64,000 bases of DNA, taken from an uncultured Alphaproteobacteria bacterium. Lineage in GTDB: Bacteria > Pseudomonadota > Alphaproteobacteria > UBA2966. The DNA lies in contig OY282368.1 of the NCBI GenBank assembly GCA_958295725.1, forward strand, positions 1,136,501 to 1,200,500. The letters are read 5' to 3'. Position 1 is the first letter of the stretch, and the number at the start of each line of letters is the position of its first letter. Of this stretch, positions 1 to 64,000 are shown piece by piece. A program made the position numbers and the translations under genes. Under the pieces are notes generated by a model. That model did no database searches, was not told where the DNA came from, and saw only the letters and a list, made by a program, of their open reading frames with translations.

Positions 1-119
1 ACCATGTTCACGTCCATGGCGAGGTGCTGCCATTTCCCCCGCGGGTCCGTGAAGCGCAGGTCTACGTACTTGACATCATTGTCCTCGATCGACTTGAGGA
101 CCGGATTGGCGTCGGACAT
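1..119 (-). CDS. glnA: Glutamine synthetase, N-terminal fragment
   Basis: The first 39 codons of a type I glutamine synthetase, which makes glutamine from glutamate, ammonia and ATP in the cytoplasm; the rest lies beyond the window edge. The visible start reads MSDANPVLKSIEDNDV followed by KYVDLRFTDPRGKWQH, the usual N-terminal beta-grasp strand of GlnA. The ATG at 117-119 is preceded by a purine-rich AAGGAAGGG. It lies 50 bp downstream of glnB on the same strand, the classical alphaproteobacterial glnB-glnA operon in which PII controls the adenylylation of GlnA. Catalytic residues cannot be checked because they are outside the window. Confidence 0.95.
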   Translation of the reverse strand, partial: MSDANPVLKSIEDNDVKYVDLRFTDPRGKWQHLAMDVNM

Positions 120-169
120 GGTTTCCCTTCCTTGTTTCCTGTTGTGGTCGCCGCAACCCCGGGAAGAAG

Positions 170-541
<372 letters not shown>

Positions 542-652
542 TCAGCCCGGCATCCGATCAGCGCACCCAAACGCACCGGCCAAGGCGCGTCCCGAGACGT
601 CCGCGACGCGGCGCCTCGATTCCGCGCGAAGGAACGGTTCCGGCCCGGGCCC

Positions 653-1951
653 TCAAAGATCCTTGAGGAAGTACAGCAGGCTGGCGGCAGCCAGCAGCCA
701 CATGGCGACGTGTATCTCGCCCGCCTTGCCGGTCAGCGCCTTGACCGCGACGTAGGCGGTGAAGCCGATGGCGATCCCGTTGGCGATGCTGAAGGTGAAC
801 GGCATCACCACCGCGGCCAGGATCGCCGGGCCGTAGTCGCTGATGTCCTCCCAGTCGAGGTCCTTGAGGTTGCGGGCGAAGAACGTCGCCACGAACACCA
901 GCGCCGGCGCCGTCGCCCATCCGGGGATGGTCTTGGCGAGGGGAGCCAGGAACAGGCACAGCAGGAACAGCACCGCGCAGGTGACGGCCGTCAACCCGGT
1001 GCGCCCGCCTTCCTTGATGCCGGCGCCGCTCTCGATATAGCTCGTGGTGGTGCTGGTGCCGACGAGGCTGCCCACGGTGCTGGCGATCGAGTCGGAGAAC
1101 ACCGCGCGGCCGATACCCGCGACCTTGCCGTCCTCGTCCACCTTCCCCGCCATGTTGGCGACCGAGGTCAATGTTCCCGCGGTATCGAAAAAATCGACGA
1201 ACAGGAACGTCAGCACGACGGTCACGAGGCCGAGCTCGAACACCCTGCCGATGTCGAGGGCGAGGAACGTCGGCGCCAGACTCGGCGGAGCCCAGTCGCC
1301 GCCGCCCCAGGTCGCATCGCCGGTGATCAGGCCGACGCCGGTAATGGCCAGGATGCCGATGACGATGGCGCCCGGAATCTTGCGCGCGTCGAGCACCATG
1401 ATGACGATGAAACCAAGGCAGGCGAGGGCCGCGGTCGAGCTGGTCAGATCGCCGATCATCACCAGGGTGGCGGGGCTGTCGACCACGATGCCGGCGTTGC
1501 GCAGGCCGATGATCGCGAGAAAGAGGCCGATCCCGGCGCTGACCCCGAAGCGCAGGCTCCTCGGCACCGCCTCGATGATCCACTGCCGGAACCTGGTCGC
1601 GCTCAGGGCGATGAACAGGACGCCGGAGCAGAACACCGCGCCCAACGCGACCTGCCAGGCATGGCCCATGCCGATGACCACGCCGTAGGTGAAGAAGGCG
1701 TTGAGGCCCATGCCGGGCGCCAGCGCCACCGGCCAGTTGGCCCACAGGCCCATGATCCCGGTGCCGACTACCGCGGCGATGATGGTGGCGGTGAAGACGG
1801 CGCCGAAATCCATCCCCGCGTCCTGGAGGATCAACGGGTTGACGGCGATGATGTAGGCCATCGTCAGGAAGGTGGCGGCGCCGGCGACGATCTCCCGCCG
1901 TACCGTGGTTCCATTCTCCTGGAGCTTGAAGTACCGATCGATGAAGTTCAC
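653..1951 (-). CDS. AzgA-type NCS2 purine permease
   Basis: A 432-residue polytopic inner-membrane permease of the AzgA branch of NCS2 (guanine/hypoxanthine or adenine proton symporters such as GhxP or AdeP of E. coli). The N-terminus MNFIDRYFKLQENGT and the following AGAATFLTMAYIIAVNP (about residues 23-39) are family hallmarks, as are ALAPGMGLNAFF at 76-87 and FVDFFDTAGT at 251-260. About 12-14 hydrophobic segments can be picked out. Length is typical. It lies upstream of glnB on the same strand, so imported purines may feed nitrogen metabolism. A palindrome (CCTCAA, six bases, TTGAGG at 651-668) overlaps its stop codon but lacks a T-run. The exact purine cannot be told from sequence. Confidence 0.92.
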   Translation of the reverse strand: MNFIDRYFKLQENGTTVRREIVAGAATFLTMAYIIAVNPLILQDAGMDFGAVFTATIIAAVVGTGIMGLWANWPVALAPGMGLNAFFTYGVVIGMGHAWQVALGAVFCSGVLFIALSATRFRQWIIEAVPRSLRFGVSAGIGLFLAIIGLRNAGIVVDSPATLVMIGDLTSSTAALACLGFIVIMVLDARKIPGAIVIGILAITGVGLITGDATWGGGDWAPPSLAPTFLALDIGRVFELGLVTVVLTFLFVDFFDTAGTLTSVANMAGKVDEDGKVAGIGRAVFSDSIASTVGSLVGTSTTTSYIESGAGIKEGGRTGLTAVTCAVLFLLCLFLAPLAKTIPGWATAPALVFVATFFARNLKDLDWEDISDYGPAILAAVVMPFTFSIANGIAIGFTAYVAVKALTGKAGEIHVAMWLLAAASLLYFLKDL

Positions 1952-2345
1952 TGGGTGTCTTTCCCTGGATCGAGGATTGTCGGAGCGCGGCCTGAAGACT
2001 GACTCAAAACCTTCGTCTTTTCAACGTGCCGGGTGCCTGCGCCGCCGCCGGCCCGCCCATGCCCGGTCGCGGGAACGGGCGCTCGGAACCGTGTTTTTCT
2101 CAATCGGCGATGCACTCTGCCCAGGCTATCTCGGATTGATAGTGAAAACGTGCAAAGTGTGCAAGAGAAAAATTTCCTTAACGGTCAATTTTTTGTGATC
2201 CAGGTGAACAGTGGATCGGAAGCGCCGGGTTCCGGGAGCGCCATGCTCCCCTCCCTTGGGCTCCGACTCTATCATAATTGCGCGTGTTTTCCACCGTCGT
2301 CCCGACGCCGACGGCGGACATCGGCCGCCCGCCGCTGGCGGCGCG
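1952..2345 (-). promoter_or_regulatory. Intergenic region upstream of the purine permease
   Basis: A 394-bp gap between the divergently placed ends of the hydantoinase B gene and the permease start. It holds no credible gene. Unlike the surroundings it has an AT-rich island at about 2140-2215. Read on the minus strand this contains a TTGACC hexamer (complement of 2184-2189) and a run of A/T, which could be the permease promoter. On the plus strand GTGCAA occurs twice nine bases apart (GTGCAA-AGT-GTGCAA, about 2151-2165), a possible operator. No purine riboswitch fold was recognised. Confidence 0.35.
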
Positions 2346-4415
2346 TCAGGTCTCCGGGGGCGGTCCGCCCGCGAGCGGCGGATCCTGGACGTCGCGCCGC
2401 CGCAACAGGCGCAGGCGCACCGGACTTCCTTCCGCGACCCGGAGTTGCCGTTGGCCCCACGAGTCCAGCGAGACCGAGTCCGTCGGCATCTCGCCGTCGG
2501 CGCGCACCCACCCCCGCAACGGGACGGGAACGTCGCCCAGCGCCTCCACCAGGTCGTCGTCGCGCAGGTCGCGTTCGGCCGCGGTCCGGGGATGGACGCG
2601 GAACATCCGATGCCGGCCGAGATCGCCGACGCACGACTCGTCCTCCCCGACGACGGCCAGCTCGCGCCAATCGGGCCGGGCGGCCGTCCGCAGGGTCTCG
2701 GTCGCCCCGGCGTCGAGGTCTCCCGCGTCCGACACGACGACGCCGTACACGTCGCGGGCCACCGCGACGGAGAGAAACCCGTCGGCGACGTCCGCGGCGA
2801 CGAGCTCGGGTTCGCGCTCGCGCGGCGCCCCGTAACCGCCGCCGCCCGCCGTGTGAGCCACCACGACGTCGTCGCGGGACAGAGGGACGCCGCTCGCCTT
2901 GCCCGGCGTGGCGAGGGCGGCGATCTCGCCGTTCCCCGAGCGGATGGCGTAGGCGTTGGGCGCGCCGCTGGCGCCGCCGAGCACGCCGAACGGCGGCACG
3001 ATGGCCCGGTCCGACACCAGCGAGAATGTCGCCCGCCGGCCCAGGGACCTGATCTCAAGTCGCAGGCCGAGCCCGCCGCGCCGACGCCCATGCCCGCACG
3101 AATCGGCGCGGATCTCCTCGCGCACGACCTCCAGCGGGAAATGCGTCTCGATGGCCTCGACGGGCAGGATCGGCTGGTTGTCGGCCCAGTCGACGGTTCC
3201 GAACACGGACGATCCGTCGTGTTCCGCGAAACCTCCGGAGCCGCCCACCGGAACCTCGTAAAAAACGTAGTTGCGCCCGGTGCGGTCGTCCACGCCTCCG
3301 ATCAGGGTGTGGTTGGACGTCCCCTGCATGTCGCCCGCCATGCGCTCGGGCAACGCCGCCGCCAGCGCTGCCGCGGTCAGGGTGATCGTGCGGCGGCGGA
3401 TTTCCGCGTGCGCGCCGCAGGGCACGGGCGGGGTGGCGTTGACGACGGTGCCGGGCGCGGCCGTGAAGGCGAGGGGCGCGAAGATGCCCTGATTGATCGG
3501 ATCCTCGGGATCGAGGAAGGCCTTGAGCGCGATCACCGCGCCGGCGGCGCTGACGGCGAGGGAAGCGTTGACCACGCCGGCGACCTGTTCCGAGGAGCCG
3601 GAGAAGTCGATGCGCACGGTGTCGTTCTCGACGGTCAGCGCGAGACGGAGAAGCACGGGATCGAAGACGCCGTCGTGATAGAACTCGAGATAGTCCTCCG
3701 CGTGGTAGGTCCCGTCCGGAAGCGCGCGGATGCGCTCGCGCGTGCGGCTCTCGGTCCGCTCGACATCGCGGTCGACGCAGGCGACGACAGTCTCGAGGCG
3801 GTGACGGTCGAGGATTTCCCGGACGCGCCTTTCCGCCACGCGGCAGGTCGACAGCATGGCGCGGAAGTCGCCCTTTCGGTTCTCGGGCACCCGCATGTTG
3901 TTGAACAGGAGGTCCAGGGCGGCCCGATTGGGCACGCCCCGTTCATGGATCCTGATCGGCGGGATGCGCACGCCTTCCTGCAGGATCTCGGTCGCCAGGC
4001 CGGACATGCTGCCGGGCGCCATGCCGCCGACGTCATCCCAGTGGGAACGGTTGGCGGCGAAGAAGACCGCCGCGCCGTCCTCGAAGATCGGATAGAGCAT
4101 GGTGACGTCGTTGAGATGCGTCCCGCCCCGGTAGGCGTCGTTCATCAGGAAGACGTCGCCGGGATGCACGTCGCCGTCGTAGGTCTCCAGGATCGCCTCG
4201 ACGGTCCACGGCATGGGCACCACGTGGACCGGCAGGTCTTCCCGCGATTGAGCGACGAGGCGGCCCTCGCCGTCGAACAGCGCGCACGAGAAGTCCTTCA
4301 TCTCGGTGATGGTCACGGAATAGGCGGCGCGGATCATGGTCGCGCGCATTTCGCGCACGACGGCGATCAGTCGTTCGGTGACGACCTCGACGGCGATGGG
4401 GTCGAGCTCGCTCAT
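2346..4415 (-). CDS. hyuB: Hydantoinase B / oxoprolinase subunit
   Basis: A 689-residue HyuB-family protein, the partner of HyuA in ATP-dependent opening of five-membered lactam or hydantoin-like rings (N-methylhydantoinase, 5-oxoprolinase, acetone-carboxylase relatives). The start MSELDPIAVEVVTERL is typical. NDAYRGGTHLNDV at 92-104, HWDDVGG at 125-131 and the later GDMQGTSNHTLIGG are family-conserved. The open frame runs far upstream, but the true start is the ATG at 4413-4415, which overlaps the HyuA stop as ATGA, so the two are translationally coupled. Compared with the 562-residue copy at 52823-54511, the extra length is a C-terminal extension of about 130 residues after the glycine-rich AGGGGYG motif. 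The substrate cannot be inferred. Confidence 0.9.
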   Translation of the reverse strand: MSELDPIAVEVVTERLIAVVREMRATMIRAAYSVTITEMKDFSCALFDGEGRLVAQSREDLPVHVVPMPWTVEAILETYDGDVHPGDVFLMNDAYRGGTHLNDVTMLYPIFEDGAAVFFAANRSHWDDVGGMAPGSMSGLATEILQEGVRIPPIRIHERGVPNRAALDLLFNNMRVPENRKGDFRAMLSTCRVAERRVREILDRHRLETVVACVDRDVERTESRTRERIRALPDGTYHAEDYLEFYHDGVFDPVLLRLALTVENDTVRIDFSGSSEQVAGVVNASLAVSAAGAVIALKAFLDPEDPINQGIFAPLAFTAAPGTVVNATPPVPCGAHAEIRRRTITLTAAALAAALPERMAGDMQGTSNHTLIGGVDDRTGRNYVFYEVPVGGSGGFAEHDGSSVFGTVDWADNQPILPVEAIETHFPLEVVREEIRADSCGHGRRRGGLGLRLEIRSLGRRATFSLVSDRAIVPPFGVLGGASGAPNAYAIRSGNGEIAALATPGKASGVPLSRDDVVVAHTAGGGGYGAPREREPELVAADVADGFLSVAVARDVYGVVVSDAGDLDAGATETLRTAARPDWRELAVVGEDESCVGDLGRHRMFRVHPRTAAERDLRDDDLVEALGDVPVPLRGWVRADGEMPTDSVSLDSWGQRQLRVAEGSPVRLRLLRRRDVQDPPLAGGPPPET

Positions 4416-6445
4416 TTCCTTCCGACCTCCAGCCGCAGATTGCCTCGCGGGTCCACGCGCAGGACGTCGGAGGGCCAGACCACCGTGACGGATCCCGTCT
4501 CCCCGACGATCGCCGGCCCTCGAATCTCCGAACCCCGGGGCAGATGGCGCCGCGCATGGACGGGGCAGTCCACGGTGCGGCCGCGGAAACGGACGGAACG
4601 GGTCTCGCGGGGCGTCGCCGAACCCCCCGCCGGGGCTTCGCAACCGATGTCCAGCGGGTCGACCGGCAACGCCGCCGAGATCCGCGCGTTCACCAGCTCC
4701 ACCGGCTCGTCGGCGTCCGAGTGGCCGAAGGCGGCCTCGTGGGCGGCGTGGAATTCCGCGGCGAGCGTCGCGGGGTCCGGCGAGTCGGTCGCGCACTTGA
4801 GGTTGAGCGTGGACGACTGCCCGACATAGCGCACGTCGACGGAGCGCTCGAATTCGAGATCCGCGACGGGCAGGCGGTCGGCTTCGAACTCGCCCACGCC
4901 GCCGGCCCGAAGCTCGGCATGGACGGCCGTCAGCTCCGACGCCTCCATGTCCGAGAGGCGGCGCACCATGGTTCGCACGAAGTCCCGCTTCAACGGCGAG
5001 AGCAGAAGCCCCAGCGCCGAGAGATTGCCCGGATGGGGCGGGATCAGGACCGAGGTCATCCCCAGCTCGCTGGCGAGCTCGGAGGCGAACATGGGCCCGG
5101 CGCCGCCGTAGGCGAGCAGCACGAAGTCGCGCGGGTCGTGGCCCCGGTATACCGACACCTCGCGGATCGTGCCCGCCATCTTCACCGTCGCCAGATGGAC
5201 GATGCCTTCCGCCAGCGCCATGGTGTCCAGGCCCGGCAGGGAGGCTTTCAGCCGACCGATGGCGGCTTCCGCGAGACCGGGGTGGAGCGTGATCTCGCCC
5301 GACAGCGGGTCGCCGGCGTCGAGACGGTTGAGCAGAAGGTTCGCGTCGGTGACCGTGGGAGCCTCGCCGCCCAGTCCGTAGCAGGCCGGACCGGGCCGCG
5401 CGCCGGCGCTTTCGGGTCCGACCCGCAGCGTCTCGCCGGAGACACTGGCGATGCTGCCGCCGCCGGCCCCCACGGTAACGATGTCCACCTGTGGAATGCG
5501 CGTCGGATAGCCGGCGATGCGGCCTTCGGTCGTGTGCCGGATCTCCCCGCCCTCGATCAGGGCCACGTCCGTGCTGGTCCCGCCCATGTCGCAGGTGATG
5601 ACGTTGGCCATGCCCGCGTCGCGGGCGATGGCGCGCGCGCCGGCCACGCCGCCGGCGGGCCCCGACAGGATGGTGGCCGCCGGGAGCCGGCGGGCGGCCC
5701 GCGCCGTCATGACTCCGCCGCTCGATTGCATGACCAGCATCGGACGGGCATGGCCCCCGTCCGACAGGCGGTCCTCGACCGAGCCCAGGTATCGGTCCAT
5801 CGCCGGCGCCACCGCCGCGTTCAGCACCGTGGTGCTGAAGCGTTCGTATTCGCGGTACTCCGGGGCCACCGACGACGACGTCGAGATCGGGACGCCGCCG
5901 GCCATCTCGGCGAGCGTGTCTCGCGCGGCCTCTTCGTTCGCGGGGTTGGCGTAGGCGTGAAGGAAGCATACGGCCCAGGCGTCATAGGACGCCGGATCGC
6001 AAGACGCGAGCGCCGCGCGCAGGCCGTCGGCGTCGACCGCGCGGCCGATGGCGCCGTCCGCGTGAGTGCGCTCGGCGACCTCGAAACGGTCCGGGCGCGG
6101 GATCAACGGGGGCGGCTTCACGAGTTTGAGATCGTAGAGCTTCGTGCGCTCGCCGCGGCCGATCTCGATGATGTCGCGGAACCCCTCGGTGGTGAGCAGG
6201 GCGACGCGGCCTCCCTTGCCTTCGAGGATGGCGTTCGTCGCCACGGTGGTGCCGTGCAGCACGCGCTCGACCTTGCCCGGGTCGGCGCCGACCTTGGCCA
6301 GCGCGTTCATGAAGGCGACGGACTGGTTGCGCGGGTCCGAGGGGACCTTGGCGACCAGCGCGCGCCGTTCGGCGCGGTCGAACAGCACGACGTCGGTGAA
6401 CGTGCCACCCACGTCCACGCCGACGGAAAACGAATTCCGGTCCAT
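4412..6445 (-). CDS. hyuA: Hydantoinase A / oxoprolinase subunit
   Basis: A 677-residue HyuA-family protein with the actin-like ATPase fold. DVGGTFTDVV at 11-20 is the phosphate-1 loop, HGTTVATN is at 64-71, and DMGGTSTDV at 286-294 is the second phosphate-binding loop. It would phosphorylate the ring carbonyl so that the HyuB partner can open the amide. It is coupled to hyuB by a 4-bp overlap and preceded, 25 bp away, by an amidase gene, suggesting a catabolic cluster for a cyclic amide or imide in which the linear product is then hydrolysed. A second HyuA at 50714-52816 is a paralogue. ATG start at 6443-6445. Confidence 0.92.
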   Translation of the reverse strand: MDRNSFSVGVDVGGTFTDVVLFDRAERRALVAKVPSDPRNQSVAFMNALAKVGADPGKVERVLHGTTVATNAILEGKGGRVALLTTEGFRDIIEIGRGERTKLYDLKLVKPPPLIPRPDRFEVAERTHADGAIGRAVDADGLRAALASCDPASYDAWAVCFLHAYANPANEEAARDTLAEMAGGVPISTSSSVAPEYREYERFSTTVLNAAVAPAMDRYLGSVEDRLSDGGHARPMLVMQSSGGVMTARAARRLPAATILSGPAGGVAGARAIARDAGMANVITCDMGGTSTDVALIEGGEIRHTTEGRIAGYPTRIPQVDIVTVGAGGGSIASVSGETLRVGPESAGARPGPACYGLGGEAPTVTDANLLLNRLDAGDPLSGEITLHPGLAEAAIGRLKASLPGLDTMALAEGIVHLATVKMAGTIREVSVYRGHDPRDFVLLAYGGAGPMFASELASELGMTSVLIPPHPGNLSALGLLLSPLKRDFVRTMVRRLSDMEASELTAVHAELRAGGVGEFEADRLPVADLEFERSVDVRYVGQSSTLNLKCATDSPDPATLAAEFHAAHEAAFGHSDADEPVELVNARISAALPVDPLDIGCEAPAGGSATPRETRSVRFRGRTVDCPVHARRHLPRGSEIRGPAIVGETGSVTVVWPSDVLRVDPRGNLRLEVGRK

Positions 6446-6470
6446 CGTCGCGTCGACTCCCCGCGGCGGC

Positions 6471-7811
6471 TCAGCCGGCGGCGGGCGCGGGCATGGGATC
6501 GAGCCGCCGCTCGACCCAGTCCGCGATCTCGATCAGCCGGGTTTCGTCGAAAGGCCGCCCCACGAGCTGCAGGCCCACGGGCAGGCCCTCGTCGCCGAGT
6601 CCGGCGGGAACCGTGAAGCAGGGCCATCCCAGCACCGTCCACGGTGTCTGGCACAGGCGGGGGCCGATGGTGCTCCGGTCCGGCGCGACCTCGGACGCGG
6701 ACGGCAGGACGAAACCGTCGACGCCCTCGATCATGGCCTCGAGCCGATGCCGGACACGGCGGCGGAGGCGCTGGGCGCGCACGTAGGCCGTCGCCGGGAC
6801 GGCCGATCCGATATCGAGTTGCGCCAGCAAGCCGGGCGCGTAGTGCGCTCGATGCCTGGCCATGTTGTCCGCCTGGGTCGCGGCGGCCTCGACGATCAGG
6901 ATCGCGGTGTGCAGCGAGAGGAACAGTTCCAGCGGCACGGGCAGCCGCGCCCGACGGATCCCGGCGCCCGCCCTGGCGAGGCGGTCGACGGCGTCGGAGA
7001 CGCGACTCGCGACGTCGCGGCTGGAAATCTCCAGGAAGTCCTCGAGCAGGAGCAGGCGCGGCGGGTGGTCCGCGGTCCCGGCGGGGAGCTCGAAGGCGCC
7101 CAGGCTCGCGGTGGCCCGGTCTCGCGGGTCGGGACCGGAGACCGCGGCGCCGAACAGCGCCGCGTCCGCGACGCTCCGTCCCATCGCGCCGATCATGTCG
7201 AAGGAATGGGAGCGGGGCAGAAGACCGTGGCGGCTCACGCGGCCGAAGGTCGGCGTGAAGCCGACGATTCCCATGTAGGCCGCGGGACGGATCACCGAGC
7301 CGCCGGTCTGGGTGCCGAGGGCGATGGGCGCCATGCGATCGGCGACGGCCACGGCCGACCCGCTCGACGAGCCGCTGGCCGTGCGCTCGAGGTTCCAGGG
7401 GTTGTGCGTCCGCGACGGGTCGCGGCCGGCGAACTGGGTGGTCTCGACCTTGCCCAGGATGATGGCGCCGGCGGCGCGGAGCCTGGCGACGCACGTCGCG
7501 TCATGGCCGGGGTTGAACGTCCGCAGCGGCGCGAAGCCGCCCGCGGTCGGCAGGCGTTCGGTGAGGATCAGGTCCTTGACGCCGACGGGGATGCCGCACA
7601 ACGGACCCGCCGATTCATCCGCGTAGGCTCGTTCCGCGGACCGGGCGGCGTCGCGGGCGCCGTCCTTGTCCACGCGGACCCAGGCCCGGATCGTCGGTTC
7701 CCGGTCGTCGATGCGGGCGAGCAGGGCGTCGAGATAGTCGACGGGCGACAGCACGTCCGATCGCATTCGGTCGAGCGCCTCGGTCGCCGTGAGGTCGGGG
7801 AGGCCGGTCAT
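6471..7811 (-). CDS. Amidase-signature family amidase
   Basis: A 446-residue member of the amidase-signature family (AtzE/GatA-like hydrolases of carboxamides). The Ser-cisSer-Lys triad is visible: Lys79 in GIPVGVKDL, the cis-serine in GSSSGS at 147-152, and nucleophile Ser172 in QTGGSVIRPA. Length is normal for a free-standing amidase. The start overlaps the preceding 62-residue gene by 4 bp; that small gene looks like a GatC/AtzG-type partner, so the active form may be a heteromer like AtzE-AtzG. It precedes the hyuA-hyuB pair, consistent with degradation of an amide-bearing compound. Substrate unknown. Confidence 0.92.
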   Translation of the reverse strand: MTGLPDLTATEALDRMRSDVLSPVDYLDALLARIDDREPTIRAWVRVDKDGARDAARSAERAYADESAGPLCGIPVGVKDLILTERLPTAGGFAPLRTFNPGHDATCVARLRAAGAIILGKVETTQFAGRDPSRTHNPWNLERTASGSSSGSAVAVADRMAPIALGTQTGGSVIRPAAYMGIVGFTPTFGRVSRHGLLPRSHSFDMIGAMGRSVADAALFGAAVSGPDPRDRATASLGAFELPAGTADHPPRLLLLEDFLEISSRDVASRVSDAVDRLARAGAGIRRARLPVPLELFLSLHTAILIVEAAATQADNMARHRAHYAPGLLAQLDIGSAVPATAYVRAQRLRRRVRHRLEAMIEGVDGFVLPSASEVAPDRSTIGPRLCQTPWTVLGWPCFTVPAGLGDEGLPVGLQLVGRPFDETRLIEIADWVERRLDPMPAPAAG

Positions 7812-7996
7812 GCGCCGCGCGCGGGGGGTCCCATGAAATCGGGGTCCTCGTCGTCGAGCGCCACGGGTTCGCCCAGCACCATTGCCAGTTGTTCGGCGGT
7901 GGCGTCGATTTCCGAAGCGAGTTCCGCCACCCGTTCCTCGCCGAGCCCGGCGAGAAGCGCGCGCCGCAGTTCGGCCGCTACGTCTTCGGGAGACAT
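7808..7996 (-). CDS. Small GatC/AtzG-like amidase partner
   Basis: A 62-residue acidic protein, MSPEDVAAELRRALL at the start and ending near DEDPDFMGPPARGA. It overlaps the amidase start by 4 bp. Two predicted helices followed by an extended acidic, proline-containing tail is the layout of GatC and of AtzG, the small subunit that stabilises the amidase AtzE; size and position match. Assignment rests on these features rather than strong sequence identity. It would wrap around the amidase in the cytoplasm. It is short enough that automated annotation may miss it. Confidence 0.65.
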   Translation of the reverse strand: MSPEDVAAELRRALLAGLGEERVAELASEIDATAEQLAMVLGEPVALDDEDPDFMGPPARGA

Positions 7997-8036
7997 CCGT
8001 CGGTCACCTCGTGGCAGTGTCGGTCGGCGAGGGCGG

Positions 8037-9215
8037 CTACGACGCCAGCAGTTCCCGGAACCGGCGCATGGCCTCCCTGATGTTTTCGATGGAATTGGCG
8101 TAGGAGAAGCGGATGAACCCTTCGCCGTACTCCCCGAAGCTCGTGCCCGCGACGGCGGCGACGCCGGCTTCCTCGAGCAGCCGCGTTTGCAGGTTCCGGG
8201 AGGTGGCGCCGGTGCCGGCGGTGTTGGCGAAGGCGTAGAAGGCGCCGCCCGGCATGACGCAACGGACGCCGGGAATATCGTTGAGTTCGTCGACGATGAC
8301 CCGACGACGCTCGTCGAAGGCCCGCATCATTTCGTCCACGGCGTCCTGGGGTCCGGTCAGCGCCTCGATGCCCGCGTACTGCGTGGCGGCATTGACGCAG
8401 GAATGGTCGTTGACGCAGAGCTTGACGGCATGGTCGATGAGCGGCTCGGGCCACAATGAATACCCGAGTCGCCAACCGGTCATGGCGTAGGTCTTGGACC
8501 AGCCGTCGAGCAGGATCAGGCGATCACGGATCTCCTCGTAACCGAGCAGGCTCGCGTGCGGCCGGTTGTCGTAGACCATGCGCGAGTAGATCTCGTCGGC
8601 CAGAACGCAGACGCGCGGATGGGCGGCGAGACCGTCGACCAGGGTGTCGAGGTCGTCCGCGGAGACGACCCCGCCCGTGGGATTGGCGGGGCTGTTGACG
8701 ATGATCAGCCGCGTGTTCGGCGTGATGCGGTCGAGCACGTCGTTCGGATCGAACGAGAACCCCGTTTCCTCGTGAAGCGGGATCGGCACCGGGGTGGCGC
8801 CGGAAAACCGGATCGCCGATTCGTAGATGGGGAAGCCCGGATTCGGGTACATGATTTCCGCGCCGGCTTCGCCGAACATCAGGCACGAGAAGAACATCGT
8901 GGGCTTGCCGCCGGGAACGATCAGGATCCGGCCGGGATCCACGGACACGCCGCGCCGCCGCTCGATATCGGCGGCCACTGCCTCACGCAGCGCCGGGATA
9001 CCGATCGCGGGAGTGTAGCCGTGGTGGCCGTCCACGAGGGCCCGCTTGCCCGCCGCGACGATGTTCGGCGGGGTCTTGAAGTCGGGCTGGCCGATTCCCA
9101 AGTTGACGATGTCGCGGCCCTCGCGCGCAAGCAGTTCGGCGCGAGCGAGAACCTCGAAGGCTGTCTCGGTGCCGAGATGGGCCATCCGGTCGGCGAGTGT
9201 CGGCGCCGCGCTCAT
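8037..9215 (-). CDS. Class I/II pyridoxal-phosphate aminotransferase
   Basis: A 392-residue fold-type I aminotransferase of the aspartate/aromatic group. The PLP lysine is Lys241 in GWSKTYAMTGWRLGY. Asp207 and Tyr210 in ADEIYSRM and Asn178 in NSPANPTGG are the other cofactor contacts, and a C-terminal RFSY carries the substrate-carboxylate arginine. The N-terminal INLGIGQPDF-like segment (here VNLGIGQPDF) fits. It heads the minus-strand run amidase-partner / amidase / hyuA / hyuB, with 40 bp to the next gene, and may transaminate an amino acid released by that pathway. Amino-acid preference cannot be read from the sequence. Confidence 0.9.
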   Translation of the reverse strand: MSAAPTLADRMAHLGTETAFEVLARAELLAREGRDIVNLGIGQPDFKTPPNIVAAGKRALVDGHHGYTPAIGIPALREAVAADIERRRGVSVDPGRILIVPGGKPTMFFSCLMFGEAGAEIMYPNPGFPIYESAIRFSGATPVPIPLHEETGFSFDPNDVLDRITPNTRLIIVNSPANPTGGVVSADDLDTLVDGLAAHPRVCVLADEIYSRMVYDNRPHASLLGYEEIRDRLILLDGWSKTYAMTGWRLGYSLWPEPLIDHAVKLCVNDHSCVNAATQYAGIEALTGPQDAVDEMMRAFDERRRVIVDELNDIPGVRCVMPGGAFYAFANTAGTGATSRNLQTRLLEEAGVAAVAGTSFGEYGEGFIRFSYANSIENIREAMRRFRELLAS

Positions 9216-9299
9216 GGCGCGGCACTATGCCACCGGGCCAGCGGTCCGGCAATCGCGGCGGGGCGGGGGAGGGCGTCTCCGGGACGGCGGGGCCGTGTC

Positions 9300-9581
9300 C
9301 TACGCCGCGCGCCGGCCGGCAATCGCCTCCCGTAGCCCTTCGAGCAGCCCCTCCAGCTTCGCCATGCGCTCCCGCAGGTCGGTCTGTCCCCGTTCGACGC
9401 GGTCGATGCGTTCATTGATCTGGTCGCTGCTCTGATCGATGCGCTCGTTGATCCGGTCGATGCGGTCGTCGATCCGGTCGATGCGAGTATCCAGACGGGC
9501 GCCCTGCCGGAGGATAAGGCTGGCCAAGGCCACGCCGACAGTACCGACAGTCGCGAGGATGGTGATCGTGGGGCCGTCCAT
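9300..9581 (-). CDS. Small membrane-anchored coiled-coil protein, copy A
   Basis: A 93-residue protein with one N-terminal hydrophobic segment (about residues 6-25) followed by a strongly heptad-patterned coil, in which IDRIDDRIDRINERID-type units repeat, then a conserved tail LRERMAKLEGLLEGLREAI. A 74-residue paralogue at 36036-36260 has the same anchor motif LILRQGARLD and the same tail but lacks two coil units. It is likely a small inner-membrane protein with a cytoplasmic or periplasmic coil. Function unknown. Both copies lie at unrelated loci next to the same short conserved DNA motif, suggesting a mobile or repeatedly copied module. Confidence 0.7.
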   Translation of the reverse strand: MDGPTITILATVGTVGVALASLILRQGARLDTRIDRIDDRIDRINERIDQSSDQINERIDRVERGQTDLRERMAKLEGLLEGLREAIAGRRAA

Positions 9582-9620
9582 GTGCCAAGCTTAAGGCGGT
9601 GGCGGCGGTAAGGGAAGAGG

Positions 9621-9656
9621 CCATCCCCGTTCGGGACATCCGAGAGAGCGGGGCCA
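9621..9656 (-). repeat. Conserved short motif associated with coiled-coil gene, copy A
   Basis: On the minus strand this reads ATGGCCCCGCT, a few variable bases, then CGGATGTCCCGAACGGG. The same arrangement, with the 17-base core identical, is at 36265-36301 beside the second small coiled-coil gene. Both copies could encode M-x-P-L-x-R-M-S-R-T-G. Here it lies about 40 bp upstream of the small gene; in the other copy it is immediately downstream. Its nature (repeat element end, remnant coding sequence, or regulatory site) is unclear. Confidence 0.5.
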
Positions 9657-9765
9657 TGCTCCATGCCGGACCCGCGGCCTGGCGAGCGCCGCGGGCCGGT
9701 TCGCGGCCGGTTGCGATGCCCGTTTCTTTGCCGGTAAGGTTCCGGCCGATAGGGAGGAAAGACGA

Positions 9766-11283
9766 ATGTCGAGGACCGTTCGCGGCTATGGTGCGACAAC
9801 CGCCCGCTCGCGCGGCTGGTTGCGTTACATGTATCGCAAGGCGACCACGCCGGACAACTGGGACAAGGACGGCCAGCCGCATCCGCATTGGGACGGGGTC
9901 TCGGGCGAGCCCCGGCGTTCCTGGCACCGCTTCGATCTTCAGGACTCGGCGATGCCCGTCGCCGTCATGGCCGACGTCACGCCGGCGTGGCGCGAGGTCT
10001 ACGGCGCTATCCTCGATGAGCTCGTCGCGCGCTTCACCGGGTACTGGGCGGCGAAGGACTGGCTCGACCAGATCGGCGACGACCCCCGGCGCGGGCAGTA
10101 TCCGGAGGAGTGGTACGAGACGCTGATCCCGTCGACGCTTCGCGGCAAGTACGACGTGCCCGGCTGGACCGCCAACGGCGTCGAGCCCTGGGGTCTCCAG
10201 ATGGATCCCATCGGCGCCGACGGCAATCTCTTCTTCCGCGGGTTCTTCCTCGTCAATCTGGGCCTGCATCTCTACGTCACCGGCGACGAGAAGTGGAACG
10301 AGCCGTTCGACGTGGTGCGCGACGGCGAGAACACGTTCGCGTGGACGCACTCCCGCATCGCGGATTTCCTGGCCCGTCAGTGGGCCGGCCGTCCCGAGGG
10401 CTGCCACTGCGAGAACACCAAGATATGGCCGTTGTGAATGTCCGCCGCGGGCCTCGGTCTGAGGCTCCACGACACCCTCTACGGCAGCGATTACAACCGC
10501 GTCTTCCAGAACTGGTGGGAGTACGCGAAGCGGCACTACGTCCCCATTCGCGGCGGCGAGGTCGTGGGCTCGATGACGATGTACTACGACCCGATTCTCG
10601 GCGTCCACATGCCGGGCGATCACGAACCTTTCCAGAAGTTCGGGATCGCGCAGTTGATCCAGGCCTCGCGGCCCGACGACGCGCGCGTTCTCGTGGAGGC
10701 CGCGCTCGACGGGCTCGGTTGGCGCGAGGGCGCCCCGATAACGACCCCCGGCGGTAACCCGCGCGAGGTGATCTACGGCATGATCTACGCCCGCGAGTAC
10801 GGCGACGAGGGGCTCTACGGCAGGCTGAAGGCCTACGCCGAGGAGCACTTCGGGCCGACTTGGGACGACGCCACCGGCGAATTCCACTGGGGCTTCGGGC
10901 TGAACGAACCCCATCCGAGGGGGCAGTTCAACGCTATCGCCGCCCTGGCCGAGACCATGACCGAGGGTGCCTGGGGGCGCCTGTTCCGGGAACCCAATCT
11001 GCGCAAGTTCATCGAACCCACGGTGACGGGCGTGGACTTTCCCAAGGTATGCCTGTCCCAGGCGGTCTGCGACGTCGACCGCCGGCGCCTGATCGTCGCC
11101 ACGGACGGGGGCGCTCCCGGCGCCGCGGGCGAACCCACCTCGTTCCGCGTTTCCGGCGTCCGCCCCGGCGATTGCGCCGTGACCGCCGACGGGGTCGCGT
11201 CGGACGACTGGCGCGCCGTCGACGATGGCATCGAGATATCGACCACGGTGGGCGAGCACACTTTCGTGGTGCAAACGCATTGA
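9766..11283 (+). CDS. Linalool dehydratase/isomerase-like protein, probable selenoprotein (Sec224)
   Basis: Two in-phase halves separated by one TGA (10435-10437) read together as a 505-residue member of the linalool dehydratase/isomerase (LDI) family. The half before the TGA ends GCHCENTKIWPL and the half after begins MSAAGLGLRLHD, which fit without a gap. LDI uses two catalytic cysteines nine residues apart (Cys171 and Cys180 in the Castellaniella enzyme); here Cys215 and the TGA at position 224 have that spacing, so TGA takes the place of the second catalytic Cys. Eighteen nucleotides after the TGA is a hairpin with loop GGTCT, as in E. coli fdhF. I therefore read TGA as selenocysteine. 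Start ATG at 9766 has AGGGAGGA seven bases upstream. LDI interconverts terpenoid alcohols and alkenes; the substrate here is unknown. It heads a catabolic run. The alternative is a nonsense mutation or two separate genes, made unlikely by the hairpin and the intact second half. Confidence 0.85.
10435..10437 (+). other. In-frame TGA, predicted selenocysteine codon
   Basis: The only interruption in a 506-codon frame. It is codon 224, nine codons after the cysteine codon of HCENT, matching the distance between the two active-site cysteines of LDI. Family members as I remember them have Cys at this place. The next codon happens to be ATG, so automated callers will split the gene here. Confidence 0.85.
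10449..10467 (+). promoter_or_regulatory. Candidate bacterial SECIS element
   Basis: Five Watson-Crick pairs GCCTC/GAGGC (10451-10455 with 10461-10465) close the five-base loop GGTCT (10456-10460). A G-U pair (10450-10466) and a G-C pair (10449-10467) extend the stem. The loop sequence and its distance of exactly 18 nt from the TGA equal those of the E. coli fdhF SECIS, whose loop G and U contact SelB. The bulged U of the fdhF stem is not present, and the lower stem is irregular, as is common in other bacterial SECIS elements. Confidence 0.82.
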
Positions 11284-11379
11284 TTCCCGGCGCGGTTCCG
11301 GGTTGACTGGCGCAGCCCGCGAATGGCGCACCCGCGTTCGCGCCGTTCGCGGGTGGGACCGATGATCGGGGAGGATCGC

Positions 11380-13479
11380 ATGACCGTCGCCTACGGCGAA
11401 TCGCCCTTGTTCACGTTTGCCCTGATCGCCGATTCGCACATGAATCCGGGTGACGAGAACTCCTCGCCGTTCGAGACCAACGCGATGGCGAACGGGCGTT
11501 CCCGCTACGCCATCGCGGAAATCAACCGGCTCAATCCCGACTTCGTCGTCCATATGGGCGACCTCGTGCATCCGGTGCCGGGCCACCCGACGTTCGGACG
11601 GGTCGCGGAAGATTTCAACAGGCTCTACGGGGGCGTCGAGGCGCCCCTGCGCATCACGCCGGGCAACCATGACTGCGGCGACAAGAAGATCTCCTGGATG
11701 CCGGCCGTACAGGTGAACGACGCCTTCCTGAAGACTTGCGAGGAGCTGTTCGGCCCGCACTACGGCTCCTTCGACCACAAGGGCATCCACTTCGTGCTGG
11801 TCAATTCGCCGGTCTTGAACTCCGGTCTCGACCTCGAGGCCGAGCAGCGGTCTTGGCTGGAGAGAGATCTGGCCGAGACCGCGCGCGACCGGATCTTCCT
11901 CTTCACGCACTATCCGCTATACGTCGCCGATCCGGACGAGGAGACCCACTACGACAACATCGACGAGCCGGCGCGGAGCTGGCTCCTGGACCTGATCGAG
12001 GAGCACCGGATCGAGGCGGTGTTCGCGGGCCATGTGCACAACTTCTTCTACAACCGCCGGGGGGCGACGGAACACTACGTCCTGCCGTCGGTCTCGTTCG
12101 TCCGCCAGGACTACGCGGAGTTCGCGCGCGCCCGGCCCGAGCCATCGGCGGAAGGCGGCCGCAACGACCTTCCCAAGCTCGGTTATTTCGCCGTCGAGGT
12201 CTACGAGAACGGCCACATCGCCCACAACGTCCGTACCCACGGCCGCGTTCTGGCCGAGGGCGAGAAGCTCCCGGAGACGCGTCCCGCCCTGCCGGCCGTC
12301 CACGCCCGCGACGACGCGCCGGCGTCGGTCGGCGTCCAGCTCCGCCATCCCTGGAGCGAGACGACGACGATTCCGCACAACTACGCGCTCGACGAATTCA
12401 TGCGCAAGCGCGTCCGCAACGACTATCCGCTGCTGGCCCTGTGGGAGATGGGCGTGCGGAAGGTCCGGACGCCCGTGGGCGACCTGACCGACGCGGCGTC
12501 GTTGCGGCGGATGCGCGATCTCAAGGCCGTCGGCCACGAGTTCACCGTGTTCGCCTATGGCGCGCCGGGGCCGAAGACCATCGACGCGCTCGCCAGGTGC
12601 CGGGACGCCTACGACGCCCTCGAATTCATCGTGCCGGAAGACGAGGCGGAGCAAGCCGTCGCGGCCATCCGCGAGATCAGGACGAGGACGGACGCGCCGG
12701 TCTATCTGTCGGCGCTCCACTCGCTGGCGCGGTCGGCCCACGAGGGCGGCACCTTCAAACACATGATATCGAGTGGCTTTCCCATCGAGGAACGCGAACA
12801 CGTGGCCCGGTTCGTGGACTCGGTCGGCGCCGCCGGGCTCATCGACGGCGTCGTGTTCCGGGTCGACCGCGGCGTGTCCGCTTGGTCGGGCATTGGCGAG
12901 GCGCGGGCGTTCGCGGCGGCCCATGGCAACCGGGCCATCGTCAACGTCCGCTTCGCGGCCGACGATATGCGGGGCGACCGGATGGACGACCTCGCGACGG
13001 CCTGCCGAGCCGCCGAGGCGACGGCCGCGGCGCTCGCGGCGGATCGCCTGACCGTGTTCCTGGACACCTTCGTCGATCAGGACCGCGGCTACTTCATGCG
13101 CAACGGCCTGATCGACCGCCTGTTCAACCCGCGCCTCGCCGCCCGCGCGGTCCGGCACGTCCATGGCGTCCTGAAGGTGGTCGGCGGTGAGATGACGGCG
13201 TTGGATGTCGCCGACGTCGCGGGCGGCCGGATGGCCATGCTGCGCGGGGCGGAGGAACGGCTCGGGCTGTTCCTGCTGTTGCCGGAGGGAGAGGGCGGCA
13301 TGGACGTGGGCGCCGCGATCGGCCGGCGCGTCTGTCACGCGGACACCGGTGCCGGCAACTGGGTCGACCTCGATACCGGCGAAATCGTCTCGTGCCGCTG
13401 GCGCAAGGAGGGCGACCGCGCGGCGATGGAGCCGGCCGTGACCTGCGCCGTCCCCTCCATGCTGATCGCGCATCGCTAG
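11380..13479 (+). CDS. Calcineurin-like metallophosphoesterase with C-terminal barrel-like domain
   Basis: A 699-residue protein starting at the ATG at 11380, preceded by GGGGAGG; an in-frame ATG at 11323 gives an arginine-rich extension without a good ribosome-binding site. Residues about 10-280 carry the binuclear metallophosphoesterase motifs: ADSH at 17-20, GDLVH at 60-64, GNHDC at 95-99, then FTHYP and GHVHN. The remaining 400 residues have alternating strand/helix character reminiscent of a TIM barrel (HLARF- and RVDRG-type segments) and I do not recognise them. No signal peptide, so probably cytoplasmic. It follows the LDI-like selenoprotein by 96 bp and precedes a thioesterase by 12 bp. 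It may hydrolyse a phosphate ester in the pathway; substrate unknown. Confidence 0.85.
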   Translation: MTVAYGESPLFTFALIADSHMNPGDENSSPFETNAMANGRSRYAIAEINRLNPDFVVHMGDLVHPVPGHPTFGRVAEDFNRLYGGVEAPLRITPGNHDCGDKKISWMPAVQVNDAFLKTCEELFGPHYGSFDHKGIHFVLVNSPVLNSGLDLEAEQRSWLERDLAETARDRIFLFTHYPLYVADPDEETHYDNIDEPARSWLLDLIEEHRIEAVFAGHVHNFFYNRRGATEHYVLPSVSFVRQDYAEFARARPEPSAEGGRNDLPKLGYFAVEVYENGHIAHNVRTHGRVLAEGEKLPETRPALPAVHARDDAPASVGVQLRHPWSETTTIPHNYALDEFMRKRVRNDYPLLALWEMGVRKVRTPVGDLTDAASLRRMRDLKAVGHEFTVFAYGAPGPKTIDALARCRDAYDALEFIVPEDEAEQAVAAIREIRTRTDAPVYLSALHSLARSAHEGGTFKHMISSGFPIEEREHVARFVDSVGAAGLIDGVVFRVDRGVSAWSGIGEARAFAAAHGNRAIVNVRFAADDMRGDRMDDLATACRAAEATAAALAADRLTVFLDTFVDQDRGYFMRNGLIDRLFNPRLAARAVRHVHGVLKVVGGEMTALDVADVAGGRMAMLRGAEERLGLFLLLPEGEGGMDVGAAIGRRVCHADTGAGNWVDLDTGEIVSCRWRKEGDRAAMEPAVTCAVPSMLIAHR

Positions 13480-13491
13480 GAGAGAGCCGGC

Positions 13492-13974
13492 GTGACCGCC
13501 GTCGCCGATGCCGATCTCCCGCCCGGGTTCGAGGCCTATTACCATCCCGGATCGTTCGGCGAGCTGGTCGGCCCGTACTATCACAAGGATCTGTCGGACG
13601 GCGGCTTCGTCCGCGCCTTTCGGGCGCTGGAGAAGCACATCAACCAGGTGGGGCTGGTCCAGGGCGGCATGTTGTGCACCTTCACCGATCAGTTGATCAC
13701 CACGGCACTCATTCGGGCGGGCATCGAGGCGGTGACCGTGAACCTCAACATCGGCTTCACGAACCCGGTCAGGCTGGGCGACTGGGTCGAGGGGCGGTCG
13801 GAGATTACGCGCGAGGGTGGCAGGATCGTCTGGGCCCGCGGCTCGCTTACGTCGGGCGGAAAGACGATCCTCACCGCCCAGGGACTGTGGCAGAAGGTGA
13901 GCTTCGGCGAGGGTCTGACCGACCGCGCCGCGCACGCGGGTCGGCGGACGAAGGGGACCGGCGATGCGGCTTGA
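13492..13974 (+). CDS. Hotdog-fold (PaaI-type) thioesterase
   Basis: A 160-residue hotdog protein with GTG start at 13492. The central INQVGLVQGGMLCTFTDQL segment (about residues 44-62) is the helix region that carries the catalytic Asp/Gly motif in PaaI/YbgC-type acyl-CoA thioesterases, and TVNLNIGFTNPVRLGD is the following conserved strand. The N-terminal 40 residues are longer than in minimal PaaI. It overlaps the next gene by 11 bp, so they are coupled. Probably releases a carboxylic acid from a CoA thioester intermediate. Confidence 0.85.
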   Translation: MTAVADADLPPGFEAYYHPGSFGELVGPYYHKDLSDGGFVRAFRALEKHINQVGLVQGGMLCTFTDQLITTALIRAGIEAVTVNLNIGFTNPVRLGDWVEGRSEITREGGRIVWARGSLTSGGKTILTAQGLWQKVSFGEGLTDRAAHAGRRTKGTGDAA

Positions 13975-14710
13975 GGGCAAGACCGCGATCGTCACCGGGG
14001 CCGGCTCCGGGTTCGGGGCGGCGATGGCGGCCGAGTTCGCCCGGGAAGGCGCCCGCGTCGCGGTCGTCGATCTCGACGGCGCCGCCGGCCGGGCGGTGGT
14101 CGACGGCATCGGGAAGGCCGGCGGCGAGGCGATGTTCCACGAGGCGGACGTCACCGACGGCGACGGCGTGAGACGCATGTTCGGCGCCGTCATGGGCGCC
14201 TGGGGCGGCTTCGACGTGCTCGTCAACAACGCCGGCGCGCCGCAGTGGAACCAGCCGCTCACGGAGACCGACGAGGAGACCTTCGATCGCATCTTCGACG
14301 TCAACGTGAAGGGCATCTACTTCACCTCCGTCCACGGCATCCCGCTGATGAAGGCCGGCGGCGCGATCATCCACACGGCATCGACGGCCGCGACCCGGCC
14401 GCGGCCGGGTCTCGCTTGGTACAACGCCAGCAAGGGAGCCGTCGCCAACCTGACGCTGACCATGGCCCAGGAGCTGGCCCCGGATATCCGCGTCAACGCG
14501 CTGTGCCCTGTCGCCACGGACACGCCCATGCTCGAGGCCTTCCTCGGCGGCGACCGGGACAGGATCGCCGCCTTCGTGACGACGGTGCCCATGGGACGCC
14601 TCGGCGAGCCTGTCGATGTGGCACGCGCCGCCGTCTTCCTCGCCTCGGATGACGCGTCGTTCCTGACCGGCGTGCTCCTGCCCGTCGATGGCGGGCGCTG
14701 CGCCGCGTAG
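13964..14710 (+). CDS. Short-chain dehydrogenase/reductase
   Basis: A 248-residue classical SDR, probably NAD(P)-dependent alcohol/ketone oxidoreductase. Cofactor motif TGAGSGFG is at 11-18, NNAG at 88-91, and the catalytic triad Ser140, Tyr153, Lys157 (YNASK) is intact; the C-terminus LTGVLLPVDGG is standard. Its place between the thioesterase and an amidohydrolase in the same run suggests oxidation of a pathway alcohol, for example one formed or removed by the LDI-like enzyme. FabG-like proteins cannot be separated from catabolic SDRs by sequence, but context argues against fatty-acid synthesis. Confidence 0.92.
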   Translation: MRLEGKTAIVTGAGSGFGAAMAAEFAREGARVAVVDLDGAAGRAVVDGIGKAGGEAMFHEADVTDGDGVRRMFGAVMGAWGGFDVLVNNAGAPQWNQPLTETDEETFDRIFDVNVKGIYFTSVHGIPLMKAGGAIIHTASTAATRPRPGLAWYNASKGAVANLTLTMAQELAPDIRVNALCPVATDTPMLEAFLGGDRDRIAAFVTTVPMGRLGEPVDVARAAVFLASDDASFLTGVLLPVDGGRCAA

Positions 14711-14725
14711 GGAAGGGGGCCGGCG

Positions 14726-16435
14726 ATGCACGATCTTCTCATCGTGGGAGCGGAGGTCGCAGACGGCACGGGCGCGCCGCTCGAACGCGCGGACGTGGCC
14801 GTCGCCGGAGGCCGGATCGTGGCCATGGGCGACCTCAAGGGCGAGGCGTCGGCGCGGACGGTCGATGCCGACGGCCTCGTGCTGGCACCCGGCTTCGTCG
14901 ACATCCATACCCACTACGACGCCCAGATCACCTGGGATCCGATCGCCTCGCCGTCGACGTCCCTCGGCGTGACGACGGTCGTCTCCGGCAACTGCGGCTT
15001 CGGCATCGCGCCGTGCCGGCCGGAACACCGCGATCTCGTGGCCCGTAATCTCTCGCAGGTGGAGGGGATGCCGATCGAGGCGCTCAGGGCCGGCATCCGC
15101 TGGGAATACGAGACCTTCCCCGAATACCTCGACATGCTGGAGCGCATCGGCATCGTGCCCAACATGGCCGTCCTCGCCGGCCACTCGGTGACGCGGACCT
15201 ACGTCATGGGCGAGGAGGCGTCGTTGCGCGAGGCGCGGGAGGACGAGATCGAGACCATGCGGCTCCTGGTGGCCGAGGCCCTGGACGCCGGCGCCATCGG
15301 CTTCGCGTCGTCCGACTCCCACAACCATTTCGGCGACGACGGGCTGCCCATGCCCTCGCGGCTCGCCGCCCGCGAAGAGTGGGACGTTCTCGCCAGCGCG
15401 CTGGCGGACGCCGACCACGGGGTTTTCCAGATCGCCAGCGGTCCCGACATCCAGGTGCCCGACATGGAGAGATGGGCCGACATGACCGGACGCCCCGTGT
15501 TCTGGTCGGCGCTCCTGCACATTCCCGCCATTCCCGAGCGCGCGCGGAACATGCTCGACCGGGCCGCGGAGGCGCGGGAGCGTGGCCGCCGCGTGTTCGC
15601 CCAGGTGACGAGCCAGCCCGTCAGCATGGAGTTCACGCTCGAGAACGCCTACCTGATGGGCAGTCACGACGCCTGGCATCCACTCGTGGGCGCCGACGCC
15701 GGGAAGATCGCCCGGGCCATCGCCGACCCGTCGTTCCGCGACGCTTTCCGGGCCGGACTCGCCGCCCCCAAACCCCAGAAGATCTTCTACGGCGACTGGT
15801 CGCGCGTGCAGGTCGCCGAAGTCTCGTCTTCCGACAATCGCCGCCTCGAAGGCGAAACGATCGGGGCGATGGCCGAGCGCGAGGGAGTGGACCCGGTCGA
15901 TTTCTTCTTCGATCTCGTCCTCGGGGAAGACCTCAAGACGGTCTTCGTCGCGCAAGTGCAAAACTTCAACGAGGAGGCCGTCGAGGAGATGATCAAGCAC
16001 CCGGCGAGCGTTCTCGCGCTCTCGGACGCCGGGGCGCATCTCTCGTTCCTGTGCGACGCCGGCTACGGGCTCTACCTGCTGTCGCGCTGGGTGCGCGAGA
16101 AGGAGAGCCTGACCCTGGAGGACGCGATCCGGCGGCTTACGAGCGATCAGGCCGACCATTACGGCATCGTCGGCAGAGGACGCGCACGGGAAGGGAACTT
16201 CGCCGACCTGTTCCTGTTCGATCCCGCCACCGTCGGCATTTCGAAACCGCGCCGCGTGTTCGATCTTCCGGGAGGCGCCAGCCGTCTGGTGCGCGATCCG
16301 GTCGGCGTCCACGGCGTCTGGGTGAACGGCGTCCGGGTCTGGGACGGGACCGCCTGTTGCGTGGACGACGCCCGCCCGGGACGCGTCCTGCGCGAGTTCG
16401 CGCCCGCGCGACGGACCGGGGAGGCCGCAGAGTGA
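14726..16435 (+). CDS. N-acyl-D-amino-acid deacylase family amidohydrolase
   Basis: A 569-residue metal-dependent amidohydrolase. GFVDIHTHYDAQ (His61, His63) is the metal-binding HxH motif, and the GNCGFGIAPCRP segment (about 91-102) is the D-aminoacylase signature in which the cysteine can bridge the metals. Length is somewhat greater than the classical ~490-residue D-aminoacylases but normal for this broader group. It would hydrolyse an N-acyl or lactam amide. The ATG follows the SDR stop by 15 bp, with GAAGGGGG as ribosome-binding site, and the 3' end overlaps the Rieske gene by 4 bp. Confidence 0.9.
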   Translation: MHDLLIVGAEVADGTGAPLERADVAVAGGRIVAMGDLKGEASARTVDADGLVLAPGFVDIHTHYDAQITWDPIASPSTSLGVTTVVSGNCGFGIAPCRPEHRDLVARNLSQVEGMPIEALRAGIRWEYETFPEYLDMLERIGIVPNMAVLAGHSVTRTYVMGEEASLREAREDEIETMRLLVAEALDAGAIGFASSDSHNHFGDDGLPMPSRLAAREEWDVLASALADADHGVFQIASGPDIQVPDMERWADMTGRPVFWSALLHIPAIPERARNMLDRAAEARERGRRVFAQVTSQPVSMEFTLENAYLMGSHDAWHPLVGADAGKIARAIADPSFRDAFRAGLAAPKPQKIFYGDWSRVQVAEVSSSDNRRLEGETIGAMAEREGVDPVDFFFDLVLGEDLKTVFVAQVQNFNEEAVEEMIKHPASVLALSDAGAHLSFLCDAGYGLYLLSRWVREKESLTLEDAIRRLTSDQADHYGIVGRGRAREGNFADLFLFDPATVGISKPRRVFDLPGGASRLVRDPVGVHGVWVNGVRVWDGTACCVDDARPGRVLREFAPARRTGEAAE

Positions 16436-17637
16436 CGGGGATCACCGCCACCGTGTTCGTCGGCGATACCGGCGGCCTCGGCGGCCGCGTCGACATGCTC
16501 CGGCGCATGCGGCCGGAGTTTTTCCGGCGGGAAGTGGACGCGATCTTCCGGCGGGGCTGGCTCCTGGTGGCCTGCGCTTCCGATATCCCCGAGAGGAACG
16601 ACTACATCTGCCGGGAGGTCCCGCCCCTCGAGACCTCGTTGATCGTCGCCAGGGGCGAGGACGGCAAGGTCCGCGCCTTCCACAACATGTGCCGCCATCG
16701 CGCCAACAGGCTGGTCCCCGAGGGTCGCGGACGGGCACGGGCGTTCGTATGCGGTTTCCACGGCTGGAGTTACCACAACGACGGCCGCCTCGCCGGCATC
16801 ACCGACCGCGACCAGTTCACGGACATCGACGAGGCGGCGCTCGGCCTCGTGACCGTCCACTGCGAGGTCTGGGAGGACTTCGTCTTCGTCAATTTCGACA
16901 GGGAGCCGCGCGAGACCCTGGAGGGGTGGCTCGGCCCCATGTACGGCCAGTATCGCGGCTTCTTCGACGGCCGGCGGAAGATCGCGGCCCACGAGATCGC
17001 CGTCGACGCCAACTGGAACGTCGCGGTCAATTCCTTCACCGAGGGATATCACGCGCTGTTCGTCCACAAGGCGACGGTGCCCGACTACCAGGGCGGTTCC
17101 GGCAACCCGAGTCGTCACCGTCCGTACATCGAGGTGACCAACTACCACGGCCGCTACTCGGTCGAGGGCAATCCCGACCGTAAACCTGCCAAGGTCGAGG
17201 GCATCGCCTACCGGCGCGGACGCAAGATGTATCCCGCGTTCCCGCCCAACGCCGCCGCGGAGCTCGGGCTGCCGCCGGGCGTCAACGCGTCGCGGATCGA
17301 GAACTGGCTGCACGACGTGGGCGAGGTGTTTCCCAACGTCATGCTGGTGTGCAGTGCGCACTGGCATTCGCTGGCGTGGTTCTGGCCGATCGACGTGGAC
17401 AAGACGGCCGTGCGCGCGGAGATGTTCGCCTACGAACCGGAAACCGTGGGCGACCACATGTGCCAGACCTATTTCCGCACCCGTCTTCGCGAGGTGTTCC
17501 GCGAGGACGTCGCCGTGATCGAGGCGATCACGCGGCAGCTCAAGTCCGGCGCCATGGAACACGTCCATCTGTCGAAGCAGGAGATGCTGCTCCGCAAGCA
17601 CTACGCCGCGGTCGACGAGATGATCGCGCGCCCATGA
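16432..17637 (+). CDS. Rieske non-haem iron oxygenase, alpha subunit
   Basis: A 401-residue ring-hydroxylating-oxygenase alpha subunit. Rieske ligands are Cys87/His89 (CRH) and Cys107/His110 (CGFH); the mononuclear iron histidines are His207 and His212 in EGYHALFVH, with the aspartate likely in the C-terminal third. The frame is open far upstream, but the GTG at 16432 overlapping the previous stop (GTGA) is the sensible start. Related to choline/carnitine- or aromatic-type monooxygenases rather than to the three other Rieske proteins of this window, which lack the same N-terminal layout. No reductase or ferredoxin gene is adjacent. Coupled to the next gene by an ATGA overlap. Confidence 0.9.
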   Translation: MTGITATVFVGDTGGLGGRVDMLRRMRPEFFRREVDAIFRRGWLLVACASDIPERNDYICREVPPLETSLIVARGEDGKVRAFHNMCRHRANRLVPEGRGRARAFVCGFHGWSYHNDGRLAGITDRDQFTDIDEAALGLVTVHCEVWEDFVFVNFDREPRETLEGWLGPMYGQYRGFFDGRRKIAAHEIAVDANWNVAVNSFTEGYHALFVHKATVPDYQGGSGNPSRHRPYIEVTNYHGRYSVEGNPDRKPAKVEGIAYRRGRKMYPAFPPNAAAELGLPPGVNASRIENWLHDVGEVFPNVMLVCSAHWHSLAWFWPIDVDKTAVRAEMFAYEPETVGDHMCQTYFRTRLREVFREDVAVIEAITRQLKSGAMEHVHLSKQEMLLRKHYAAVDEMIARP

Positions 17638-17999
17638 GCGGGTTGCCCGCCGGATTCCGGGAACTCGAGCCGTTCGTGGAGGAGTGGGCGCTCGAGAACG
17701 AACGCGACCGGTTCCTGAAGCTCATGGCGACGCCCATCGAGACGCTGCGCGCGTTCTATGACGCCATGACGCCGCGGGTGGAGGAAATCGCCGATTACCT
17801 CGATTCGCTGGATCTGGGGAATCTTCCGGACGATGCGCGGACGCTGTTCCATCTGCTCATCACGTTCGTGGAGACGGCCCACCCCATCGACCTGAATTGG
17901 GCGACCACGGACATCGAGGACGCCTTCCCGGCCGATCGTTTCAGGTTTGGCGACGTGAGCCGCCGGCCGCCGATCCAGACCGCGTCCGGCGACCCATGA
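17634..17999 (+). CDS. Small conserved protein of the Rieske operon, function unknown
   Basis: A 121-residue, mainly helical, acidic protein starting at the ATG overlapping the Rieske stop (17634-17637) and ending with a 4-bp overlap with the next gene. No recognisable domain, signal peptide or metal motif. Tight coupling on both sides indicates a genuine gene with a role in the pathway, possibly as an oxygenase-associated subunit, but it has no similarity I can see to ring-hydroxylating beta subunits. Confidence 0.7.
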   Translation: MSGLPAGFRELEPFVEEWALENERDRFLKLMATPIETLRAFYDAMTPRVEEIADYLDSLDLGNLPDDARTLFHLLITFVETAHPIDLNWATTDIEDAFPADRFRFGDVSRRPPIQTASGDP

Positions 18000-18877
18000 C
18001 GCCCGCCCGCGCGTTCCGTGACCTCCTGGAAGGTCCCGAGCCTCTGGTCTCGCCACAGGTGATGAACCCTCTGGCGGCGAAGCTCGCCGAGCGGGCGGGC
18101 TTCAAGGCCGTCTATCTCGGCGGCGGGGCGGCGGGCTACGTCAACGGGTTCACCGAGGCCACGTTGACCCTGACAGAGTTCGTCCATCTCGCGCTCGATG
18201 TCCGCAGTGCCTGCCTCCTGCCGCTGGTCCTCGACGGGACGTGCGGTTGGGGCGATCCGGCGCACCTCCATCGCACGATGGCCCTGTGCGAGGCGGCGGG
18301 CCTCGCCGGGATCGAGATCGAGGACCAGCTCATGCCGAAACGGGTGCACCACCACATCGGCATCGAGCATCCCGTCCCGCGGGATCTGATGGTCTCCAAG
18401 ATTCGCGAGGCCGTCGCGGCGCGGCGCGATCCCGACTTCGTCGTCATCGGGCGTACCAACCAGATCCGCAAGGGTCTGCGGGACGACGCCGTGCGCAGGG
18501 CCGAGGCCTACAAGGAAGCCGGCTCGGACATGCTGTTCGTGCTGGCATCGACGTCGGACGACCTGCGGTTCGTCGGCGAACGACTGCCGCCGCCGCTGAT
18601 GATGATGTCCGTGGGCGTTGGCCTCGCGAACCTGGAGATGAGCCGGGAGGATCTCCACGGGCTCGGGTATCGCTTCCTGGTGGATCCCATGACGTCGCTG
18701 CTCGCCATGCACAAGGCGTTGCGGTTATCCTACGAGGCGATCGCGCGCGGGGAACCGGACCCAACCCTGGGTCCGGACGGCCAGGCATCGGAACTGGACG
18801 AAATTCACGAGACGATCGACATCGAGCGGTGGCTCGCGGTGGAGCGGGCGACCGTGGGGGAAGGCGGCGGCGCGTAG
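17996..18877 (+). CDS. PEP mutase/isocitrate lyase superfamily enzyme
   Basis: A 293-residue TIM-barrel enzyme of the PEP mutase/isocitrate lyase group (methylisocitrate lyase, oxaloacetate decarboxylase, 2,3-dimethylmalate lyase relatives). Metal-binding acidic residues are visible in LDGTCGWGDP (Asp80, Asp87) and IEIEDQ (106-111), followed by PKR and later GRTNQ. The KKCGH catalytic loop of true isocitrate/methylisocitrate lyases is missing (LMPKRVHHH is in its region), so C-C lyase activity of that exact kind is doubtful; decarboxylase or related lyase is more likely. Start ATG overlaps the upstream stop as ATGA. Confidence 0.85.
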   Translation: MTPARAFRDLLEGPEPLVSPQVMNPLAAKLAERAGFKAVYLGGGAAGYVNGFTEATLTLTEFVHLALDVRSACLLPLVLDGTCGWGDPAHLHRTMALCEAAGLAGIEIEDQLMPKRVHHHIGIEHPVPRDLMVSKIREAVAARRDPDFVVIGRTNQIRKGLRDDAVRRAEAYKEAGSDMLFVLASTSDDLRFVGERLPPPLMMMSVGVGLANLEMSREDLHGLGYRFLVDPMTSLLAMHKALRLSYEAIARGEPDPTLGPDGQASELDEIHETIDIERWLAVERATVGEGGGA

Positions 18878-18903
18878 CGGCCCGCCAACGTACGGGAGGA
18901 GTC

Positions 18904-19767
18904 ATGGTCAAACTGGTTCGCTACGGTCCCGCGGGGCGGGAGAAACCCGGCCTCGTCGACGCGGACGGCAGCATCCGCGATCTTTCCGGGGAGGTCGACG
19001 ACATCGCCGGCGATGTCCTGCTCCCGGAGGGCATGGCGCGGCTGGCGGCGCTCGATCCCGCCTCGCTGCCCGAGGTCGGCGGGGACCCGCGATTGGGTCC
19101 GCCCGTGGCCGGCGTCGGCAAGATCATGGCCATCGGCCTCAACTATTCCGACCACGCGGCGGAGTCGGGACTCGATGTGCCGCCCGAGCCGGTGCTGTTC
19201 ATGAAGGCCACGAGCGCGATCGGCGGCCCCGACGATCCGGTCGTCATCCCCCGCGGTTCCGGGAAGACCGACTACGAGGTCGAGCTCGCCGCCGTCGTCG
19301 GCGCGCCGGGCAAGTACGTGGACGAGGCCGACGCCCTCGGCCATGTCGCTGGCTACTGCGTCTGCAACGACGTGAGCGAGCGCGACTTCCAGCTCAACCG
19401 TTCCGGCCAGTGGACCAAGGGCAAGTCCTGCGACACCTTCGCGCCCCTCGGTCCCTGGCTCGTGTCCCGCGACGAGATCGCCGACCCGCAAAAGCTGCGC
19501 CTGTGGACGAAGGTCAACGGCGAGACCCGGCAGGACGGCAACACCGACAAGATGGTCTACGGGCTGAAGCGCCTGTTGAGTTATCTCAGCACCATGATGT
19601 CGCTGTGTACCGGCGACATCGTATCGACGGGCACGCCGCCTGGCGTGGGCGCGGGTTTCAGGCCGCCCAGGTTCCTCAAGCCCGGCGACGTGATGGAGCT
19701 CGGCGTGGAGGGGTTGGGCGTCCAGCGCCAGAAGCTGATGGCGGACGAGCCGGCTCGGGACCCGTAG
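18904..19767 (+). CDS. Fumarylacetoacetate hydrolase family protein
   Basis: A 287-residue FAH-fold enzyme with ATG at 18904 behind GGGAGGAG. Divalent-metal ligands Glu125 and Glu127 (DYEVELA) and Asp156 (CNDVSERD) are present, together with TKGKSCDTFAPLGP and STGTPPGVG of the family. Such enzymes hydrolyse or hydrate/decarboxylate 2-keto acids at the end of aromatic and sugar-acid pathways. Last gene of the plus-strand run that starts at 9766, converging on the enoyl-CoA hydratase gene. Confidence 0.92.
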   Translation: MVKLVRYGPAGREKPGLVDADGSIRDLSGEVDDIAGDVLLPEGMARLAALDPASLPEVGGDPRLGPPVAGVGKIMAIGLNYSDHAAESGLDVPPEPVLFMKATSAIGGPDDPVVIPRGSGKTDYEVELAAVVGAPGKYVDEADALGHVAGYCVCNDVSERDFQLNRSGQWTKGKSCDTFAPLGPWLVSRDEIADPQKLRLWTKVNGETRQDGNTDKMVYGLKRLLSYLSTMMSLCTGDIVSTGTPPGVGAGFRPPRFLKPGDVMELGVEGLGVQRQKLMADEPARDP

Positions 19768-19792
19768 GCGGGAGCGCGTCGCCGCCGCGTAC

Positions 19793-19818
19793 CCCCTCCC
19801 GGTCTCCCCCGAGAGGGG
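19793..19818. repeat. GC-rich hairpin between convergent genes
   Basis: CCCCTC at 19793-19798 can pair with GAGGGG at 19813-19818 in the space between two convergent genes. It resembles the better hairpins at 54566-54586 and 63183-63214 and may be a member of the same REP-like family or serve as a bidirectional transcription stop; it lacks a T-run. Confidence 0.3.
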
Positions 19819-19835
19819 AAGGAGGTCGTTCGAGG

Positions 19836-20639
19836 TCAGCGCTCTCCGGTGAAGTTCGGCCGGCGCTTCTCGAACATGGCGTCCACGGCTTCCCGGTGGT
19901 CGGCCGTGTGGTGGGCGATCGCCTGCATTCCGCACGAGAGCTCCAGCAGCGTTTCGAGGTCGACGCGTTGCCCTTCCCGGATGAGCCGTTTGGTCATGCG
20001 CAGGGCCTCGGGAGGGTTCGCGGCGACGCGGCCGGCGAGGGCCCGGGCCTCGTCCATCAGGCTTTCCGGCGGGACCACCCGCGACACGAGGCCCCATTCG
20101 AGCGCCGTTTCCGCGTCGATCCGGTCGCCCGTGAAGGCCATCTCGGCCGCCCGCGCCATGCCGATGGCCCGCGGCAGGAACCACGCGCCGCCGTCGCCCG
20201 GGATGATGCCGAGCTTGACGAATACCTCCGCGAAGGAAGCCCGTTCCGACGCGATCCGCATGTCGCACATCATGGCGATGTCGAAACCCGCGCCGACGGC
20301 GGCGCCGTTGACCGCGGCGATGATGGGAACCTCCAGGCGGTACATCGCCAGCGGCATGCGTTGTATGCCTTCGCGATAGGCCGCCCGGATCCGGGCCGCC
20401 GAGCCGCCGAACAGGCCGGTCCGGTCCCGCATGTCCTTGACGTTGCCGCCGGACGAGAAGCCCTTGCCGGCCCCCGTCAGGATGGCGCAGCGGACGGACA
20501 GGTCGCGGTTGATCCGGTCGCAGTGGGCGACGAGGGCTTCGTAGACGTCCTCGGCGATGGCGTTCCGGGTGTCGGGCCGGTTGAGCGTCAGTGCGACGAC
20601 GGCGCCGTCCTGCTCGTAGATGACCGCGTCGTCGGTCAT
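19836..20639 (-). CDS. Enoyl-CoA hydratase/isomerase family protein
   Basis: A 267-residue crotonase-fold protein. Oxyanion-hole segments are SSGGNVKDM at 62-70 and NGAAVGAGFD at 111-120; a carboxylate in SFAEVFVKLG (Glu138) and the downstream GIIPGDGG loop occupy the catalytic positions. It hydrates or isomerises enoyl-CoA esters in beta-oxidation-type routes. It converges on the catabolic run and lies 33 bp downstream of the MucR-type regulator, so it may belong to either functional group. Substrate not determinable. Confidence 0.9.
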   Translation of the reverse strand: MTDDAVIYEQDGAVVALTLNRPDTRNAIAEDVYEALVAHCDRINRDLSVRCAILTGAGKGFSSGGNVKDMRDRTGLFGGSAARIRAAYREGIQRMPLAMYRLEVPIIAAVNGAAVGAGFDIAMMCDMRIASERASFAEVFVKLGIIPGDGGAWFLPRAIGMARAAEMAFTGDRIDAETALEWGLVSRVVPPESLMDEARALAGRVAANPPEALRMTKRLIREGQRVDLETLLELSCGMQAIAHHTADHREAVDAMFEKRRPNFTGER

Positions 20640-20672
20640 GGGCTCGTTGCCTCCCCGTGGTGTCGCGCGGCG

Positions 20673-21125
20673 TCAGGGCTGCCCGGCATGGCCGCCGTCT
20701 TTCTCCCCGCCTCTCTCTTTGCGTCCCAGCCCGATCTTCTTGGCGAATCGGGAGCGCTGCTTCGCGTAGTTCGGCGCCACCATCGGATAATCCGACGGCA
20801 GGCCCCATTTGGCGCGGTACTCGTCGGGCGTCATGTCGTAGGCGGAGCGCAGGTGGCGTTTCAGCATCTTGAGGCGCCTGCCGTCCTCGAGACATACGAT
20901 GTAGTCGGAGGTGACGGACCGTCGAACCGGCACCGCGGGCCGGAGGCCGTCGCGGTACCTTTCCGAACCGCGTCCGACGGACGACAACGTGGCGTGGACC
21001 GTCCTGATGACCTCCGGCAGCTCCTCGGCGGGAAGGCTGTTGCGACTCACGTAGGCCGCGGCGATGTCCGATGCCATGTGAAGGAGTTCGGCGTCGGAAA
21101 CGCCCGAATCTTTGTCGTCCGCCAT
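20673..21125 (-). CDS. MucR/Ros-family transcriptional regulator
   Basis: A 150-residue regulator with the Ros/MucR zinc-finger-like core YIVCLEDGRRLKMLKRHL followed by MTPDEYRAKWGLPSDYPMVAP, specific to alphaproteobacteria. In Ros two cysteines and two histidines bind zinc; here the second cysteine position is Asp (CLED), as in variant MucR proteins. These proteins are H-NS-like oligomeric silencers that bind AT-rich promoters and control exopolysaccharide, motility and host interaction genes. The ATG at 21123-21125 follows GGGAGG; longer in-frame starts (to 21347) have weaker signals and would add an unconserved N-terminus. Confidence 0.9.
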   Translation of the reverse strand: MADDKDSGVSDAELLHMASDIAAAYVSRNSLPAEELPEVIRTVHATLSSVGRGSERYRDGLRPAVPVRRSVTSDYIVCLEDGRRLKMLKRHLRSAYDMTPDEYRAKWGLPSDYPMVAPNYAKQRSRFAKKIGLGRKERGGEKDGGHAGQP

Positions 21126-21422
21126 GGTTGCAGCCTCCCGATGATCACCGGATTCTTCGGTTTCTTCGACCGAATTCTCCATGACGCCCCGCGACGTCAT
21201 GGCGATGTTGATGTCAAGCGATGTTAATGGGGCGCCGCCGCCGTTACAAGGTTCGGCGCGCCCAGGGTCGATGACCGGCGCGTCGTCTGTCGAACCGGGA
21301 CATCCGCGTGACGATCGGGATCGAGTGCTGTATCGTCCCCGGAACACAGACTTTGTGCGATGCTGGCGCCCGCGTTCGACATATGGTATTCACGAAGTCG
21401 GGCAACTTGCGGACCGGTCGTC

Positions 21423-21857
21423 ATGCCCTCCGAAACTATCGCCGTCGCCTCCGATCATGCCGGGTATGAACTCAAGGAAGTCCTCAAGCGGGAGTTGACG
21501 GTCATGGGCTACGAGGTACTGGATTTGGGCGCCGACGGTGCGGAGTCCGTGGATTATCCCGATTTCGGGCGGGCCGCCGCGAAAGCCGTCGCCAGCGGCC
21601 GGAGCTCGCGGGGAATCGTCGTTTGCGGAACCGGGATCGGCATCTCCATCGCGGCCAACCGGCATCCCGGAATCAGGGCGGCCCTGTGCCACGATGTGGA
21701 GACCGCGCGGCTGGGGCGGGAACACAACGATGCCAATCTGCTGGCGCTGGGAGGACGGACGACGGACCCGGAGACGGCGAAGGCCTGCCTGAGGACATTC
21801 CTCGAGACGCCGTACGAAGGCGGACGGCACGACCCGCGGGTCGCGAAGCTCGCGTGA
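21423..21857 (+). CDS. rpiB: Ribose-5-phosphate isomerase B
   Basis: A 144-residue RpiB/LacAB-fold isomerase converting ribose 5-phosphate and ribulose 5-phosphate. [11 protein letters not shown] (9-19), catalytic Cys68 in [15 protein letters not shown] and [14 protein letters not shown] are diagnostic. The open frame reaches 21360, but ATG at 21423 gives the standard N-terminus. It stands 28 bp upstream of nrdR; in alphaproteobacteria glyA or rpiB commonly precede nrdR-ribD. Supplying ribulose 5-phosphate, the substrate of RibB, fits its position before the riboflavin genes. Confidence 0.95.
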
Positions 21858-21885
21858 CCGGGTCGGCGACGGGAGTGGGGTAACC

Positions 21886-22347
21886 ATGCGCTGTCCGTTC
21901 TGCGGAGCAGAAGACACCCAGGTGAAGGACTCCCGTCCCACCGAGGACAGGAACGCGATTCGCCGACGCCGGTTCTGCCCCGACTGCGGCTCCCGTTTCA
22001 CGACCTTCGAACGAGTGCAGCTTCGGGAACTCACCGTCGTCAAGAAGAACAACCAGAGGGTGCCGTTCGATCGCGACAAACTCTTGCGTTCCGTCCTGGT
22101 GGCCACGCGCAAGCGTGCCGTGGAGCCCGAGCGGATCGACCGCATGGTCAGCGGCATCGTCCGCCAGCTCGAAAGTCTCGGGGAGACGGAAATCTCCTCC
22201 GACGTCATCGGCAAGATCGTCATGGACGCGCTCTCCAACCTCGATCAGGTCGCCTACGTGCGGTTCGCGTCCGTCTACCGGAATTTCCGCGAGGCCCGTG
22301 ACTTCGAGGAATTCATCGGCGGGTTGAGTGGCGCGAAGGACGACTGA
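21886..22347 (+). CDS. nrdR: Transcriptional repressor NrdR
   Basis: A 153-residue NrdR. The N-terminal zinc ribbon has Cys3, Cys6, Cys31 and Cys34, and the ATP-cone domain covers about residues 49-139 ([15 protein letters not shown] onward). It represses ribonucleotide reductase genes in response to ATP/dATP. Length and start (ATG after GGAGTGGGG) are standard. Its 3' end overlaps the ribD start by 20 bp, the usual nrdR-ribD arrangement. Confidence 0.97.
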
Positions 22348-23482
22348 CCCCGCCGACGCCTCCTTCATGATCGCCGCGCTCGGCGTGGCCCGGCGGGGGC
22401 TCGGCCGGGTCTGGCCCAACCCCGCGGTGGGGTGCGTCATCGTTCGCGACGGCCGCGTGGTCGCGCGCGGCTGGACGCGCGAGGGCGGGCGGCCGCATGC
22501 GGAAACCGAGGCGCTGCGCCGAGCGGGCGATCTCGCGGCCGGGTCCACCGCCTACGTCACGCTCGAGCCGTGCGCCCATCATGGCGAGACGCCGCCCTGC
22601 TGCGAGGCGTTGGCGCGGGCGGGCGTGGAACGGACGGTGATCGCCTGTCTCGACCCCGACCCGCGCGTCGACGGCGCCGGCGCCGGGGCGCTGCGCGCCG
22701 CCGGCATCGCCGTCGACGTCGGCGTTCGCGCCGACGCGGCGCGCGAATTGAATGCCGGCTATTTCCTCCGGGCGGCGGAGGGCCGGCCGCTGGTGACGTT
22801 GAAGCTGGCCAGCAGCGTCGACGGCAGGATCGCGACGCGAACCGGCCACAGCCGCTGGATCACGGGCGAGGCCGCGCGGGCCCAGGCCCACGCCCTTCGG
22901 GCGCGGCATGACGCGATCCTCGTCGGGGCAGGGACCGTGATCGCCGACGACCCGCGGCTGACCTGCCGGTTGCCCGGACTCGAGAAGCGGTCTCCGACGC
23001 GGATCGTCGTCGACGGCCGCCTGTCCTTCCCGCTCACGGCGCGCGTCGTGGCCTCCGCCTTGACCGTTCCGACATGGGTTATCACACTGCCCGACGCCGA
23101 CGCCGGCCGGCGCAAGGCCCTGGCGGACAGCGGCGTCGAGATCGTCGAAGCGGCGCCGGATTCGGCGGGACGGCCGGATCTGCGACAAGCCATGAAAGGC
23201 CTGGGTTCGTTGGGTTTGACTCGTATTCTCGTGGAAGGCGGCGGCCGGGTCGCCGGTTCCCTGATTCGGGACGGCCTCGTCGATCGCGTGGTCTGGTTCC
23301 GGGCGCCCAGCCTGCTGGGCGGCGACGGGGCGCCCGCCATCGCTGGATTCGGCGTGGAAACCGTGGCCGGCGCCCCCGCGCTCCGGCGGGTGGAGTCGAC
23401 CGCGGTCGGCGGCGACGTCATGGAGTCCTACGTCGTGGAGCGTCCGTTCGACGCCGGCGGCCGGGACCCGGAGAGGGCCTGA
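22328..23482 (+). CDS. ribD: Bifunctional pyrimidine deaminase/reductase RibD
   Basis: A 384-residue two-domain enzyme of riboflavin synthesis. The deaminase domain (about 10-150) holds the zinc ligands His57 (HAET), Cys82 and Cys91 ([11 protein letters not shown]); the reductase domain starts near [15 protein letters not shown] and contains [13 protein letters not shown]. It converts the diaminohydroxy-phosphoribosylamino-pyrimidine to the ribitylamino form using NADPH. The GTG start at 22328 lies within the nrdR gene; an in-frame ATG 13 codons later (FMIAALG) is an alternative. Five bp separate it from ribE. Confidence 0.95.
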
Positions 23483-23486
23483 ACCC

Positions 23487-24089
23487 GTGTTTACCGGCAT
23501 CGTCACGGACGTGGGGCGCGTGCGCGCCGTGGAATCGAACGGGGATACCCGGTTCACGATCGGGACGGCCCACGACCTCTCGGACATCGACATCGGCGCC
23601 TCCATCGCCTGCGCGGGCGCGTGCCTGACGGTCGTCGACAAGTCTCCGTCCGTCGGCCCGGTGGGCGTCTTTTCGGTCACGGCCTCGGCCGAGACGTTGT
23701 CGCGGACGACGCTCGGGGACTGGACGGAGGGGACGCGCGTCAACCTGGAGAAGAGCCTCCGGGTGGGGGACGAGCTGGGGGGCCATATCGTCACCGGCCA
23801 CGTCGACGGCGTCGCCGAGATCGTGTCGACCGTCCGGGAAGGGGATTCGGTCCGCTGCGTGTTCCGGATCGACGGCGCGCTGAAGCGTTTCGTCGCTCCC
23901 AAGGGCTCCGTCGCCCTCGACGGCGTGTCGTTGACCGTCAACGAGGTGGAAGGCGATACGTTCGGCGTGAACCTGATTCCCCATACGCGCGCGACGACGA
24001 CGTTCGGCGGCGCGGCGCGCGGCGACCGGGCCAACCTGGAAATCGACGTGCTGGCCAGGTATGTCGCGCGGCTGGCGGAGGACGGATGA
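23487..24089 (+). CDS. ribE: Riboflavin synthase, alpha chain
   Basis: A 200-residue riboflavin synthase built of two similar lumazine-binding barrels, starting with the invariant MFTGIV (GTG start). SVALDGVSLTV in the second half and GHIVTGHVDG between are family motifs. It dismutates two 6,7-dimethyl-8-ribityllumazine molecules to riboflavin. Overlaps the ribB start by 4 bp. Second-barrel C-terminal residues about 195-200 are truncated relative to the longest homologues but within normal range. Confidence 0.95.
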   Translation: MFTGIVTDVGRVRAVESNGDTRFTIGTAHDLSDIDIGASIACAGACLTVVDKSPSVGPVGVFSVTASAETLSRTTLGDWTEGTRVNLEKSLRVGDELGGHIVTGHVDGVAEIVSTVREGDSVRCVFRIDGALKRFVAPKGSVALDGVSLTVNEVEGDTFGVNLIPHTRATTTFGGAARGDRANLEIDVLARYVARLAEDG

Positions 24090-25216
24090 GCGTATCGGAC
24101 CTCGACTATCTGACGGATGCCGAAGGTATCGTCGAGGAGTTCCGGCGCGGCCGCATGGTCATCCTCGTCGATGACGAGAGGCGGGAGAACGAGGGAGATC
24201 TCGCGATACCCGCCGGGCTCGCCGACGCCGACGCCATCAACTTCATGGCCAAGCACGGGCGTGGGCTGATCTGTCTCGCGTTGACCGGGAAGCGGGTTCG
24301 CGAGCTTGACCTGCCGTTGATGGCGCGGACGAACGAATCGCGCCATCGAACGGCCTTCACCGTCTCGATCGAGGCCCGGGAGGGCATCACGACGGGAATC
24401 TCGGCGGCGGACCGGGCGCGGACGATCGCCGTCGCCATCGATCCCGCGTCCGGCAAGTCCGACATCGGCAGCCCCGGGCACGTGTTCCCCCTCGTCGCGC
24501 GGGACGGCGGCGTTCTCGTGCGGGCCGGCCATACCGAGGCCGCGGTCGATCTGGCGAGACTGGCGGGATACGCGCCGGCCGGCGTGATCTGCGAGATCAT
24601 GAACGACGACGGCACCATGGCCCGGCTGCCCGACCTCGTGAGGTTCGCCCAGTTCCACAACCTGAAGATCGCCACCATCGCGGACCTGATCGCCTATCGG
24701 CGCCGCCACGAGACGATCGTCAGGCGGACCCACGAGATCGACTTCGAAAGCCGGTACGGGGGGCGGTTCCGCCTCGTCGTCTACGTCAACCGGGTCGAGT
24801 ACGCGGAGCACATCGCGCTGGTCAAGGGCGACGTCGGCGGCGGCGGTCCGGTGCTCGTGCGGATGCACGCGCTCAACGTCCTCGAGGACCTCCTCGGGGA
24901 CGAACCCGACCGCGGCTCGCAGCTTCACGCGGCGATGGCCGAGATCGGCCGCCGGGGGCGGGGAGTGGTCGTCCTTATCCGCGAGCCGCGTCCGACCGCG
25001 CTCTCCGACCTCGTGGAGCGGCGGCTGGGGGTCGGGGAGGCCCGGTCGCCCCGGTTGCGCGACTATGGCGCCGGCGCCCAGATTCTCCTCGACCTCGGCG
25101 TGAAGGACATGATCCTCCTCTCCAACACGGCCCGGCGGACGATCGTGGGACTGGACGGTTATGGCCTGTCCGTGACCGACGTCCGCCCGATTCCGCCGAT
25201 GGGAGCCGACCGTTGA
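24086..25216 (+). CDS. ribB: DHBP synthase with degenerate GTP cyclohydrolase II domain (RibBX-like)
   Basis: A 376-residue fusion. The N-terminal ~205 residues are 3,4-dihydroxy-2-butanone-4-phosphate synthase with the acidic DDERRENEGDL loop (29-39) and GHTEAAVDLARLAG. The C-terminal part aligns with RibA but has lost the zinc site: the normal SEC...RCDC cysteines are replaced by MHALN...EPDRG, and no cysteines remain there. This is the RibBX situation described in Shewanella and others, where the second domain lacks cyclohydrolase activity. A functional RibA must therefore be encoded elsewhere. ATG overlaps ribE stop (ATGA); its own end overlaps ribH. Confidence 0.93.
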   Translation: MSVSDLDYLTDAEGIVEEFRRGRMVILVDDERRENEGDLAIPAGLADADAINFMAKHGRGLICLALTGKRVRELDLPLMARTNESRHRTAFTVSIEAREGITTGISAADRARTIAVAIDPASGKSDIGSPGHVFPLVARDGGVLVRAGHTEAAVDLARLAGYAPAGVICEIMNDDGTMARLPDLVRFAQFHNLKIATIADLIAYRRRHETIVRRTHEIDFESRYGGRFRLVVYVNRVEYAEHIALVKGDVGGGGPVLVRMHALNVLEDLLGDEPDRGSQLHAAMAEIGRRGRGVVVLIREPRPTALSDLVERRLGVGEARSPRLRDYGAGAQILLDLGVKDMILLSNTARRTIVGLDGYGLSVTDVRPIPPMGADR

Positions 25217-25671
25217 CTGGCGGGCCGCACCTGCTCGTCGTCGAGGCCAGGTTCTACGAGGACATCGCGGACGAACTGGCCAGGGGCGCGGAAGCGGCGC
25301 TCGCCGCCGCCGGAGCCACCCACGACCGCGTCCGGGTGCCCGGCGCCCTGGAGGTGCCGGCGGCGATCGGGATGGCCATAGAGGTGGACAGGATCCGGGT
25401 CCGCCGTTACGACGGTTTCGTCGCCCTGGGATGCGTCATACGGGGGGAGACCTCGCACTACGACCACGTGTGCCGGGAGTGTATGCGCGGCATCGCCTGG
25501 CTGGCGACGACCCGTGCCGTCGCCATCGGCAACGGCGTGCTGACCTGCGAGAACGGAGATCAGGCGTGGCGCCGCGCGGCCGTCGATCAGGGCGACAAGG
25601 GCGCCGCCGCCGCGCGCGCCGCGTTGCGCATGATCGAGGTGGCGCACGGCCTCTGGAAAGGATTGTCGTGA
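25213..25671 (+). CDS. ribH: 6,7-dimethyl-8-ribityllumazine synthase
   Basis: A 152-residue lumazine synthase. The catalytic region RGETSHYDHV (77-86, His82 being the expected acid/base) and VPGALEVPAAIG are conserved, and IGNGVLTCEN is the phosphate-binding strand. It condenses DHBP with the ribitylaminopyrimidine. The rare TTG start at 25213 overlaps the ribB stop as TTGA; no better ATG or GTG exists nearby, and the family N-terminus begins here. Followed by nusB with another 4-bp overlap. Confidence 0.95.
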   Translation: MTGGPHLLVVEARFYEDIADELARGAEAALAAAGATHDRVRVPGALEVPAAIGMAIEVDRIRVRRYDGFVALGCVIRGETSHYDHVCRECMRGIAWLATTRAVAIGNGVLTCENGDQAWRRAAVDQGDKGAAAARAALRMIEVAHGLWKGLS

Positions 25672-26198
25672 CCGCGCCGGGCGCCGGCGGCGGGCCGGTC
25701 GGCCCGCGGGGACTGGCCCGGTTGCGCGTCGTGCAGGCGCTCTATCAGATCGAGATCGGCGGCGCCGGCCGTGGGCCGGTGATCGACGAATTCATCGGGT
25801 TCCGCATGGACGGGGAGGGTGGAGAAGGCGGGGAGGGCGGCGAGGACCCGGGCGGACGGGCCGACCCCGATTTCTTTCGCGACGTCGTGTCCGGCGTGGA
25901 CGCCCGCGACGCGGAGATCGCGAGCGCCGTGGGCGACGCCTTGTCGGGGGGCTGGTCCTACGGACGCCTCGACACGACGCTCCGCCAGATATTGAGGGCC
26001 GGGACCTACGAGCTGATCGCTCGCGTCGACGTCCCGGCGCGCGCCGTCATTGACGAGTACGTCGGGCTGGCGGACGCCTTTTTCGACGGTTCGGAACCGG
26101 GTTTCGTGAACGCGGTTCTCGACCGGCTGGGGCGCAGGTATCGGAGCGGGGAAATGGCCGTCGCGAGGGACGCGCCGGCGGCGTCCGGGCGAACGTGA
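25668..26198 (+). CDS. nusB: Transcription antitermination factor NusB
   Basis: A 176-residue NusB, an RNA-binding helical protein that with NusE promotes antitermination on rRNA operons. ARLRVVQALYQIEI is the first helix, and the C-terminal EYVGLADAFFDGSEPGFVNAVLDRL contains the conserved helices. An unusual glycine/glutamate-rich insert (GEGGEGGEGGEDPGG, about residues 46-60) lengthens the protein. GTG start overlaps ribH. The ribH-nusB-thiL order is common in proteobacteria. Confidence 0.93.
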   Translation: MTAPGAGGGPVGPRGLARLRVVQALYQIEIGGAGRGPVIDEFIGFRMDGEGGEGGEGGEDPGGRADPDFFRDVVSGVDARDAEIASAVGDALSGGWSYGRLDTTLRQILRAGTYELIARVDVPARAVIDEYVGLADAFFDGSEPGFVNAVLDRLGRRYRSGEMAVARDAPAASGRT

Positions 26199-27175
26199 CG
26201 CGCCGGGGCGAATTCGATCTCATCGACGGGCTGTTCGCGCCGCTCGCCAGGGGCGACCGCGCGGGGCTGGCGCTTGTCGACGACGCGGCGCTCCTCGACG
26301 CCGCGCCGGGGCACCGGATCGTGGCGACGACCGACGCGCTGGTCGAGGGGGTCCACTTCCGCGCCGGCGACGCCCCGGACCTGATCGGGCGCAAGCTCCT
26401 CCGGGTGAACCTCTCGGACCTCGCGGCCATGGGCGCGGAGCCGTATGTCTATCTGCTCACCCTCGTCCTGCCGCGCGCGCGCGGCGACGCGTGGCTCGAG
26501 CGCTTCGCCGGGGGCCTCGCGCGGGACCAGCGGGAGTTCGGCATCCACCTCGCCGGCGGCGATACCGTCTCGACGCGCGGGGTCCTCGTCCTCTCCCTGA
26601 CCGCGTTCGGCATCGTGCCGGACGGTGCGGCGCTGCGGAGATCCGGCGCGGCGGACGGCGAGGACGTCTGGGTCTCCGGAACCGTCGGTGACAGCGCGCT
26701 GGCCCTGTGCGCCATGCGCGACGGCCTTCCCGGCCTCGACGCGGCGGACACGGCCTTTCTGAGGGACCGTTACCTGCTGCCCCGGCCGCGTGTCGCGCTG
26801 GGCGTGGCGTTGCGCGGGGTGGCGAGCGCCTGCGTCGACGTCTCCGACGGCCTCGTGGCCGACCTCGGCCACATCTGCCGGAGTTCGGGCGTCGGGGCCG
26901 TGGTGCGGAGCGCGGACGTTCCTCTCTCGCCGCCGGCGCGCGCCGCGGTCGACGCCGACGCCCGGCGCCTCTCGACGGTTCTGGGCGGCGGCGACGACTA
27001 CGAGCTATTGTTCTGCGCCCCGTCCGAACGGCGGGACGACATCGAGGCGCTGGCCCGGGGCCGCGGCGTGGCGGTGACCCGGATCGGCCGGACGCGGCCC
27101 GGCGATGGCGTCGTCGTTCTCGATGACGAGGATGGGGAACTGTCCCTGATTTCCTCCGGCTACACGCATTTTTGA
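26195..27175 (+). CDS. thiL: Thiamine-monophosphate kinase
   Basis: A 326-residue ThiL of the PurM/AIR-synthase fold, phosphorylating thiamine monophosphate to the pyrophosphate. FDLIDGLFAPLA at the N-terminus, LVDDAALLD, the metal-binding NLSDLAAMGAEP and the C-terminal GGGDDYELLF are conserved. GTG start overlaps the nusB stop. Last gene of the rib/nusB/thiL operon; 53 bp later a transporter gene begins. I see no TPP riboswitch upstream, consistent with its place inside an operon. Confidence 0.95.
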   Translation: MTRRGEFDLIDGLFAPLARGDRAGLALVDDAALLDAAPGHRIVATTDALVEGVHFRAGDAPDLIGRKLLRVNLSDLAAMGAEPYVYLLTLVLPRARGDAWLERFAGGLARDQREFGIHLAGGDTVSTRGVLVLSLTAFGIVPDGAALRRSGAADGEDVWVSGTVGDSALALCAMRDGLPGLDAADTAFLRDRYLLPRPRVALGVALRGVASACVDVSDGLVADLGHICRSSGVGAVVRSADVPLSPPARAAVDADARRLSTVLGGGDDYELLFCAPSERRDDIEALARGRGVAVTRIGRTRPGDGVVVLDDEDGELSLISSGYTHF

Positions 27176-27228
27176 ATGTATGGGGACCGGCGCCGGGATG
27201 GCGTCTCCACCGGTTGCGAGGGGTCGCG

Positions 27229-28422
27229 ATGAGGTCGATGAAACGGAACGTCGCCGTCCTGGCGGCATGTCAGGCGATCCTGTTGACGGTCAACGTGTCG
27301 GTCATCGCGCTGGCCGGTCTGGTCGGCCATTCGCTCGCCGACAACAAGGCCCTGGCGACATTGCCCGTCAGCACGTACATCGTCGGCGTCGCGCTTTCGA
27401 CCATTCCGGCTTCCCAATGGATGCGCCTCGTCGGACGCCGGTCGGGGTTCATGAGTGGTGCGGCGGTCGGCATGGCGGGCGCCGCCGTGTGCTGCCTCGC
27501 CCTCTACGTGGCCGACTTCCGGGTCTTCTGCGTGGGCACGCTCATGCTCGGGATACAGAACGCCTTCGGCCAGCAGTACCGGTTCGCGGCCGCCGAGAGT
27601 TCCATGCCCGAATTCAGGGCGAAGGCGATCTCGTGGGTTCTCGCCGCCGGGATCGTGGGCGGGGTCCTGGGACCGGAGAGCTCGAAGTATACGAAGGACC
27701 TGTTCGCCCCTTACGTCTTTCTCGGCACTTTTCTCGTGGTCGTGGCCCTGTCGGGGGTGGCGATCCTTCTGCTGAGCCAGCTGCGAATCCCGGATCCGAC
27801 GGCCGAGGAGCGAAGAGAGAAAGGGCGTCCCCTGTCGGAGATCGTCCGCCAGCCGGCCTTCTTCGTGGCCGCCCTGGGCGCCATGGTGGGATACGCGGTC
27901 ATGAACCTCGTCATGACCGCCGGGCCCCTGGCGATGGTCGCCTGCGGCCTCTCCTACGGCGCCACGATCTTCGTCATCGAATGGCACGTCATCGGGATGT
28001 TCGCGCCGTCGTTCTTCACCGGCCACCTGATCGACCGCTTCGGGGTGCTCAACGTCATGACCGTCGGCGCGGCCTGCTGCCTCGCTGCCATCGTCGCCGC
28101 GCTCGCCGGCATCGAGGCGTACAATTTCTGGACCGCGCTGTTCCTCCTCGGCGTCGGGTGGAACTTCATGTTCATTGGCGGGACGACGCTGCTGACCGAG
28201 AGCTACGGCCCGGCCGAGAAGGCGAAGGTCCAGGGCCTCAACGATTTCATGGTATTCGGCGCGGTCGCCTGCGCGTCCCTTTCGTCGGGCGGCCTGATGC
28301 ACTTGTTCGGATGGGGCGCCGTGAACGCGGGGGCGCTCCCGTTCCTGGCGGTCGCGACGGCCGCGATCGTCTGGCTTCTGCTGCGGCGCCGCCGTTCGGG
28401 TCCGGCGCGCCAGTCGGCCTGA
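27229..28422 (+). CDS. MFS transporter, first of a tandem pair
   Basis: A 397-residue major-facilitator protein with about 12 membrane segments, starting at the ATG at 27229 (MRSMKRNVAVLAACQ) rather than the in-frame ATG at 27172, which overlaps thiL. The loop between helices 2 and 3 has MRLVGRRSGF, a form of the MFS motif A, and a central hydrophilic loop EERREKGRPLSEIV. C-terminal LNDFMVFGAVACASLSSG is shared with the next gene. The pair are paralogues of an uncharacterised MFS group; substrate unknown. Could be cotranscribed with thiL. Confidence 0.88.
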   Translation: MRSMKRNVAVLAACQAILLTVNVSVIALAGLVGHSLADNKALATLPVSTYIVGVALSTIPASQWMRLVGRRSGFMSGAAVGMAGAAVCCLALYVADFRVFCVGTLMLGIQNAFGQQYRFAAAESSMPEFRAKAISWVLAAGIVGGVLGPESSKYTKDLFAPYVFLGTFLVVVALSGVAILLLSQLRIPDPTAEERREKGRPLSEIVRQPAFFVAALGAMVGYAVMNLVMTAGPLAMVACGLSYGATIFVIEWHVIGMFAPSFFTGHLIDRFGVLNVMTVGAACCLAAIVAALAGIEAYNFWTALFLLGVGWNFMFIGGTTLLTESYGPAEKAKVQGLNDFMVFGAVACASLSSGGLMHLFGWGAVNAGALPFLAVATAAIVWLLLRRRRSGPARQSA

Positions 28423-28474
28423 CCGGCGGGCGACGGCGCGGCGGTCCGTCCATCGGCGGTCTTCACAGGTTTCG

Positions 28475-29821
28475 ATGGCGTTCGCGCGGCTTCGACTCGG
28501 GGGGATGGGGAGGAACCTGCTGATCCTGGCCACGTGCCAGGGTCTCCTGTTCAGCATCAACACGGCCTTTGTCATGGTGAGCGGGCTGGTTGGCGCCGCT
28601 CTGGCGCCCGACCCGTCTCTCGCCACCGTGCCGCTCGGCCTGTTCGTCACGGGCGCGGCGCTTTCCACGTATCCCGCCTCCCTGCTGATGGGCCGCGTCG
28701 GTCGGCGATTGGGATTCCTGATCGGCGCCGCCGTCGGCTTCTACGGCGGCGTTCTGGGCGCCTGGTCCGTCGCCGCGGGCAGTTTCGAACTCCTCTGTTT
28801 CACCGGGCTGTTCATGGGCGTCTACTTCGCGTTCGGCCAGTACTACCGGTTCGCGATCGCCGACGTGGCGACGGGGACGTTCAGGCGCCACGCCGTCTCC
28901 ATCGTTCTCGCCGGCGGGGTGTTCAGCGGCATCCTCGGCCCCCACAGCGCCGACTGGAGCCGTGACCTGCTGGCGCCGTGGATTTTCATGGGCACTTACG
29001 CCGTCGTGTCGGCGTTGGCCTACGTGAAGTTTCTTCTTCTCGTCTTCATCGACATTCCGACGCCGCCAAGGGCGGCCCGACGCCGGGCCGGACGCCCCTT
29101 GGGTGAAATCGTCCGCCAGCCGCGTTTCGTCGTCGCGGCGGTCGCGGGCATGGTCGGTTGGGCGGCGATGAATCAGCTCATGATGGGGGCGCCGATCGCC
29201 ATGCGCATCTGCTCCTTGCCGTTCTCGGATACGGCATTCGTCATGCAATGGCACAATTTCGCGATGTTCCTCCCGGGATTCGCCGCCGGAGCGCTGATCA
29301 ACAGGTACGGCGTCCACAACGTGATGCTGTGGGGCGCGCTGATGATGTTCGGGTCGGTCGCGGCCGTCGTATCGGGAATCGACCTTTGGAATTTCTGGTG
29401 GGGCGGTTTCCTGGTCGGTACGGGCTGGTGTTTCCTGTTCGTGGGCGCGACGATACTGATTACCGAATGTTGCACCGTCCAGGAGCAGTCCAGAACCCAG
29501 GGATTCAACGATTTCCTGGTTTTCGCCGCCCAGGCCGTCGGCGCTTTTTCGTCCGGCGTTCTCATCTATCGGGTCGGGTGGGCGTCCGTAGGCTACACGT
29601 TGCTGCCCATCATCCTGTTGACGGCGGGCGCCACGATCTGGCTGGCTTTCCGGGAGGGGGGCGGATCGCGGTCCCGCCGCGCGCCGGGTTCGGGCCCCGG
29701 GGACATGCGGTCCAGCGGCGCGCCGATTGCGCGTGTTCGATCCGGCGCATCGCCGGGGGAGCGGTCTCCGGCCTCTGCGTCCGTCGACAGGGGAGATACC
29801 TCGGCGGGCGACGGATTTTGA
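28475..29821 (+). CDS. MFS transporter, second of a tandem pair
   Basis: A 448-residue MFS protein clearly homologous to its upstream neighbour: same LATCQGLLFSIN opening, LMGRVGRRLGF motif A, central RRRAGRPLGEIVRQPRF loop and FNDFLVFAAQAVGAFSSG near the end. The C-terminus adds about 60 hydrophilic residues of low complexity. An alternative ATG ten codons downstream (28505) gives an N-terminus more like the neighbour. Tandem duplication is inferred. Two half-specificities or a heterodimer are possible; nothing in sequence defines the substrate. Confidence 0.87.
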   Translation: MAFARLRLGGMGRNLLILATCQGLLFSINTAFVMVSGLVGAALAPDPSLATVPLGLFVTGAALSTYPASLLMGRVGRRLGFLIGAAVGFYGGVLGAWSVAAGSFELLCFTGLFMGVYFAFGQYYRFAIADVATGTFRRHAVSIVLAGGVFSGILGPHSADWSRDLLAPWIFMGTYAVVSALAYVKFLLLVFIDIPTPPRAARRRAGRPLGEIVRQPRFVVAAVAGMVGWAAMNQLMMGAPIAMRICSLPFSDTAFVMQWHNFAMFLPGFAAGALINRYGVHNVMLWGALMMFGSVAAVVSGIDLWNFWWGGFLVGTGWCFLFVGATILITECCTVQEQSRTQGFNDFLVFAAQAVGAFSSGVLIYRVGWASVGYTLLPIILLTAGATIWLAFREGGGSRSRRAPGSGPGDMRSSGAPIARVRSGASPGERSPASASVDRGDTSAGDGF

Positions 29822-29858
29822 CCTTGCGGCGTCGTTCGTGGTAGGGTAGGGTTGCGAA

Positions 29859-29953
29859 CTTCACGGGGCCTCTTCACGGGGCCTCTTCACGGGGCCTCTT
29901 CACGGGGCCTCTTCACGGGGCCTCTTCACGGGGCCTCTTCACGGGGCCTCTTC
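29859..29953. repeat. Tandem repeat, seven copies of a 13-bp unit
   Basis: The unit CTTCACGGGGCCT is repeated seven times without a mismatch, followed by a partial CTTC, between the MFS stop and the start of the surface lipoprotein gene (22 bp upstream of its ATG). Since the unit is not a multiple of three and lies where a promoter or leader is expected, changes in copy number could alter spacing and so expression. It is not a CRISPR: units abut directly with no spacers. Confidence 0.95.
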
Positions 29954-29975
29954 TAGGAAGTGGGGTCCTGTTTCG

Positions 29976-32405
29976 ATGACGATCACGAGATTGATGATGA
30001 TGTTGGCGTGCGGCGCGATGCTGGCGTTGGGCGCCTGTACCGACACCAAGAGGGTTCCCGTCGGCGACCCGATGGCCGATGAGAAGCTCAAGAAGGAGAC
30101 GGACAGGGCCAACGCGGCCCAGGCCGCGCTGAACGATCTCCGCGACTCGCTGGCGGACGTCCAGAACGCGCTGAAGCCGGATCCGTCGGCCACTCCCGAG
30201 CAACAGCGCGAGAACCTCAGAAAGCGGCTGACGGACGTCGAGACAAACCTGGGGATGGTCCAGGAGAACTTGCAGAAGCAGCCCGCGAGCGCCGCCAGGA
30301 CGGCGGTCGACACGGCGCTGACGGCGGTCGGTACGGCGGTGGAAGCGGTCAAGACGGCCCTGGCGCCGACGCCGGCGTCCGGGGGCACTGTTTCCTTCGC
30401 CGACATGCATATGGATCTGGATGCGGCGCAGGCCGCGCTGGACGACGCCCAAACCAAGATAACGGCGGCTCTGGGCGCCGACGGCCTCACCGACACGCTC
30501 CAAACCGCGCTGACGCAGGCCCAGGCCGCGCTGACCACCGCCCAGGTCTCGCTGGTGCCGAGGCTGCGCAGCGAGCTGATGCAAGCCGAGGACGACGCGG
30601 CGGCGCAAAAGGCCAGGGCCGACGCGGAGAAGGAGCGGGCCGACACCTACGACCCGCGCGTCACCCTGGGCGACAGGCTCACGCCGCTGCGGAAGACGAG
30701 AATCGACCTCCCCGCGAGCGAGGCGGACCCGGGTAGTGTCACGTGGACGCGCCGCACCGACGTCGAGGTCACGGCCGGCGTCACCACTGACTCCGTCGAT
30801 CCCAATCCGAACAAGCTCGAGATCAAGAGCGATGCCGTCCCTTACGCGGATGGCAGGCTGTTCCCGGGCCCGGGGGGCGGACAGGTCGCGACGGACGAGT
30901 TCCAGATGCGCGGGATCACCGTGCGCGGCGATCAGCTGGGACGGCAGCCGGACGGCTCCACGGACAACACCATCAACCCGGCGGTCATGGGCAGCGGCGC
31001 CGGCGTCGGCGGCTGGAAGAACTACGACGCGACGTACGAGAGCTCGATCCGGATGAAGGCGGACGGCAGCGGCGTCACGCTCAGGATGGGCGGCGACGGC
31101 ACCATCTTCTACGACATGGAGAGGCTCATCGCGCTCGGGCCCGGCACCTTCACGAACCAGCCCGGCAACGGCGCCTGCGCCAACGTGGACAACGCGAAGT
31201 GCGACGACCCGACGACGAGCGACGTCGAGGCCACCTTCGGGACTCCGGTGGCGGACCCGGACGGCGAAGCCGCCTGGCACCTCAAACTGCCGGTTCCGGT
31301 GAACCCCGCCACCCCGACCGTGGAGACGCGCACCCCCTACACCAGCCTTCCGTCGGGGTGGGCCAGATTTACGGACAATGGTGAGGCCACGGGCAATACG
31401 CTGTTCCGGGTGCCCGCGTCCGACGACGAATACGCCGAATACGAGGACGAGGACGGCAGATACAACGTCGAGCGCGCGGTTTACGGTCCGGACGTGGGGG
31501 ACGACTGGAAGCCTCTGGAGTTCCGGCGTGCATTGCGCATCCAGCGCGGACGGCCCGCCGACGAGCTGGGCGTCTACAACCTCTGGTTCTCGAACTACGC
31601 CGGCGTGGACGCGGGCGCCGAGGCGGCCGACCCGAGCGACGACACGCACCGCTACCTCCAATATGCCGCCTACGGCCTGTTCAACTTCCTGGACTACTCG
31701 ACCACGCAGGTCCGCTACGGCCGCTTGCAGGCGTTCCACTTCGGCTACGACGCCTTCACAGACGACGGCGACGACGCCGTTGTGGGCGCCAACGAGCCGG
31801 GAGGCTGGGGCACGGCCGCCGACCCGATCACGGCCACGTTCAACGGCAAGACCACGGGCTGGCTCCTCCAGTCTCCTAGCGTGAATAACGCCGATGCCCC
31901 TGTCGCGATCTCGCGGATCATCCGGCTGCGGGGCGATGTCGAGCTGACCGCCAAACTGAACGCGGGCGGCGACGGGCACGGCACGATTTCCGGGGCCATG
32001 CGCGACTTCGAGTTCCTGCACAACGGCGTATGGGGGGACGACGTCTACCACCGCCTTCTCGAGAATGCCATCGCGGCGGACCACACGACCCCTAACGACC
32101 CCCGCCCCGGAAACGCGGTGATTCTCGAACAGGCCAACGTCGGGGCCGACGGCTCCTTCAGCGGCGTCGCCTACGCGGCGGCCAACTCCGCGCACGACCC
32201 TGACGACTCCGGCCCGATGGGTCCGGGCGCACGCACCCACAACTTCGCCGACGGCACCTACGGGGGCGCCTTCTACGGCCCCCGCACGCTCGGCGAGCTC
32301 GAGGCCGCCGGCTACTGGCGGCTGCCGGTTGCGACGACGGGGGCGAGGGCGGAGGCGGGCACCCTCCTCGGCAGCTTCGGCGCCAAGAGCGAGCCGGAGG
32401 AGTAG
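29976..32405 (+). CDS. Large surface lipoprotein with coiled coil and TbpB-like C-terminus
   Basis: An 809-residue predicted lipoprotein. A short signal peptide ends in the lipobox LGAC with lipidation Cys21. Residues about 30-225 form an alanine-rich coiled coil (KLKKETDRANAAQAAL, then AQKARADAEKERA). The rest is glycine/aspartate/aromatic-rich, beta-type sequence. The tail reads FYGPRTLGELEAAGYW and GSFGAK (799-804), which resembles the end of TbpB/Slam-dependent lipoprotein barrels, where a FxG motif and GxFGA close the barrel. Probably exposed on the outer membrane, perhaps to bind a host or environmental ligand. No Slam or TonB receptor lies in the window. A 13-bp repeat array precedes it and a terminator follows. 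Confidence 0.75.
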   Translation: MTITRLMMMLACGAMLALGACTDTKRVPVGDPMADEKLKKETDRANAAQAALNDLRDSLADVQNALKPDPSATPEQQRENLRKRLTDVETNLGMVQENLQKQPASAARTAVDTALTAVGTAVEAVKTALAPTPASGGTVSFADMHMDLDAAQAALDDAQTKITAALGADGLTDTLQTALTQAQAALTTAQVSLVPRLRSELMQAEDDAAAQKARADAEKERADTYDPRVTLGDRLTPLRKTRIDLPASEADPGSVTWTRRTDVEVTAGVTTDSVDPNPNKLEIKSDAVPYADGRLFPGPGGGQVATDEFQMRGITVRGDQLGRQPDGSTDNTINPAVMGSGAGVGGWKNYDATYESSIRMKADGSGVTLRMGGDGTIFYDMERLIALGPGTFTNQPGNGACANVDNAKCDDPTTSDVEATFGTPVADPDGEAAWHLKLPVPVNPATPTVETRTPYTSLPSGWARFTDNGEATGNTLFRVPASDDEYAEYEDEDGRYNVERAVYGPDVGDDWKPLEFRRALRIQRGRPADELGVYNLWFSNYAGVDAGAEAADPSDDTHRYLQYAAYGLFNFLDYSTTQVRYGRLQAFHFGYDAFTDDGDDAVVGANEPGGWGTAADPITATFNGKTTGWLLQSPSVNNADAPVAISRIIRLRGDVELTAKLNAGGDGHGTISGAMRDFEFLHNGVWGDDVYHRLLENAIAADHTTPNDPRPGNAVILEQANVGADGSFSGVAYAAANSAHDPDDSGPMGPGARTHNFADGTYGGAFYGPRTLGELEAAGYWRLPVATTGARAEAGTLLGSFGAKSEPEE

Positions 32406-32436
32406 CGGCCCCACCCGCTGGGCCTCCGGTCCCGCA

Positions 32437-32472
32437 CCCGCCGCGTCCCCCCCAAGGGCGCGGCGGGTTTTT
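32437..32472 (+). terminator. Rho-independent terminator of the lipoprotein gene
   Basis: A perfect 9-bp stem CCCGCCGCG (32437-32445) with CGCGGCGGG (32459-32467), a 13-nt loop, and TTTTT at 32468-32472, starting 32 bp after the lipoprotein stop. It should isolate the lipoprotein transcript from hppA. Confidence 0.88.
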
Positions 32473-32599
32473 CTCGCCGGCGCCTCGCGGCCGGAACGCC
32501 ACCCCGCGCGCGTCGGCGACGGCGGTTCGGGGAACCACGGCATCGGCACTCGTGTTGCGTTCGACTCCACGCTCCCCTATGGTCCGCGCGGCCCGGGCA

Positions 32600-32626
32600 G
32601 GCGCCGTCCAGGAGGGCGCCGGAGCC
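32600..32626 (+). repeat. Exact 27-nt copy of an internal hppA sequence
   Basis: These 27 bases, from GGCGCCGTCCAGGAGGGC onward, recur exactly at 32781-32807 inside hppA, where they encode AVQEGAGA. The upstream copy lies 35 bp before the hppA start, in a different frame, and could be a short segmental duplication or leader element. Confidence 0.9.
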
Positions 32627-32660
32627 GTTCAAGGCCCTGGAGAGATTGGAGGAAACACGG

Positions 32661-34745
32661 ATGTCCGCGGAACTCTGGTTCGTCTTTCTTTGCGGCGCGC
32701 TGGCGATTCTCTACGGCGTGTTCACCAGCCGGTCGGTGCTCGCCGCGAGTCCGGGGAACGAACGCATGCGGGAGATCGCGGGCGCCGTCCAGGAGGGCGC
32801 CGGAGCCTATCTCAACCGCCAGTACCGCGCGATCGCCGTCGTCGGCGCCGTGGTCTGCGTCCTCGTGTTCGTCTTCCTCGGCGCGTTCTCGGGCATCGGT
32901 TACCTGATCGGCGCCGTTTTCTCCGCCGCGACCGGATACATCGGCATGAACGTCTCGGTGCGGGCCAACGTGCGCACGGCGGAGGCATCGCGCCGGGGAC
33001 TCCGGCAGGGACTGGACATCGCCTTCAGGGCGGGCGCCGTGACCGGGATGCTCGTCGCCGGGCTGGCGCTGCTCGCCGTGGCCGTCTACTACGCCGTGCT
33101 CCTGACGCTGGGGGTCGAGGGGCGCGAGATCGTCAACGCGCTCATTTCCCTGGGCTTCGGGGCCTCGCTGATCTCGATCTTCGCGCGGCTGGGCGGCGGC
33201 ATCTTCACCAAGGGCGCGGACGTCGGCGCCGACCTCGTCGGCAAGGTCGAGGCCGGGATCCCCGAGGACGACCCGCGCAACCCCGCGGTCATCGCGGACA
33301 ACGTGGGCGACAACGTCGGCGACTGCGCGGGCATGGCCGCCGATCTGTTCGAGACCTACGCGGTGACCGTCGTCGCCACCATGGCGCTGGCCTGGATATT
33401 CCTCGCCGGCGACGCCGCCGCGCAGGCGTCGATGATGCTCTATCCGCTCGTCATCGGGGGCGTGTGCATCGTCGCTTCCGTGATCGGGACGTTCTTCGTG
33501 CGCCTCGGGTCGAGCGGGAACATCATGGCCGCGCTGTACAAGGGGTTTCTGGCGGCGGCCGTCCTGTCGGCGATCGGATTCTACCCGGCGACGGACTATC
33601 TCATCGGGATGGACAACGCCTTTTCCCTCGGCGGCCGGTCCGTCGGCGGCGGCGCCCTGTTCGCCTGTAGCCTCGTGGGGCTGGCGGTCACGGGCCTCAT
33701 CATCTGGGTCACCGAGTACTACACCGGCACCGGTTTTCGCCCCGTGCGCAGCATCGCCGTCGCTTCGGAAACGGGTCACGGCACGAACGTCATCCAGGGC
33801 CTCGCCGTTTCGATGGAGGCGACCGCGCCGCCGGCCCTGATCATCTGCGCCGGCATCGTCGCCGCCTTCTCGCTGGCCGGGCTGTTCGGCATCGCCATCG
33901 CCGTCACCGCCATGCTGGCGCTCGCCGGGATGGTGGTGGCGCTCGACGCCTACGGTCCGGTGACGGACAACGCGGGCGGGATCGCCGAGATGGCGGATCT
34001 CGACGCCGAGGTCCGCAAGACCACCGACGCGCTCGACGCCGTGGGCAACACCACGAAAGCCGTGACCAAGGGCTACGCGATCGGGTCCGCGGGCCTCGCC
34101 GCGCTCGTCCTCTTCGCCGCGTACACCGAGGACCTGAAGGCGCTCTTCTCCGACGTGGCCGTCGAATTCACCCTGTCGAACCCCTATGTCGTGGTGGGCC
34201 TCTTCGTCGGCGGAATGTTGCCCTACATGTTCGGCGCGCTGGCCATGACCGCCGTGGGGCGCGCGGCGGGCGCGGTGGTTCTCGAGGTCCGCCGCCAGTT
34301 CCGGGAGATCGCGGGGATCATGGAGGGTACCGGCAAGCCCGAATACGCGCGCGCCGTCGACATGCTGACCAGCGCCGCCATCAAGGAGATGGTAATCCCG
34401 TCGCTGCTGCCCGTGCTGGCGCCGATCGTCCTCTATGTCGTCATTCTCGCGATAGCCGGTCAGGCGGAAGCCTTCGCGGCCGTCGGCGCGATGCTTATGG
34501 GCGTGATCGTCACCGGGTTGTTCGTCGCCATCTCGATGACCGCCGGAGGCGGCGCCTGGGACAACGCCAAGAAGTTCATCGAGGACGGCCACCACGGGGG
34601 GAAGGGATCCGAGGCGCACAAGGCGGCCGTGACCGGCGATACCGTCGGCGATCCCTACAAGGACACGGCCGGACCCGCCGTGAACCCGATGATCAAGATC
34701 ACCAATATCGTCGCGTTGCTGTTGCTGGCCGCGCTGGCGCATTAG
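32661..34745 (+). CDS. hppA: Membrane-bound proton-translocating pyrophosphatase
   Basis: A 694-residue, ~16-helix inner-membrane pump that couples pyrophosphate hydrolysis to proton export. The substrate-binding region [13 protein letters not shown], then [25 protein letters not shown], is intact. Lys466 in NTTKAVTKG marks the potassium-independent class; potassium-dependent enzymes have Ala there. The ATG at 32661 follows a clear GGAGGA at about 32649, so an in-frame TTG 15 bp earlier is rejected. Codes converge with bamE at the 3' end. Confidence 0.96.
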
Positions 34746-34795
34746 CGCGGTCGCGTCCCGACCGGACGGAACCGCCGTCCGCCGTCCAGGAGCGT

Positions 34796-35245
34796 CTATT
34801 CCGCTCCGTCGTCGCGGTTGAACCGCCCGATGTTCCCGAACAGCTGCTGCGTCAGGCTCAACTGCTTGCCGCGCGTGGGCGTGACCCGCTCGTTCATCGC
34901 GACCGGGCGCGCGTCTTCCGCCTCGTAGCGCTCGACCCCGGCGACGATGCCCGATTCGTCGAATTCGATGGCCACCACGCGTTGATCGAGGACCCTCTCC
35001 TCGAAGAAGGCCAGACGTTCGGTTTTCCGGGCGACGTAATACCAGGTATCGGCGCCGAACGTGGACACGTTCGAAGGCGAGCCGAGCACGTCCAGGACGC
35101 TGTTCTTGTCGTCTACGCCGCTCTCGATCCCGACGAACCGCGCGTCGTCGATGACGTAGCCGCGGACGTTCTGAGTCGGTGTGCAGCCAGCGCCCAGCAA
35201 CCCGGCCATCAGGCCGAAAGCGACGTATCCGCGGAGGGAAGACAT
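34796..35245 (-). CDS. bamE: Outer-membrane assembly lipoprotein BamE (SmpA/OmlA)
   Basis: A 149-residue lipoprotein starting MSSLRGYVAFGLMAG with lipobox LGAGC. The SmpA/OmlA domain, including GSPSNVSTFGADTWYYVARK, follows; BamE helps the Bam complex insert barrel proteins. The open frame extends to 35986, but the signal peptide fixes the start at 35245. It is divergent from the ubiquinol-cytochrome c chaperone gene, the standard order in alphaproteobacteria. The shared 141-bp region holds both promoters. Confidence 0.93.
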   Translation of the reverse strand: MSSLRGYVAFGLMAGLLGAGCTPTQNVRGYVIDDARFVGIESGVDDKNSVLDVLGSPSNVSTFGADTWYYVARKTERLAFFEERVLDQRVVAIEFDESGIVAGVERYEAEDARPVAMNERVTPTRGKQLSLTQQLFGNIGRFNRDDGAE

Positions 35246-35386
35246 ATGGACGGTTCCCGCTACTCCACCCAGGTTCCGGGGCGCTCGTTCGCCCCGCCGG
35301 CCGCCGACTCGAACCTTGCACCGGCCGGTCGAGTGTGTCAATCCGCCGTCCAGCCCACTGGCCGCAAGTCCATCGCGGGAGGCGAC

Positions 35387-35953
35387 ATGCCCGGCTTCGG
35401 TCGTCGAAAGAGAAAGAGGCGCGAGCGCGGCGTCGCGTGGCTGTTGTACGACGAGGTCGTGCGTCAGGCCAGATCGCCGTCGTTCTACGCCGGCGGGGGC
35501 GTCCCCGACACGGTGGACGGCAGGTTCGAGATGGTGGTGCTGCACGCCTGGCTCGTGATCGGCAGGTTGACGGCGGGCGGGGACGACGCGAGACGGATCG
35601 CCCAGTACCTGTTCGACGCCATGATTGTCGACATGGACAGGAGCCTGCGGGAGATGGGCGTCGGCGACCTCGGTGTCGGCAGGAGGGTCAAGGCGATGGC
35701 CGAGGCCTACTACGGACGGTCCCGAGCCTACGATTCCGCGTCGGCGGCGGGCGATGCCGACTTGTCCGGCGCGTTGCGCCGAAACGTCTTCGGCACCGTC
35801 CCCCCGGACAGCGAGACGGAAGACGCCGTCGACGGCATGGCCTGCTACGTCAGGGCGACGGAGCGGGGCTTGCGGGCGCAGCCGGTCGAGGCGATCGCGC
35901 GGGGCCGCGTCCGCTTCGCGGACTATCCCCCGACCGGCCCGGAATCCGGGTGA
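35387..35953 (+). CDS. Ubiquinol-cytochrome c chaperone family protein
   Basis: A 188-residue member of the CBP3/UQCC1-type family (ubiquinol-cytochrome c chaperone), implicated in assembly of the cytochrome bc1 complex in mitochondria; bacterial role less clear. LYDEVVRQARSPSFYAGGGVPDTVDGRFEMVVLHAWLV is the conserved core split here by normal spacing, followed by LFDAMIVDMDRSLREMGVGD. ATG at 35387 after GGGAGG. It normally sits between bamE and the YceD gene, but here a small coiled-coil gene has been inserted before yceD. Confidence 0.88.
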   Translation: MPGFGRRKRKRRERGVAWLLYDEVVRQARSPSFYAGGGVPDTVDGRFEMVVLHAWLVIGRLTAGGDDARRIAQYLFDAMIVDMDRSLREMGVGDLGVGRRVKAMAEAYYGRSRAYDSASAAGDADLSGALRRNVFGTVPPDSETEDAVDGMACYVRATERGLRAQPVEAIARGRVRFADYPPTGPESG

Positions 35954-36035
35954 TTCCGTGTCCCGGACCGGGGCCGTGATGGACAATACGCCGAACCGGT
36001 GCTATTGACGGGACGCCGAGGGGAAGGGGAGCCCG

Positions 36036-36260
36036 ATGGATCCGGAAATCATGAATCTGGTGGCGATTGTCGCGGTCGGCGCGGCCTTGGCCGGCCTCAT
36101 CCTCCGGCAGGGCGCCCGTCTGGATGTCCGTATCGACCGGATCGACGAGCGTATCGACCGTGTCGAGCGGGGACTGGCCGACCTGCGGGAGCGCATGGCG
36201 AAGCTGGAAGGGTTGCTCGAAGGGCTGCGGGAGGCGATTGCCGGCAAGCGCGCGGCGTAG
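36036..36260 (+). CDS. Small membrane-anchored coiled-coil protein, copy B
   Basis: A 74-residue paralogue of the protein at 9300-9581. One hydrophobic segment (about residues 5-25) ends in GLILRQGARLD, then a coil VRIDRIDERIDRVERGLADLRERMAKLEGLLEGLREAI. The coil is about 20 residues shorter than in copy A. It starts at the ATG at 36036 after GGGGAGC. It interrupts the otherwise conserved chaperone-yceD neighbourhood and is followed within 5 bp by a motif shared with copy A. Function unknown. Confidence 0.72.
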   Translation: MDPEIMNLVAIVAVGAALAGLILRQGARLDVRIDRIDERIDRVERGLADLRERMAKLEGLLEGLREAIAGKRAA

Positions 36261-36264
36261 CCCC

Positions 36265-36301
36265 GCATGACCCCGCTATTCCGGATGTCCCGAACGGGCG
36301 A
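36265..36301 (+). repeat. Conserved short motif associated with coiled-coil gene, copy B
   Basis: Reads ATGACCCCGCT, variable bases, then CGGATGTCCCGAACGGG, the counterpart of 9621-9656. The 17-base core is identical and the potential peptide M-x-P-L-x-R-M-S-R-T-G is kept. Located directly after the stop of the small gene. Confidence 0.5.
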
Positions 36302-36337
36302 GGCGGTTGACCGGCGTCGGCGCCCCAAGTCGCCGGC

Positions 36338-36925
36338 ATGAACCTCGAGTCGTCACCCGAATTCAGTCGGATCGTCCGGGCCGACCGGCTCGCCGACCGG
36401 GACACGGAGTTCTCGTTCCTGTGCGAGCCGGCGGAACGTCGCCGGTTGGCGGATCGCTTCTCGTTGCTGGGTATCGGGCGCCTCGAGGCCCGGGTCTGGG
36501 CGCGCCGGGTTGCCGGCGCGCCGATCGTCCGGGTGCGTGTCAATTTCGTCGCCGATGTGTTACAGTCCTGCGTCGTCACGCTGGATCCCGTGGCGACGCG
36601 CGTCGACGAGTGGTTCGAGATCCGCTACACCCCCGAAGCCGATATCGAAGGAGTCCGGGAAGTGGTCTTCGATCCCGAGGAAGACGATTTCTCCGAAACG
36701 ATGCGGGATGGATCGTTCGATATCGGGGAGGCGATCGCGGAGCGCCTGGCGTTGTCGCTGGACGACTATCCGAGGAAGCCGGGAGCGGAGTTCGCGATCC
36801 ATGCCACGCACGCCGACGGGGGCTTGCCGGCGGACAACCCGTTCTCCGTTCTCGGGGACGGTTCCGAGAAGAGCCGGGCGCCCGGTAGACGCCGCGGGGC
36901 GAGCGCGCGCCCGGCGAGTCGCTGA
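36338..36925 (+). CDS. YceD (DUF177) family protein
   Basis: A 195-residue YceD-family protein, in bacteria and plastids linked to 23S rRNA accumulation and large-subunit assembly. The core SCVVTLDPVATRVDEWFEIRY and the acidic DPEEDDF tail segment are typical; the C-terminal 30 residues are basic and low in complexity. Alphaproteobacterial version is usually found just upstream of rpmF, as here (15 bp). Confidence 0.88.
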   Translation: MNLESSPEFSRIVRADRLADRDTEFSFLCEPAERRRLADRFSLLGIGRLEARVWARRVAGAPIVRVRVNFVADVLQSCVVTLDPVATRVDEWFEIRYTPEADIEGVREVVFDPEEDDFSETMRDGSFDIGEAIAERLALSLDDYPRKPGAEFAIHATHADGGLPADNPFSVLGDGSEKSRAPGRRRGASARPASR

Positions 36926-36940
36926 CGAAAGACAGGAATC

Positions 36941-37126
36941 ATGGCGGTACCCAAGAAGAAAGTATCGAAATCCAGGCGCAACATGAGGCGCTCCCACCAT
37001 GCGTTGAAACCGTCCGCCTATGTGGAGTGCGCGAATTGCGGCGAGTACAAGCGTCCGCATCACGTGTGCCGGGCGTGCGGCTACTACCGCGACCGCGAGG
37101 TGACCGAGGCGGGCGGCGCCGTTTAG
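36941..37126 (+). CDS. rpmF: 50S ribosomal protein L32
   Basis: A 61-residue L32 starting [20 protein letters not shown]. The zinc-ribbon cysteines Cys30, Cys33, Cys43 and Cys46 are all present, so it is the zinc-binding (C+) form. Located between yceD and plsX in the conserved bacterial order that links ribosome and lipid synthesis. Confidence 0.98.
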
Positions 37127-37172
37127 TGCCTCGAGAGGCCGGCGCTCGAGACAGGCGTATCCTGGGTCCATC

Positions 37173-38237
37173 GTGACGTCTCTCGCGCATATCGCCCTGG
37201 ACGCCATGGGCGGCGACAGTGCTCCCGGGATGGTCGTCGAGGGAGCCGAGATCGCGCGATCCCGGCATCCCGACGCGCGCTTCCTGCTCTTCGGCGACGA
37301 GAGCCGGATCGCGCCTTATCTCGCGCGCTTCCGCCGTCTCGGCGAGGTCTGCGAGGTTCGCCACACCGGGCGCGCCATCGCCGCCGACGAGAAGCCTTCG
37401 CAGGCCTTGCGCCGGGGGCGGGAGTCGAGCATGCGTCTGGCCATCGACGCTGTACGGGAGGGGCTGGCCGGCGGCATCGTGTCGGCCGGCAATACCGGCG
37501 CCCTGATGGTCATCTCCAAGTTCGTTCTCAAGACGCAGCCGGGCATCGACCGTCCGGCCATGGTCTCGTTCTTCCCGACGCGGAAGGGACGGACCGTCGT
37601 TCTCGACCTCGGCGCCAACGTCGAGTGCGGCGCCGGCAATCTGGTTCAGTTCGCCGTCATGGGCGCCGCGTTCGCCCGGATCGAACTGGGTATCGACTGC
37701 CCGACGGTGGGTTTGCTCAACGTCGGTGTGGAGGAGCTCAAGGGCAACGACACGGTCCGGTCCGCGGGGGAAGCCCTCCGCGACGGCGAGTTCGGGTTCG
37801 AGTTCGCGGGATTCGTCGAGGGAAACGACATCTGCGAAGGCACGGTGGACGTCGTCGTCACCGACGGTTTCACGGGCAACGCCGTGTTGAAGACCCTCGA
37901 GGGCGGCTCCAGCATGTTCGTGAGCTTCATGCGCGAGGCTTTCCAGAGCAGCGGGACCGTCCCGAAGCTGGGCTACCTGCTGGCGAAGCCGGCCTTCCGG
38001 CGAATGAGGGCGAGGATCGATCCGCGCGCCTACAACGGCGCCGTGTTCGTCGGCCTCAACGGAATCTCCGTGAAAAGCCATGGCGGCGCCGACGACGCGG
38101 GATACGCCAACGCCATCGACGTCGCGATCGATCTGGTTCGGGGCCGCTTCACCGAACGTATCCAGGCCGATATCGAAAAGAGCTACGCCGTTCCGGGGGA
38201 ACTCGCGGACGTGACGCCGCGGGCGGCCGTTTCGTGA
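37173..38237 (+). CDS. plsX: Acyl-ACP:phosphate acyltransferase PlsX
   Basis: A 354-residue PlsX making acyl-phosphate from acyl-ACP, the first committed step to phospholipids with Pls[18 protein letters not shown] at the start and [14 protein letters not shown] are diagnostic, as is [17 protein letters not shown] start at 37173. Overlaps fabH by 4 bp, the usual plsX-fabH coupling. Confidence 0.97.
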
Positions 38238-39211
38238 CGTTCCGGCGGTCCCAGGTCGCGGGCTGCGGGTCCTATCTTCCGGCCCGGGTGATGACCAACG
38301 ACGAGCTGGCGGAAATCGTCGACACCAGTGACGAGTGGATCGTGGCGCGCACGGGAATCGAGCGGCGGCACATCGCGGCCGACGGCGAGACGACGTCCGA
38401 TCTCGCCCTGCGCGCGTCGACGGCCGCGCTCGCGGACGCGGACGTCGCCGTCGACGAGCTCGACATGATCGTCCTGGCGACCGCGACGCCCGACGAGACG
38501 TTTCCGGCGACGGCGACCGCCGTCCAGGCCCGACTCGGCATGACCCGGGGATTCGCGTTCGACGTCCACGCGGTATGCAGCGGCTTCGTTTACGCCATGG
38601 CGGTGGCCGACAATTTCCTGCGCCTGAGACAGGCGGACACGGCGCTCGTGATCGGCGCCGAGACCTTCTCGCGAATCCTCGACTGGTCCGACCGCGCCAC
38701 CTGCGTCCTGTTCGGCGACGGCGCCGGGGCGGTCGTTCTCAGGTCGGCGGAGGGCGACGGCGGCGCCGGAGACCGGGGAATCCTCGCCACCCGGCTTCAC
38801 GCGGACGGGCGCAAGCACGACATGCTCTACGTCGATGGCGGACCGTCCTCGACGCGGACCACGGGTCATCTGCGGATGCGCGGCAAGGAGGTGTTCCGCC
38901 ACGCGGTCGTCAATCTCTCGAGCGTCGTGGGCGAGACTCTCGCCGACGCGGGCCTGACGACGGACGATATCGACTGGCTGGTGCCGCACCAGGCGAACAG
39001 GCGGATCCTCGATTCCACGGCGAGGAAGATCGGGCTTCCGCCCGAGCGCGTGATCGTCACGGTCCAGGATCACGCGAACACGTCGGCGGCTTCGGTCCCG
39101 CTCGCCCTGGACGCGGCGACGGCGGACGGCCGGATCAAGCCGGGCGACCTCGTTCTCATGGAAGCCATGGGCGGCGGTTTCACCTGGGGCGCCTGTCTCG
39201 CGCGGTGGTAG
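38234..39211 (+). CDS. fabH: 3-oxoacyl-ACP synthase III
   Basis: A 325-residue FabH condensing acetyl-CoA with malonyl-ACP. Catalytic Cys115 (AVCSGF), His252 (PHQANRR) and Asn282 (DHANTSAAS) are intact, and [15 protein letters not shown] is the conserved N-terminal segment. GTG start at 38234 overlaps the plsX stop as GTGA. The long open frame upstream belongs to shadow coding. Confidence 0.97.
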
Positions 39212-39248
39212 CGGACGCCCCGTGCCACCCCGTCTCTTCGTTCCTCCA

Positions 39249-39295
39249 TCCCTTTGATATTGACGGCTTTATCCGGCGACGCTACGGTAGGCTCC
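39249..39295 (+). promoter_or_regulatory. Possible promoter for ihfA
   Basis: In the 101-bp gap after fabH a locally AT-rich stretch contains TTGACG, 17 bases, TACGGT, a weak sigma-70-type pair with conserved -35 and poor -10, positioned shortly before the ihfA ribosome-binding site (GGAGGG at 39301). Low-confidence reading. Confidence 0.25.
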
Positions 39296-39312
39296 AGTCA
39301 GGAGGGCATGGC

Positions 39313-39630
39313 ATGGCGGGAAGAACGGTCACTCGTGCGCATCTGAGCGAAGCCGTCTATCAGGAAGTCGGGCTGTCGCGCAGCGAGTCCGCCGATCTGG
39401 TCGAGGTCGTCCTGAAGGAAATCGCCGGTCGTCTGGTGACCGGGGAGACGGTGAAGGTCTCTTCGTTCGGCAGCTTCTATGTCCGGTGGAAGGGGCGCAG
39501 GATCGGCCGCAACCCCAAGACGGGCGAGGAAGTGCCGATTCTGCCCCGCCGCGTTCTGGTTTTCCGGCCGTCCCACGTCCTCAAGAACCGCGTCGGTCGC
39601 ACCCTGTCGCCCGGCGACGGGAGCGGTTAG
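39313..39630 (+). CDS. ihfA: Integration host factor, alpha subunit
   Basis: A 105-residue HU/IHF-family DNA-bending protein. [23 protein letters not shown], split as helix one and two, and the beta-arm [12 protein letters not shown] with the DNA-intercalating proline are the IHF-alpha pattern. Position after fabH and before a MerR gene is the usual one. ATG at 39313; an out-of-frame ATG lies five bases upstream. IHF acts with IhfB at recombination, replication and sigma-54 promoters. Confidence 0.95.
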
Positions 39631-39641
39631 GCCGACCGGCG

Positions 39642-40049
39642 ATGGCGGACGCGGCGGAACGCGGCATCGCCCGGACGCGGAGCGCGGCGAAATCGTCGGG
39701 CGCCTTCCGAACGATCTCCGAGGTCGCCGCCGAGCTGGAGGTCCCGCAGCACGTCCTGCGGTTCTGGGAAGAAAAGTTCAACCAGGTCCGACCGCTGAAG
39801 CGGGGCGGCGGCCGGCGCTACTACCGGCCCGAGGATGTCGAGTTGCTGCGGCGAATCCGGCGTTTGCTCCACGGCGAGGGCTACACCATTCGAGGCGTTC
39901 AGAAAGTGCTTCGCGAAGGGGCCGGGCGCCGGGACGCCGAAACCGGCGGCGGCGACGGCGGCCTCGACGCCGAACGGCGGCGCGCGCTCCAGGGTATCGT
40001 CGACGAGCTCGCCTCGCTTCACGACATCCTCGCCCGCCGCAGGGTCTGA
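39642..40049 (+). CDS. MerR-family transcriptional regulator
   Basis: A 135-residue MerR-type regulator: winged helix [22 protein letters not shown], then [22 protein letters not shown] and a short C-terminal coil. No cysteines for metal binding and no large ligand domain, matching the small MerR protein that follows ihfA across proteobacteria. In that order it is normally followed by tRNA-Pro; here an IS481-family element has inserted between them. ATG 11 bp after the ihfA stop. Confidence 0.92.
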
Positions 40050-40077
40050 TCCCCGCCCGGGACTCGCCGCCCATGCC

Positions 40078-41216
40078 TGACCTCGTTCAGACAGATGTGA
40101 GACACGGCCCTTGATGTAAGGGCGGGGGTCTCCGACGCTGTTGGTGCTGAACAACCAGCGTGAAGGAGAACCCCCATGCAGACCTTCGGCCTGCCCCGGC
40201 AGATTACACGAGGAGCCGCCCTGGCGTCGCGCCTGTGCGGCAAGGAGCGGAGCGACGAAGCGCACAGGCGCGACGCCCTTGAGCGCTGGCGCCAAGCCCG
40301 GGCCGACGGCCTGACCGCACGAGCGGCCGCCAACGCCGTCGGCGTGCCGAGATCGACCCTCTACCGGTGGCAGAGGCTGGCGGACCGCAACCGCCTCAAG
40401 CCGTGCTCGCGCCGCCCGCACACCCCGCGCCGGCCCACTTGGTCGGCGGCGCTGGTGACGGCGGTCCGGGAGACACGCGCCGACTACCCCATGTGGGGCA
40501 AGGCCAAGATCGCCGTCCTGCTCCGACGCAACGGGCACGCGGTAAGCGAGAGCACCACGGGCCGCATCCTCAAGACCCTCATGGAGCGCGGCGCCGTCAC
40601 CCCGGTCCCGACCTTGCGCCGCAACGGACCGCGCGCCGCCCGGCGCCTCAGACCATACGCCAGACGCCTGCCCAGGGGCCGCAAGCCCACAAGTCCCGGC
40701 GAGATCGTCCAACTCGACACCCTCACCGTCTCACCACACACAGCCCGGCCCGCCATCAAGCAGTTCACCGCCCATGACCCCGTCGCAAAGTGGACCTGCG
40801 CACAGGCCTGGAGACGCGCAACCGCACACAACGCCAGGCGCTTCCTCGACAAGCTCCAGGCCGACATGCCCTTCCCCATCGAAGCCATCCAGGTCGATGG
40901 AGGCTCCGAGTTCAAGGCCGACTTCGAGACCGAATGCCAGCGCCGCGGCATCGACCTGTTCGAACTCCCGCCCCGATCGCCCAAGCTCAACGGACACGTC
41001 GAGCGTAACAACGGCGCATGGCGATACGAGTTCTACGCCTCATGGGACCTGCCCGACGACAACCTCGACGACATCAACCGATGGATCGACGCCTTCGCCG
41101 ACGAATTCAACACCTTCAGACCGCACCAAGCCCTTGGCGGACACACCCCCGCCCAGTACCTTCACTCACTGACAGCCAAAGAGACCCCCGTGTCTCATAT
41201 GTCCTGAACCAGGACA
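40078..41216 (+). mobile_element. IS481-family insertion sequence, complete
   Basis: An 1139-bp element with imperfect terminal inverted repeats of about 29 bp: the left end starts TGACCTCGTTCAGAC, the right end (complement) TGTCCTGGTTCAGGAC, both continuing to TGAGACACGG. It is flanked by the 5-bp direct repeat ATGCC (40073-40077 and 41217-41221), the target duplication. One transposase gene fills it. It lies between merR and tRNA-Pro, so its arrival split a conserved neighbourhood. Ends match those of the 227-bp element at 46138-46364. Confidence 0.93.
40176..41207 (+). CDS. IS481-family transposase
   Basis: A 343-residue DDE transposase. The N-terminal 90 residues hold a helix-turn-helix (GLTARAAANAVGVPRSTLYRW); the integrase core has the catalytic acids in VQLDTLTV, IQVDGGSEF and NGHVERNNG, all in place, so the element looks capable of movement. 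The C-terminal FNTFRPHQALGGHTPAQYL is typical of IS481/IS3-type enzymes. Start ATG at 40176 follows GAAGGAGAA. Confidence 0.95.
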   Translation: MQTFGLPRQITRGAALASRLCGKERSDEAHRRDALERWRQARADGLTARAAANAVGVPRSTLYRWQRLADRNRLKPCSRRPHTPRRPTWSAALVTAVRETRADYPMWGKAKIAVLLRRNGHAVSESTTGRILKTLMERGAVTPVPTLRRNGPRAARRLRPYARRLPRGRKPTSPGEIVQLDTLTVSPHTARPAIKQFTAHDPVAKWTCAQAWRRATAHNARRFLDKLQADMPFPIEAIQVDGGSEFKADFETECQRRGIDLFELPPRSPKLNGHVERNNGAWRYEFYASWDLPDDNLDDINRWIDAFADEFNTFRPHQALGGHTPAQYLHSLTAKETPVSHMS

Positions 41217-41285
41217 ATGCCTTGACCGGACGCGCGCGGGCGGGTATCCGTGGCGGCGAACGTCGCGCGGTTCCGCGCGACTCGT

Positions 41286-41362
41286 CGGAGCGTAGCGCAG
41301 CCTGGTAGCGCACCACACTGGGGGTGTGGGGGTCGGAGGTTCGAATCCTCTCGCTCCGACCA
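41286..41362 (+). tRNA. tRNA-Pro (GGG)
   Basis: A 77-nt cloverleaf. Acceptor stem CGGAGCG/CGCTCCG (41286-41292 with 41352-41358), D-arm GCGC/GCGC, anticodon stem CCACA/TGTGG around loop CTGGGGG with anticodon GGG (41320-41322), T-arm GGAGG/CCTCT around TTCGAAT, and encoded CCA (41360-41362). Normally adjoins the merR gene after ihfA. Confidence 0.97.
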
Positions 41363-41385
41363 TTTCCCGTCCAGGGCGCGCGCGC

Positions 41386-42744
41386 CTATGCCCGACCCGA
41401 CGACAGGTCCTCCTTCATGGCCTCGATGCGTTCCGCGATGGCCCGGTCGCGGTCGGGTCCCGGGGGTTCTCGCGCGGCCAGGACGATGTCCGTCGCGCGG
41501 CGGCCCGCCTCGGCGACCAGGGCGCCGTCGTCCCCGTTCGCGGGCGGAATCCGCAGGACCGAATCGAACGCGTAGGTCGCGCGGGCGTCCCAGCCGTTCG
41601 GCGGCGGATGGAGATCGGGCTCCGACTCGCCGCGCAACGCCCTTCTGAACTGCCGACGCATCATCGTCACGCCGGTGTCGGTCCGGCCCAGATGCTCGCG
41701 CCCGTGATCGGGCAACGGCCCCTGGCTGACGAGCACCTCCCAGTCGCCCGGGTCGCGCTGCATCTCCTCGTAGTCGCGGTGCATGGTCTGCCCCGGCGCG
41801 AAGTCGACGCGCTCCTTGCCGCAGTCCTCGGGTTTGCCGAAGCCGTGCGGGTCCAGCGCCTCGGAGAAGTGGCGGTAGCCGAAGATCATGCAGTGGGTGT
41901 CGTCGACCGGCACGGTCCAGCGGGTCAACGCCGGTCCCGTGTGGAACTTCTCCGCGTCGCCCTGCTCGAAGAGGGCGCCGGCCTGGAAGAAGCCGGGCAG
42001 CAACGCATGGATGCAGCGCACCCACACGAGGTCGCCGACCCGGCGGCTGGTGACGTAGAGACAGCCGTGGCCGCCGTCGGTCTCCCGGAATTCGATCTCC
42101 GGCATCACGTCCATCCGGGGCGAGAGCTGATACTGGTTGTTCCGGCTGTGCAGGAAGACGATGTGGGCCGGATCCATGATGTTTTCCTGGACGTGCAGCC
42201 AGTTGCACGAATGCCAGATCGAGTACGGCGCCAGGTCCTCGTCCGGCCGGAGGTAGGCGTCGTAGATGGGAAACCGGGGTTCCCGGTCGGGGGGACCCAG
42301 ATAGGCGAACACCAGTCCGCGGTATTCCCGCGCGGGATAGGCGCCGTGGCGGAACGAGTCCTTCAATCGCGACCCCGGAGGCTCGCCCGGTGTGTCGAGA
42401 ACGGTGCCGTCGACGTCGAACAGCCAGCCGTGATAGCAACAGCGCAGGCCGCGTTCCGACACGATGCCGTATTCGAGCGACGCGCCCCGGTGCGAGCAGT
42501 GGCGATGGAGGGCGCCCGTCCGGCCGGACTTGTCGCGGAACAGGACGAGGTCTTCCCCGAGATGACGAACGGCCAGCGGCAGATCGGTCAGCTCCGACGA
42601 CAGGCATACCGGATGCCAGAATTTCCGCAGATATTCGCCGGCGGCGGTGCCCGGACCCGTCTCCAGCAACTCGTTGTCGGGTCGCCGGGGGCGTCCCGCC
42701 GAGAAATATCCGCCGTATGCCTGGCTCCGCGCCGTTTCGCTCAT
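41386..42744 (-). CDS. Rieske oxygenase alpha subunit, phthalate-dioxygenase type (copy 1)
   Basis: A 452-residue Rieske protein. The cluster ligands are Cys83/His85 and Cys102/His105 (CSH...CCYH); the mononuclear iron site is in MDPAHIVFLHSR. The opening GPGTAAGEYLRKFWHPVCLSSEL and ending lacking a beta subunit match the phthalate 4,5-dioxygenase/3-chlorobenzoate-type homotrimers. It is a paralogue of the proteins at 59184-60560 and 61828-63174. The frame is open upstream; the ATG at 42742-42744 gives the family start. No reductase is encoded nearby, so electrons must come from an unlinked one. Confidence 0.92.
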   Translation of the reverse strand: MSETARSQAYGGYFSAGRPRRPDNELLETGPGTAAGEYLRKFWHPVCLSSELTDLPLAVRHLGEDLVLFRDKSGRTGALHRHCSHRGASLEYGIVSERGLRCCYHGWLFDVDGTVLDTPGEPPGSRLKDSFRHGAYPAREYRGLVFAYLGPPDREPRFPIYDAYLRPDEDLAPYSIWHSCNWLHVQENIMDPAHIVFLHSRNNQYQLSPRMDVMPEIEFRETDGGHGCLYVTSRRVGDLVWVRCIHALLPGFFQAGALFEQGDAEKFHTGPALTRWTVPVDDTHCMIFGYRHFSEALDPHGFGKPEDCGKERVDFAPGQTMHRDYEEMQRDPGDWEVLVSQGPLPDHGREHLGRTDTGVTMMRRQFRRALRGESEPDLHPPPNGWDARATYAFDSVLRIPPANGDDGALVAEAGRRATDIVLAAREPPGPDRDRAIAERIEAMKEDLSSGRA

Positions 42745-42870
42745 GGGTTCCGAGTCGTCGCCTGAATCCCGTCGCCAGCGTAGCCCATGACGTCGTTCCG
42801 GGCCAGGCGCCCGGCCGTCGTCCCCATATGGCAACTTGGAAAACTTCGCTAACGCACTATTCCGAATTGG

Positions 42871-42891
42871 AACTATCCGGTTGACAAACCG
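42871..42891 (+). repeat. Left terminal inverted repeat of IS1595-like element
   Basis: Twenty-one bases beginning AACTATCCGGTTGAC, the exact complement of 46010-46030. It lies 41 bp before the transposase-remnant start and may also carry that gene's promoter (TTGACA at 42881-42886). Confidence 0.9.
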
Positions 42892-42931
42892 GTCGACGAA
42901 CCCCACACGGTGAGGTATAGAGGGGATCGAC

Positions 42932-43405
42932 ATGGCGACATTTCATGGACCGGCCCGGCTCAGCGAAGACGAAGCCCGCGCGATGATCGAAGGCATCAGG
43001 TGGCCGAACGGTCCCGAGTGCCCGCATTGCGCCAGCGACAATGCTGTCCGGCTTGAAGGCAGGGCTACCCGTCCGGGTGTCTTGAAGTGCCGGGATTGCG
43101 GGAAGCAATTCACCGTCACTGTCAACACGATCATGCATCGGTCCAAAATCCCGTTGTCCAAGTGGCTGATCGCTTTCCACCTGATGTGTTCCAGCAAGAA
43201 GGGAATCAGTGCCCTCCGGTTGCAGCGCGAGTTGGGCTTGGGCAGCTATCAGACAGCTTGGCACATGGAGCGCCGCATCCGCTACGCCATGACCGCCGGT
43301 GGCCTCGGCCGGAACTTCGCGGGTGGGCATGAGACGGTCACGCACAGCGCGGGTGAATATGTGCGAGGCGATGTCTCGACCGACCCGGTCGTCGGTCTCG
43401 TCTGA
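42932..43405 (+). pseudogene. IS1595-family transposase, internally deleted
   Basis: A 157-residue remnant of a normally ~300-residue transposase. The N-terminal zinc ribbon (Cys30, Cys33, Cys53, Cys56) and the helix-rich segment up to WHMERRIRYAMT are intact. The catalytic core, where the first Asp motif VDETYVGG should follow, is gone; the sequence jumps to HETVTHSAGEYVRGDV, which belongs to the C-terminal part, and then stops. It retains DNA-binding potential but cannot catalyse transposition. Its stop overlaps the methyltransferase start as TGATG. Confidence 0.85.
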
Positions 43406-45096
43406 TGGCGCGCGACGAGGAATTGGGCTTCGAGCGATCCGTGGCGCGGATCGTGGGCGCACCGTGGCCGCCACCCGAGGAACGGGTTGCGTTCCTCGAT
43501 GTCGGCACGGTCGCCGATGAAGCCATGCTCGCGGCCCTGTCGGTTGCCTTGGGCGCGGCGACCGTGCCGCGTGTCACCGAGGCGGAAGCCGCTTTGTTGG
43601 ACCATGCGCCCGACGTTCCCGGCGACCTGATCGCCGCCGCGCTGGATAAGATTGAAGAGGGCGGCGACCCGCTCGGCGAGGCATTCTGCAAGCTGCGCCC
43701 GGCGGCCCGGCGTCGGGAAGACGGTGCGGTCTACACGCCGCCGACCACTGTACGGTCGATATTGTCATGGGCCGAAAGCGTCGGCGCGCCCGACCGCGTG
43801 ATCGATCCCGGCGCAGGTTCGGGACGTTTCCTGCTGGAAGCCGGACGTCGCTTCCCGGCCGCTTCCCTTGTCGCTGTCGAACGCGACCCGTTGGCCGCTC
43901 TTACCGTGCGAGCGAACCTGGCGGCCGCAGGCATGGCCGATCGCGCCGAAGTGCGTGTCGAGGACTTTCTCACGTCGGATCTGCGTGGGTCGGATGGCCA
44001 CACGCTGTTCGTCGGCAATCCGCCCTACGTTCGGCATCACCTGATTCCGTCGGAGTGGAAGGATTGGCTCAAGCAGGAAGCCGCCGCGATGGGATTGCAG
44101 GCGAGCACGCTGGCGGGGCTTCACGTGTACTTCTTCCTGGCCATCGCGCGCCGCGCCAAAGCAGGCGACTACGGAGCCCTTATCACCGCGTCCGAATGGC
44201 TTGATGTGAACTATGGCGGGCTGGTGCGGGATCTGTTTCTCGATCGCCTGGGTGGGCAAGGCATTCACGTGATCGAGCCCAAGGCCGAGCCGTTCCCCGG
44301 CACGGCTGCGACCGGGGCCGTGACGACGTTCACCGTCAACGGCAAGCCTGCTTCGGCCCGTTTCGCGAGGGTTACGCGGTTGTCGGCTCTTGGCGATTTG
44401 AGCGGCGGCCGACGAGTGAGCCGCGAGCGCCTGGTTGCGGAGAAACGCTGGTCGCACTTCACGCGGCCACCGACGGCGGCGCCGGAAGGCCATGTCGAGC
44501 TCGGGGAAGTGTGCCGTGTGCATCGAGGGCAGGTGACAGGGGCGAACCATGTGTGGATCGCCGGAGCGCATAGCGCGGGCTTGCCGGATGAAGTGCTGTT
44601 CCCGACCGTTACGCGCGCCAGGGAACTGATCCGTTCGGGTCCGGTGTTAAGTGATCCCGACAAGCTGAAGCGGGTGATCGATCTCCCGCAAGACCTGTCC
44701 ACCCTCCGTGCGGCCGACCACATGGCCGTCAGGAGGTTTTTGGAGCGCGTCGAGAAGATGGGAGCGAAAGAGAGCTACACCGCGAGGCACCGGCCCGTGT
44801 GGTGGTCCGTCTCTCTGCGGAAGCCCGCCCCGATCTTGGCGACCTACATGGCGCGCCGCGCACCGGCATTCGTGTTGAATGAGGCCGACGCTCGACACCT
44901 GAACATCGCCCACGGCATCTATCCCCGCGAGGCGATGGCGCCCAACGTTCTCTCCGCGCTGGTCGCGTATCTGCGTGGCGCATCGTCGCTTCAGGGCGGA
45001 AGGGTGTACGCAGGCGGCCTCACCAAGTTCGAGCCGCGAGAGATGGAGCGCATTCCCGTCCCCGAGCCGTCGACCCTTGTGGAGATGGCGGCTTGA
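43405..45096 (+). CDS. N6-adenine DNA methyltransferase, XamI-type modification enzyme
   Basis: A 563-residue gamma-class adenine methyltransferase. GAVYTPP at 107-113 (motif X), DPGAGSGRF at 134-142 (SAM motif I) and NPPYVRH at 205-211 (catalytic motif IV) are in order, followed by a large C-terminal target-recognition region, as in TaqI/Eco57I-like enzymes. It overlaps the endonuclease gene by 4 bp. By analogy with M.XamI it should protect GTCGAC by adenine methylation, but specificity is inferred only from the partner. ATG immediately after the transposase-remnant stop. Confidence 0.9.
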   Translation: MARDEELGFERSVARIVGAPWPPPEERVAFLDVGTVADEAMLAALSVALGAATVPRVTEAEAALLDHAPDVPGDLIAAALDKIEEGGDPLGEAFCKLRPAARRREDGAVYTPPTTVRSILSWAESVGAPDRVIDPGAGSGRFLLEAGRRFPAASLVAVERDPLAALTVRANLAAAGMADRAEVRVEDFLTSDLRGSDGHTLFVGNPPYVRHHLIPSEWKDWLKQEAAAMGLQASTLAGLHVYFFLAIARRAKAGDYGALITASEWLDVNYGGLVRDLFLDRLGGQGIHVIEPKAEPFPGTAATGAVTTFTVNGKPASARFARVTRLSALGDLSGGRRVSRERLVAEKRWSHFTRPPTAAPEGHVELGEVCRVHRGQVTGANHVWIAGAHSAGLPDEVLFPTVTRARELIRSGPVLSDPDKLKRVIDLPQDLSTLRAADHMAVRRFLERVEKMGAKESYTARHRPVWWSVSLRKPAPILATYMARRAPAFVLNEADARHLNIAHGIYPREAMAPNVLSALVAYLRGASSLQGGRVYAGGLTKFEPREMERIPVPEPSTLVEMAA

Positions 45097-46028
45097 AGCC
45101 ACCGCCAATCTGGAGCGAGCGGCAGCTTGAGGTCGCCAGCGAATGCGCAGAGGAACACTTTCGCGAGGGACGGCACACCGAACCCCTGGAAGTCTACCTG
45201 GAGTTGTTCGACGACTATCGGGGCGTCGTCGAGGAAGTGCTGGAAGAGACGGTCGACCTGTCGCGACTCCGAACGAAGGCTCTGGATCTGGTGGCGGACA
45301 GGCGCAAGCTCGAAGTCCTGCGCTATCTCTCCGGCCCGCCGGTCTCGGCGGACGACCTCAAGGTCCTGCTTCAGGCGAAGTCGCTGGCCGCAAGCCGGTT
45401 CAGGGCCGAGCCCGAGTTGGTGGACCGCCTCATGAGCTTCGTGCAGGACTGGCATGACCGGCGGCGGTTCCCGTGGCTGAGCGAGTCGCGGGAGCCGGAA
45501 GAGCACGACCGCAACGCGGCTATCTTGGCCACGTCGGCCTTGCTCGCCATGCGCCGCGTGGAGACGATGCGCCGGAATGACGGCAAGAACCTCCAGGAGC
45601 GGTTCGTTGCGATGCGGCTACGTCGTTCCGGCTTCCGCCAGATGCCGACGCGCGAAGTGAAGACACTCAACCAGGCCCCGAAGCCGGGCGAGTTCTGCCG
45701 CGAGTCGATGTTTGGCAGTCGCAAGGCAGACCTCATCGTCGGTCTGCCCGATGGGCGCACGATGGCGCTGGAGTGCAAGGTGTCGAACTCCGCAACCAAC
45801 TCCATCAAGAGGCTCAACAACGATGCTGCGGTGAAGGCGACAACCTGGCGCAGCGACTTTGGCACCGTTCAGGTCGTGACGGCTGCCGTACTCGGTGGAG
45901 TGTATGCCATGCGGAACCTGCTTGACGCTCAGGAACGAGGGCTTACGCTCTTCTGGGTCCACGATCTGGCGGCCATGATCGACTGGATACGCAGCACTGA
46001 TCCCGATGTCGGTTTGTCAACCGGATAG
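45093..46028 (+). CDS. XamI-family type II restriction endonuclease
   Basis: A 311-residue protein I recognise as the XamI family, from WSERQLEVASECAEEHF at the start and GEFCRESMFGSRKADLIVG later. The PD-(D/E)xK site is Asp213 (KADLIV) with Glu227-x-Lys229 (ALECK). XamI cuts GTCGAC; this motif occurs several times in the window (for example 42892-42897), so host survival depends on the methylase. The last codons and stop (TAG 46026-46028) lie inside the right terminal repeat. Start ATG overlaps the methylase stop. Confidence 0.88.
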   Translation: MKPPPIWSERQLEVASECAEEHFREGRHTEPLEVYLELFDDYRGVVEEVLEETVDLSRLRTKALDLVADRRKLEVLRYLSGPPVSADDLKVLLQAKSLAASRFRAEPELVDRLMSFVQDWHDRRRFPWLSESREPEEHDRNAAILATSALLAMRRVETMRRNDGKNLQERFVAMRLRRSGFRQMPTREVKTLNQAPKPGEFCRESMFGSRKADLIVGLPDGRTMALECKVSNSATNSIKRLNNDAAVKATTWRSDFGTVQVVTAAVLGGVYAMRNLLDAQERGLTLFWVHDLAAMIDWIRSTDPDVGLSTG

Positions 46029-46030
46029 TT
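46010..46030 (-). repeat. Right terminal inverted repeat of IS1595-like element
   Basis: Exact complement of 42871-42891. It encodes the final residues and stop codon of the endonuclease, so the gene end and the element end coincide. Three bases further out the 8-bp direct repeat TTCCGAAT begins. Confidence 0.9.
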
Positions 46031-46443
46031 TCGTTCCGAATGAATGAAACCGGTTTCATCCATGTGAGATCCTGAAAGCCTCGCGATCGTCGCCGCGGCC
46101 TTCCTCGCGCGCATGGGGCCGTTCGGACCCGCGGCCCTGTCCTGGTTCGGACACATGTGAGACACGGCCCATCGGGCCGGTGGGTATCCGGTCTTGCCGT
46201 GGCCAGAAGTCTGATTATGGCCATGGCCCCCTCGGGGTAGCTGGGAACGGCGGGTCACCCGAAGGGCCGGAGCGCAGCGAAGGAGCCGCGAAGCGGCTTG
46301 ACGCGCCGTTCCCAGCGGTCCACGCGGCGTCTCAGCGGCGTCTCATATGTATTGAACCAGGACAGGCCCTTGTGGCCGACGGACTCTCGCGACAACATGC
46401 GATCCGGGGGAGGGCGGCGGCCCTCCGATAGCGGGGGCGCGCG
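46029..46443. other. Gene-free gap holding element ends
   Basis: 415 bp without a credible gene. It contains the outer edge and 8-bp target repeat of the restriction-modification element (to 46041), about 90 bp of ordinary sequence, the 227-bp IS481-like derivative, and about 75 bp leading to the next gene. Small open frames within the derivative are not supported. Confidence 0.7.
46138..46364. mobile_element. 227-bp non-autonomous element with IS481-type ends
   Basis: Its left end TGTCCTGGTTCGGACACATG and the complement of its right end TGTCCTGGTTCAATACATATG match the ends of the IS481 element at 40078-41216, with TGAGACACGG just inside on the left. It is bounded by a 5-bp direct repeat GGCCC (46133-46137 and 46365-46369). 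There is no transposase; the interior contains only short GC-rich sequence. Best read as a MITE or deletion derivative movable by the nearby transposase. Confidence 0.8.
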
Positions 46444-47919
46444 ATGTTCGAATCGGCGGAGCTCGGTCACAAGCTCGACAAGGCGACCTTCAGGGAAGAG
46501 GAGCCGAAACTTCGGGAAGCGTTGCTCGGGACGCAGCTCGAGCTGGCCGAACGCCGGGACTTTTCCGTCGTCGTCCTGATCGACGGCATGGACGGCGCCG
46601 GCAAGGGGGAGACCGTCAACACCCTCAACTTCTGGATGGACCCGAGACAGATCGAGACCAACGCCATGGGCGAGCCGACGCCGGAAGAGCGGGAGCGTCC
46701 CCGGATGTGGCGTTTCTGGCGCGCCCTGCCGCCCAAGGGCAAGATCGGCATCTTCGTGGGGTCCTGGTACACGGCGCCCGTCGCCGACCGGGTCCGCGGC
46801 AGGACCGACGACGCCGACCTGGAGACGAGCATCGACGAGATCCTGCGGTTCGAGGCGATGCTCGCCGCGGAAGGCGCGCTCGTCCTCAAGTACTGGCTGC
46901 ATCTCTCCAAGCGGCGGCAGCGCGGGCGGCTGAAGGCGCTCCAGAAGGACCCCCGGACCCGCTGGCGGGTGAACGACACGGACTGGGAGCGCTTCAAGCT
47001 CTACGACGCTTTCCGGAACGTCTCGGAGGTCGCCCTGCGCCGCACCAGCGTCGCTCACGCGCCCTGGATCGTGATCGAGGGGGCGGACGTCCGCTACCGG
47101 ACGACGACGATGGCGGCGTCCCTGGCCGAGTCCCTGCGCCGGCGGCTCGACGAAACGCCGCCGGGTCCTCCCGCCGTCATGCTCCCCAGGCTCCCCGCGC
47201 TGGACGAGCGCAACGTCCTTCGCGCGCTCGACCTGACCCGGCGGCTGCCGAGGAGGAAATACCGCCGCGAGCTCGAGCGCCTTCAGGGAAGGCTCAACCT
47301 GCTGTCGCGGCACCGGAAGATGAGGAACCGGTCCGTGGTTCTGGTTTTCGAGGGGGTCGACGCGGCCGGAAAGGGCGGGGCGATCCGGCGGGTGGTGGCG
47401 GCGCTCGACGCCCGCTTCTACAGGATCGTCCCCGTCGCGGCGCCGACCGACGAGGAGAAGGCGCGCCCCTACCTCTGGCGATTCTGGCGCCATCTGCCGC
47501 GCAAGGGCCATTTCGCCGTCTTCGACCGTTCCTGGTACGGGCGGATCCTCGTGGAGCGCGTGGAGGGCCTCGCCGCCGCCGCCGACTGGTTGCGGGCGTA
47601 TGGCGAGATCAACGACTTCGAGTACGAGATGCGCCGCCACGGCGTGATCCTCGTCAAGTTCTGGCTGCACATCAGCCAGGAGGAGCAGCTCCGGCGCTTC
47701 GAGGAACGCGAGAAGACCGGCCACAAGCGGCACAAGCTGACGGACGAGGACTGGCGCAACCGGGAGGCGTGGCCGGCCTACGAGGAGGCCGTCTGCGACA
47801 TGGTCGAGCGCACCAGCACCAACGTCGCCCCGTGGCGCCTCGTCGCCGCCGAGGACAAGTATCACGGGCGCGTCGAGGTGCTGCGCGGGGTCTGCGACGC
47901 GATCGAGTCGGCCTTCTGA
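46444..47919 (+). CDS. pap: Polyphosphate:AMP phosphotransferase (double PPK2)
   Basis: A 491-residue class II PPK2 with two fused kinase domains. The first Walker A is GMDGAGKG at 48-55, the second GVDAAGKGG from residue 304. The lid/Walker B motif is intact only in the second half (FDRSWYGR); in the first it is FVGSWYTA, as in characterised PAP enzymes where the C-terminal half is catalytic. It regenerates ADP from AMP with polyphosphate. Start ATG follows the 227-bp element; a GGGGGCGCGCG stretch upstream is a poor ribosome-binding site. Confidence 0.94.
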   Translation: MFESAELGHKLDKATFREEEPKLREALLGTQLELAERRDFSVVVLIDGMDGAGKGETVNTLNFWMDPRQIETNAMGEPTPEERERPRMWRFWRALPPKGKIGIFVGSWYTAPVADRVRGRTDDADLETSIDEILRFEAMLAAEGALVLKYWLHLSKRRQRGRLKALQKDPRTRWRVNDTDWERFKLYDAFRNVSEVALRRTSVAHAPWIVIEGADVRYRTTTMAASLAESLRRRLDETPPGPPAVMLPRLPALDERNVLRALDLTRRLPRRKYRRELERLQGRLNLLSRHRKMRNRSVVLVFEGVDAAGKGGAIRRVVAALDARFYRIVPVAAPTDEEKARPYLWRFWRHLPRKGHFAVFDRSWYGRILVERVEGLAAAADWLRAYGEINDFEYEMRRHGVILVKFWLHISQEEQLRRFEEREKTGHKRHKLTDEDWRNREAWPAYEEAVCDMVERTSTNVAPWRLVAAEDKYHGRVEVLRGVCDAIESAF

Positions 47920-48067
47920 TTCCGCTCCCGCCGCCGGGTCCGTCCGGGTCCGACGGGACTTTCGGCGCCGGACGCGCGTCCCGCGGACAAGCGGGAGAGC
48001 GGTTGCCGGGGACGGCCGGAGCGGGGCTGGAAATATCCGTGGACGACCGTTATGACTCTTCCCCGCC

Positions 48068-48772
48068 ATGATGAACAAGGTCGTCGACAGCCTCGAGGAC
48101 GCGGTCGCCGACATCCACGACGGCGCCGTCGTCCACGTCGGCGGGTTCGGGATGGCGGGCAGTCCGATCGACCTGCTCCACGCGCTGGCGGAGCGGGGCG
48201 CCAGGGACCTCACGATCGTCAGCAACAACGCCGGCGTGGGCCGCGTCGGCATCGCCAGGCTGCTGGCCGGCGGGCAGGTCGGCAGGATCGTGTGCTCGTT
48301 TCCGCGCCAGGACAACTCGACGGTGATCGACGATCTGCACCGCGAGGGCAGGATCGAGCTGGAGCTGGTGCCGCAGGGGACGCTGGCCGAGCGCATCCGC
48401 GCGGCGGGCGCGGGGATCGGCGGCTTCTACACGCCCACGTCCGTCGGCACCCCCTTGGCGGAAGGCAAGGAACACCGCGTGTTCGACGGCAGGGAACACG
48501 TCCTGGAGCTGCCGATCCACGCCGATTTCGCGCTGGTCAAGGCGGAGAAGGCGGATCGCTGGGGGAACCTCGTCTACCGCAAGGCGCAGCGGAACTTCGG
48601 GCCGCCGATGTGCATGGCCGCCACGACCGCCGTCGTCCAGGTTCGGACCGTCGTCGAATTGGGGGAGCTCGACCCCGAGACCGTCGTGACGCCGAGCATC
48701 TTCGTCGACCGCGTCGTCGCCGTGCCGAACCCGCTCAGCGAGCGCGAACTGATCGCCCGCGAAGGAGAATGA
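48068..48772 (+). CDS. CoA-transferase subunit A
   Basis: A 234-residue family I CoA-transferase alpha subunit. VHVGGFGMAGSP at the start is the glycine-rich motif, and PQGTLAERIRAAGAGIGGFYTPT is the family signature. With subunit B four bp downstream it transfers CoA from acyl-CoA to a 3-oxo or dicarboxylic acid. ATG at 48068 overlaps an out-of-place upstream frame; no strong ribosome-binding site. Could be succinyl-CoA:3-ketoacid or 3-oxoadipate CoA-transferase; context does not decide. Confidence 0.93.
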   Translation: MMNKVVDSLEDAVADIHDGAVVHVGGFGMAGSPIDLLHALAERGARDLTIVSNNAGVGRVGIARLLAGGQVGRIVCSFPRQDNSTVIDDLHREGRIELELVPQGTLAERIRAAGAGIGGFYTPTSVGTPLAEGKEHRVFDGREHVLELPIHADFALVKAEKADRWGNLVYRKAQRNFGPPMCMAATTAVVQVRTVVELGELDPETVVTPSIFVDRVVAVPNPLSERELIAREGE

Positions 48773-48776
48773 GGAC

Positions 48777-49451
48777 ATGACCGGACGTCTCGGCCGGGAC
48801 CGGATCGCCTGGCGCGTGGGCCGGGACATTCCCGATGGCTCGTTCGTCAATCTCGGCATCGGAATGCCGGAACTGGTGGCGAACCACCTGCCGGAGGGCC
48901 GCGAGATCGTGTTCCAGAGCGAGAACGGCATTCTCGGCATGGGACCGCGGCCGGAGCCGGGAGAGGAGGACGAGGAGCTCGTCAACGCCGGCAAGAAGCT
49001 GGTGACGCTGCTGCCCGGCGGATCCTTCTTCCATCACGCCGATTCGTTCGCCATGATTCGCGGCGGCCATATCGATATCTGCGTCCTGGGCGCCTTCCAG
49101 GTGTCGAGGACGGGGGATCTCGCGAACTGGACGACGGGCATGGATGCGCTGCCGGGCGTCGGCGGCGCCATGGACCTCGTGGCGGGGTCGAAGCGCGTGT
49201 TCGTCATGACGACGCACACGACCAGGAACGGCGATCCCAAGATCGTCGAGGAGTGCGTGTTGCCGCTCACGGGCAAGGGGTGCGTGTCCACCGTCTATTC
49301 GGACCTCGCGGTCGTCGATTTCGGGCCCGACGGTCCGGTCGTCCGGGAGAAGCTCGAGGACCTCGACTTCGACGAGCTTCAGGACAGGACCGGGACGCCC
49401 TTGCGTCTGGCCAACGACTGGAAGCCCCTGGAAGTCCCGATCCTCGATTAG
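48777..49451 (+). CDS. CoA-transferase subunit B
   Basis: A 224-residue beta subunit with the catalytic glutamate Glu49 in SENGILGMGP, the residue that forms the acyl-glutamyl-CoA intermediate. GSFVNLGIGMPELVANHLP is the conserved N-terminal segment. ATG four bases after the subunit A stop, with GAAGGAGAATG arrangement. Followed 30 bp later by the enolase-superfamily gene on the same strand. Confidence 0.94.
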   Translation: MTGRLGRDRIAWRVGRDIPDGSFVNLGIGMPELVANHLPEGREIVFQSENGILGMGPRPEPGEEDEELVNAGKKLVTLLPGGSFFHHADSFAMIRGGHIDICVLGAFQVSRTGDLANWTTGMDALPGVGGAMDLVAGSKRVFVMTTHTTRNGDPKIVEECVLPLTGKGCVSTVYSDLAVVDFGPDGPVVREKLEDLDFDELQDRTGTPLRLANDWKPLEVPILD

Positions 49452-49481
49452 CGCCTCCTCCCTCGAAAACGGAAAGGGTCG

Positions 49482-50654
49482 ATGAAGATCACCGATGTCG
49501 AGGCGATCGCTCTCGCCGTACCGATGGAAAGGCCGATCGCGGCGCCGATCAGCATCCCGCGCGCCGACGAGGTGGCCGGCGTCGTCTTCAAGGAGTACCG
49601 TTCGGTCCTCGTCCGCGTCCACACCGACGACGGGATCTCGGGCGTCGGCGAATGCATGACGCGGTTGTCGGGCACGGCGCTGCGCGACATCGTGCACTAC
49701 GTGAAACCGCTGCTGATCGGCAAGGACCCGCGCGACGTGGAGTACCTCTGGGACCTGCTGTGGTCGGTCATGATCAATCGCGGCCACCACAAGGGGTTCT
49801 ACCCGGAGGCGATGGCCGGCATCGACACCGCGTTGTGGGACGTCTGGGGCAAGTCCGCGGGCGTGCCGGTCTGGCGGCTGCTCGGCGGCCGGACCAACCC
49901 CAGGATCTGGTGCTATGCGTCGTCCCTGCGGCTGCGCGACATCGCGGTCCTGCGCGACGAGGTCGACCGGCACAAGGACAACGGCTTCAACGCCATGAAG
50001 ATCAAGATCGGCAAGGATCCCGCGGACTGGCGGCGGGAGATCGACACCGTCGAACGGATCAGGGACCACGCCGGCGACGGCGTCACCCTGATGGCGGACG
50101 CCAACTGCGGCTACGCGCGCGACCTCAAGACGGCGCTACAGGTGGGCCGCGCCCTCGAGGCCCTGGGCCTCTTCTGGTACGAGGAGCCCCTGGCGCCGGA
50201 CGACATCGACGGGTATGCCTTCCTGAAGGCGAATCTCGGCATCCGCATCGCGACCGGCGAGGCCGATTTCAACCGCTTCAGCTTCGCCCGCTTTCTCAAG
50301 CGCGAGGCCCTCGACATCGTGCAGCACGACGCCGCCCGCGCGGGGGGGATCACGGAGTCGCGGAAGATCGCCGACATGGCGTCGGCGTTCCGCGTCGGAT
50401 ACGCGCCGCATACGGGAAGCTCGTCGAACGTCATCAACGCCGCGTCGCTGCATCTGGCGACCTACGCGCCGAACTTCCTGATCTACGAGTACATGCAGAG
50501 CGACTGGAACAGGGAGCAACGCAATCCGTTGCACTGGGACCTGTGCGAGATGCCGATCAAGTCGTTCGAGGACGGCTGTATCGAGATCGAGGACCGGCCG
50601 GGACTCGGCATCGAGTTGAACGAGGACGTGATCCGGGAGTATAGGCTTCCGTAA
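49482..50654 (+). CDS. Mandelate racemase/muconate-lactonizing-type enolase superfamily enzyme
   Basis: A 390-residue enolase-superfamily enzyme. The KxK pair Lys173/Lys175 (MKIKIGK), metal ligands Asp206 (MADANCGY), Glu234 (WYEEPL) and Glu260 (TGEAD), and His310 (APHTGSSS) are visible. That combination of KxK and His supports racemase or sugar-acid dehydratase chemistry. Ends EYRLP. Substrate unknown. It sits between the CoA-transferase pair and a hydantoinase pair, a mixed catabolic cluster. Confidence 0.92.
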   Translation: MKITDVEAIALAVPMERPIAAPISIPRADEVAGVVFKEYRSVLVRVHTDDGISGVGECMTRLSGTALRDIVHYVKPLLIGKDPRDVEYLWDLLWSVMINRGHHKGFYPEAMAGIDTALWDVWGKSAGVPVWRLLGGRTNPRIWCYASSLRLRDIAVLRDEVDRHKDNGFNAMKIKIGKDPADWRREIDTVERIRDHAGDGVTLMADANCGYARDLKTALQVGRALEALGLFWYEEPLAPDDIDGYAFLKANLGIRIATGEADFNRFSFARFLKREALDIVQHDAARAGGITESRKIADMASAFRVGYAPHTGSSSNVINAASLHLATYAPNFLIYEYMQSDWNREQRNPLHWDLCEMPIKSFEDGCIEIEDRPGLGIELNEDVIREYRLP

Positions 50655-50713
50655 CGTCGGCATCGCCGCATGGAGCGACGACGCGACGACCGCACGGAGT
50701 TTCACCGTACCCG

Positions 50714-52816
50714 ATGAACGGCCCGACCCCGCCCGTCCGCATCGCCTTCGACATCGGCGGCACGTTCACCGACTTCGTGCTCCGCGGCGCCGGGAACGAC
50801 GGTATGCGCTTCCGGAAGGTGCCGAGCACGCCCGACGATCCGAGTCGCGCCGTCCTCTCGGGACTGTCCGACCTCCTCGGGGAAACGGGGGTCGAGGGCG
50901 AGGACGTCGACGCGATCCTCCATGCGACGACGGTGGCCACCAACGCCATCATCGAGCGCAAGGGGCCGCGGACCGCCTTCGTCACCACCCGGGGGTTCCG
51001 CGACATCATCGTCATGGGCCGGCAGAAACGCTACGACACCTTCGACGTCTACCTGACCAAGCCGGCGCCTCTGGTCGACCGCAAGGACGTGTTCGAGGTG
51101 GACGAGCGAATCGACGTCCACGGAGAGACCGTGAAGCCCGTCGATCGCGCCAGCGTCGAGAACGTTGTCGACGCGATCGCGGACGGAGGCTACGAGTCGG
51201 CGGCGGTGGCCTTCATCCACGCCTACGCCGACGGTCGCCACGAGCGGGAGGCGCGCGACGCCATCGCCGCCCGGCTGCCGGACGTGCCGGTCTCGCTGTC
51301 CTCCGAGATCTCGCCCAAGATGCGCGAGTTCGAGCGCTTCAGCACGACGTTGGCGAACGCCTATGTGAAGCCCGTCGTCGACCGCTATCTCGGCAAGCTC
51401 GAAGGCGCGCTGAAGGAACGCGGGATCGAGAGCGATCTCTTCATCATGCAGTCGAACGCCGGCCTCGTGCCTCCGGAGCTCGCCCGCGACATGCCGGTCC
51501 GCATCGTGGAGTCCGGCCCCGCAGCCGGGGTCATGATGTGCGGCGTCGTCGGCCGCGAGGAAGGCCGGCGGGACCTGCTGACGTTCGACATGGGCGGCAC
51601 GACGGCGAAGCTCGGCGCGATAGAGGGCGGGGAGCCCGCCGTCATGGCGACCTTCGAGGTGGCCATGATCAACTGCCGTCCGGGGAGCGGCATCCCCCTC
51701 AACGTTCCGGCCGTGGAGCTCCTGGAGATAGGGGCGGGGGGCGGCAGCGTCGCGCGGACGGAGCTCGGGGTCATCGTCGTCGGGCCGGAGAGCGCGGGCG
51801 CGGACCCCGGCCCCGTCTGCTATGGCCAGGGCGGCGCCGAGCCGACCGTGACGGACGCCAACCTCGTTCTCGGCTATCTCAACCCCGACTACTTCAACGG
51901 CGGCGCCATGTCGCTCGACCGCGCGGCGGCGGAGGAGGGCATTCGCCGGGCGATCGCCGGGCCGCTCGGTCTCTCCGTCGGCGAGGCGGCCTGGGGGATC
52001 CACGCCGTCGCCAACGTCAACATGGAACGGGCCATGCGTGTCGTCTCGGTCGAACGGGGGCGCGATCCTCGCGGCTACACGCTGGTGTCGTTCGGGGGGG
52101 CGGGGCCCGTCCACGGCACGCGCATCGCCCGGTCGCTCGGGATACCGGAGATCATCGTCCCCTACGGCGCCGGCGTCGGGTCGGCCGTGGGCCTGCTGGA
52201 GGCGGACAACAGGATCGACGCGGCGCTGACGCGCGTCGTCCGGATCCGGCCGGACGCGGCGGCCGACATCGCCGCCGTCTACGAGGAGCTCGAGACGCGC
52301 GTCCGCGCCGATCTCGCCCGCCTGGGCGGGGCGGGGGCGCCGAGATGGTCCCGGTACGCCTATATGCGCTACGTCGGGCAGGGATACGAGCGCAAGGTCG
52401 ACCTTCCCGGCGGCCCCATCGACGGGGACTACCCCGGCAAGGTCGGCGAGGCGTTCGTCGAGAGCTACCTGCGGAACTTCGGATTCACCGATCCCGACGC
52501 CGGGATCGAGGTCATCGACTGGTGTCTGGTGGCGACCGTTCCCGGCGACCGCGATGCGCCGTGCCGGTTCGAGGGCGTCGGGGAGACGGGCGGGAGCGGG
52601 AGCGCGGTCGTCGGCGCGCGCCGGGCCTGGTTCCCGGAACTGGACGGGTTCGCCGAATGCGATGTCGTCGACCGCTATCGCCTGCGAGAAGGCGATACGT
52701 TCGAGGGGCCGGCGATCGTGGAGGAGCGGGAGTCGACGACGGTCGTCCTCCCCGGCGACGCGGTGACGGTCGGCCCGTCGGGGCATATGGCGATCAGGGT
52801 GGGATATGAGGAGTGA
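50714..52816 (+). CDS. hyuA: Hydantoinase A / oxoprolinase subunit (second copy)
   Basis: A 700-residue HyuA with DIGGTFTDFV (13-22), HATTVATNAI near residue 77 and DMGGTTAKLG in the second phosphate loop. Paralogue of 4412-6445; STDV of the first copy is TAKL here, so the two differ in the nucleotide-binding loop. Followed 6 bp later by its HyuB partner on the same strand. In this pair the order is A then B, without gene overlap, whereas the first pair overlaps by 4 bp. Confidence 0.92.
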   Translation: MNGPTPPVRIAFDIGGTFTDFVLRGAGNDGMRFRKVPSTPDDPSRAVLSGLSDLLGETGVEGEDVDAILHATTVATNAIIERKGPRTAFVTTRGFRDIIVMGRQKRYDTFDVYLTKPAPLVDRKDVFEVDERIDVHGETVKPVDRASVENVVDAIADGGYESAAVAFIHAYADGRHEREARDAIAARLPDVPVSLSSEISPKMREFERFSTTLANAYVKPVVDRYLGKLEGALKERGIESDLFIMQSNAGLVPPELARDMPVRIVESGPAAGVMMCGVVGREEGRRDLLTFDMGGTTAKLGAIEGGEPAVMATFEVAMINCRPGSGIPLNVPAVELLEIGAGGGSVARTELGVIVVGPESAGADPGPVCYGQGGAEPTVTDANLVLGYLNPDYFNGGAMSLDRAAAEEGIRRAIAGPLGLSVGEAAWGIHAVANVNMERAMRVVSVERGRDPRGYTLVSFGGAGPVHGTRIARSLGIPEIIVPYGAGVGSAVGLLEADNRIDAALTRVVRIRPDAAADIAAVYEELETRVRADLARLGGAGAPRWSRYAYMRYVGQGYERKVDLPGGPIDGDYPGKVGEAFVESYLRNFGFTDPDAGIEVIDWCLVATVPGDRDAPCRFEGVGETGGSGSAVVGARRAWFPELDGFAECDVVDRYRLREGDTFEGPAIVEERESTTVVLPGDAVTVGPSGHMAIRVGYEE

Positions 52817-52822
52817 ACCGAC

Positions 52823-54511
52823 ATGACCGAGGCGGCGCGCGGCAACCGGCCGGTCGACCCCATCACGCTTTCCGTGATCTGGGGCGGCTTCGTTTCCATC
52901 GCCGAGGAGATGGGCACGACCCTGCGGCAGACGGCCTTCTCCGACGCCGTGCGCGAGGGCGACGATTTCTCGACGGCGATCTTCGACCGCCGGGGGCGCA
53001 TGTTGGCCCAGGGCAACTTCACGCCGGGCCACCTCGGGTCCATGCCCCATGTCGTGCGGTCGGTGATGGAGTATTTCCCCGAGGACAGGCTGAACCCCGG
53101 AGACGCGGTCCTGGTCAACGATTCCGCCATCGGCTCGGGCCACTACCCCGACTGCTTCGTCGTCATGCCGGTGTGGTTCGAGGACCGCATCGTCGGATAC
53201 GCCACCGACATCTGCCATCACGCCGACATGGGCGGCGCGGTGCCGGGCTCCCAGGCGATCATGGGGGTCACCGAGGCCTACCAGGAGGGGTTGCGCATCC
53301 TGCCCGTCAAGATCATGCGCGACGGGGAATTCTGCGAGGACATCATGCGCATCGTCCTCGGCAACGTGCGGGTGCCGAACAAGGTGGGCGGCGACCTCCG
53401 GGCGCAGGCCAACGCCAACTACGTGGGTTCGCGGCGGCTGGTCCGCATGTACGAGCGCTACGGCGAGGACGCGATGGAGGCGGCGATCGAGGAGATCCTG
53501 GACCGCTCCGAGCGGCGCATCCGCGACCTCATCCGCCGGATGCCGGAGGGCGTCTACGAGTTCGAGGACTTCTTCGACGACAGCGGGCCGGACACGGAAC
53601 CGATACGCGTCCACGTGCAGATGGAGATCCGGGACGGCGGCATCGTCGCCGATTTCTCCGGGAGCTCCGACCAGGTCCCGGCCGGCATGAACTGTTACAA
53701 GACGTTCACCCAGTGCTGGCTGTACTTCATCGTCAAGGCCTACACCGACGCGCTGCTGCCGCAGAACGACGGCGTCATCCGCGCCCTCGAGGTGCGCGGC
53801 CGCGAGGGCTCCGCGTTCAATCCGGTCTATCCCGCGCCGTCGGGTGGTCGGGCCGTGGCGCAGATCCGCATTTACGAGGCCATGAACGGTATCCTCTCCA
53901 GGCTCCTCCCCGACCGCGCGATGGCGGCGTTCTCCCACTGGACCAACATCCAGATGGGCGGCGTCGACGACCGCACGGGCGAGCCCTTCATCCTCTACGA
54001 CGTCGTGTTCGCGGGCTACGGCGGGCAGGCGATGAAGGACGGGATCGAGGCGATGAGCCCGGTGATGAACTGTCCGAACATTCCCGTCGAGGTGCACGAG
54101 GCGCACAACCCCGTTCTCGTCCACCGGGTCGAGTTCATCCCCGACTCGGCGGGTCCCGGCAGGTTCCGCGGCGGCTGCGGACTGCGCAAGGACATCGAGC
54201 TGCGTACCGACGCGGCGACGCTCAACCTGCTTGGCGACCGCCACAAGTTCGAGCCCTACGGGATCGCGGGCGGGGGCAGCGGCAGGCTCGCGGAGACGAT
54301 CCTCAATCCCGACGGCGAGGCGGAACAGATGAGCTCGAAGGAGCGGCGCGAGTTGAAGCGCGGCGATGTCGTCAGCGTCCGCCTGTCCGGCGCCGGCGGG
54401 TTCGGCCCGGTCGCCGAACGCGACCCCGCCGCCATCGCGCGCGACGTCGCCGAGGGCTACGTCACGCCGGAGGGCGCGGCGGAAGCCTACGGCTGGTCGC
54501 CCGGTCCGTGA
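52823..54511 (+). CDS. hyuB: Hydantoinase B / oxoprolinase subunit (second copy)
   Basis: A 562-residue HyuB starting MTEAARGNRPVDPITL. DAVLVNDSAIGSGHYPDC and ICHHADMGG correspond to the NDAYRGGTH and HWDDVGG segments of the first copy, and WTNIQMGGVDD to its later motif. It ends shortly after a glycine-rich GAGGFG, the usual HyuB end. Probably acts with the preceding HyuA. Different motif residues suggest a different substrate from the first pair. Confidence 0.92.
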   Translation: MTEAARGNRPVDPITLSVIWGGFVSIAEEMGTTLRQTAFSDAVREGDDFSTAIFDRRGRMLAQGNFTPGHLGSMPHVVRSVMEYFPEDRLNPGDAVLVNDSAIGSGHYPDCFVVMPVWFEDRIVGYATDICHHADMGGAVPGSQAIMGVTEAYQEGLRILPVKIMRDGEFCEDIMRIVLGNVRVPNKVGGDLRAQANANYVGSRRLVRMYERYGEDAMEAAIEEILDRSERRIRDLIRRMPEGVYEFEDFFDDSGPDTEPIRVHVQMEIRDGGIVADFSGSSDQVPAGMNCYKTFTQCWLYFIVKAYTDALLPQNDGVIRALEVRGREGSAFNPVYPAPSGGRAVAQIRIYEAMNGILSRLLPDRAMAAFSHWTNIQMGGVDDRTGEPFILYDVVFAGYGGQAMKDGIEAMSPVMNCPNIPVEVHEAHNPVLVHRVEFIPDSAGPGRFRGGCGLRKDIELRTDAATLNLLGDRHKFEPYGIAGGGSGRLAETILNPDGEAEQMSSKERRELKRGDVVSVRLSGAGGFGPVAERDPAAIARDVAEGYVTPEGAAEAYGWSPGP

Positions 54512-54565
54512 CCGGCCGGACCGGCCGGAACGACCGTTTCCTCCTCCGCGTGGTCCGTTCGGACT

Positions 54566-54586
54566 CCTCTCCCTCGCGGGGAGAGG
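54566..54586. repeat. REP-like hairpin
   Basis: CCTCTCCC pairs with GGGAGAGG around TCGCG. Similar C-rich/G-rich hairpins occur at 63183-63214 and, less perfectly, 19793-19818, all between or beside genes. It lies 24 bp before the IalB-like start. Confidence 0.5.
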
Positions 54587-54609
54587 CGGTCGCCGGCACG
54601 GGGGGCGGG

Positions 54610-55176
54610 ATGACCTTCCGGGACCTGTTCCCGCGAGCCGGGCGCCGGCGGCGTCTGGTGGCGGCCTGCGCGGTCGCGGCGGTCGCGGCGTGGGCCGATC
54701 CCGGCTGGGGCCAGTCGTCCCGGCCGCGCGCGTTCTCGGAGACCTACGGCGACTGGGTGGTGCGTTGCGCGAGCGAGGGAGAGGAGCGCCGCTGCGCGAT
54801 GGAGCAGCGCTTCTTCTGGCGGGACGAGGACTCGGGGCGGAACCGGCTGCTGCTGACGGTGACGCTGACGCGCGAGACCGAGGGCGGCCTGGAGGCGACG
54901 GTGCTGGCGCCGTTCGGATTGCTGTTCGAGCGCGGTTTGCGATTGCGCGCCGACCGGCACGAAGGGACGGCGCTTTCGTTCCGCACTTGCCTGCCCGACG
55001 GTTGCATCGCGCGCGGCGCCCTCGATTCGGAAGTGGTCTGGAGTTTCCGGGCGGGGGCGGTGCTGCACGTGGAGGCGGACCCCGCGGTGGGCAGCGACCC
55101 GTTCCACCTCGAGGGGTCGCTGAGCGGGTTTGGCGACGCCTACGAACGGCTCACGCGCGAAGCCGGGAGTCGATGA
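54610..55176 (+). CDS. Invasion-associated locus B (IalB) family protein
   Basis: A 188-residue exported protein. An arginine-containing signal peptide (RRRRLVAACAVAAVAAW) ends near GWGQ. The mature part begins FSETYGDWVVRC and has paired cysteines (RCASEGEERRCAM, later SFRTCLPDGC), the IalB pattern first described in Bartonella and widespread in alphaproteobacteria, where the role is generally unknown. The frame is open upstream, but the signal peptide sets the ATG at 54610. Confidence 0.85.
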   Translation: MTFRDLFPRAGRRRRLVAACAVAAVAAWADPGWGQSSRPRAFSETYGDWVVRCASEGEERRCAMEQRFFWRDEDSGRNRLLLTVTLTRETEGGLEATVLAPFGLLFERGLRLRADRHEGTALSFRTCLPDGCIARGALDSEVVWSFRAGAVLHVEADPAVGSDPFHLEGSLSGFGDAYERLTREAGSR

Positions 55177-55306
55177 CGTCGCCGGGCCGGTAACGCCGCT
55201 GGCTGGCGGCTCGCCGTCGCGCGCGAGGCGTTCGGCGCGGGCGCGGCCGATGCCCCGCCCCCGCCGGCGCCGGTGAAGAGGGTCATCCGTTCGTTCGTGC
55301 CGGGAG

Positions 55307-56053
55307 TCATTCGGCCCCCGGCCGGGGCGGCCCGGTTCCGCCGAGGCCCGAGCCGCCGTCGACGAACAGGGTCTGGCCGGTCACCCAGCCGGTTTCCTCG
55401 GCCATGAAGAAGGCCACCGCGTTGGCGATGTCGGCGGGCTCTCCGATGCGGCCCACCGGGATCCGGGCGAGCTTGGCGTTCCGCAGCGCGCTCCCCGCCG
55501 GGTTGCGCCGCGCGAACATCTCCGTGTCCACGGGTCCCGGCGCGACGGTGTTGACGGTGATTCCGTGCGGACCCAGTTCGTAGGACCAGGTGCGGGCGAG
55601 GGCGTGGAGGCCCGCCTTCGCCGCCGTGTACCCCGTGCGGTTGAAATGCCCGTGGACGAGCTCGCTCGAAATGTTGACGATGCGGCCGAACCCCTCCCGC
55701 TTCATCCGGGGAACGCAGGCCCGCGCGGTTTGCACCGCGCTCGTCAGGTTGACCTGGATTTCGGCGCCGAAGTCGTCGAGGTCGTAGTCCTCGACCGGCC
55801 GATGACCGGTGAGGCCGGCGTTGTTGACGATGCCGTTGACGGGATGCCGGCGCGCGATCCCGGCCAATGCCTCCGACGCGGCCTCGCGGTCGGCCAGATC
55901 GACCGCCACGAGCTCGCCGGGGAAGCTCTCGTCCGCTCCGCGGCGGGCGATGCCGATGACGGCGTGGCCCCGGTCGGACAGGAGCCCGGCGCAGGCGCGG
56001 CCGATGCCCCGCGTGGCGCCGGTGATCAGGGTGACGCGGTCACGGACGGTCAC
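55307..56053 (-). CDS. Short-chain dehydrogenase/reductase (intact copy at the ankyrin locus)
   Basis: A 248-residue SDR with TGATRGIG at 11-18, NNAG at 77-80, serines 129/130, Tyr142 and Lys146 (YTAAK), all intact; ends GQTLFVDGGSG. GTG start at 56051-56053. The gene lies just downstream of an ankyrin-repeat gene on the same strand. The first third of the same gene occurs again, damaged, at 57583-57762, showing that this pair was duplicated. Confidence 0.93.
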   Translation of the reverse strand: MTVRDRVTLITGATRGIGRACAGLLSDRGHAVIGIARRGADESFPGELVAVDLADREAASEALAGIARRHPVNGIVNNAGLTGHRPVEDYDLDDFGAEIQVNLTSAVQTARACVPRMKREGFGRIVNISSELVHGHFNRTGYTAAKAGLHALARTWSYELGPHGITVNTVAPGPVDTEMFARRNPAGSALRNAKLARIPVGRIGEPADIANAVAFFMAEETGWVTGQTLFVDGGSGLGGTGPPRPGAE

Positions 56054-56172
56054 GGTCCGCGCCCTCGCTCGCCGCGTCCGGCGTCCCGGGCGGGCGGTCT
56101 CCGCGGGTTCTCCGGCATGGGGCGCGTCTCCTTTCCGCGGAGGAAATGGCGGTCGGCGGGCAGGGGCCGGCC

Positions 56173-57552
56173 TTACTCGAACCGGGCTTCGTTCAACCGC
56201 CAGTAGGCATCGGTTCCCCGCAACGCCTCGTTGTCTTTCGCATGATCGAAGGGAGTATTGCCGCTTCCGTCGCGGGCGCTCGGGTCGGCGCCGCCTTCGA
56301 TCAGCGCCGCGACCGCCGAAGGTTCGCGGTTGTTAAACGCCGCCGCATGAAGCGGCGTCCTGCCGTCTTCGTCGCGGGCGCCGGGGTCGGCGCCGGCTTC
56401 GATCAGCGCCACGACCACCGAAGGCTCGGGGTTGTTGCCCGCTGCCCAATGAAGCGGCGTTACGCCGCTTTTGGCACGGGCGCCGGGGTCCGCGCCGGCT
56501 TCGATCAGCGCCGCGACCACCGAAGGCTTGGGGTTGCTGAACGCCGCCGCATGAAGCGGCGTGAAGCCGTCTTCGTCGCGCGCGCCAGGGTCCGCGCCGG
56601 CTTCGATCAGCGCCACGATCACCGAAGGCTTGGGGTTGTTGCCCGCCGCCACATGAAGCGGCGTGAAGCCCATTTCGGTACGGGCACCGGGGTCGGCGCC
56701 GGCTTCGATCAGCGCCGCGACCACCGAAGGCTCGGGATTGCTCTCCGCCGCCGCATGAAGTGGCGTCCAGCCGTCTTCGACGCGGGCGCCGGGGTCGGCG
56801 CCGGCTTCGATCAGCGCCGCGACCACCGAAGGCTCGGGGTTGTTGCCCGCCGCCGCATGAAGTGGCGTCCAGCCGTCTTCGACGCGGGCGCCGGGGTCGG
56901 CGCCGCCCTCGATCAGCGCCGCGATCACCGAAGGCTCGGGGTTGTTCGCCGCCGCCACGTGAAGCGGCGTCCAGCTGTCTTCGACGCGGGCGCCGGGGTC
57001 GGCGCCGCCTTCGATCAGCGCCACGATCACCGAAGGCTCGGGGTTGTTCGCCGCAGCCACATGAAGCGGCGTCCAGCCGTCTTTGGCGCGGGCGCCGGGG
57101 TCGGCGCCGCCTTCGATCAGCGCCGCGACCACCGAAGGTTCGCGGCTCCCGAACGCCGCCGCATGAAGCGGCGTTGCGTCGAGTTTGTTGCGGGCGCCGG
57201 GGTCGGCGCCGGCTTCGATCAGCGCCGCGATCACCGAAGGCTCGGTGTTGTCGCCCGCCGCCCAATGAAGCGGCGTTGCGTCGAGTTTGTTACGGGCGCC
57301 GGGGTCGGCGCCGGCTTCGATCAGCGCCACGACCACCGAAGGTTCGGGGTTGTTGCCCGCCGCTATATGAAGCGGCGTGAAGCCGTCTTCGCTGCGGGCG
57401 CCGGGGTCGGCGCCGGCGGCTATCGCGGCCCTCACGCCGGAGGCAGTCCCGGCTTTCGCCGCCTCGAACAGATCGTCCGTCGCGTCGGCGGAAACGGGAG
57501 CGGCCGCGGCCAGCGCCAGGGCGAACGTCAGGGCGGCGCGGATGGCGAACAT
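56173..57552 (-). CDS. Exported ankyrin-repeat protein, copy 1
   Basis: A 459-residue protein with a signal peptide (MFAIRAALTFALALAAAAPVSA), one degenerate repeat (DDLFEAAKAGTASG...), then 11 near-identical ankyrin repeats of 34 residues, consensus xxDGxTPLHxAAxNN, PEPSVVAALIEAGADPGAR, and a C-terminal cap ending EARFE. Canonical repeats have 33 residues. The gene is open further upstream into the SDR remnant, giving a 529-residue fusion frame, but the signal peptide marks the true start at 57550-57552. Ankyrin scaffolds bind proteins; an exported set in bacteria often points to host contact. DNA repeats of 102 bp are so alike that copy number may vary. Confidence 0.88.
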   Translation of the reverse strand: MFAIRAALTFALALAAAAPVSADATDDLFEAAKAGTASGVRAAIAAGADPGARSEDGFTPLHIAAGNNPEPSVVVALIEAGADPGARNKLDATPLHWAAGDNTEPSVIAALIEAGADPGARNKLDATPLHAAAFGSREPSVVAALIEGGADPGARAKDGWTPLHVAAANNPEPSVIVALIEGGADPGARVEDSWTPLHVAAANNPEPSVIAALIEGGADPGARVEDGWTPLHAAAGNNPEPSVVAALIEAGADPGARVEDGWTPLHAAAESNPEPSVVAALIEAGADPGARTEMGFTPLHVAAGNNPKPSVIVALIEAGADPGARDEDGFTPLHAAAFSNPKPSVVAALIEAGADPGARAKSGVTPLHWAAGNNPEPSVVVALIEAGADPGARDEDGRTPLHAAAFNNREPSAVAALIEGGADPSARDGSGNTPFDHAKDNEALRGTDAYWRLNEARFE

Positions 57553-57879
57553 GGCGGTTCCTTCCGGGTCCGGTCGCGGGCGCTGGATTTCGGCGCCGAA
57601 GTCGTCGAGGTCGTAGTCCTCGACCGGCCGATGGCCGGTGAGGCCGGCGTTGTTGACGATGCCGTTGACGGCGTGGCCCCGGTCGGACAGGAGCCCGGCG
57701 CAGGCGCGGCCGATGCCCCGCGTGGCGCCGGTGATCAGGGTGACGCGGTCACGGACGGTCACGGTCCGCGTCCTTGCTCGCCGCGTCCGGCGTCCCGGGC
57801 GGACGGTCTCCGCGGGTTCTCCGGCATGGGGCGCGTCTCCTTTCCGCGGAGGAAATGGCGGTCGGCGGGCAGGGCGGCC
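57553..57879. other. Duplicated spacer between the two ankyrin genes
   Basis: 327 bp. From 57553 to about 57582 it repeats the ankyrin upstream sequence found at 59056-59085; then follows the SDR remnant; 57763 to 57879 repeats the sequence between the intact SDR start and ankyrin copy 1 (56054-56172). It marks the joints of a tandem duplication. Confidence 0.85.
57583..57762 (-). pseudogene. SDR remnant, 5' part with internal deletion
   Basis: Encodes MTVRDRVTLITGATRGIG as in the intact gene, continues to GHAV, then jumps to NGIVNNAGLTGHRPVEDYDL and ends at DFGAEIQ, losing about 40 residues in the middle and all of the rest. The deletion lies between two near-identical short sequences (ATGCCGTTGACGG and ATGCCGATGACGG in the intact gene), consistent with slippage. 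The frame runs on into the ankyrin gene. Only a duplicated leftover, not a functional enzyme. Confidence 0.88.
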
Positions 57880-59055
57880 TTACTCGAACCGGGCGGCGTT
57901 CAACCGCCAGTAGGCATCGGTTCCCCGCAACGCCTCGTTGTCTTTCGCATGATCGAAGGGAGTCATGCCGCTTCCGTCGTGGGCGCCGGGGTCCGCGCCG
58001 CCTTCGATCAGCGCCATGACCACCGAAGGTTCGGGGTTGTTGAACGCCGCCACATGAAGCGGCGTCGCGCCGTCTTTGGTACGGGCGCCGAGGTCGGCGC
58101 CGGCTTCGATCAGCGCCGCGACCACCGAAGGTTCGGGGTTCCCGAACGCCGCCATATGAAGCGGCGTGAAGCCCATTTCGGTACGGGCACCGGGGTCCGC
58201 GCCGCCCTCGATCAGCGCCGCGACCACCGAAGGCTCGGGGTTCTGCAACGCCGCCACGTGAAGCGGCGTGATGCCGCCTTCTCTGCGGGCGTCGGGGTCG
58301 GCGCCGCCTTCGATCAACGCCGCGATCACCGAAGGCTCGGGGTTCTTCGCCGCCGCCAGATGAAGCGGCGTCAAGTCGTCTTTGGCGCGGGCGCCGGGGT
58401 CGGCGCCGGCTTCGATCAGCGCCGCGATCGCCGAAGGCTCGGGGTTGCTGAACGCCGCCATATGAAGCGGCGTCCTGCCGTCTTCGTCGCGCGCGCCGGG
58501 GTCGGCGCCGGCTTCGATCAGCGCCGCAACCACCGAAGGCTCGGGGTTTTTGCCCGCCGCCAGATGAAGCGGCGTGCCGCCGTCTTCGTCGCGGGCGTCG
58601 GGGTCCGCGCCGCCCTCGATCAGCGCCACGATCACCGAAGGTTCGGGGTTCCTGAACGCCGCCAGATGAAGCGGCGTGAGGCCGCTTTTGGCACGGGCGC
58701 CGGGGTCGGCGCCAGCTTCGATCAGCGCCGCGACCACCGAAGGCTTGGGGTTGTTCGACGCCGCCGCATGAAGCGGCGTGAAGCCGTCTTCGTTGCGCGC
58801 GCCGGGGTCGGCGCCGGCTTCGATCAGCGCCGCGACCACCGAAGGTTCGGGGTTCCCGAACGCCGCGTTATGAAGCGGCGTCATGCCGAGTTCGTTGCGG
58901 GCGTCGGGGTCGGCGCCGGCGGCCACCGCGGCCCTCACGCCGGAGGCAGTCCCGGTTTTCGCCGCCTCGAACAGATCGTCCGTCGCGTCGGCGGAAACGG
59001 GAGCGGCCGCGGCCAGCGCCAGGGCGAACGTCAGGGCGGCGCGGATGGCGAACAT
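57880..59055 (-). CDS. Exported ankyrin-repeat protein, copy 2
   Basis: A 391-residue protein with the same signal peptide (MFAIRAALTFALALAAAAPVSA), the same N-terminal partial repeat and the same C-terminal cap as copy 1, but nine 34-residue repeats instead of 11. Individual repeats differ mostly at the variable positions after TPLH and after GAR. Its order relative to the SDR remnant repeats the ankyrin-SDR pattern downstream, so copies 1 and 2 arose by tandem duplication of an ankyrin-SDR unit. Predicted periplasmic or secreted. Confidence 0.88.
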   Translation of the reverse strand: MFAIRAALTFALALAAAAPVSADATDDLFEAAKTGTASGVRAAVAAGADPDARNELGMTPLHNAAFGNPEPSVVAALIEAGADPGARNEDGFTPLHAAASNNPKPSVVAALIEAGADPGARAKSGLTPLHLAAFRNPEPSVIVALIEGGADPDARDEDGGTPLHLAAGKNPEPSVVAALIEAGADPGARDEDGRTPLHMAAFSNPEPSAIAALIEAGADPGARAKDDLTPLHLAAAKNPEPSVIAALIEGGADPDARREGGITPLHVAALQNPEPSVVAALIEGGADPGARTEMGFTPLHMAAFGNPEPSVVAALIEAGADLGARTKDGATPLHVAAFNNPEPSVVMALIEGGADPGAHDGSGMTPFDHAKDNEALRGTDAYWRLNAARFE

Positions 59056-59183
59056 GGCGGTTCCTTCCGGGTCCGGTCGCGGGGGTTCACCTTAGCCCGC
59101 GTCTGCCGGTCACGGTGGAAATTGACACATCGGGCGTCGGGAGCGAAAGTCGGAGGATCCACAGAAGGAGGGACCGAACGGAA

Positions 59184-60560
59184 ATGAGCATCGATGTCGA
59201 CGCGCCGACCGGCAATTTCAAGGGTTACGACCTCAACGCCCGGTCGCTCCAGGAACCGGACGACGAACTGACGAAGGTCGGTCCGGGGACGCCTTGCGGG
59301 GAATATCTGCGGCGCTACTGGCACCCCATCGCCATGACCGGGCAGATCGACGAGTTCCCGCTCCGGATCAGGCGGTTCGGGGAGGACCTCGTCCTCTTCC
59401 GCGACAAGTCGGGCCGCTACGGGTGCCTCCATCTCCATTGCAGCCACCGCAACACGTCGCTGGAGTTCGGCATCGTCGAGCGCGAGGGGCTCCGCTGCTG
59501 TTATCACGGCTGGCTCTACGATATCGACGGCACGATCCTGGAGACGCCCGGCGAGCCCGCGGACAGCCGGATCAAGGAGCGCGTCGTCCACGGCGCCTAT
59601 CCGACCGTCGAATACCGGGGCCTGGTGTTCGCCTACCTCGGCCCGTCGGAGGAGATGCCGGCGTTCCCGTTCCTCGACCACATGGACCTCGGGCCGGCGG
59701 ACGAGATGGCGCCGTTCCTCATCCCCAACCCGTGCAACTGGCTCCAGACCTACGAGAACTCGTTCGATCCCTACCACACCGTCTATCTGCACACGCGGGT
59801 GTCCGGCACCCAGTTCACGGACGAGTTCGCCGTGCATCCGGAATTCGAGATCTTCGAGCGGCCCTACGGCTACTTCTACACCAACGCCCGCCGGATCGGG
59901 GACAAGGTGTGGATCCGGTTCCACGACCACCTGCCGCCCAACTTCTCCCAGAACGGCAGCATGTTCCCGGACGCCAAGCGGAACGCCTACTTCCTCAAGG
60001 CGGGCCTGACCCGCTGGGTGGTGCCGGTCGACGACCGGAACAACGTCACCATCGCCTGGCGCCACTTCATCGACGGGTACGATCCCTTCGGGTTCGCCGA
60101 CAAGTCGAAGTGCGGGTACAACTCCGTCGACTTCTACGGCCAGACCGACGAACTGCCCTACGAGGAACGGCAGCGCAAGCCGGGCGACTACGAGGCCTGG
60201 GTGGGGCAGGGCGCCGTCAGCGTCCACAGGGCGGAGAACCTCGGCGAGACCGACAAGGGCGTGGCCATGGCGCGGCGCCATCACCGGGAGCAGATCCGGG
60301 CCCTGCAGAGGGGCGAGCGGCTGCCGCAACCGACCGGTCTCGGCCTTCCGGTGCCGCTCTACGGCGGCGATTCGGTGTTGACCATCCCCAGGGGCGGCGA
60401 GGACGACCGCGAGACGGTCCGCGAGGTCTGCCGCCGCGTGGCCGCCATCTACATGGAGGGCGACGGGTACCGGGGCGACGACCGCGAGGCGTTCATCGTC
60501 GGGAGCCTGAAGAAGCTCGAGGAGGACTGGCCGGACCGCGGCGGACCGGGCGCCGGCTGA
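59184..60560 (+). CDS. Rieske oxygenase alpha subunit, phthalate-dioxygenase type (copy 2)
   Basis: A 458-residue paralogue of 41386-42744. Rieske ligands Cys86/His88 and Cys105/His108 (CSH...CCYH) and the iron site in FDPYHTVYLHTR are intact, as is GPGTPCGEYLRRYWHP at the start. ATG at 59184 follows AGGAGGG. Downstream lies a convergent TRAP binding protein and another Rieske copy, so this looks like an uptake-and-oxygenation cluster for an aromatic or related acid. Confidence 0.92.
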   Translation: MSIDVDAPTGNFKGYDLNARSLQEPDDELTKVGPGTPCGEYLRRYWHPIAMTGQIDEFPLRIRRFGEDLVLFRDKSGRYGCLHLHCSHRNTSLEFGIVEREGLRCCYHGWLYDIDGTILETPGEPADSRIKERVVHGAYPTVEYRGLVFAYLGPSEEMPAFPFLDHMDLGPADEMAPFLIPNPCNWLQTYENSFDPYHTVYLHTRVSGTQFTDEFAVHPEFEIFERPYGYFYTNARRIGDKVWIRFHDHLPPNFSQNGSMFPDAKRNAYFLKAGLTRWVVPVDDRNNVTIAWRHFIDGYDPFGFADKSKCGYNSVDFYGQTDELPYEERQRKPGDYEAWVGQGAVSVHRAENLGETDKGVAMARRHHREQIRALQRGERLPQPTGLGLPVPLYGGDSVLTIPRGGEDDRETVREVCRRVAAIYMEGDGYRGDDREAFIVGSLKKLEEDWPDRGGPGAG

Positions 60561-60612
60561 ACCGCCCCCGCTCGATCCTCGCGGGCGGCGCGCCTTCGGA
60601 AGGGCGCGACCG

Positions 60613-61665
60613 TCAGCGGTAGGGCCGGCCGGCCTCGGCCGTGACGGCGTTGTAGCGGCGGAAGATCTCGACCACCCGCGCCGCGCGCGGGCTGGCGGCG
60701 GCGATTTCGTCCCAGAAGCGCGCCGCCTCGTCCTCGACCGCGGCCCATTCGTCGTCCGGGATGGCGGTGAGCTCCAGCTTGGCGCCCCCGACCCTGAGCT
60801 CGGCCTCGCCGCCCCAGTACCAGTGCTGCCGGTAGTAGTGCGACGAATCCATCGTCAGCCGCCACAGGGTCTTGAGGCGGTCGGGAAGCGCGTTCCAGCG
60901 CTCCTCGTTGGCGAAGAAGTGGCCGATCCAGGCGCCGCAGATGTTGTTGACGAGGAAGTAACGGGTGAAGTCGGCCCAGCCGACCGTGTAGGCCTCGGTG
61001 ATGCCGGACCAGGCGATGCCGTCCACGTCGCCGCGCCGCAACGCGGTCCCGATGTCGTCCCATGCCGGCAACGGGAGCGGCACGACCCCGAACCGGCGCA
61101 GGAACCGGCCCGCCGTCGGGAACGTGAAGACGCGCTTGCCCGCCAGGTCGGCCAGCTTGCGGATCGGCTCCCTGGTGATGAAATGGCACGGATCCCAGGC
61201 GCCGGCGGACAGCCATTTCACGCCGCCGGTCTCGGCGTAGGCCTCCGCCCAGATCTCGCCGAGGCCGTAGCGGTCGAACAGGACCGGCACGTCGAGGCTG
61301 TGCCGCAGGGCGAGCGGGAAATAGCCGCCGAACACGGCGACGTCGGTCGGCGCGGCCATCGAGTCGTCGTCGGACTGCACCAGGTCGATCTCTCCGTCCC
61401 GCAGGGCGCGGAACATCTCGTCCATCGGCGCGATCCCGTCGGCGTGGAAGAGCTCGATTTCCATCTCGCCGCCGGCGGCGCGGTTGAACGCGTCGACCGC
61501 GGGCTTCACGACGTGCGCCGCGAGCGAAGGTCCGGCGTAGGTTTGAAGACGCCAGCGGATCGGCGAGCGGGCGTGTACCGCCGGCGCCGCGAGCGCCGAC
61601 GCGCCCAGCCCGACCGCGAGCGTCTTCCCGCTCTTGTTCAGGAACGAACGTCTGGATTGGGTCAT
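60613..61665 (-). CDS. TRAP transporter substrate-binding protein (DctP-like)
   Basis: A 350-residue periplasmic binding protein. A Tat-type leader SRRSFLNKSGKTLAVGLGA precedes the mature part, which begins RWRLQTYAGPS. AGKRVFTFPTAGRFLRRFG contains the conserved arginine that anchors the carboxylate ligand, and QTSPW-like segments are replaced by GITEAYTVGWADF. The membrane components DctQ and DctM are not in the window. Located between two Rieske genes, suggesting import of their acid substrate. Confidence 0.88.
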   Translation of the reverse strand: MTQSRRSFLNKSGKTLAVGLGASALAAPAVHARSPIRWRLQTYAGPSLAAHVVKPAVDAFNRAAGGEMEIELFHADGIAPMDEMFRALRDGEIDLVQSDDDSMAAPTDVAVFGGYFPLALRHSLDVPVLFDRYGLGEIWAEAYAETGGVKWLSAGAWDPCHFITREPIRKLADLAGKRVFTFPTAGRFLRRFGVVPLPLPAWDDIGTALRRGDVDGIAWSGITEAYTVGWADFTRYFLVNNICGAWIGHFFANEERWNALPDRLKTLWRLTMDSSHYYRQHWYWGGEAELRVGGAKLELTAIPDDEWAAVEDEAARFWDEIAAASPRAARVVEIFRRYNAVTAEAGRPYR

Positions 61666-61827
61666 CTCGCGTTTCCCTTGCGTGCTCCCGCGCCGCCGAC
61701 GAGGGCGTCATGTGGTCACCGGGCGGCCAAGCGGCTATAAACAGGCGACTGCAAGTGTGTCGGAGAGCGTCGTCGCGCGTCAAGGCGGGGACGCGGCGGC
61801 GCGGGCGACGAGCGGGGGAGGAAACTG

Positions 61828-63174
61828 ATGACGATCCGGGTCCGGGGGCCGTCGGGAGACTATCGGGGATACGACAAGACCGGCGCGATCTCGCTGCCGC
61901 CGGAGGACCTGTTGCACCGCGTGGGTCCCGGCACGCCCTGCGGCGAATACCTGCGCCGCTTCTGGCATCCCGTCTTCCTCTCCTCGATGCTCGGGGACCT
62001 GCCCGTGCGGATCCGCCGCCTGGGCGAGGACCTCGTCGTCTTCCGGGACGGTTCGGGACGTCTCGGCCTCGTGCACGCCCATTGCAGCCACCGCAACACG
62101 TCCCTCGAATACGGCATCGTCGAGGAACGCGGCATCCGCTGCTGCTACCACGGCTGGCGCTACGACGTGGACGGCGCGATCCTGGAGACGCCGGGCGAGC
62201 CCGACGCCAGCAGGATCAGGGAACGGATCGTCCACGGCGCCTATCCCGTCGTCGAGGTGGAGGGCCTGATCTTCGCCTACATGGGCCCCATCGGGAAGAT
62301 GCCGCCGTTCCCCCTGTTCGACACCATGGACCTCCCCGGCGACGAGATGGCGCCGGCGATGATCCCCAGCCCCTGCAACTGGCAGCAGATCGCCGAGAAC
62401 TCCATCGACCCCTATCACGTGGTGTTCCTGCATTCCCGCGTGAGCGGGATACAGTTCCAGAACGAATTCCACCTGATGCCGGTGTTCGACTACTTCGAGC
62501 GTCCCAACGGCGTCTTCTACACCAGCGCCCGGCGCGTCGGGGACAAGGTCTGGATCCGCGTGCACGACCACCTGATCCCCAACTTCTCCCAGAACGGCGG
62601 GATGTTCACGCAGGGCGACCAGGAAGAGCTCTATTTCGCCCGCGCCGGCCTGACCCGCTGGATCGTGCCCGTGGACGACGAGAACTCCCTCTACGTCGCC
62701 TACCGCCACTTCAACGAGGAAACGGACCCGCTCGGCCTCGGCGACAGGGACAAGGTCGGCTGGAACACCATCGACTTCTACGGCCAGACCGACGAGCGGA
62801 CCTACGAGGAAGCGCAGAGGAGCCCGGGCGACTACGAGGCCTGGGTCGGGCAGGGGGCCGTCACCGTCCACGACCGGGAACACCTCGGGCGCACGGACCA
62901 GGGCGTCTCGATGTACCGGCGACGGCTGCGCGACGCCATCCGGCGGCTGCGGGAGGGGGAGGAGCCCATGCAGCCGTCCGACCTCGGCCTGCCCGTTCCG
63001 ACCTACGCGGGGGACACCATCCTGCGGATACCCGAGAACGGCGCGGACGACCGCGCGCTGCGGTCCGATATCTCCGCGAGGGTGGCCGGGATCTTCCGCA
63101 GCGGCGACGGACTCGTCGGCGACGAGCGCCGCGAGCACATCAGGCGCCGGCTCCGCGACCTCGAGAACCGGTAG
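61828..63174 (+). CDS. Rieske oxygenase alpha subunit, phthalate-dioxygenase type (copy 3)
   Basis: A 448-residue paralogue of the gene at 59184, with Rieske ligands Cys86/His88 and Cys105/His108 and iron-site residues in IDPYHVVFLHSR. Start ATG at 61828 behind GGGGGAGGA. Closer to copy 2 than to copy 1 across the N-terminal domain (GPGTPCGEYLRRFWHPV). Probably arose by duplication and diversification of substrate range. No reductase in the window. Confidence 0.92.
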   Translation: MTIRVRGPSGDYRGYDKTGAISLPPEDLLHRVGPGTPCGEYLRRFWHPVFLSSMLGDLPVRIRRLGEDLVVFRDGSGRLGLVHAHCSHRNTSLEYGIVEERGIRCCYHGWRYDVDGAILETPGEPDASRIRERIVHGAYPVVEVEGLIFAYMGPIGKMPPFPLFDTMDLPGDEMAPAMIPSPCNWQQIAENSIDPYHVVFLHSRVSGIQFQNEFHLMPVFDYFERPNGVFYTSARRVGDKVWIRVHDHLIPNFSQNGGMFTQGDQEELYFARAGLTRWIVPVDDENSLYVAYRHFNEETDPLGLGDRDKVGWNTIDFYGQTDERTYEEAQRSPGDYEAWVGQGAVTVHDREHLGRTDQGVSMYRRRLRDAIRRLREGEEPMQPSDLGLPVPTYAGDTILRIPENGADDRALRSDISARVAGIFRSGDGLVGDERREHIRRRLRDLENR

Positions 63175-63182
63175 CCGGGCGG

Positions 63183-63214
63183 CCGGCTCCTCCCCCTGCC
63201 AGGGGGGAGGCCGG
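63183..63214. repeat. REP-like or terminator-like hairpin
   Basis: CCGG, two bases, CCTCCCCCT pairs with AGGGGGGAGG-CCGG with a single bulge and a three-base loop, lying between the Rieske stop and the convergent RNA-ligase gene. No T-run. Same style as the hairpin at 54566-54586. Confidence 0.5.
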
Positions 63215-63248
63215 AAGGGGGGCGGACTTCAGGTCCCGGCGGCGTCCG

Positions 63249-63968
63249 TCACCGCGCGTTCCGGCCTTCTCGGCCGGCGAATGGGGCGGCCCGGCCCGCG
63301 ATCCGGCACGGCCTCCAGTTCCTGGTCCAGTGCTCGTCGGTCTGCACGTGTCCGAGGCGGACGCTCTTGCAGACGTTGTCCGGGAACTCCGCCGCCGGAA
63401 ACCCTCGCGCCAGCCGCATCACGACGCCCTCCCGCTCGCCCCCGAGCGCGGACGGCTCGCCGTGAGCGTGTTCGATAAACCCGCGTATCTCCGCGACCGA
63501 CCCGAAACGGCCCCTGAACAGGACCGGGACGACCGGGATCTCCCGCGGCCGCGCGTACGCCTCGACCTCGGCGAAGGCGGCGAACGCGCCGTCGCCGTCG
63601 CGCAGCGCGAACGCGTGGAACGTCTCGCGCTCCGCGACGGGGTCGTACTCGATGCTGTGCACGCCGTAGATGTCCTCGCCGTACAGCCAGACGCCGGGCT
63701 CGGTCGCTTTCCAGGCATGGTGCTTTTTCACCATCGCCATCCACTTCGCGTCGGAAGGGACCGATACGCTGCGCGCGTAGACCTCGCCGGCGTGCAGGAG
63801 CGTGTTGCCGCCGTCCAGCTTCTCGGTCGCCACCACGTCCTCGCCGACGAAGCGGTCCGGATTCGCGTGCACATCGTCGTCCCGGCCGATGGCCGGGGAC
63901 CACGGCCAGTACGGAGTGCCGGGGTACTTCGCGTTCCAGGGCGGGCCGGAACCGTTCCTCGCGGTCAT
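63249..63968 (-). CDS. RNA ligase family protein (Rnl2-like nucleotidyltransferase)
   Basis: A 239-residue single-domain nucleotidyltransferase. Lys50 in EKLDGGN (motif I, KxDG) would be adenylylated; YGEDIYGVHS is motif III; EGVVMR at 180-185 is motif IV and CKSVR with Lys201 motif V. Only the catalytic core is present, without an extra C-terminal domain. Such proteins are common in bacteria with unknown targets; repair of RNA nicks is the usual suggestion. Start ATG at 63966-63968. Confidence 0.85.
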   Translation of the reverse strand: MTARNGSGPPWNAKYPGTPYWPWSPAIGRDDDVHANPDRFVGEDVVATEKLDGGNTLLHAGEVYARSVSVPSDAKWMAMVKKHHAWKATEPGVWLYGEDIYGVHSIEYDPVAERETFHAFALRDGDGAFAAFAEVEAYARPREIPVVPVLFRGRFGSVAEIRGFIEHAHGEPSALGGEREGVVMRLARGFPAAEFPDNVCKSVRLGHVQTDEHWTRNWRPCRIAGRAAPFAGREGRNAR

Positions 63969-64000
63969 CGCTCGCGTCGGGATTGTCTCGCGTGTTGCGG

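Follow-up and report, generated by a model that had tools for sequence, protein, structure and literature searches.

The window (the whole stretch of 64,000 nucleotides that was analysed) carries a gene that, judged by sequence comparison, almost certainly encodes one unbroken enzyme with selenocysteine (Sec) in its active site, built on the fold of linalool dehydratase/isomerase (LDI). The complete explanation put forward here, in which an in-frame UGA is decoded as Sec224, the protein adopts the LDI fold, and the resulting selenol/thiol pair is kept reduced or cycled back to the reduced state, is in our view very probable. The first-pass annotation of this DNA had drawn attention to a reading frame broken by one TGA only, to a cysteine nine residues ahead of it, and to a hairpin GCCTC-GGTCT-GAGGC behind it, and all three observations were reproduced. 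The frame comprises 505 sense codons if the TGA is read as a residue (number 224), contains no other internal TGA, and is closed by a terminal TGA; Cys215 lies nine residues upstream; and the core of the hairpin occupies positions 10451-10465, with 18 nt from the TGA to the first loop base. Homology is continuous across the TGA, with the match to the Pfam model Ldi (PF18566) spanning residues 145-369 of the window protein. The features of the gene, together with the loci of its relatives, are collected in Table 1. The next gene, at window positions 11323-13479, encodes a protein of 718 residues whose N-terminal part is a calcineurin-like phosphoesterase domain; in the rest of that protein, no Pfam match was found.

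Table 1. Features of the window gene (window coordinates) and loci of related genes.
Feature	Location	Strand	Remarks
Predicted selenoprotein gene, LDI-fold family	9766..11283	+	505 residues, Sec224; Pfam Ldi 2.5e-13; full-length TGA and Cys homologues
Probable ribosome-binding site TAGGGAGGAA before ATG 9766	9750..9759	+	read from sequence
Cys215 codon, first of the catalytic pair	10408..10410	+	aligned to LDI Cys171; TGA in ~10 relatives
In-frame TGA, predicted Sec224	10435..10437	+	aligned to LDI Cys180; recurs in paralogues and relatives
Predicted bacterial SECIS hairpin	10450..10466	+	5' arm 10450-10455, loop GGTCT 10456-10460, 3' arm 10461-10466
Terminal TGA of the frame	11281..11283	+	
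Paralogues L020 and L021, two further predicted selenoprotein genes	G000:C1:472 kb and 2248 kb		PF18566; TGA at the same codon
Double-TGA loci	L037, L039, L041, L042, L043, L044, L045, L052, L054, L058, L060, L096		L045, Entotheonella; L052, L054, L058 and L060, Binatia order
Cys types with ~50-residue linker and CxCC (or CxxxCC) tail	L025, L026, L049, L066, L068, L073, L076, L077, L082, L084, L086, L095, L097-L099, L102, L104, L105, L107		

The PF18566 score of the window protein is 50.7 bits, against a curated cut-off of 26.1; among the NCBIfam models, none matching the window family was found. An AlphaFold2 model derived from an alignment of 75 proteins reached a mean pLDDT of 95.4, and every one of the best 27 PDB matches of this predicted structure was an LDI structure, with E as low as 1.1e-11 and TM as high as 0.75 of the target. 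On this model, the window protein would consist of the (alpha/alpha)6-barrel of LDI followed by a predicted C-terminal beta domain. When the family is aligned to LDI by profile (E 1.5e-9), Cys215 falls on Cys171 and Sec224 on Cys180 with no gaps, as the first reading of the sequence had proposed from the nine-residue spacing of the LDI catalytic pair, and an earlier single-sequence match agrees with this placement. This profile alignment covers LDI residues 112-334, with the active-site residues Asp39 and Tyr45 outside it. His129 of the LDI active site aligns to F160, in a column that holds Phe, Trp, Asp or Asn in all 75 aligned members and never His; because this histidine is absent, the linalool reaction is not to be assumed.

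Compared with the LDI of Castellaniella defragrans, itself a PF18566 protein, the window protein shares the barrel fold and two catalytic Cys positions nine apart, followed by Glu. It differs in that identity is ~17%, that its 505 residues (372 in LDI) include the extra C-terminal beta domain, and that the second catalytic Cys is predicted to be Sec, as the first would also be in some relatives. Since identity is this low and His129 is replaced, the label 'LDI' is best taken as one of ancestry and fold only, and the reaction may differ. A distant LDI relative, the linalool isomerase Lis of Thauera linaloolentis, also depends on a reductant (PMC4791888), but it is membrane-anchored through four N-terminal transmembrane helices and is not described as a selenoprotein.

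Searching the source genome with Pfam models returned three PF18566 genes, each with exactly one internal TGA. When read through, these three paralogues are collinear; the TGA falls on the same codon, in the motif [CV]HCENTKIWPx-U, and is followed in each by a hairpin with a GGTCT loop. TGA forms were also present in two more genomes of the source genus, and full-length Cys forms in two other genomes of the class. Scanning named genomes yielded 80 loci with family relatives, in Alphaproteobacteria, Gammaproteobacteria, Defluviicoccus, Entotheonella, SAR202 and other Dehalococcoidia, Acidimicrobiia, Binatia, a deltaproteobacterium, and others. All 80 loci have TGA, TGC or TGT where residue 224 aligns, so that the homologues, proposed earlier as a check on this position, carry Cys or TGA only; both LDI-fold cysteines are kept, columns 215 and 224 being invariant over 75 full-length proteins (U counted as C). 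The family is rare, with a full-length match in 4 of 385 genomes of the class, source genome included, and in 1 of 297 genomes of the phylum of genome G112, which is G112 itself. TGA-bearing full-length matches in both of these wide genome draws were limited to the source genome and G112.

In a rapidly built maximum-likelihood tree with 79 proteins, a clade of 20 tailed Cys proteins is split from a clade with 45 Cys-Sec, 10 Sec-Sec and four tailless Cys proteins. The states on this tree need a minimum of five changes, against a shuffled mean of 29.6; at least three changes fall on residue 224 and at least three on residue 215, gain and loss being indistinguishable on an unrooted tree. The recurrent neighbours of the genes vary by lineage and comprise DUF169, phosphotriesterase-like, arginine-deiminase-like and GST proteins, the acyl-CoA dehydrogenase N-terminal domain, and aminotransferases. 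A DUF169 protein is nearest downstream in L030, L031, L037, L039, L052, L054, L058 and L060, a phosphotriesterase-like neighbour occurs in nine other loci, and an arginine-deiminase-like one in 10 Acidimicrobiia loci. A search for a conserved neighbourhood that might indicate the substrate found no pathway or substrate pointer among the family loci.

The source genome (3.67 Mb, three contigs, listed completeness 100) contains selA, selB, selC and selD, the set of genes on which the first-pass annotation had made its proposal depend. They form one cluster, at most ~6 kb apart, of selB (417 bits), selA (561 bits), selD (289 bits) and the tRNA-Sec gene selC (75.1 bits, anticodon TCA), which adjoins selB at 1.87 Mb of contig C1. 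Within this cluster, selA overlaps or adjoins selB, and selD is adjacent to both; selD is of the Cys type and is fused to an NDH-like (pyridine nucleotide-disulphide oxidoreductase) domain, TIGR03169 (L009, 13348-15603). No internal TGA was found in the best formate dehydrogenase match of the source genome, and the usual reason for keeping the Sec machinery is therefore missing there. In the wider set, selB lies above the cut-off in 42 of the 49 genomes with TGA forms versus 10 of the 24 with Cys forms, and one of these ten, G112, also has a double-TGA gene. No convincing selB match was found in five of the 49 TGA genomes, while of two more, one yielded fragments and the other a match just under the cut-off; because those TGA genomes are draft assemblies, the missing selB may reflect incompleteness. 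The window UGA would thus be decoded as selenocysteine by the SelA, SelB, SelC and SelD of the same genome, with the downstream hairpin directing the decoding.

On the sequences compared, the support for this hairpin is comparative, not thermodynamic. Among the 1221 TGA trinucleotides of both window strands, that of the window gene is the single one with a 5-bp stem and loop GGTCT 10-17 nt behind it. The single-sequence stability of the hairpin stretch is ordinary (z -0.3 to -0.6), and RNAfold favours a competing register in two of the three segments folded around it. For the comparison, 56 TGA genes were set against 24 Cys genes, duplicates having been removed. All six pairs, from 13-29 to 18-24 (numbered from the TGA), are kept in 56 of 56 TGA genes, of which 55 have the loop GGTCT and one has GGTTT. 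The five core pairs together with this loop occur in none of the 24 Cys genes, and the five core pairs alone in a single Cys gene, which is without the loop. Pair 15-27 (same numbering) is C-G in 37 TGA genes, U-A in 10, G-C in eight and U-G in one. Among 34 distinct rows of the alignment, 100% of cells are paired and covariation exceeds that of all 500 shuffles and of all slid controls; alignment pair 18-30 is C-G in 23 of these rows, U-A in six and G-C in five. Between the window gene and its paralogue L020, one hairpin pair is changed on both sides, from C-G to G-C.

The hairpin also appears to leave its mark on the coding sequence. The codons CTC and GGT are invariant in all 56 TGA genes, and CTG in 55, whereas codon choice for the same Leu and Gly is free in the Cys genes. 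Furthermore, GLGL is followed by Arg, Gly or Ser in TGA genes but mostly by Gln or Lys in Cys genes, and because of this difference the protein sequence itself appears to be constrained by the hairpin. The SECIS element of E. coli formate dehydrogenase H (fdhF) has the loop GGUCU at a distance like that of the window hairpin, although the two proteins differ.

These comparisons also decide how the TGA is to be read. In favour of a genuine stop, or of a pseudogene interrupted through a mutation that breaks the frame or through a sequencing error, it can be said that the frame is formally interrupted and that the hairpin alone is not unusually stable; however, the same codon is found in three paralogues and dozens of genomes together with a selected hairpin, the sequence is conserved on both sides, and the column is otherwise Cys, which makes this explanation exceedingly improbable. 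A misread base in particular, a possibility that had been raised with the original proposal, is excluded by the recurrence of the codon and its hairpin in two paralogues and in dozens of unrelated genomes. The idea that UGA specifies tryptophan, or is leaky with no selenium involved, draws on nothing beyond the open frame and has a vanishingly small probability: TGA serves as an ordinary stop ending these genes, the homologous residue is Cys and not Trp, and selA-D and the SECIS are present. Sequencing error, pseudogene and tryptophan were accordingly ruled out as candidates on the grounds of recurrence, Cys homology and hairpin conservation. Decoding as selenocysteine in place of the second catalytic Cys is supported by the agreement of the Sec machinery, the Cys/TGA column and the alignment to LDI.

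In about ten distinct loci, from SAR202 and other Dehalococcoidia, Entotheonella, the Binatia order, and L096, both catalytic codons are TGA, and these loci probably encode double-Sec enzymes. Their genes share an extra hairpin, formed between both UGAs and just beyond the second, with the second UGA held in its loop. The mean energy of this stretch is -11.8 kcal/mol for eight distinct double-TGA sequences, versus -6.2 for Cys-Sec and -7.4 for Cys-Cys genes (Mann-Whitney p = 4e-5 and 0.003, respectively, by statistics that ignore relatedness), and three different stem sequences form the extra hairpin. Because of this lower energy and the three stem sequences, it is plausible that the extra hairpin is a SECIS for the first UGA, an assignment less sure than that of the main SECIS.

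A further thiol position lies at the C-terminus. Cys types have a median length of 554 residues against 501 in Sec types, ~50 residues more, and a C-terminal C-x(1-3)-CC motif is found in 19 of 24 Cys types versus none of the 55 Sec types. Tail and Sec state in these sequences are both confounded with phylogeny, because the tailed Cys forms make up a single clade. The tail of L106 reads PAAPPS-TGA-SCC-TGA (TGA at 9621-9623), where close relatives have PAAPPS-C-SCC. This tail TGA is common to six genomes of one Binatia-containing order (loci L106 and L124-L129), each of which has a hairpin GAGCGG-(3 to 5 nt)-CCGCTC or similar 10 nt further on, past the true stop; a tail selenocysteine is probable. 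The first-pass annotation had placed Sec at the second catalytic residue, which stands, but the family seems to go beyond that claim, with Sec also at the first catalytic position and in the tail. Sec at 215, at 224 and in the tail would thus replace three thiol positions of one family.

What such residues might do is suggested by the characterised enzymes. LDI is oxygen sensitive and wants a mild reductant (PMC6013536), and linalool isomerase is likewise reductant-dependent (PMC4791888). Because of these needs, of the vicinal-Cys tail that Cys types add, and of the Sec in one order's tail, we favour a scheme in which Sec224 and Cys215 would act in the active site as a selenol/thiol pair that contacts the substrate. 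Such a pair could close to a selenenylsulphide, and would hence have to be kept or cycled reduced. In the Cys types, the CxCC tail appears to act as an internal reductant, with which the Sec types would dispense; alternatively, this tail may bind metal instead of donating electrons.

Whether the selenol/thiol pair serves an oxygen-sensitive dehydratase/isomerase with maintenance or a true reductase are propositions of about equal probability. With plain LDI-type chemistry, an allylic alcohol would be dehydrated or isomerised by acid/base or covalent catalysis with no net redox, Sec making the site more acidic, more nucleophilic and more easily rescued from oxidation; we give this a probability somewhat below even. 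It is consistent with the retention of the fold, of both catalytic Cys positions and of the next Glu, with the proposal that the LDI cysteine protonates linalool or forms a thioterpene (PMC6013536), and with the contact of C179 to the hydroxyl (PMC12455561). However, the position of LDI His129 is never His in the family, and the CxCC tail and its Sec version would have no role except maintenance. A selenolate is, moreover, a poor general acid at neutral pH. A redox enzyme, which we hold to be no more and no less probable, would use the pair to reduce a substrate (e.g. by reductive dehalogenation, dehydroxylation or peroxide reduction), forming an Se-S bond at each turnover that is re-reduced by the tail or by thioredoxin. 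Such an enzyme would account for Sec at one or both members of the pair as well as in the tail, and for tails in Cys types only, and an analogy may be drawn to the redox tails of thioredoxin reductase, mercuric reductase and class I ribonucleotide reductase; yet no conserved electron-transfer partner was found beside the gene, and no characterised enzyme of this fold family works by redox chemistry. The CxCC tails also resemble soft-metal sites, and Sec binds mercury strongly, but a metal or organometal site (mercury, arsenic, copper) with the tail as delivery arm is improbable, the recurrent neighbours being without metal-resistance genes.

That the family represents a class of thiol/selenol redox enzymes built on the LDI barrel and not described before is a nearly even call, tilting slightly to the negative. 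Sec would here occupy any of three working thiols, namely the second catalytic one (as in the window gene), both catalytic ones (Chloroflexota, Entotheonella, Binatia), or the C-terminal CxCC tail, and the first UGA of the double-Sec genes would be served by a second hairpin whose loop contains the second UGA.

A 2026 review of prokaryotic selenoproteins recognises 119 families and subfamilies (PMC13188914), among which there is no LDI-type entry. The listed families have in common with the window family a UGA, a SECIS hairpin just downstream, selABCD and Cys homologues; they differ in being mostly thioredoxin-fold or oxidoreductase proteins, none with an Ldi domain. The statement made at the outset that no selenoprotein of the LDI family was known agrees with our search of the full-text literature (other than subscription journals and preprints), in which no described LDI-type selenoprotein was found. 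Groundwater genomes are named in the review as the source of further candidates that await validation, and an earlier computational sighting of the family among these is possible.

If the interpretation is correct, this family adds to the selenoproteins a case apart from the usual thioredoxin-like and metal-site redox proteins, with Sec placed on a fold whose characterised members perform cofactor-free carbon-oxygen bond chemistry. The natural Cys-Cys, Cys-Sec and Sec-Sec sites within one family would provide variants with which to address the disputed role of the two LDI cysteines (acid/base or covalent). Under the standard code, genes of this family should look truncated or broken, and their products would therefore escape annotation in bacteria from the sea and from sponges, for example SAR202, Entotheonella and Acidimicrobiia.
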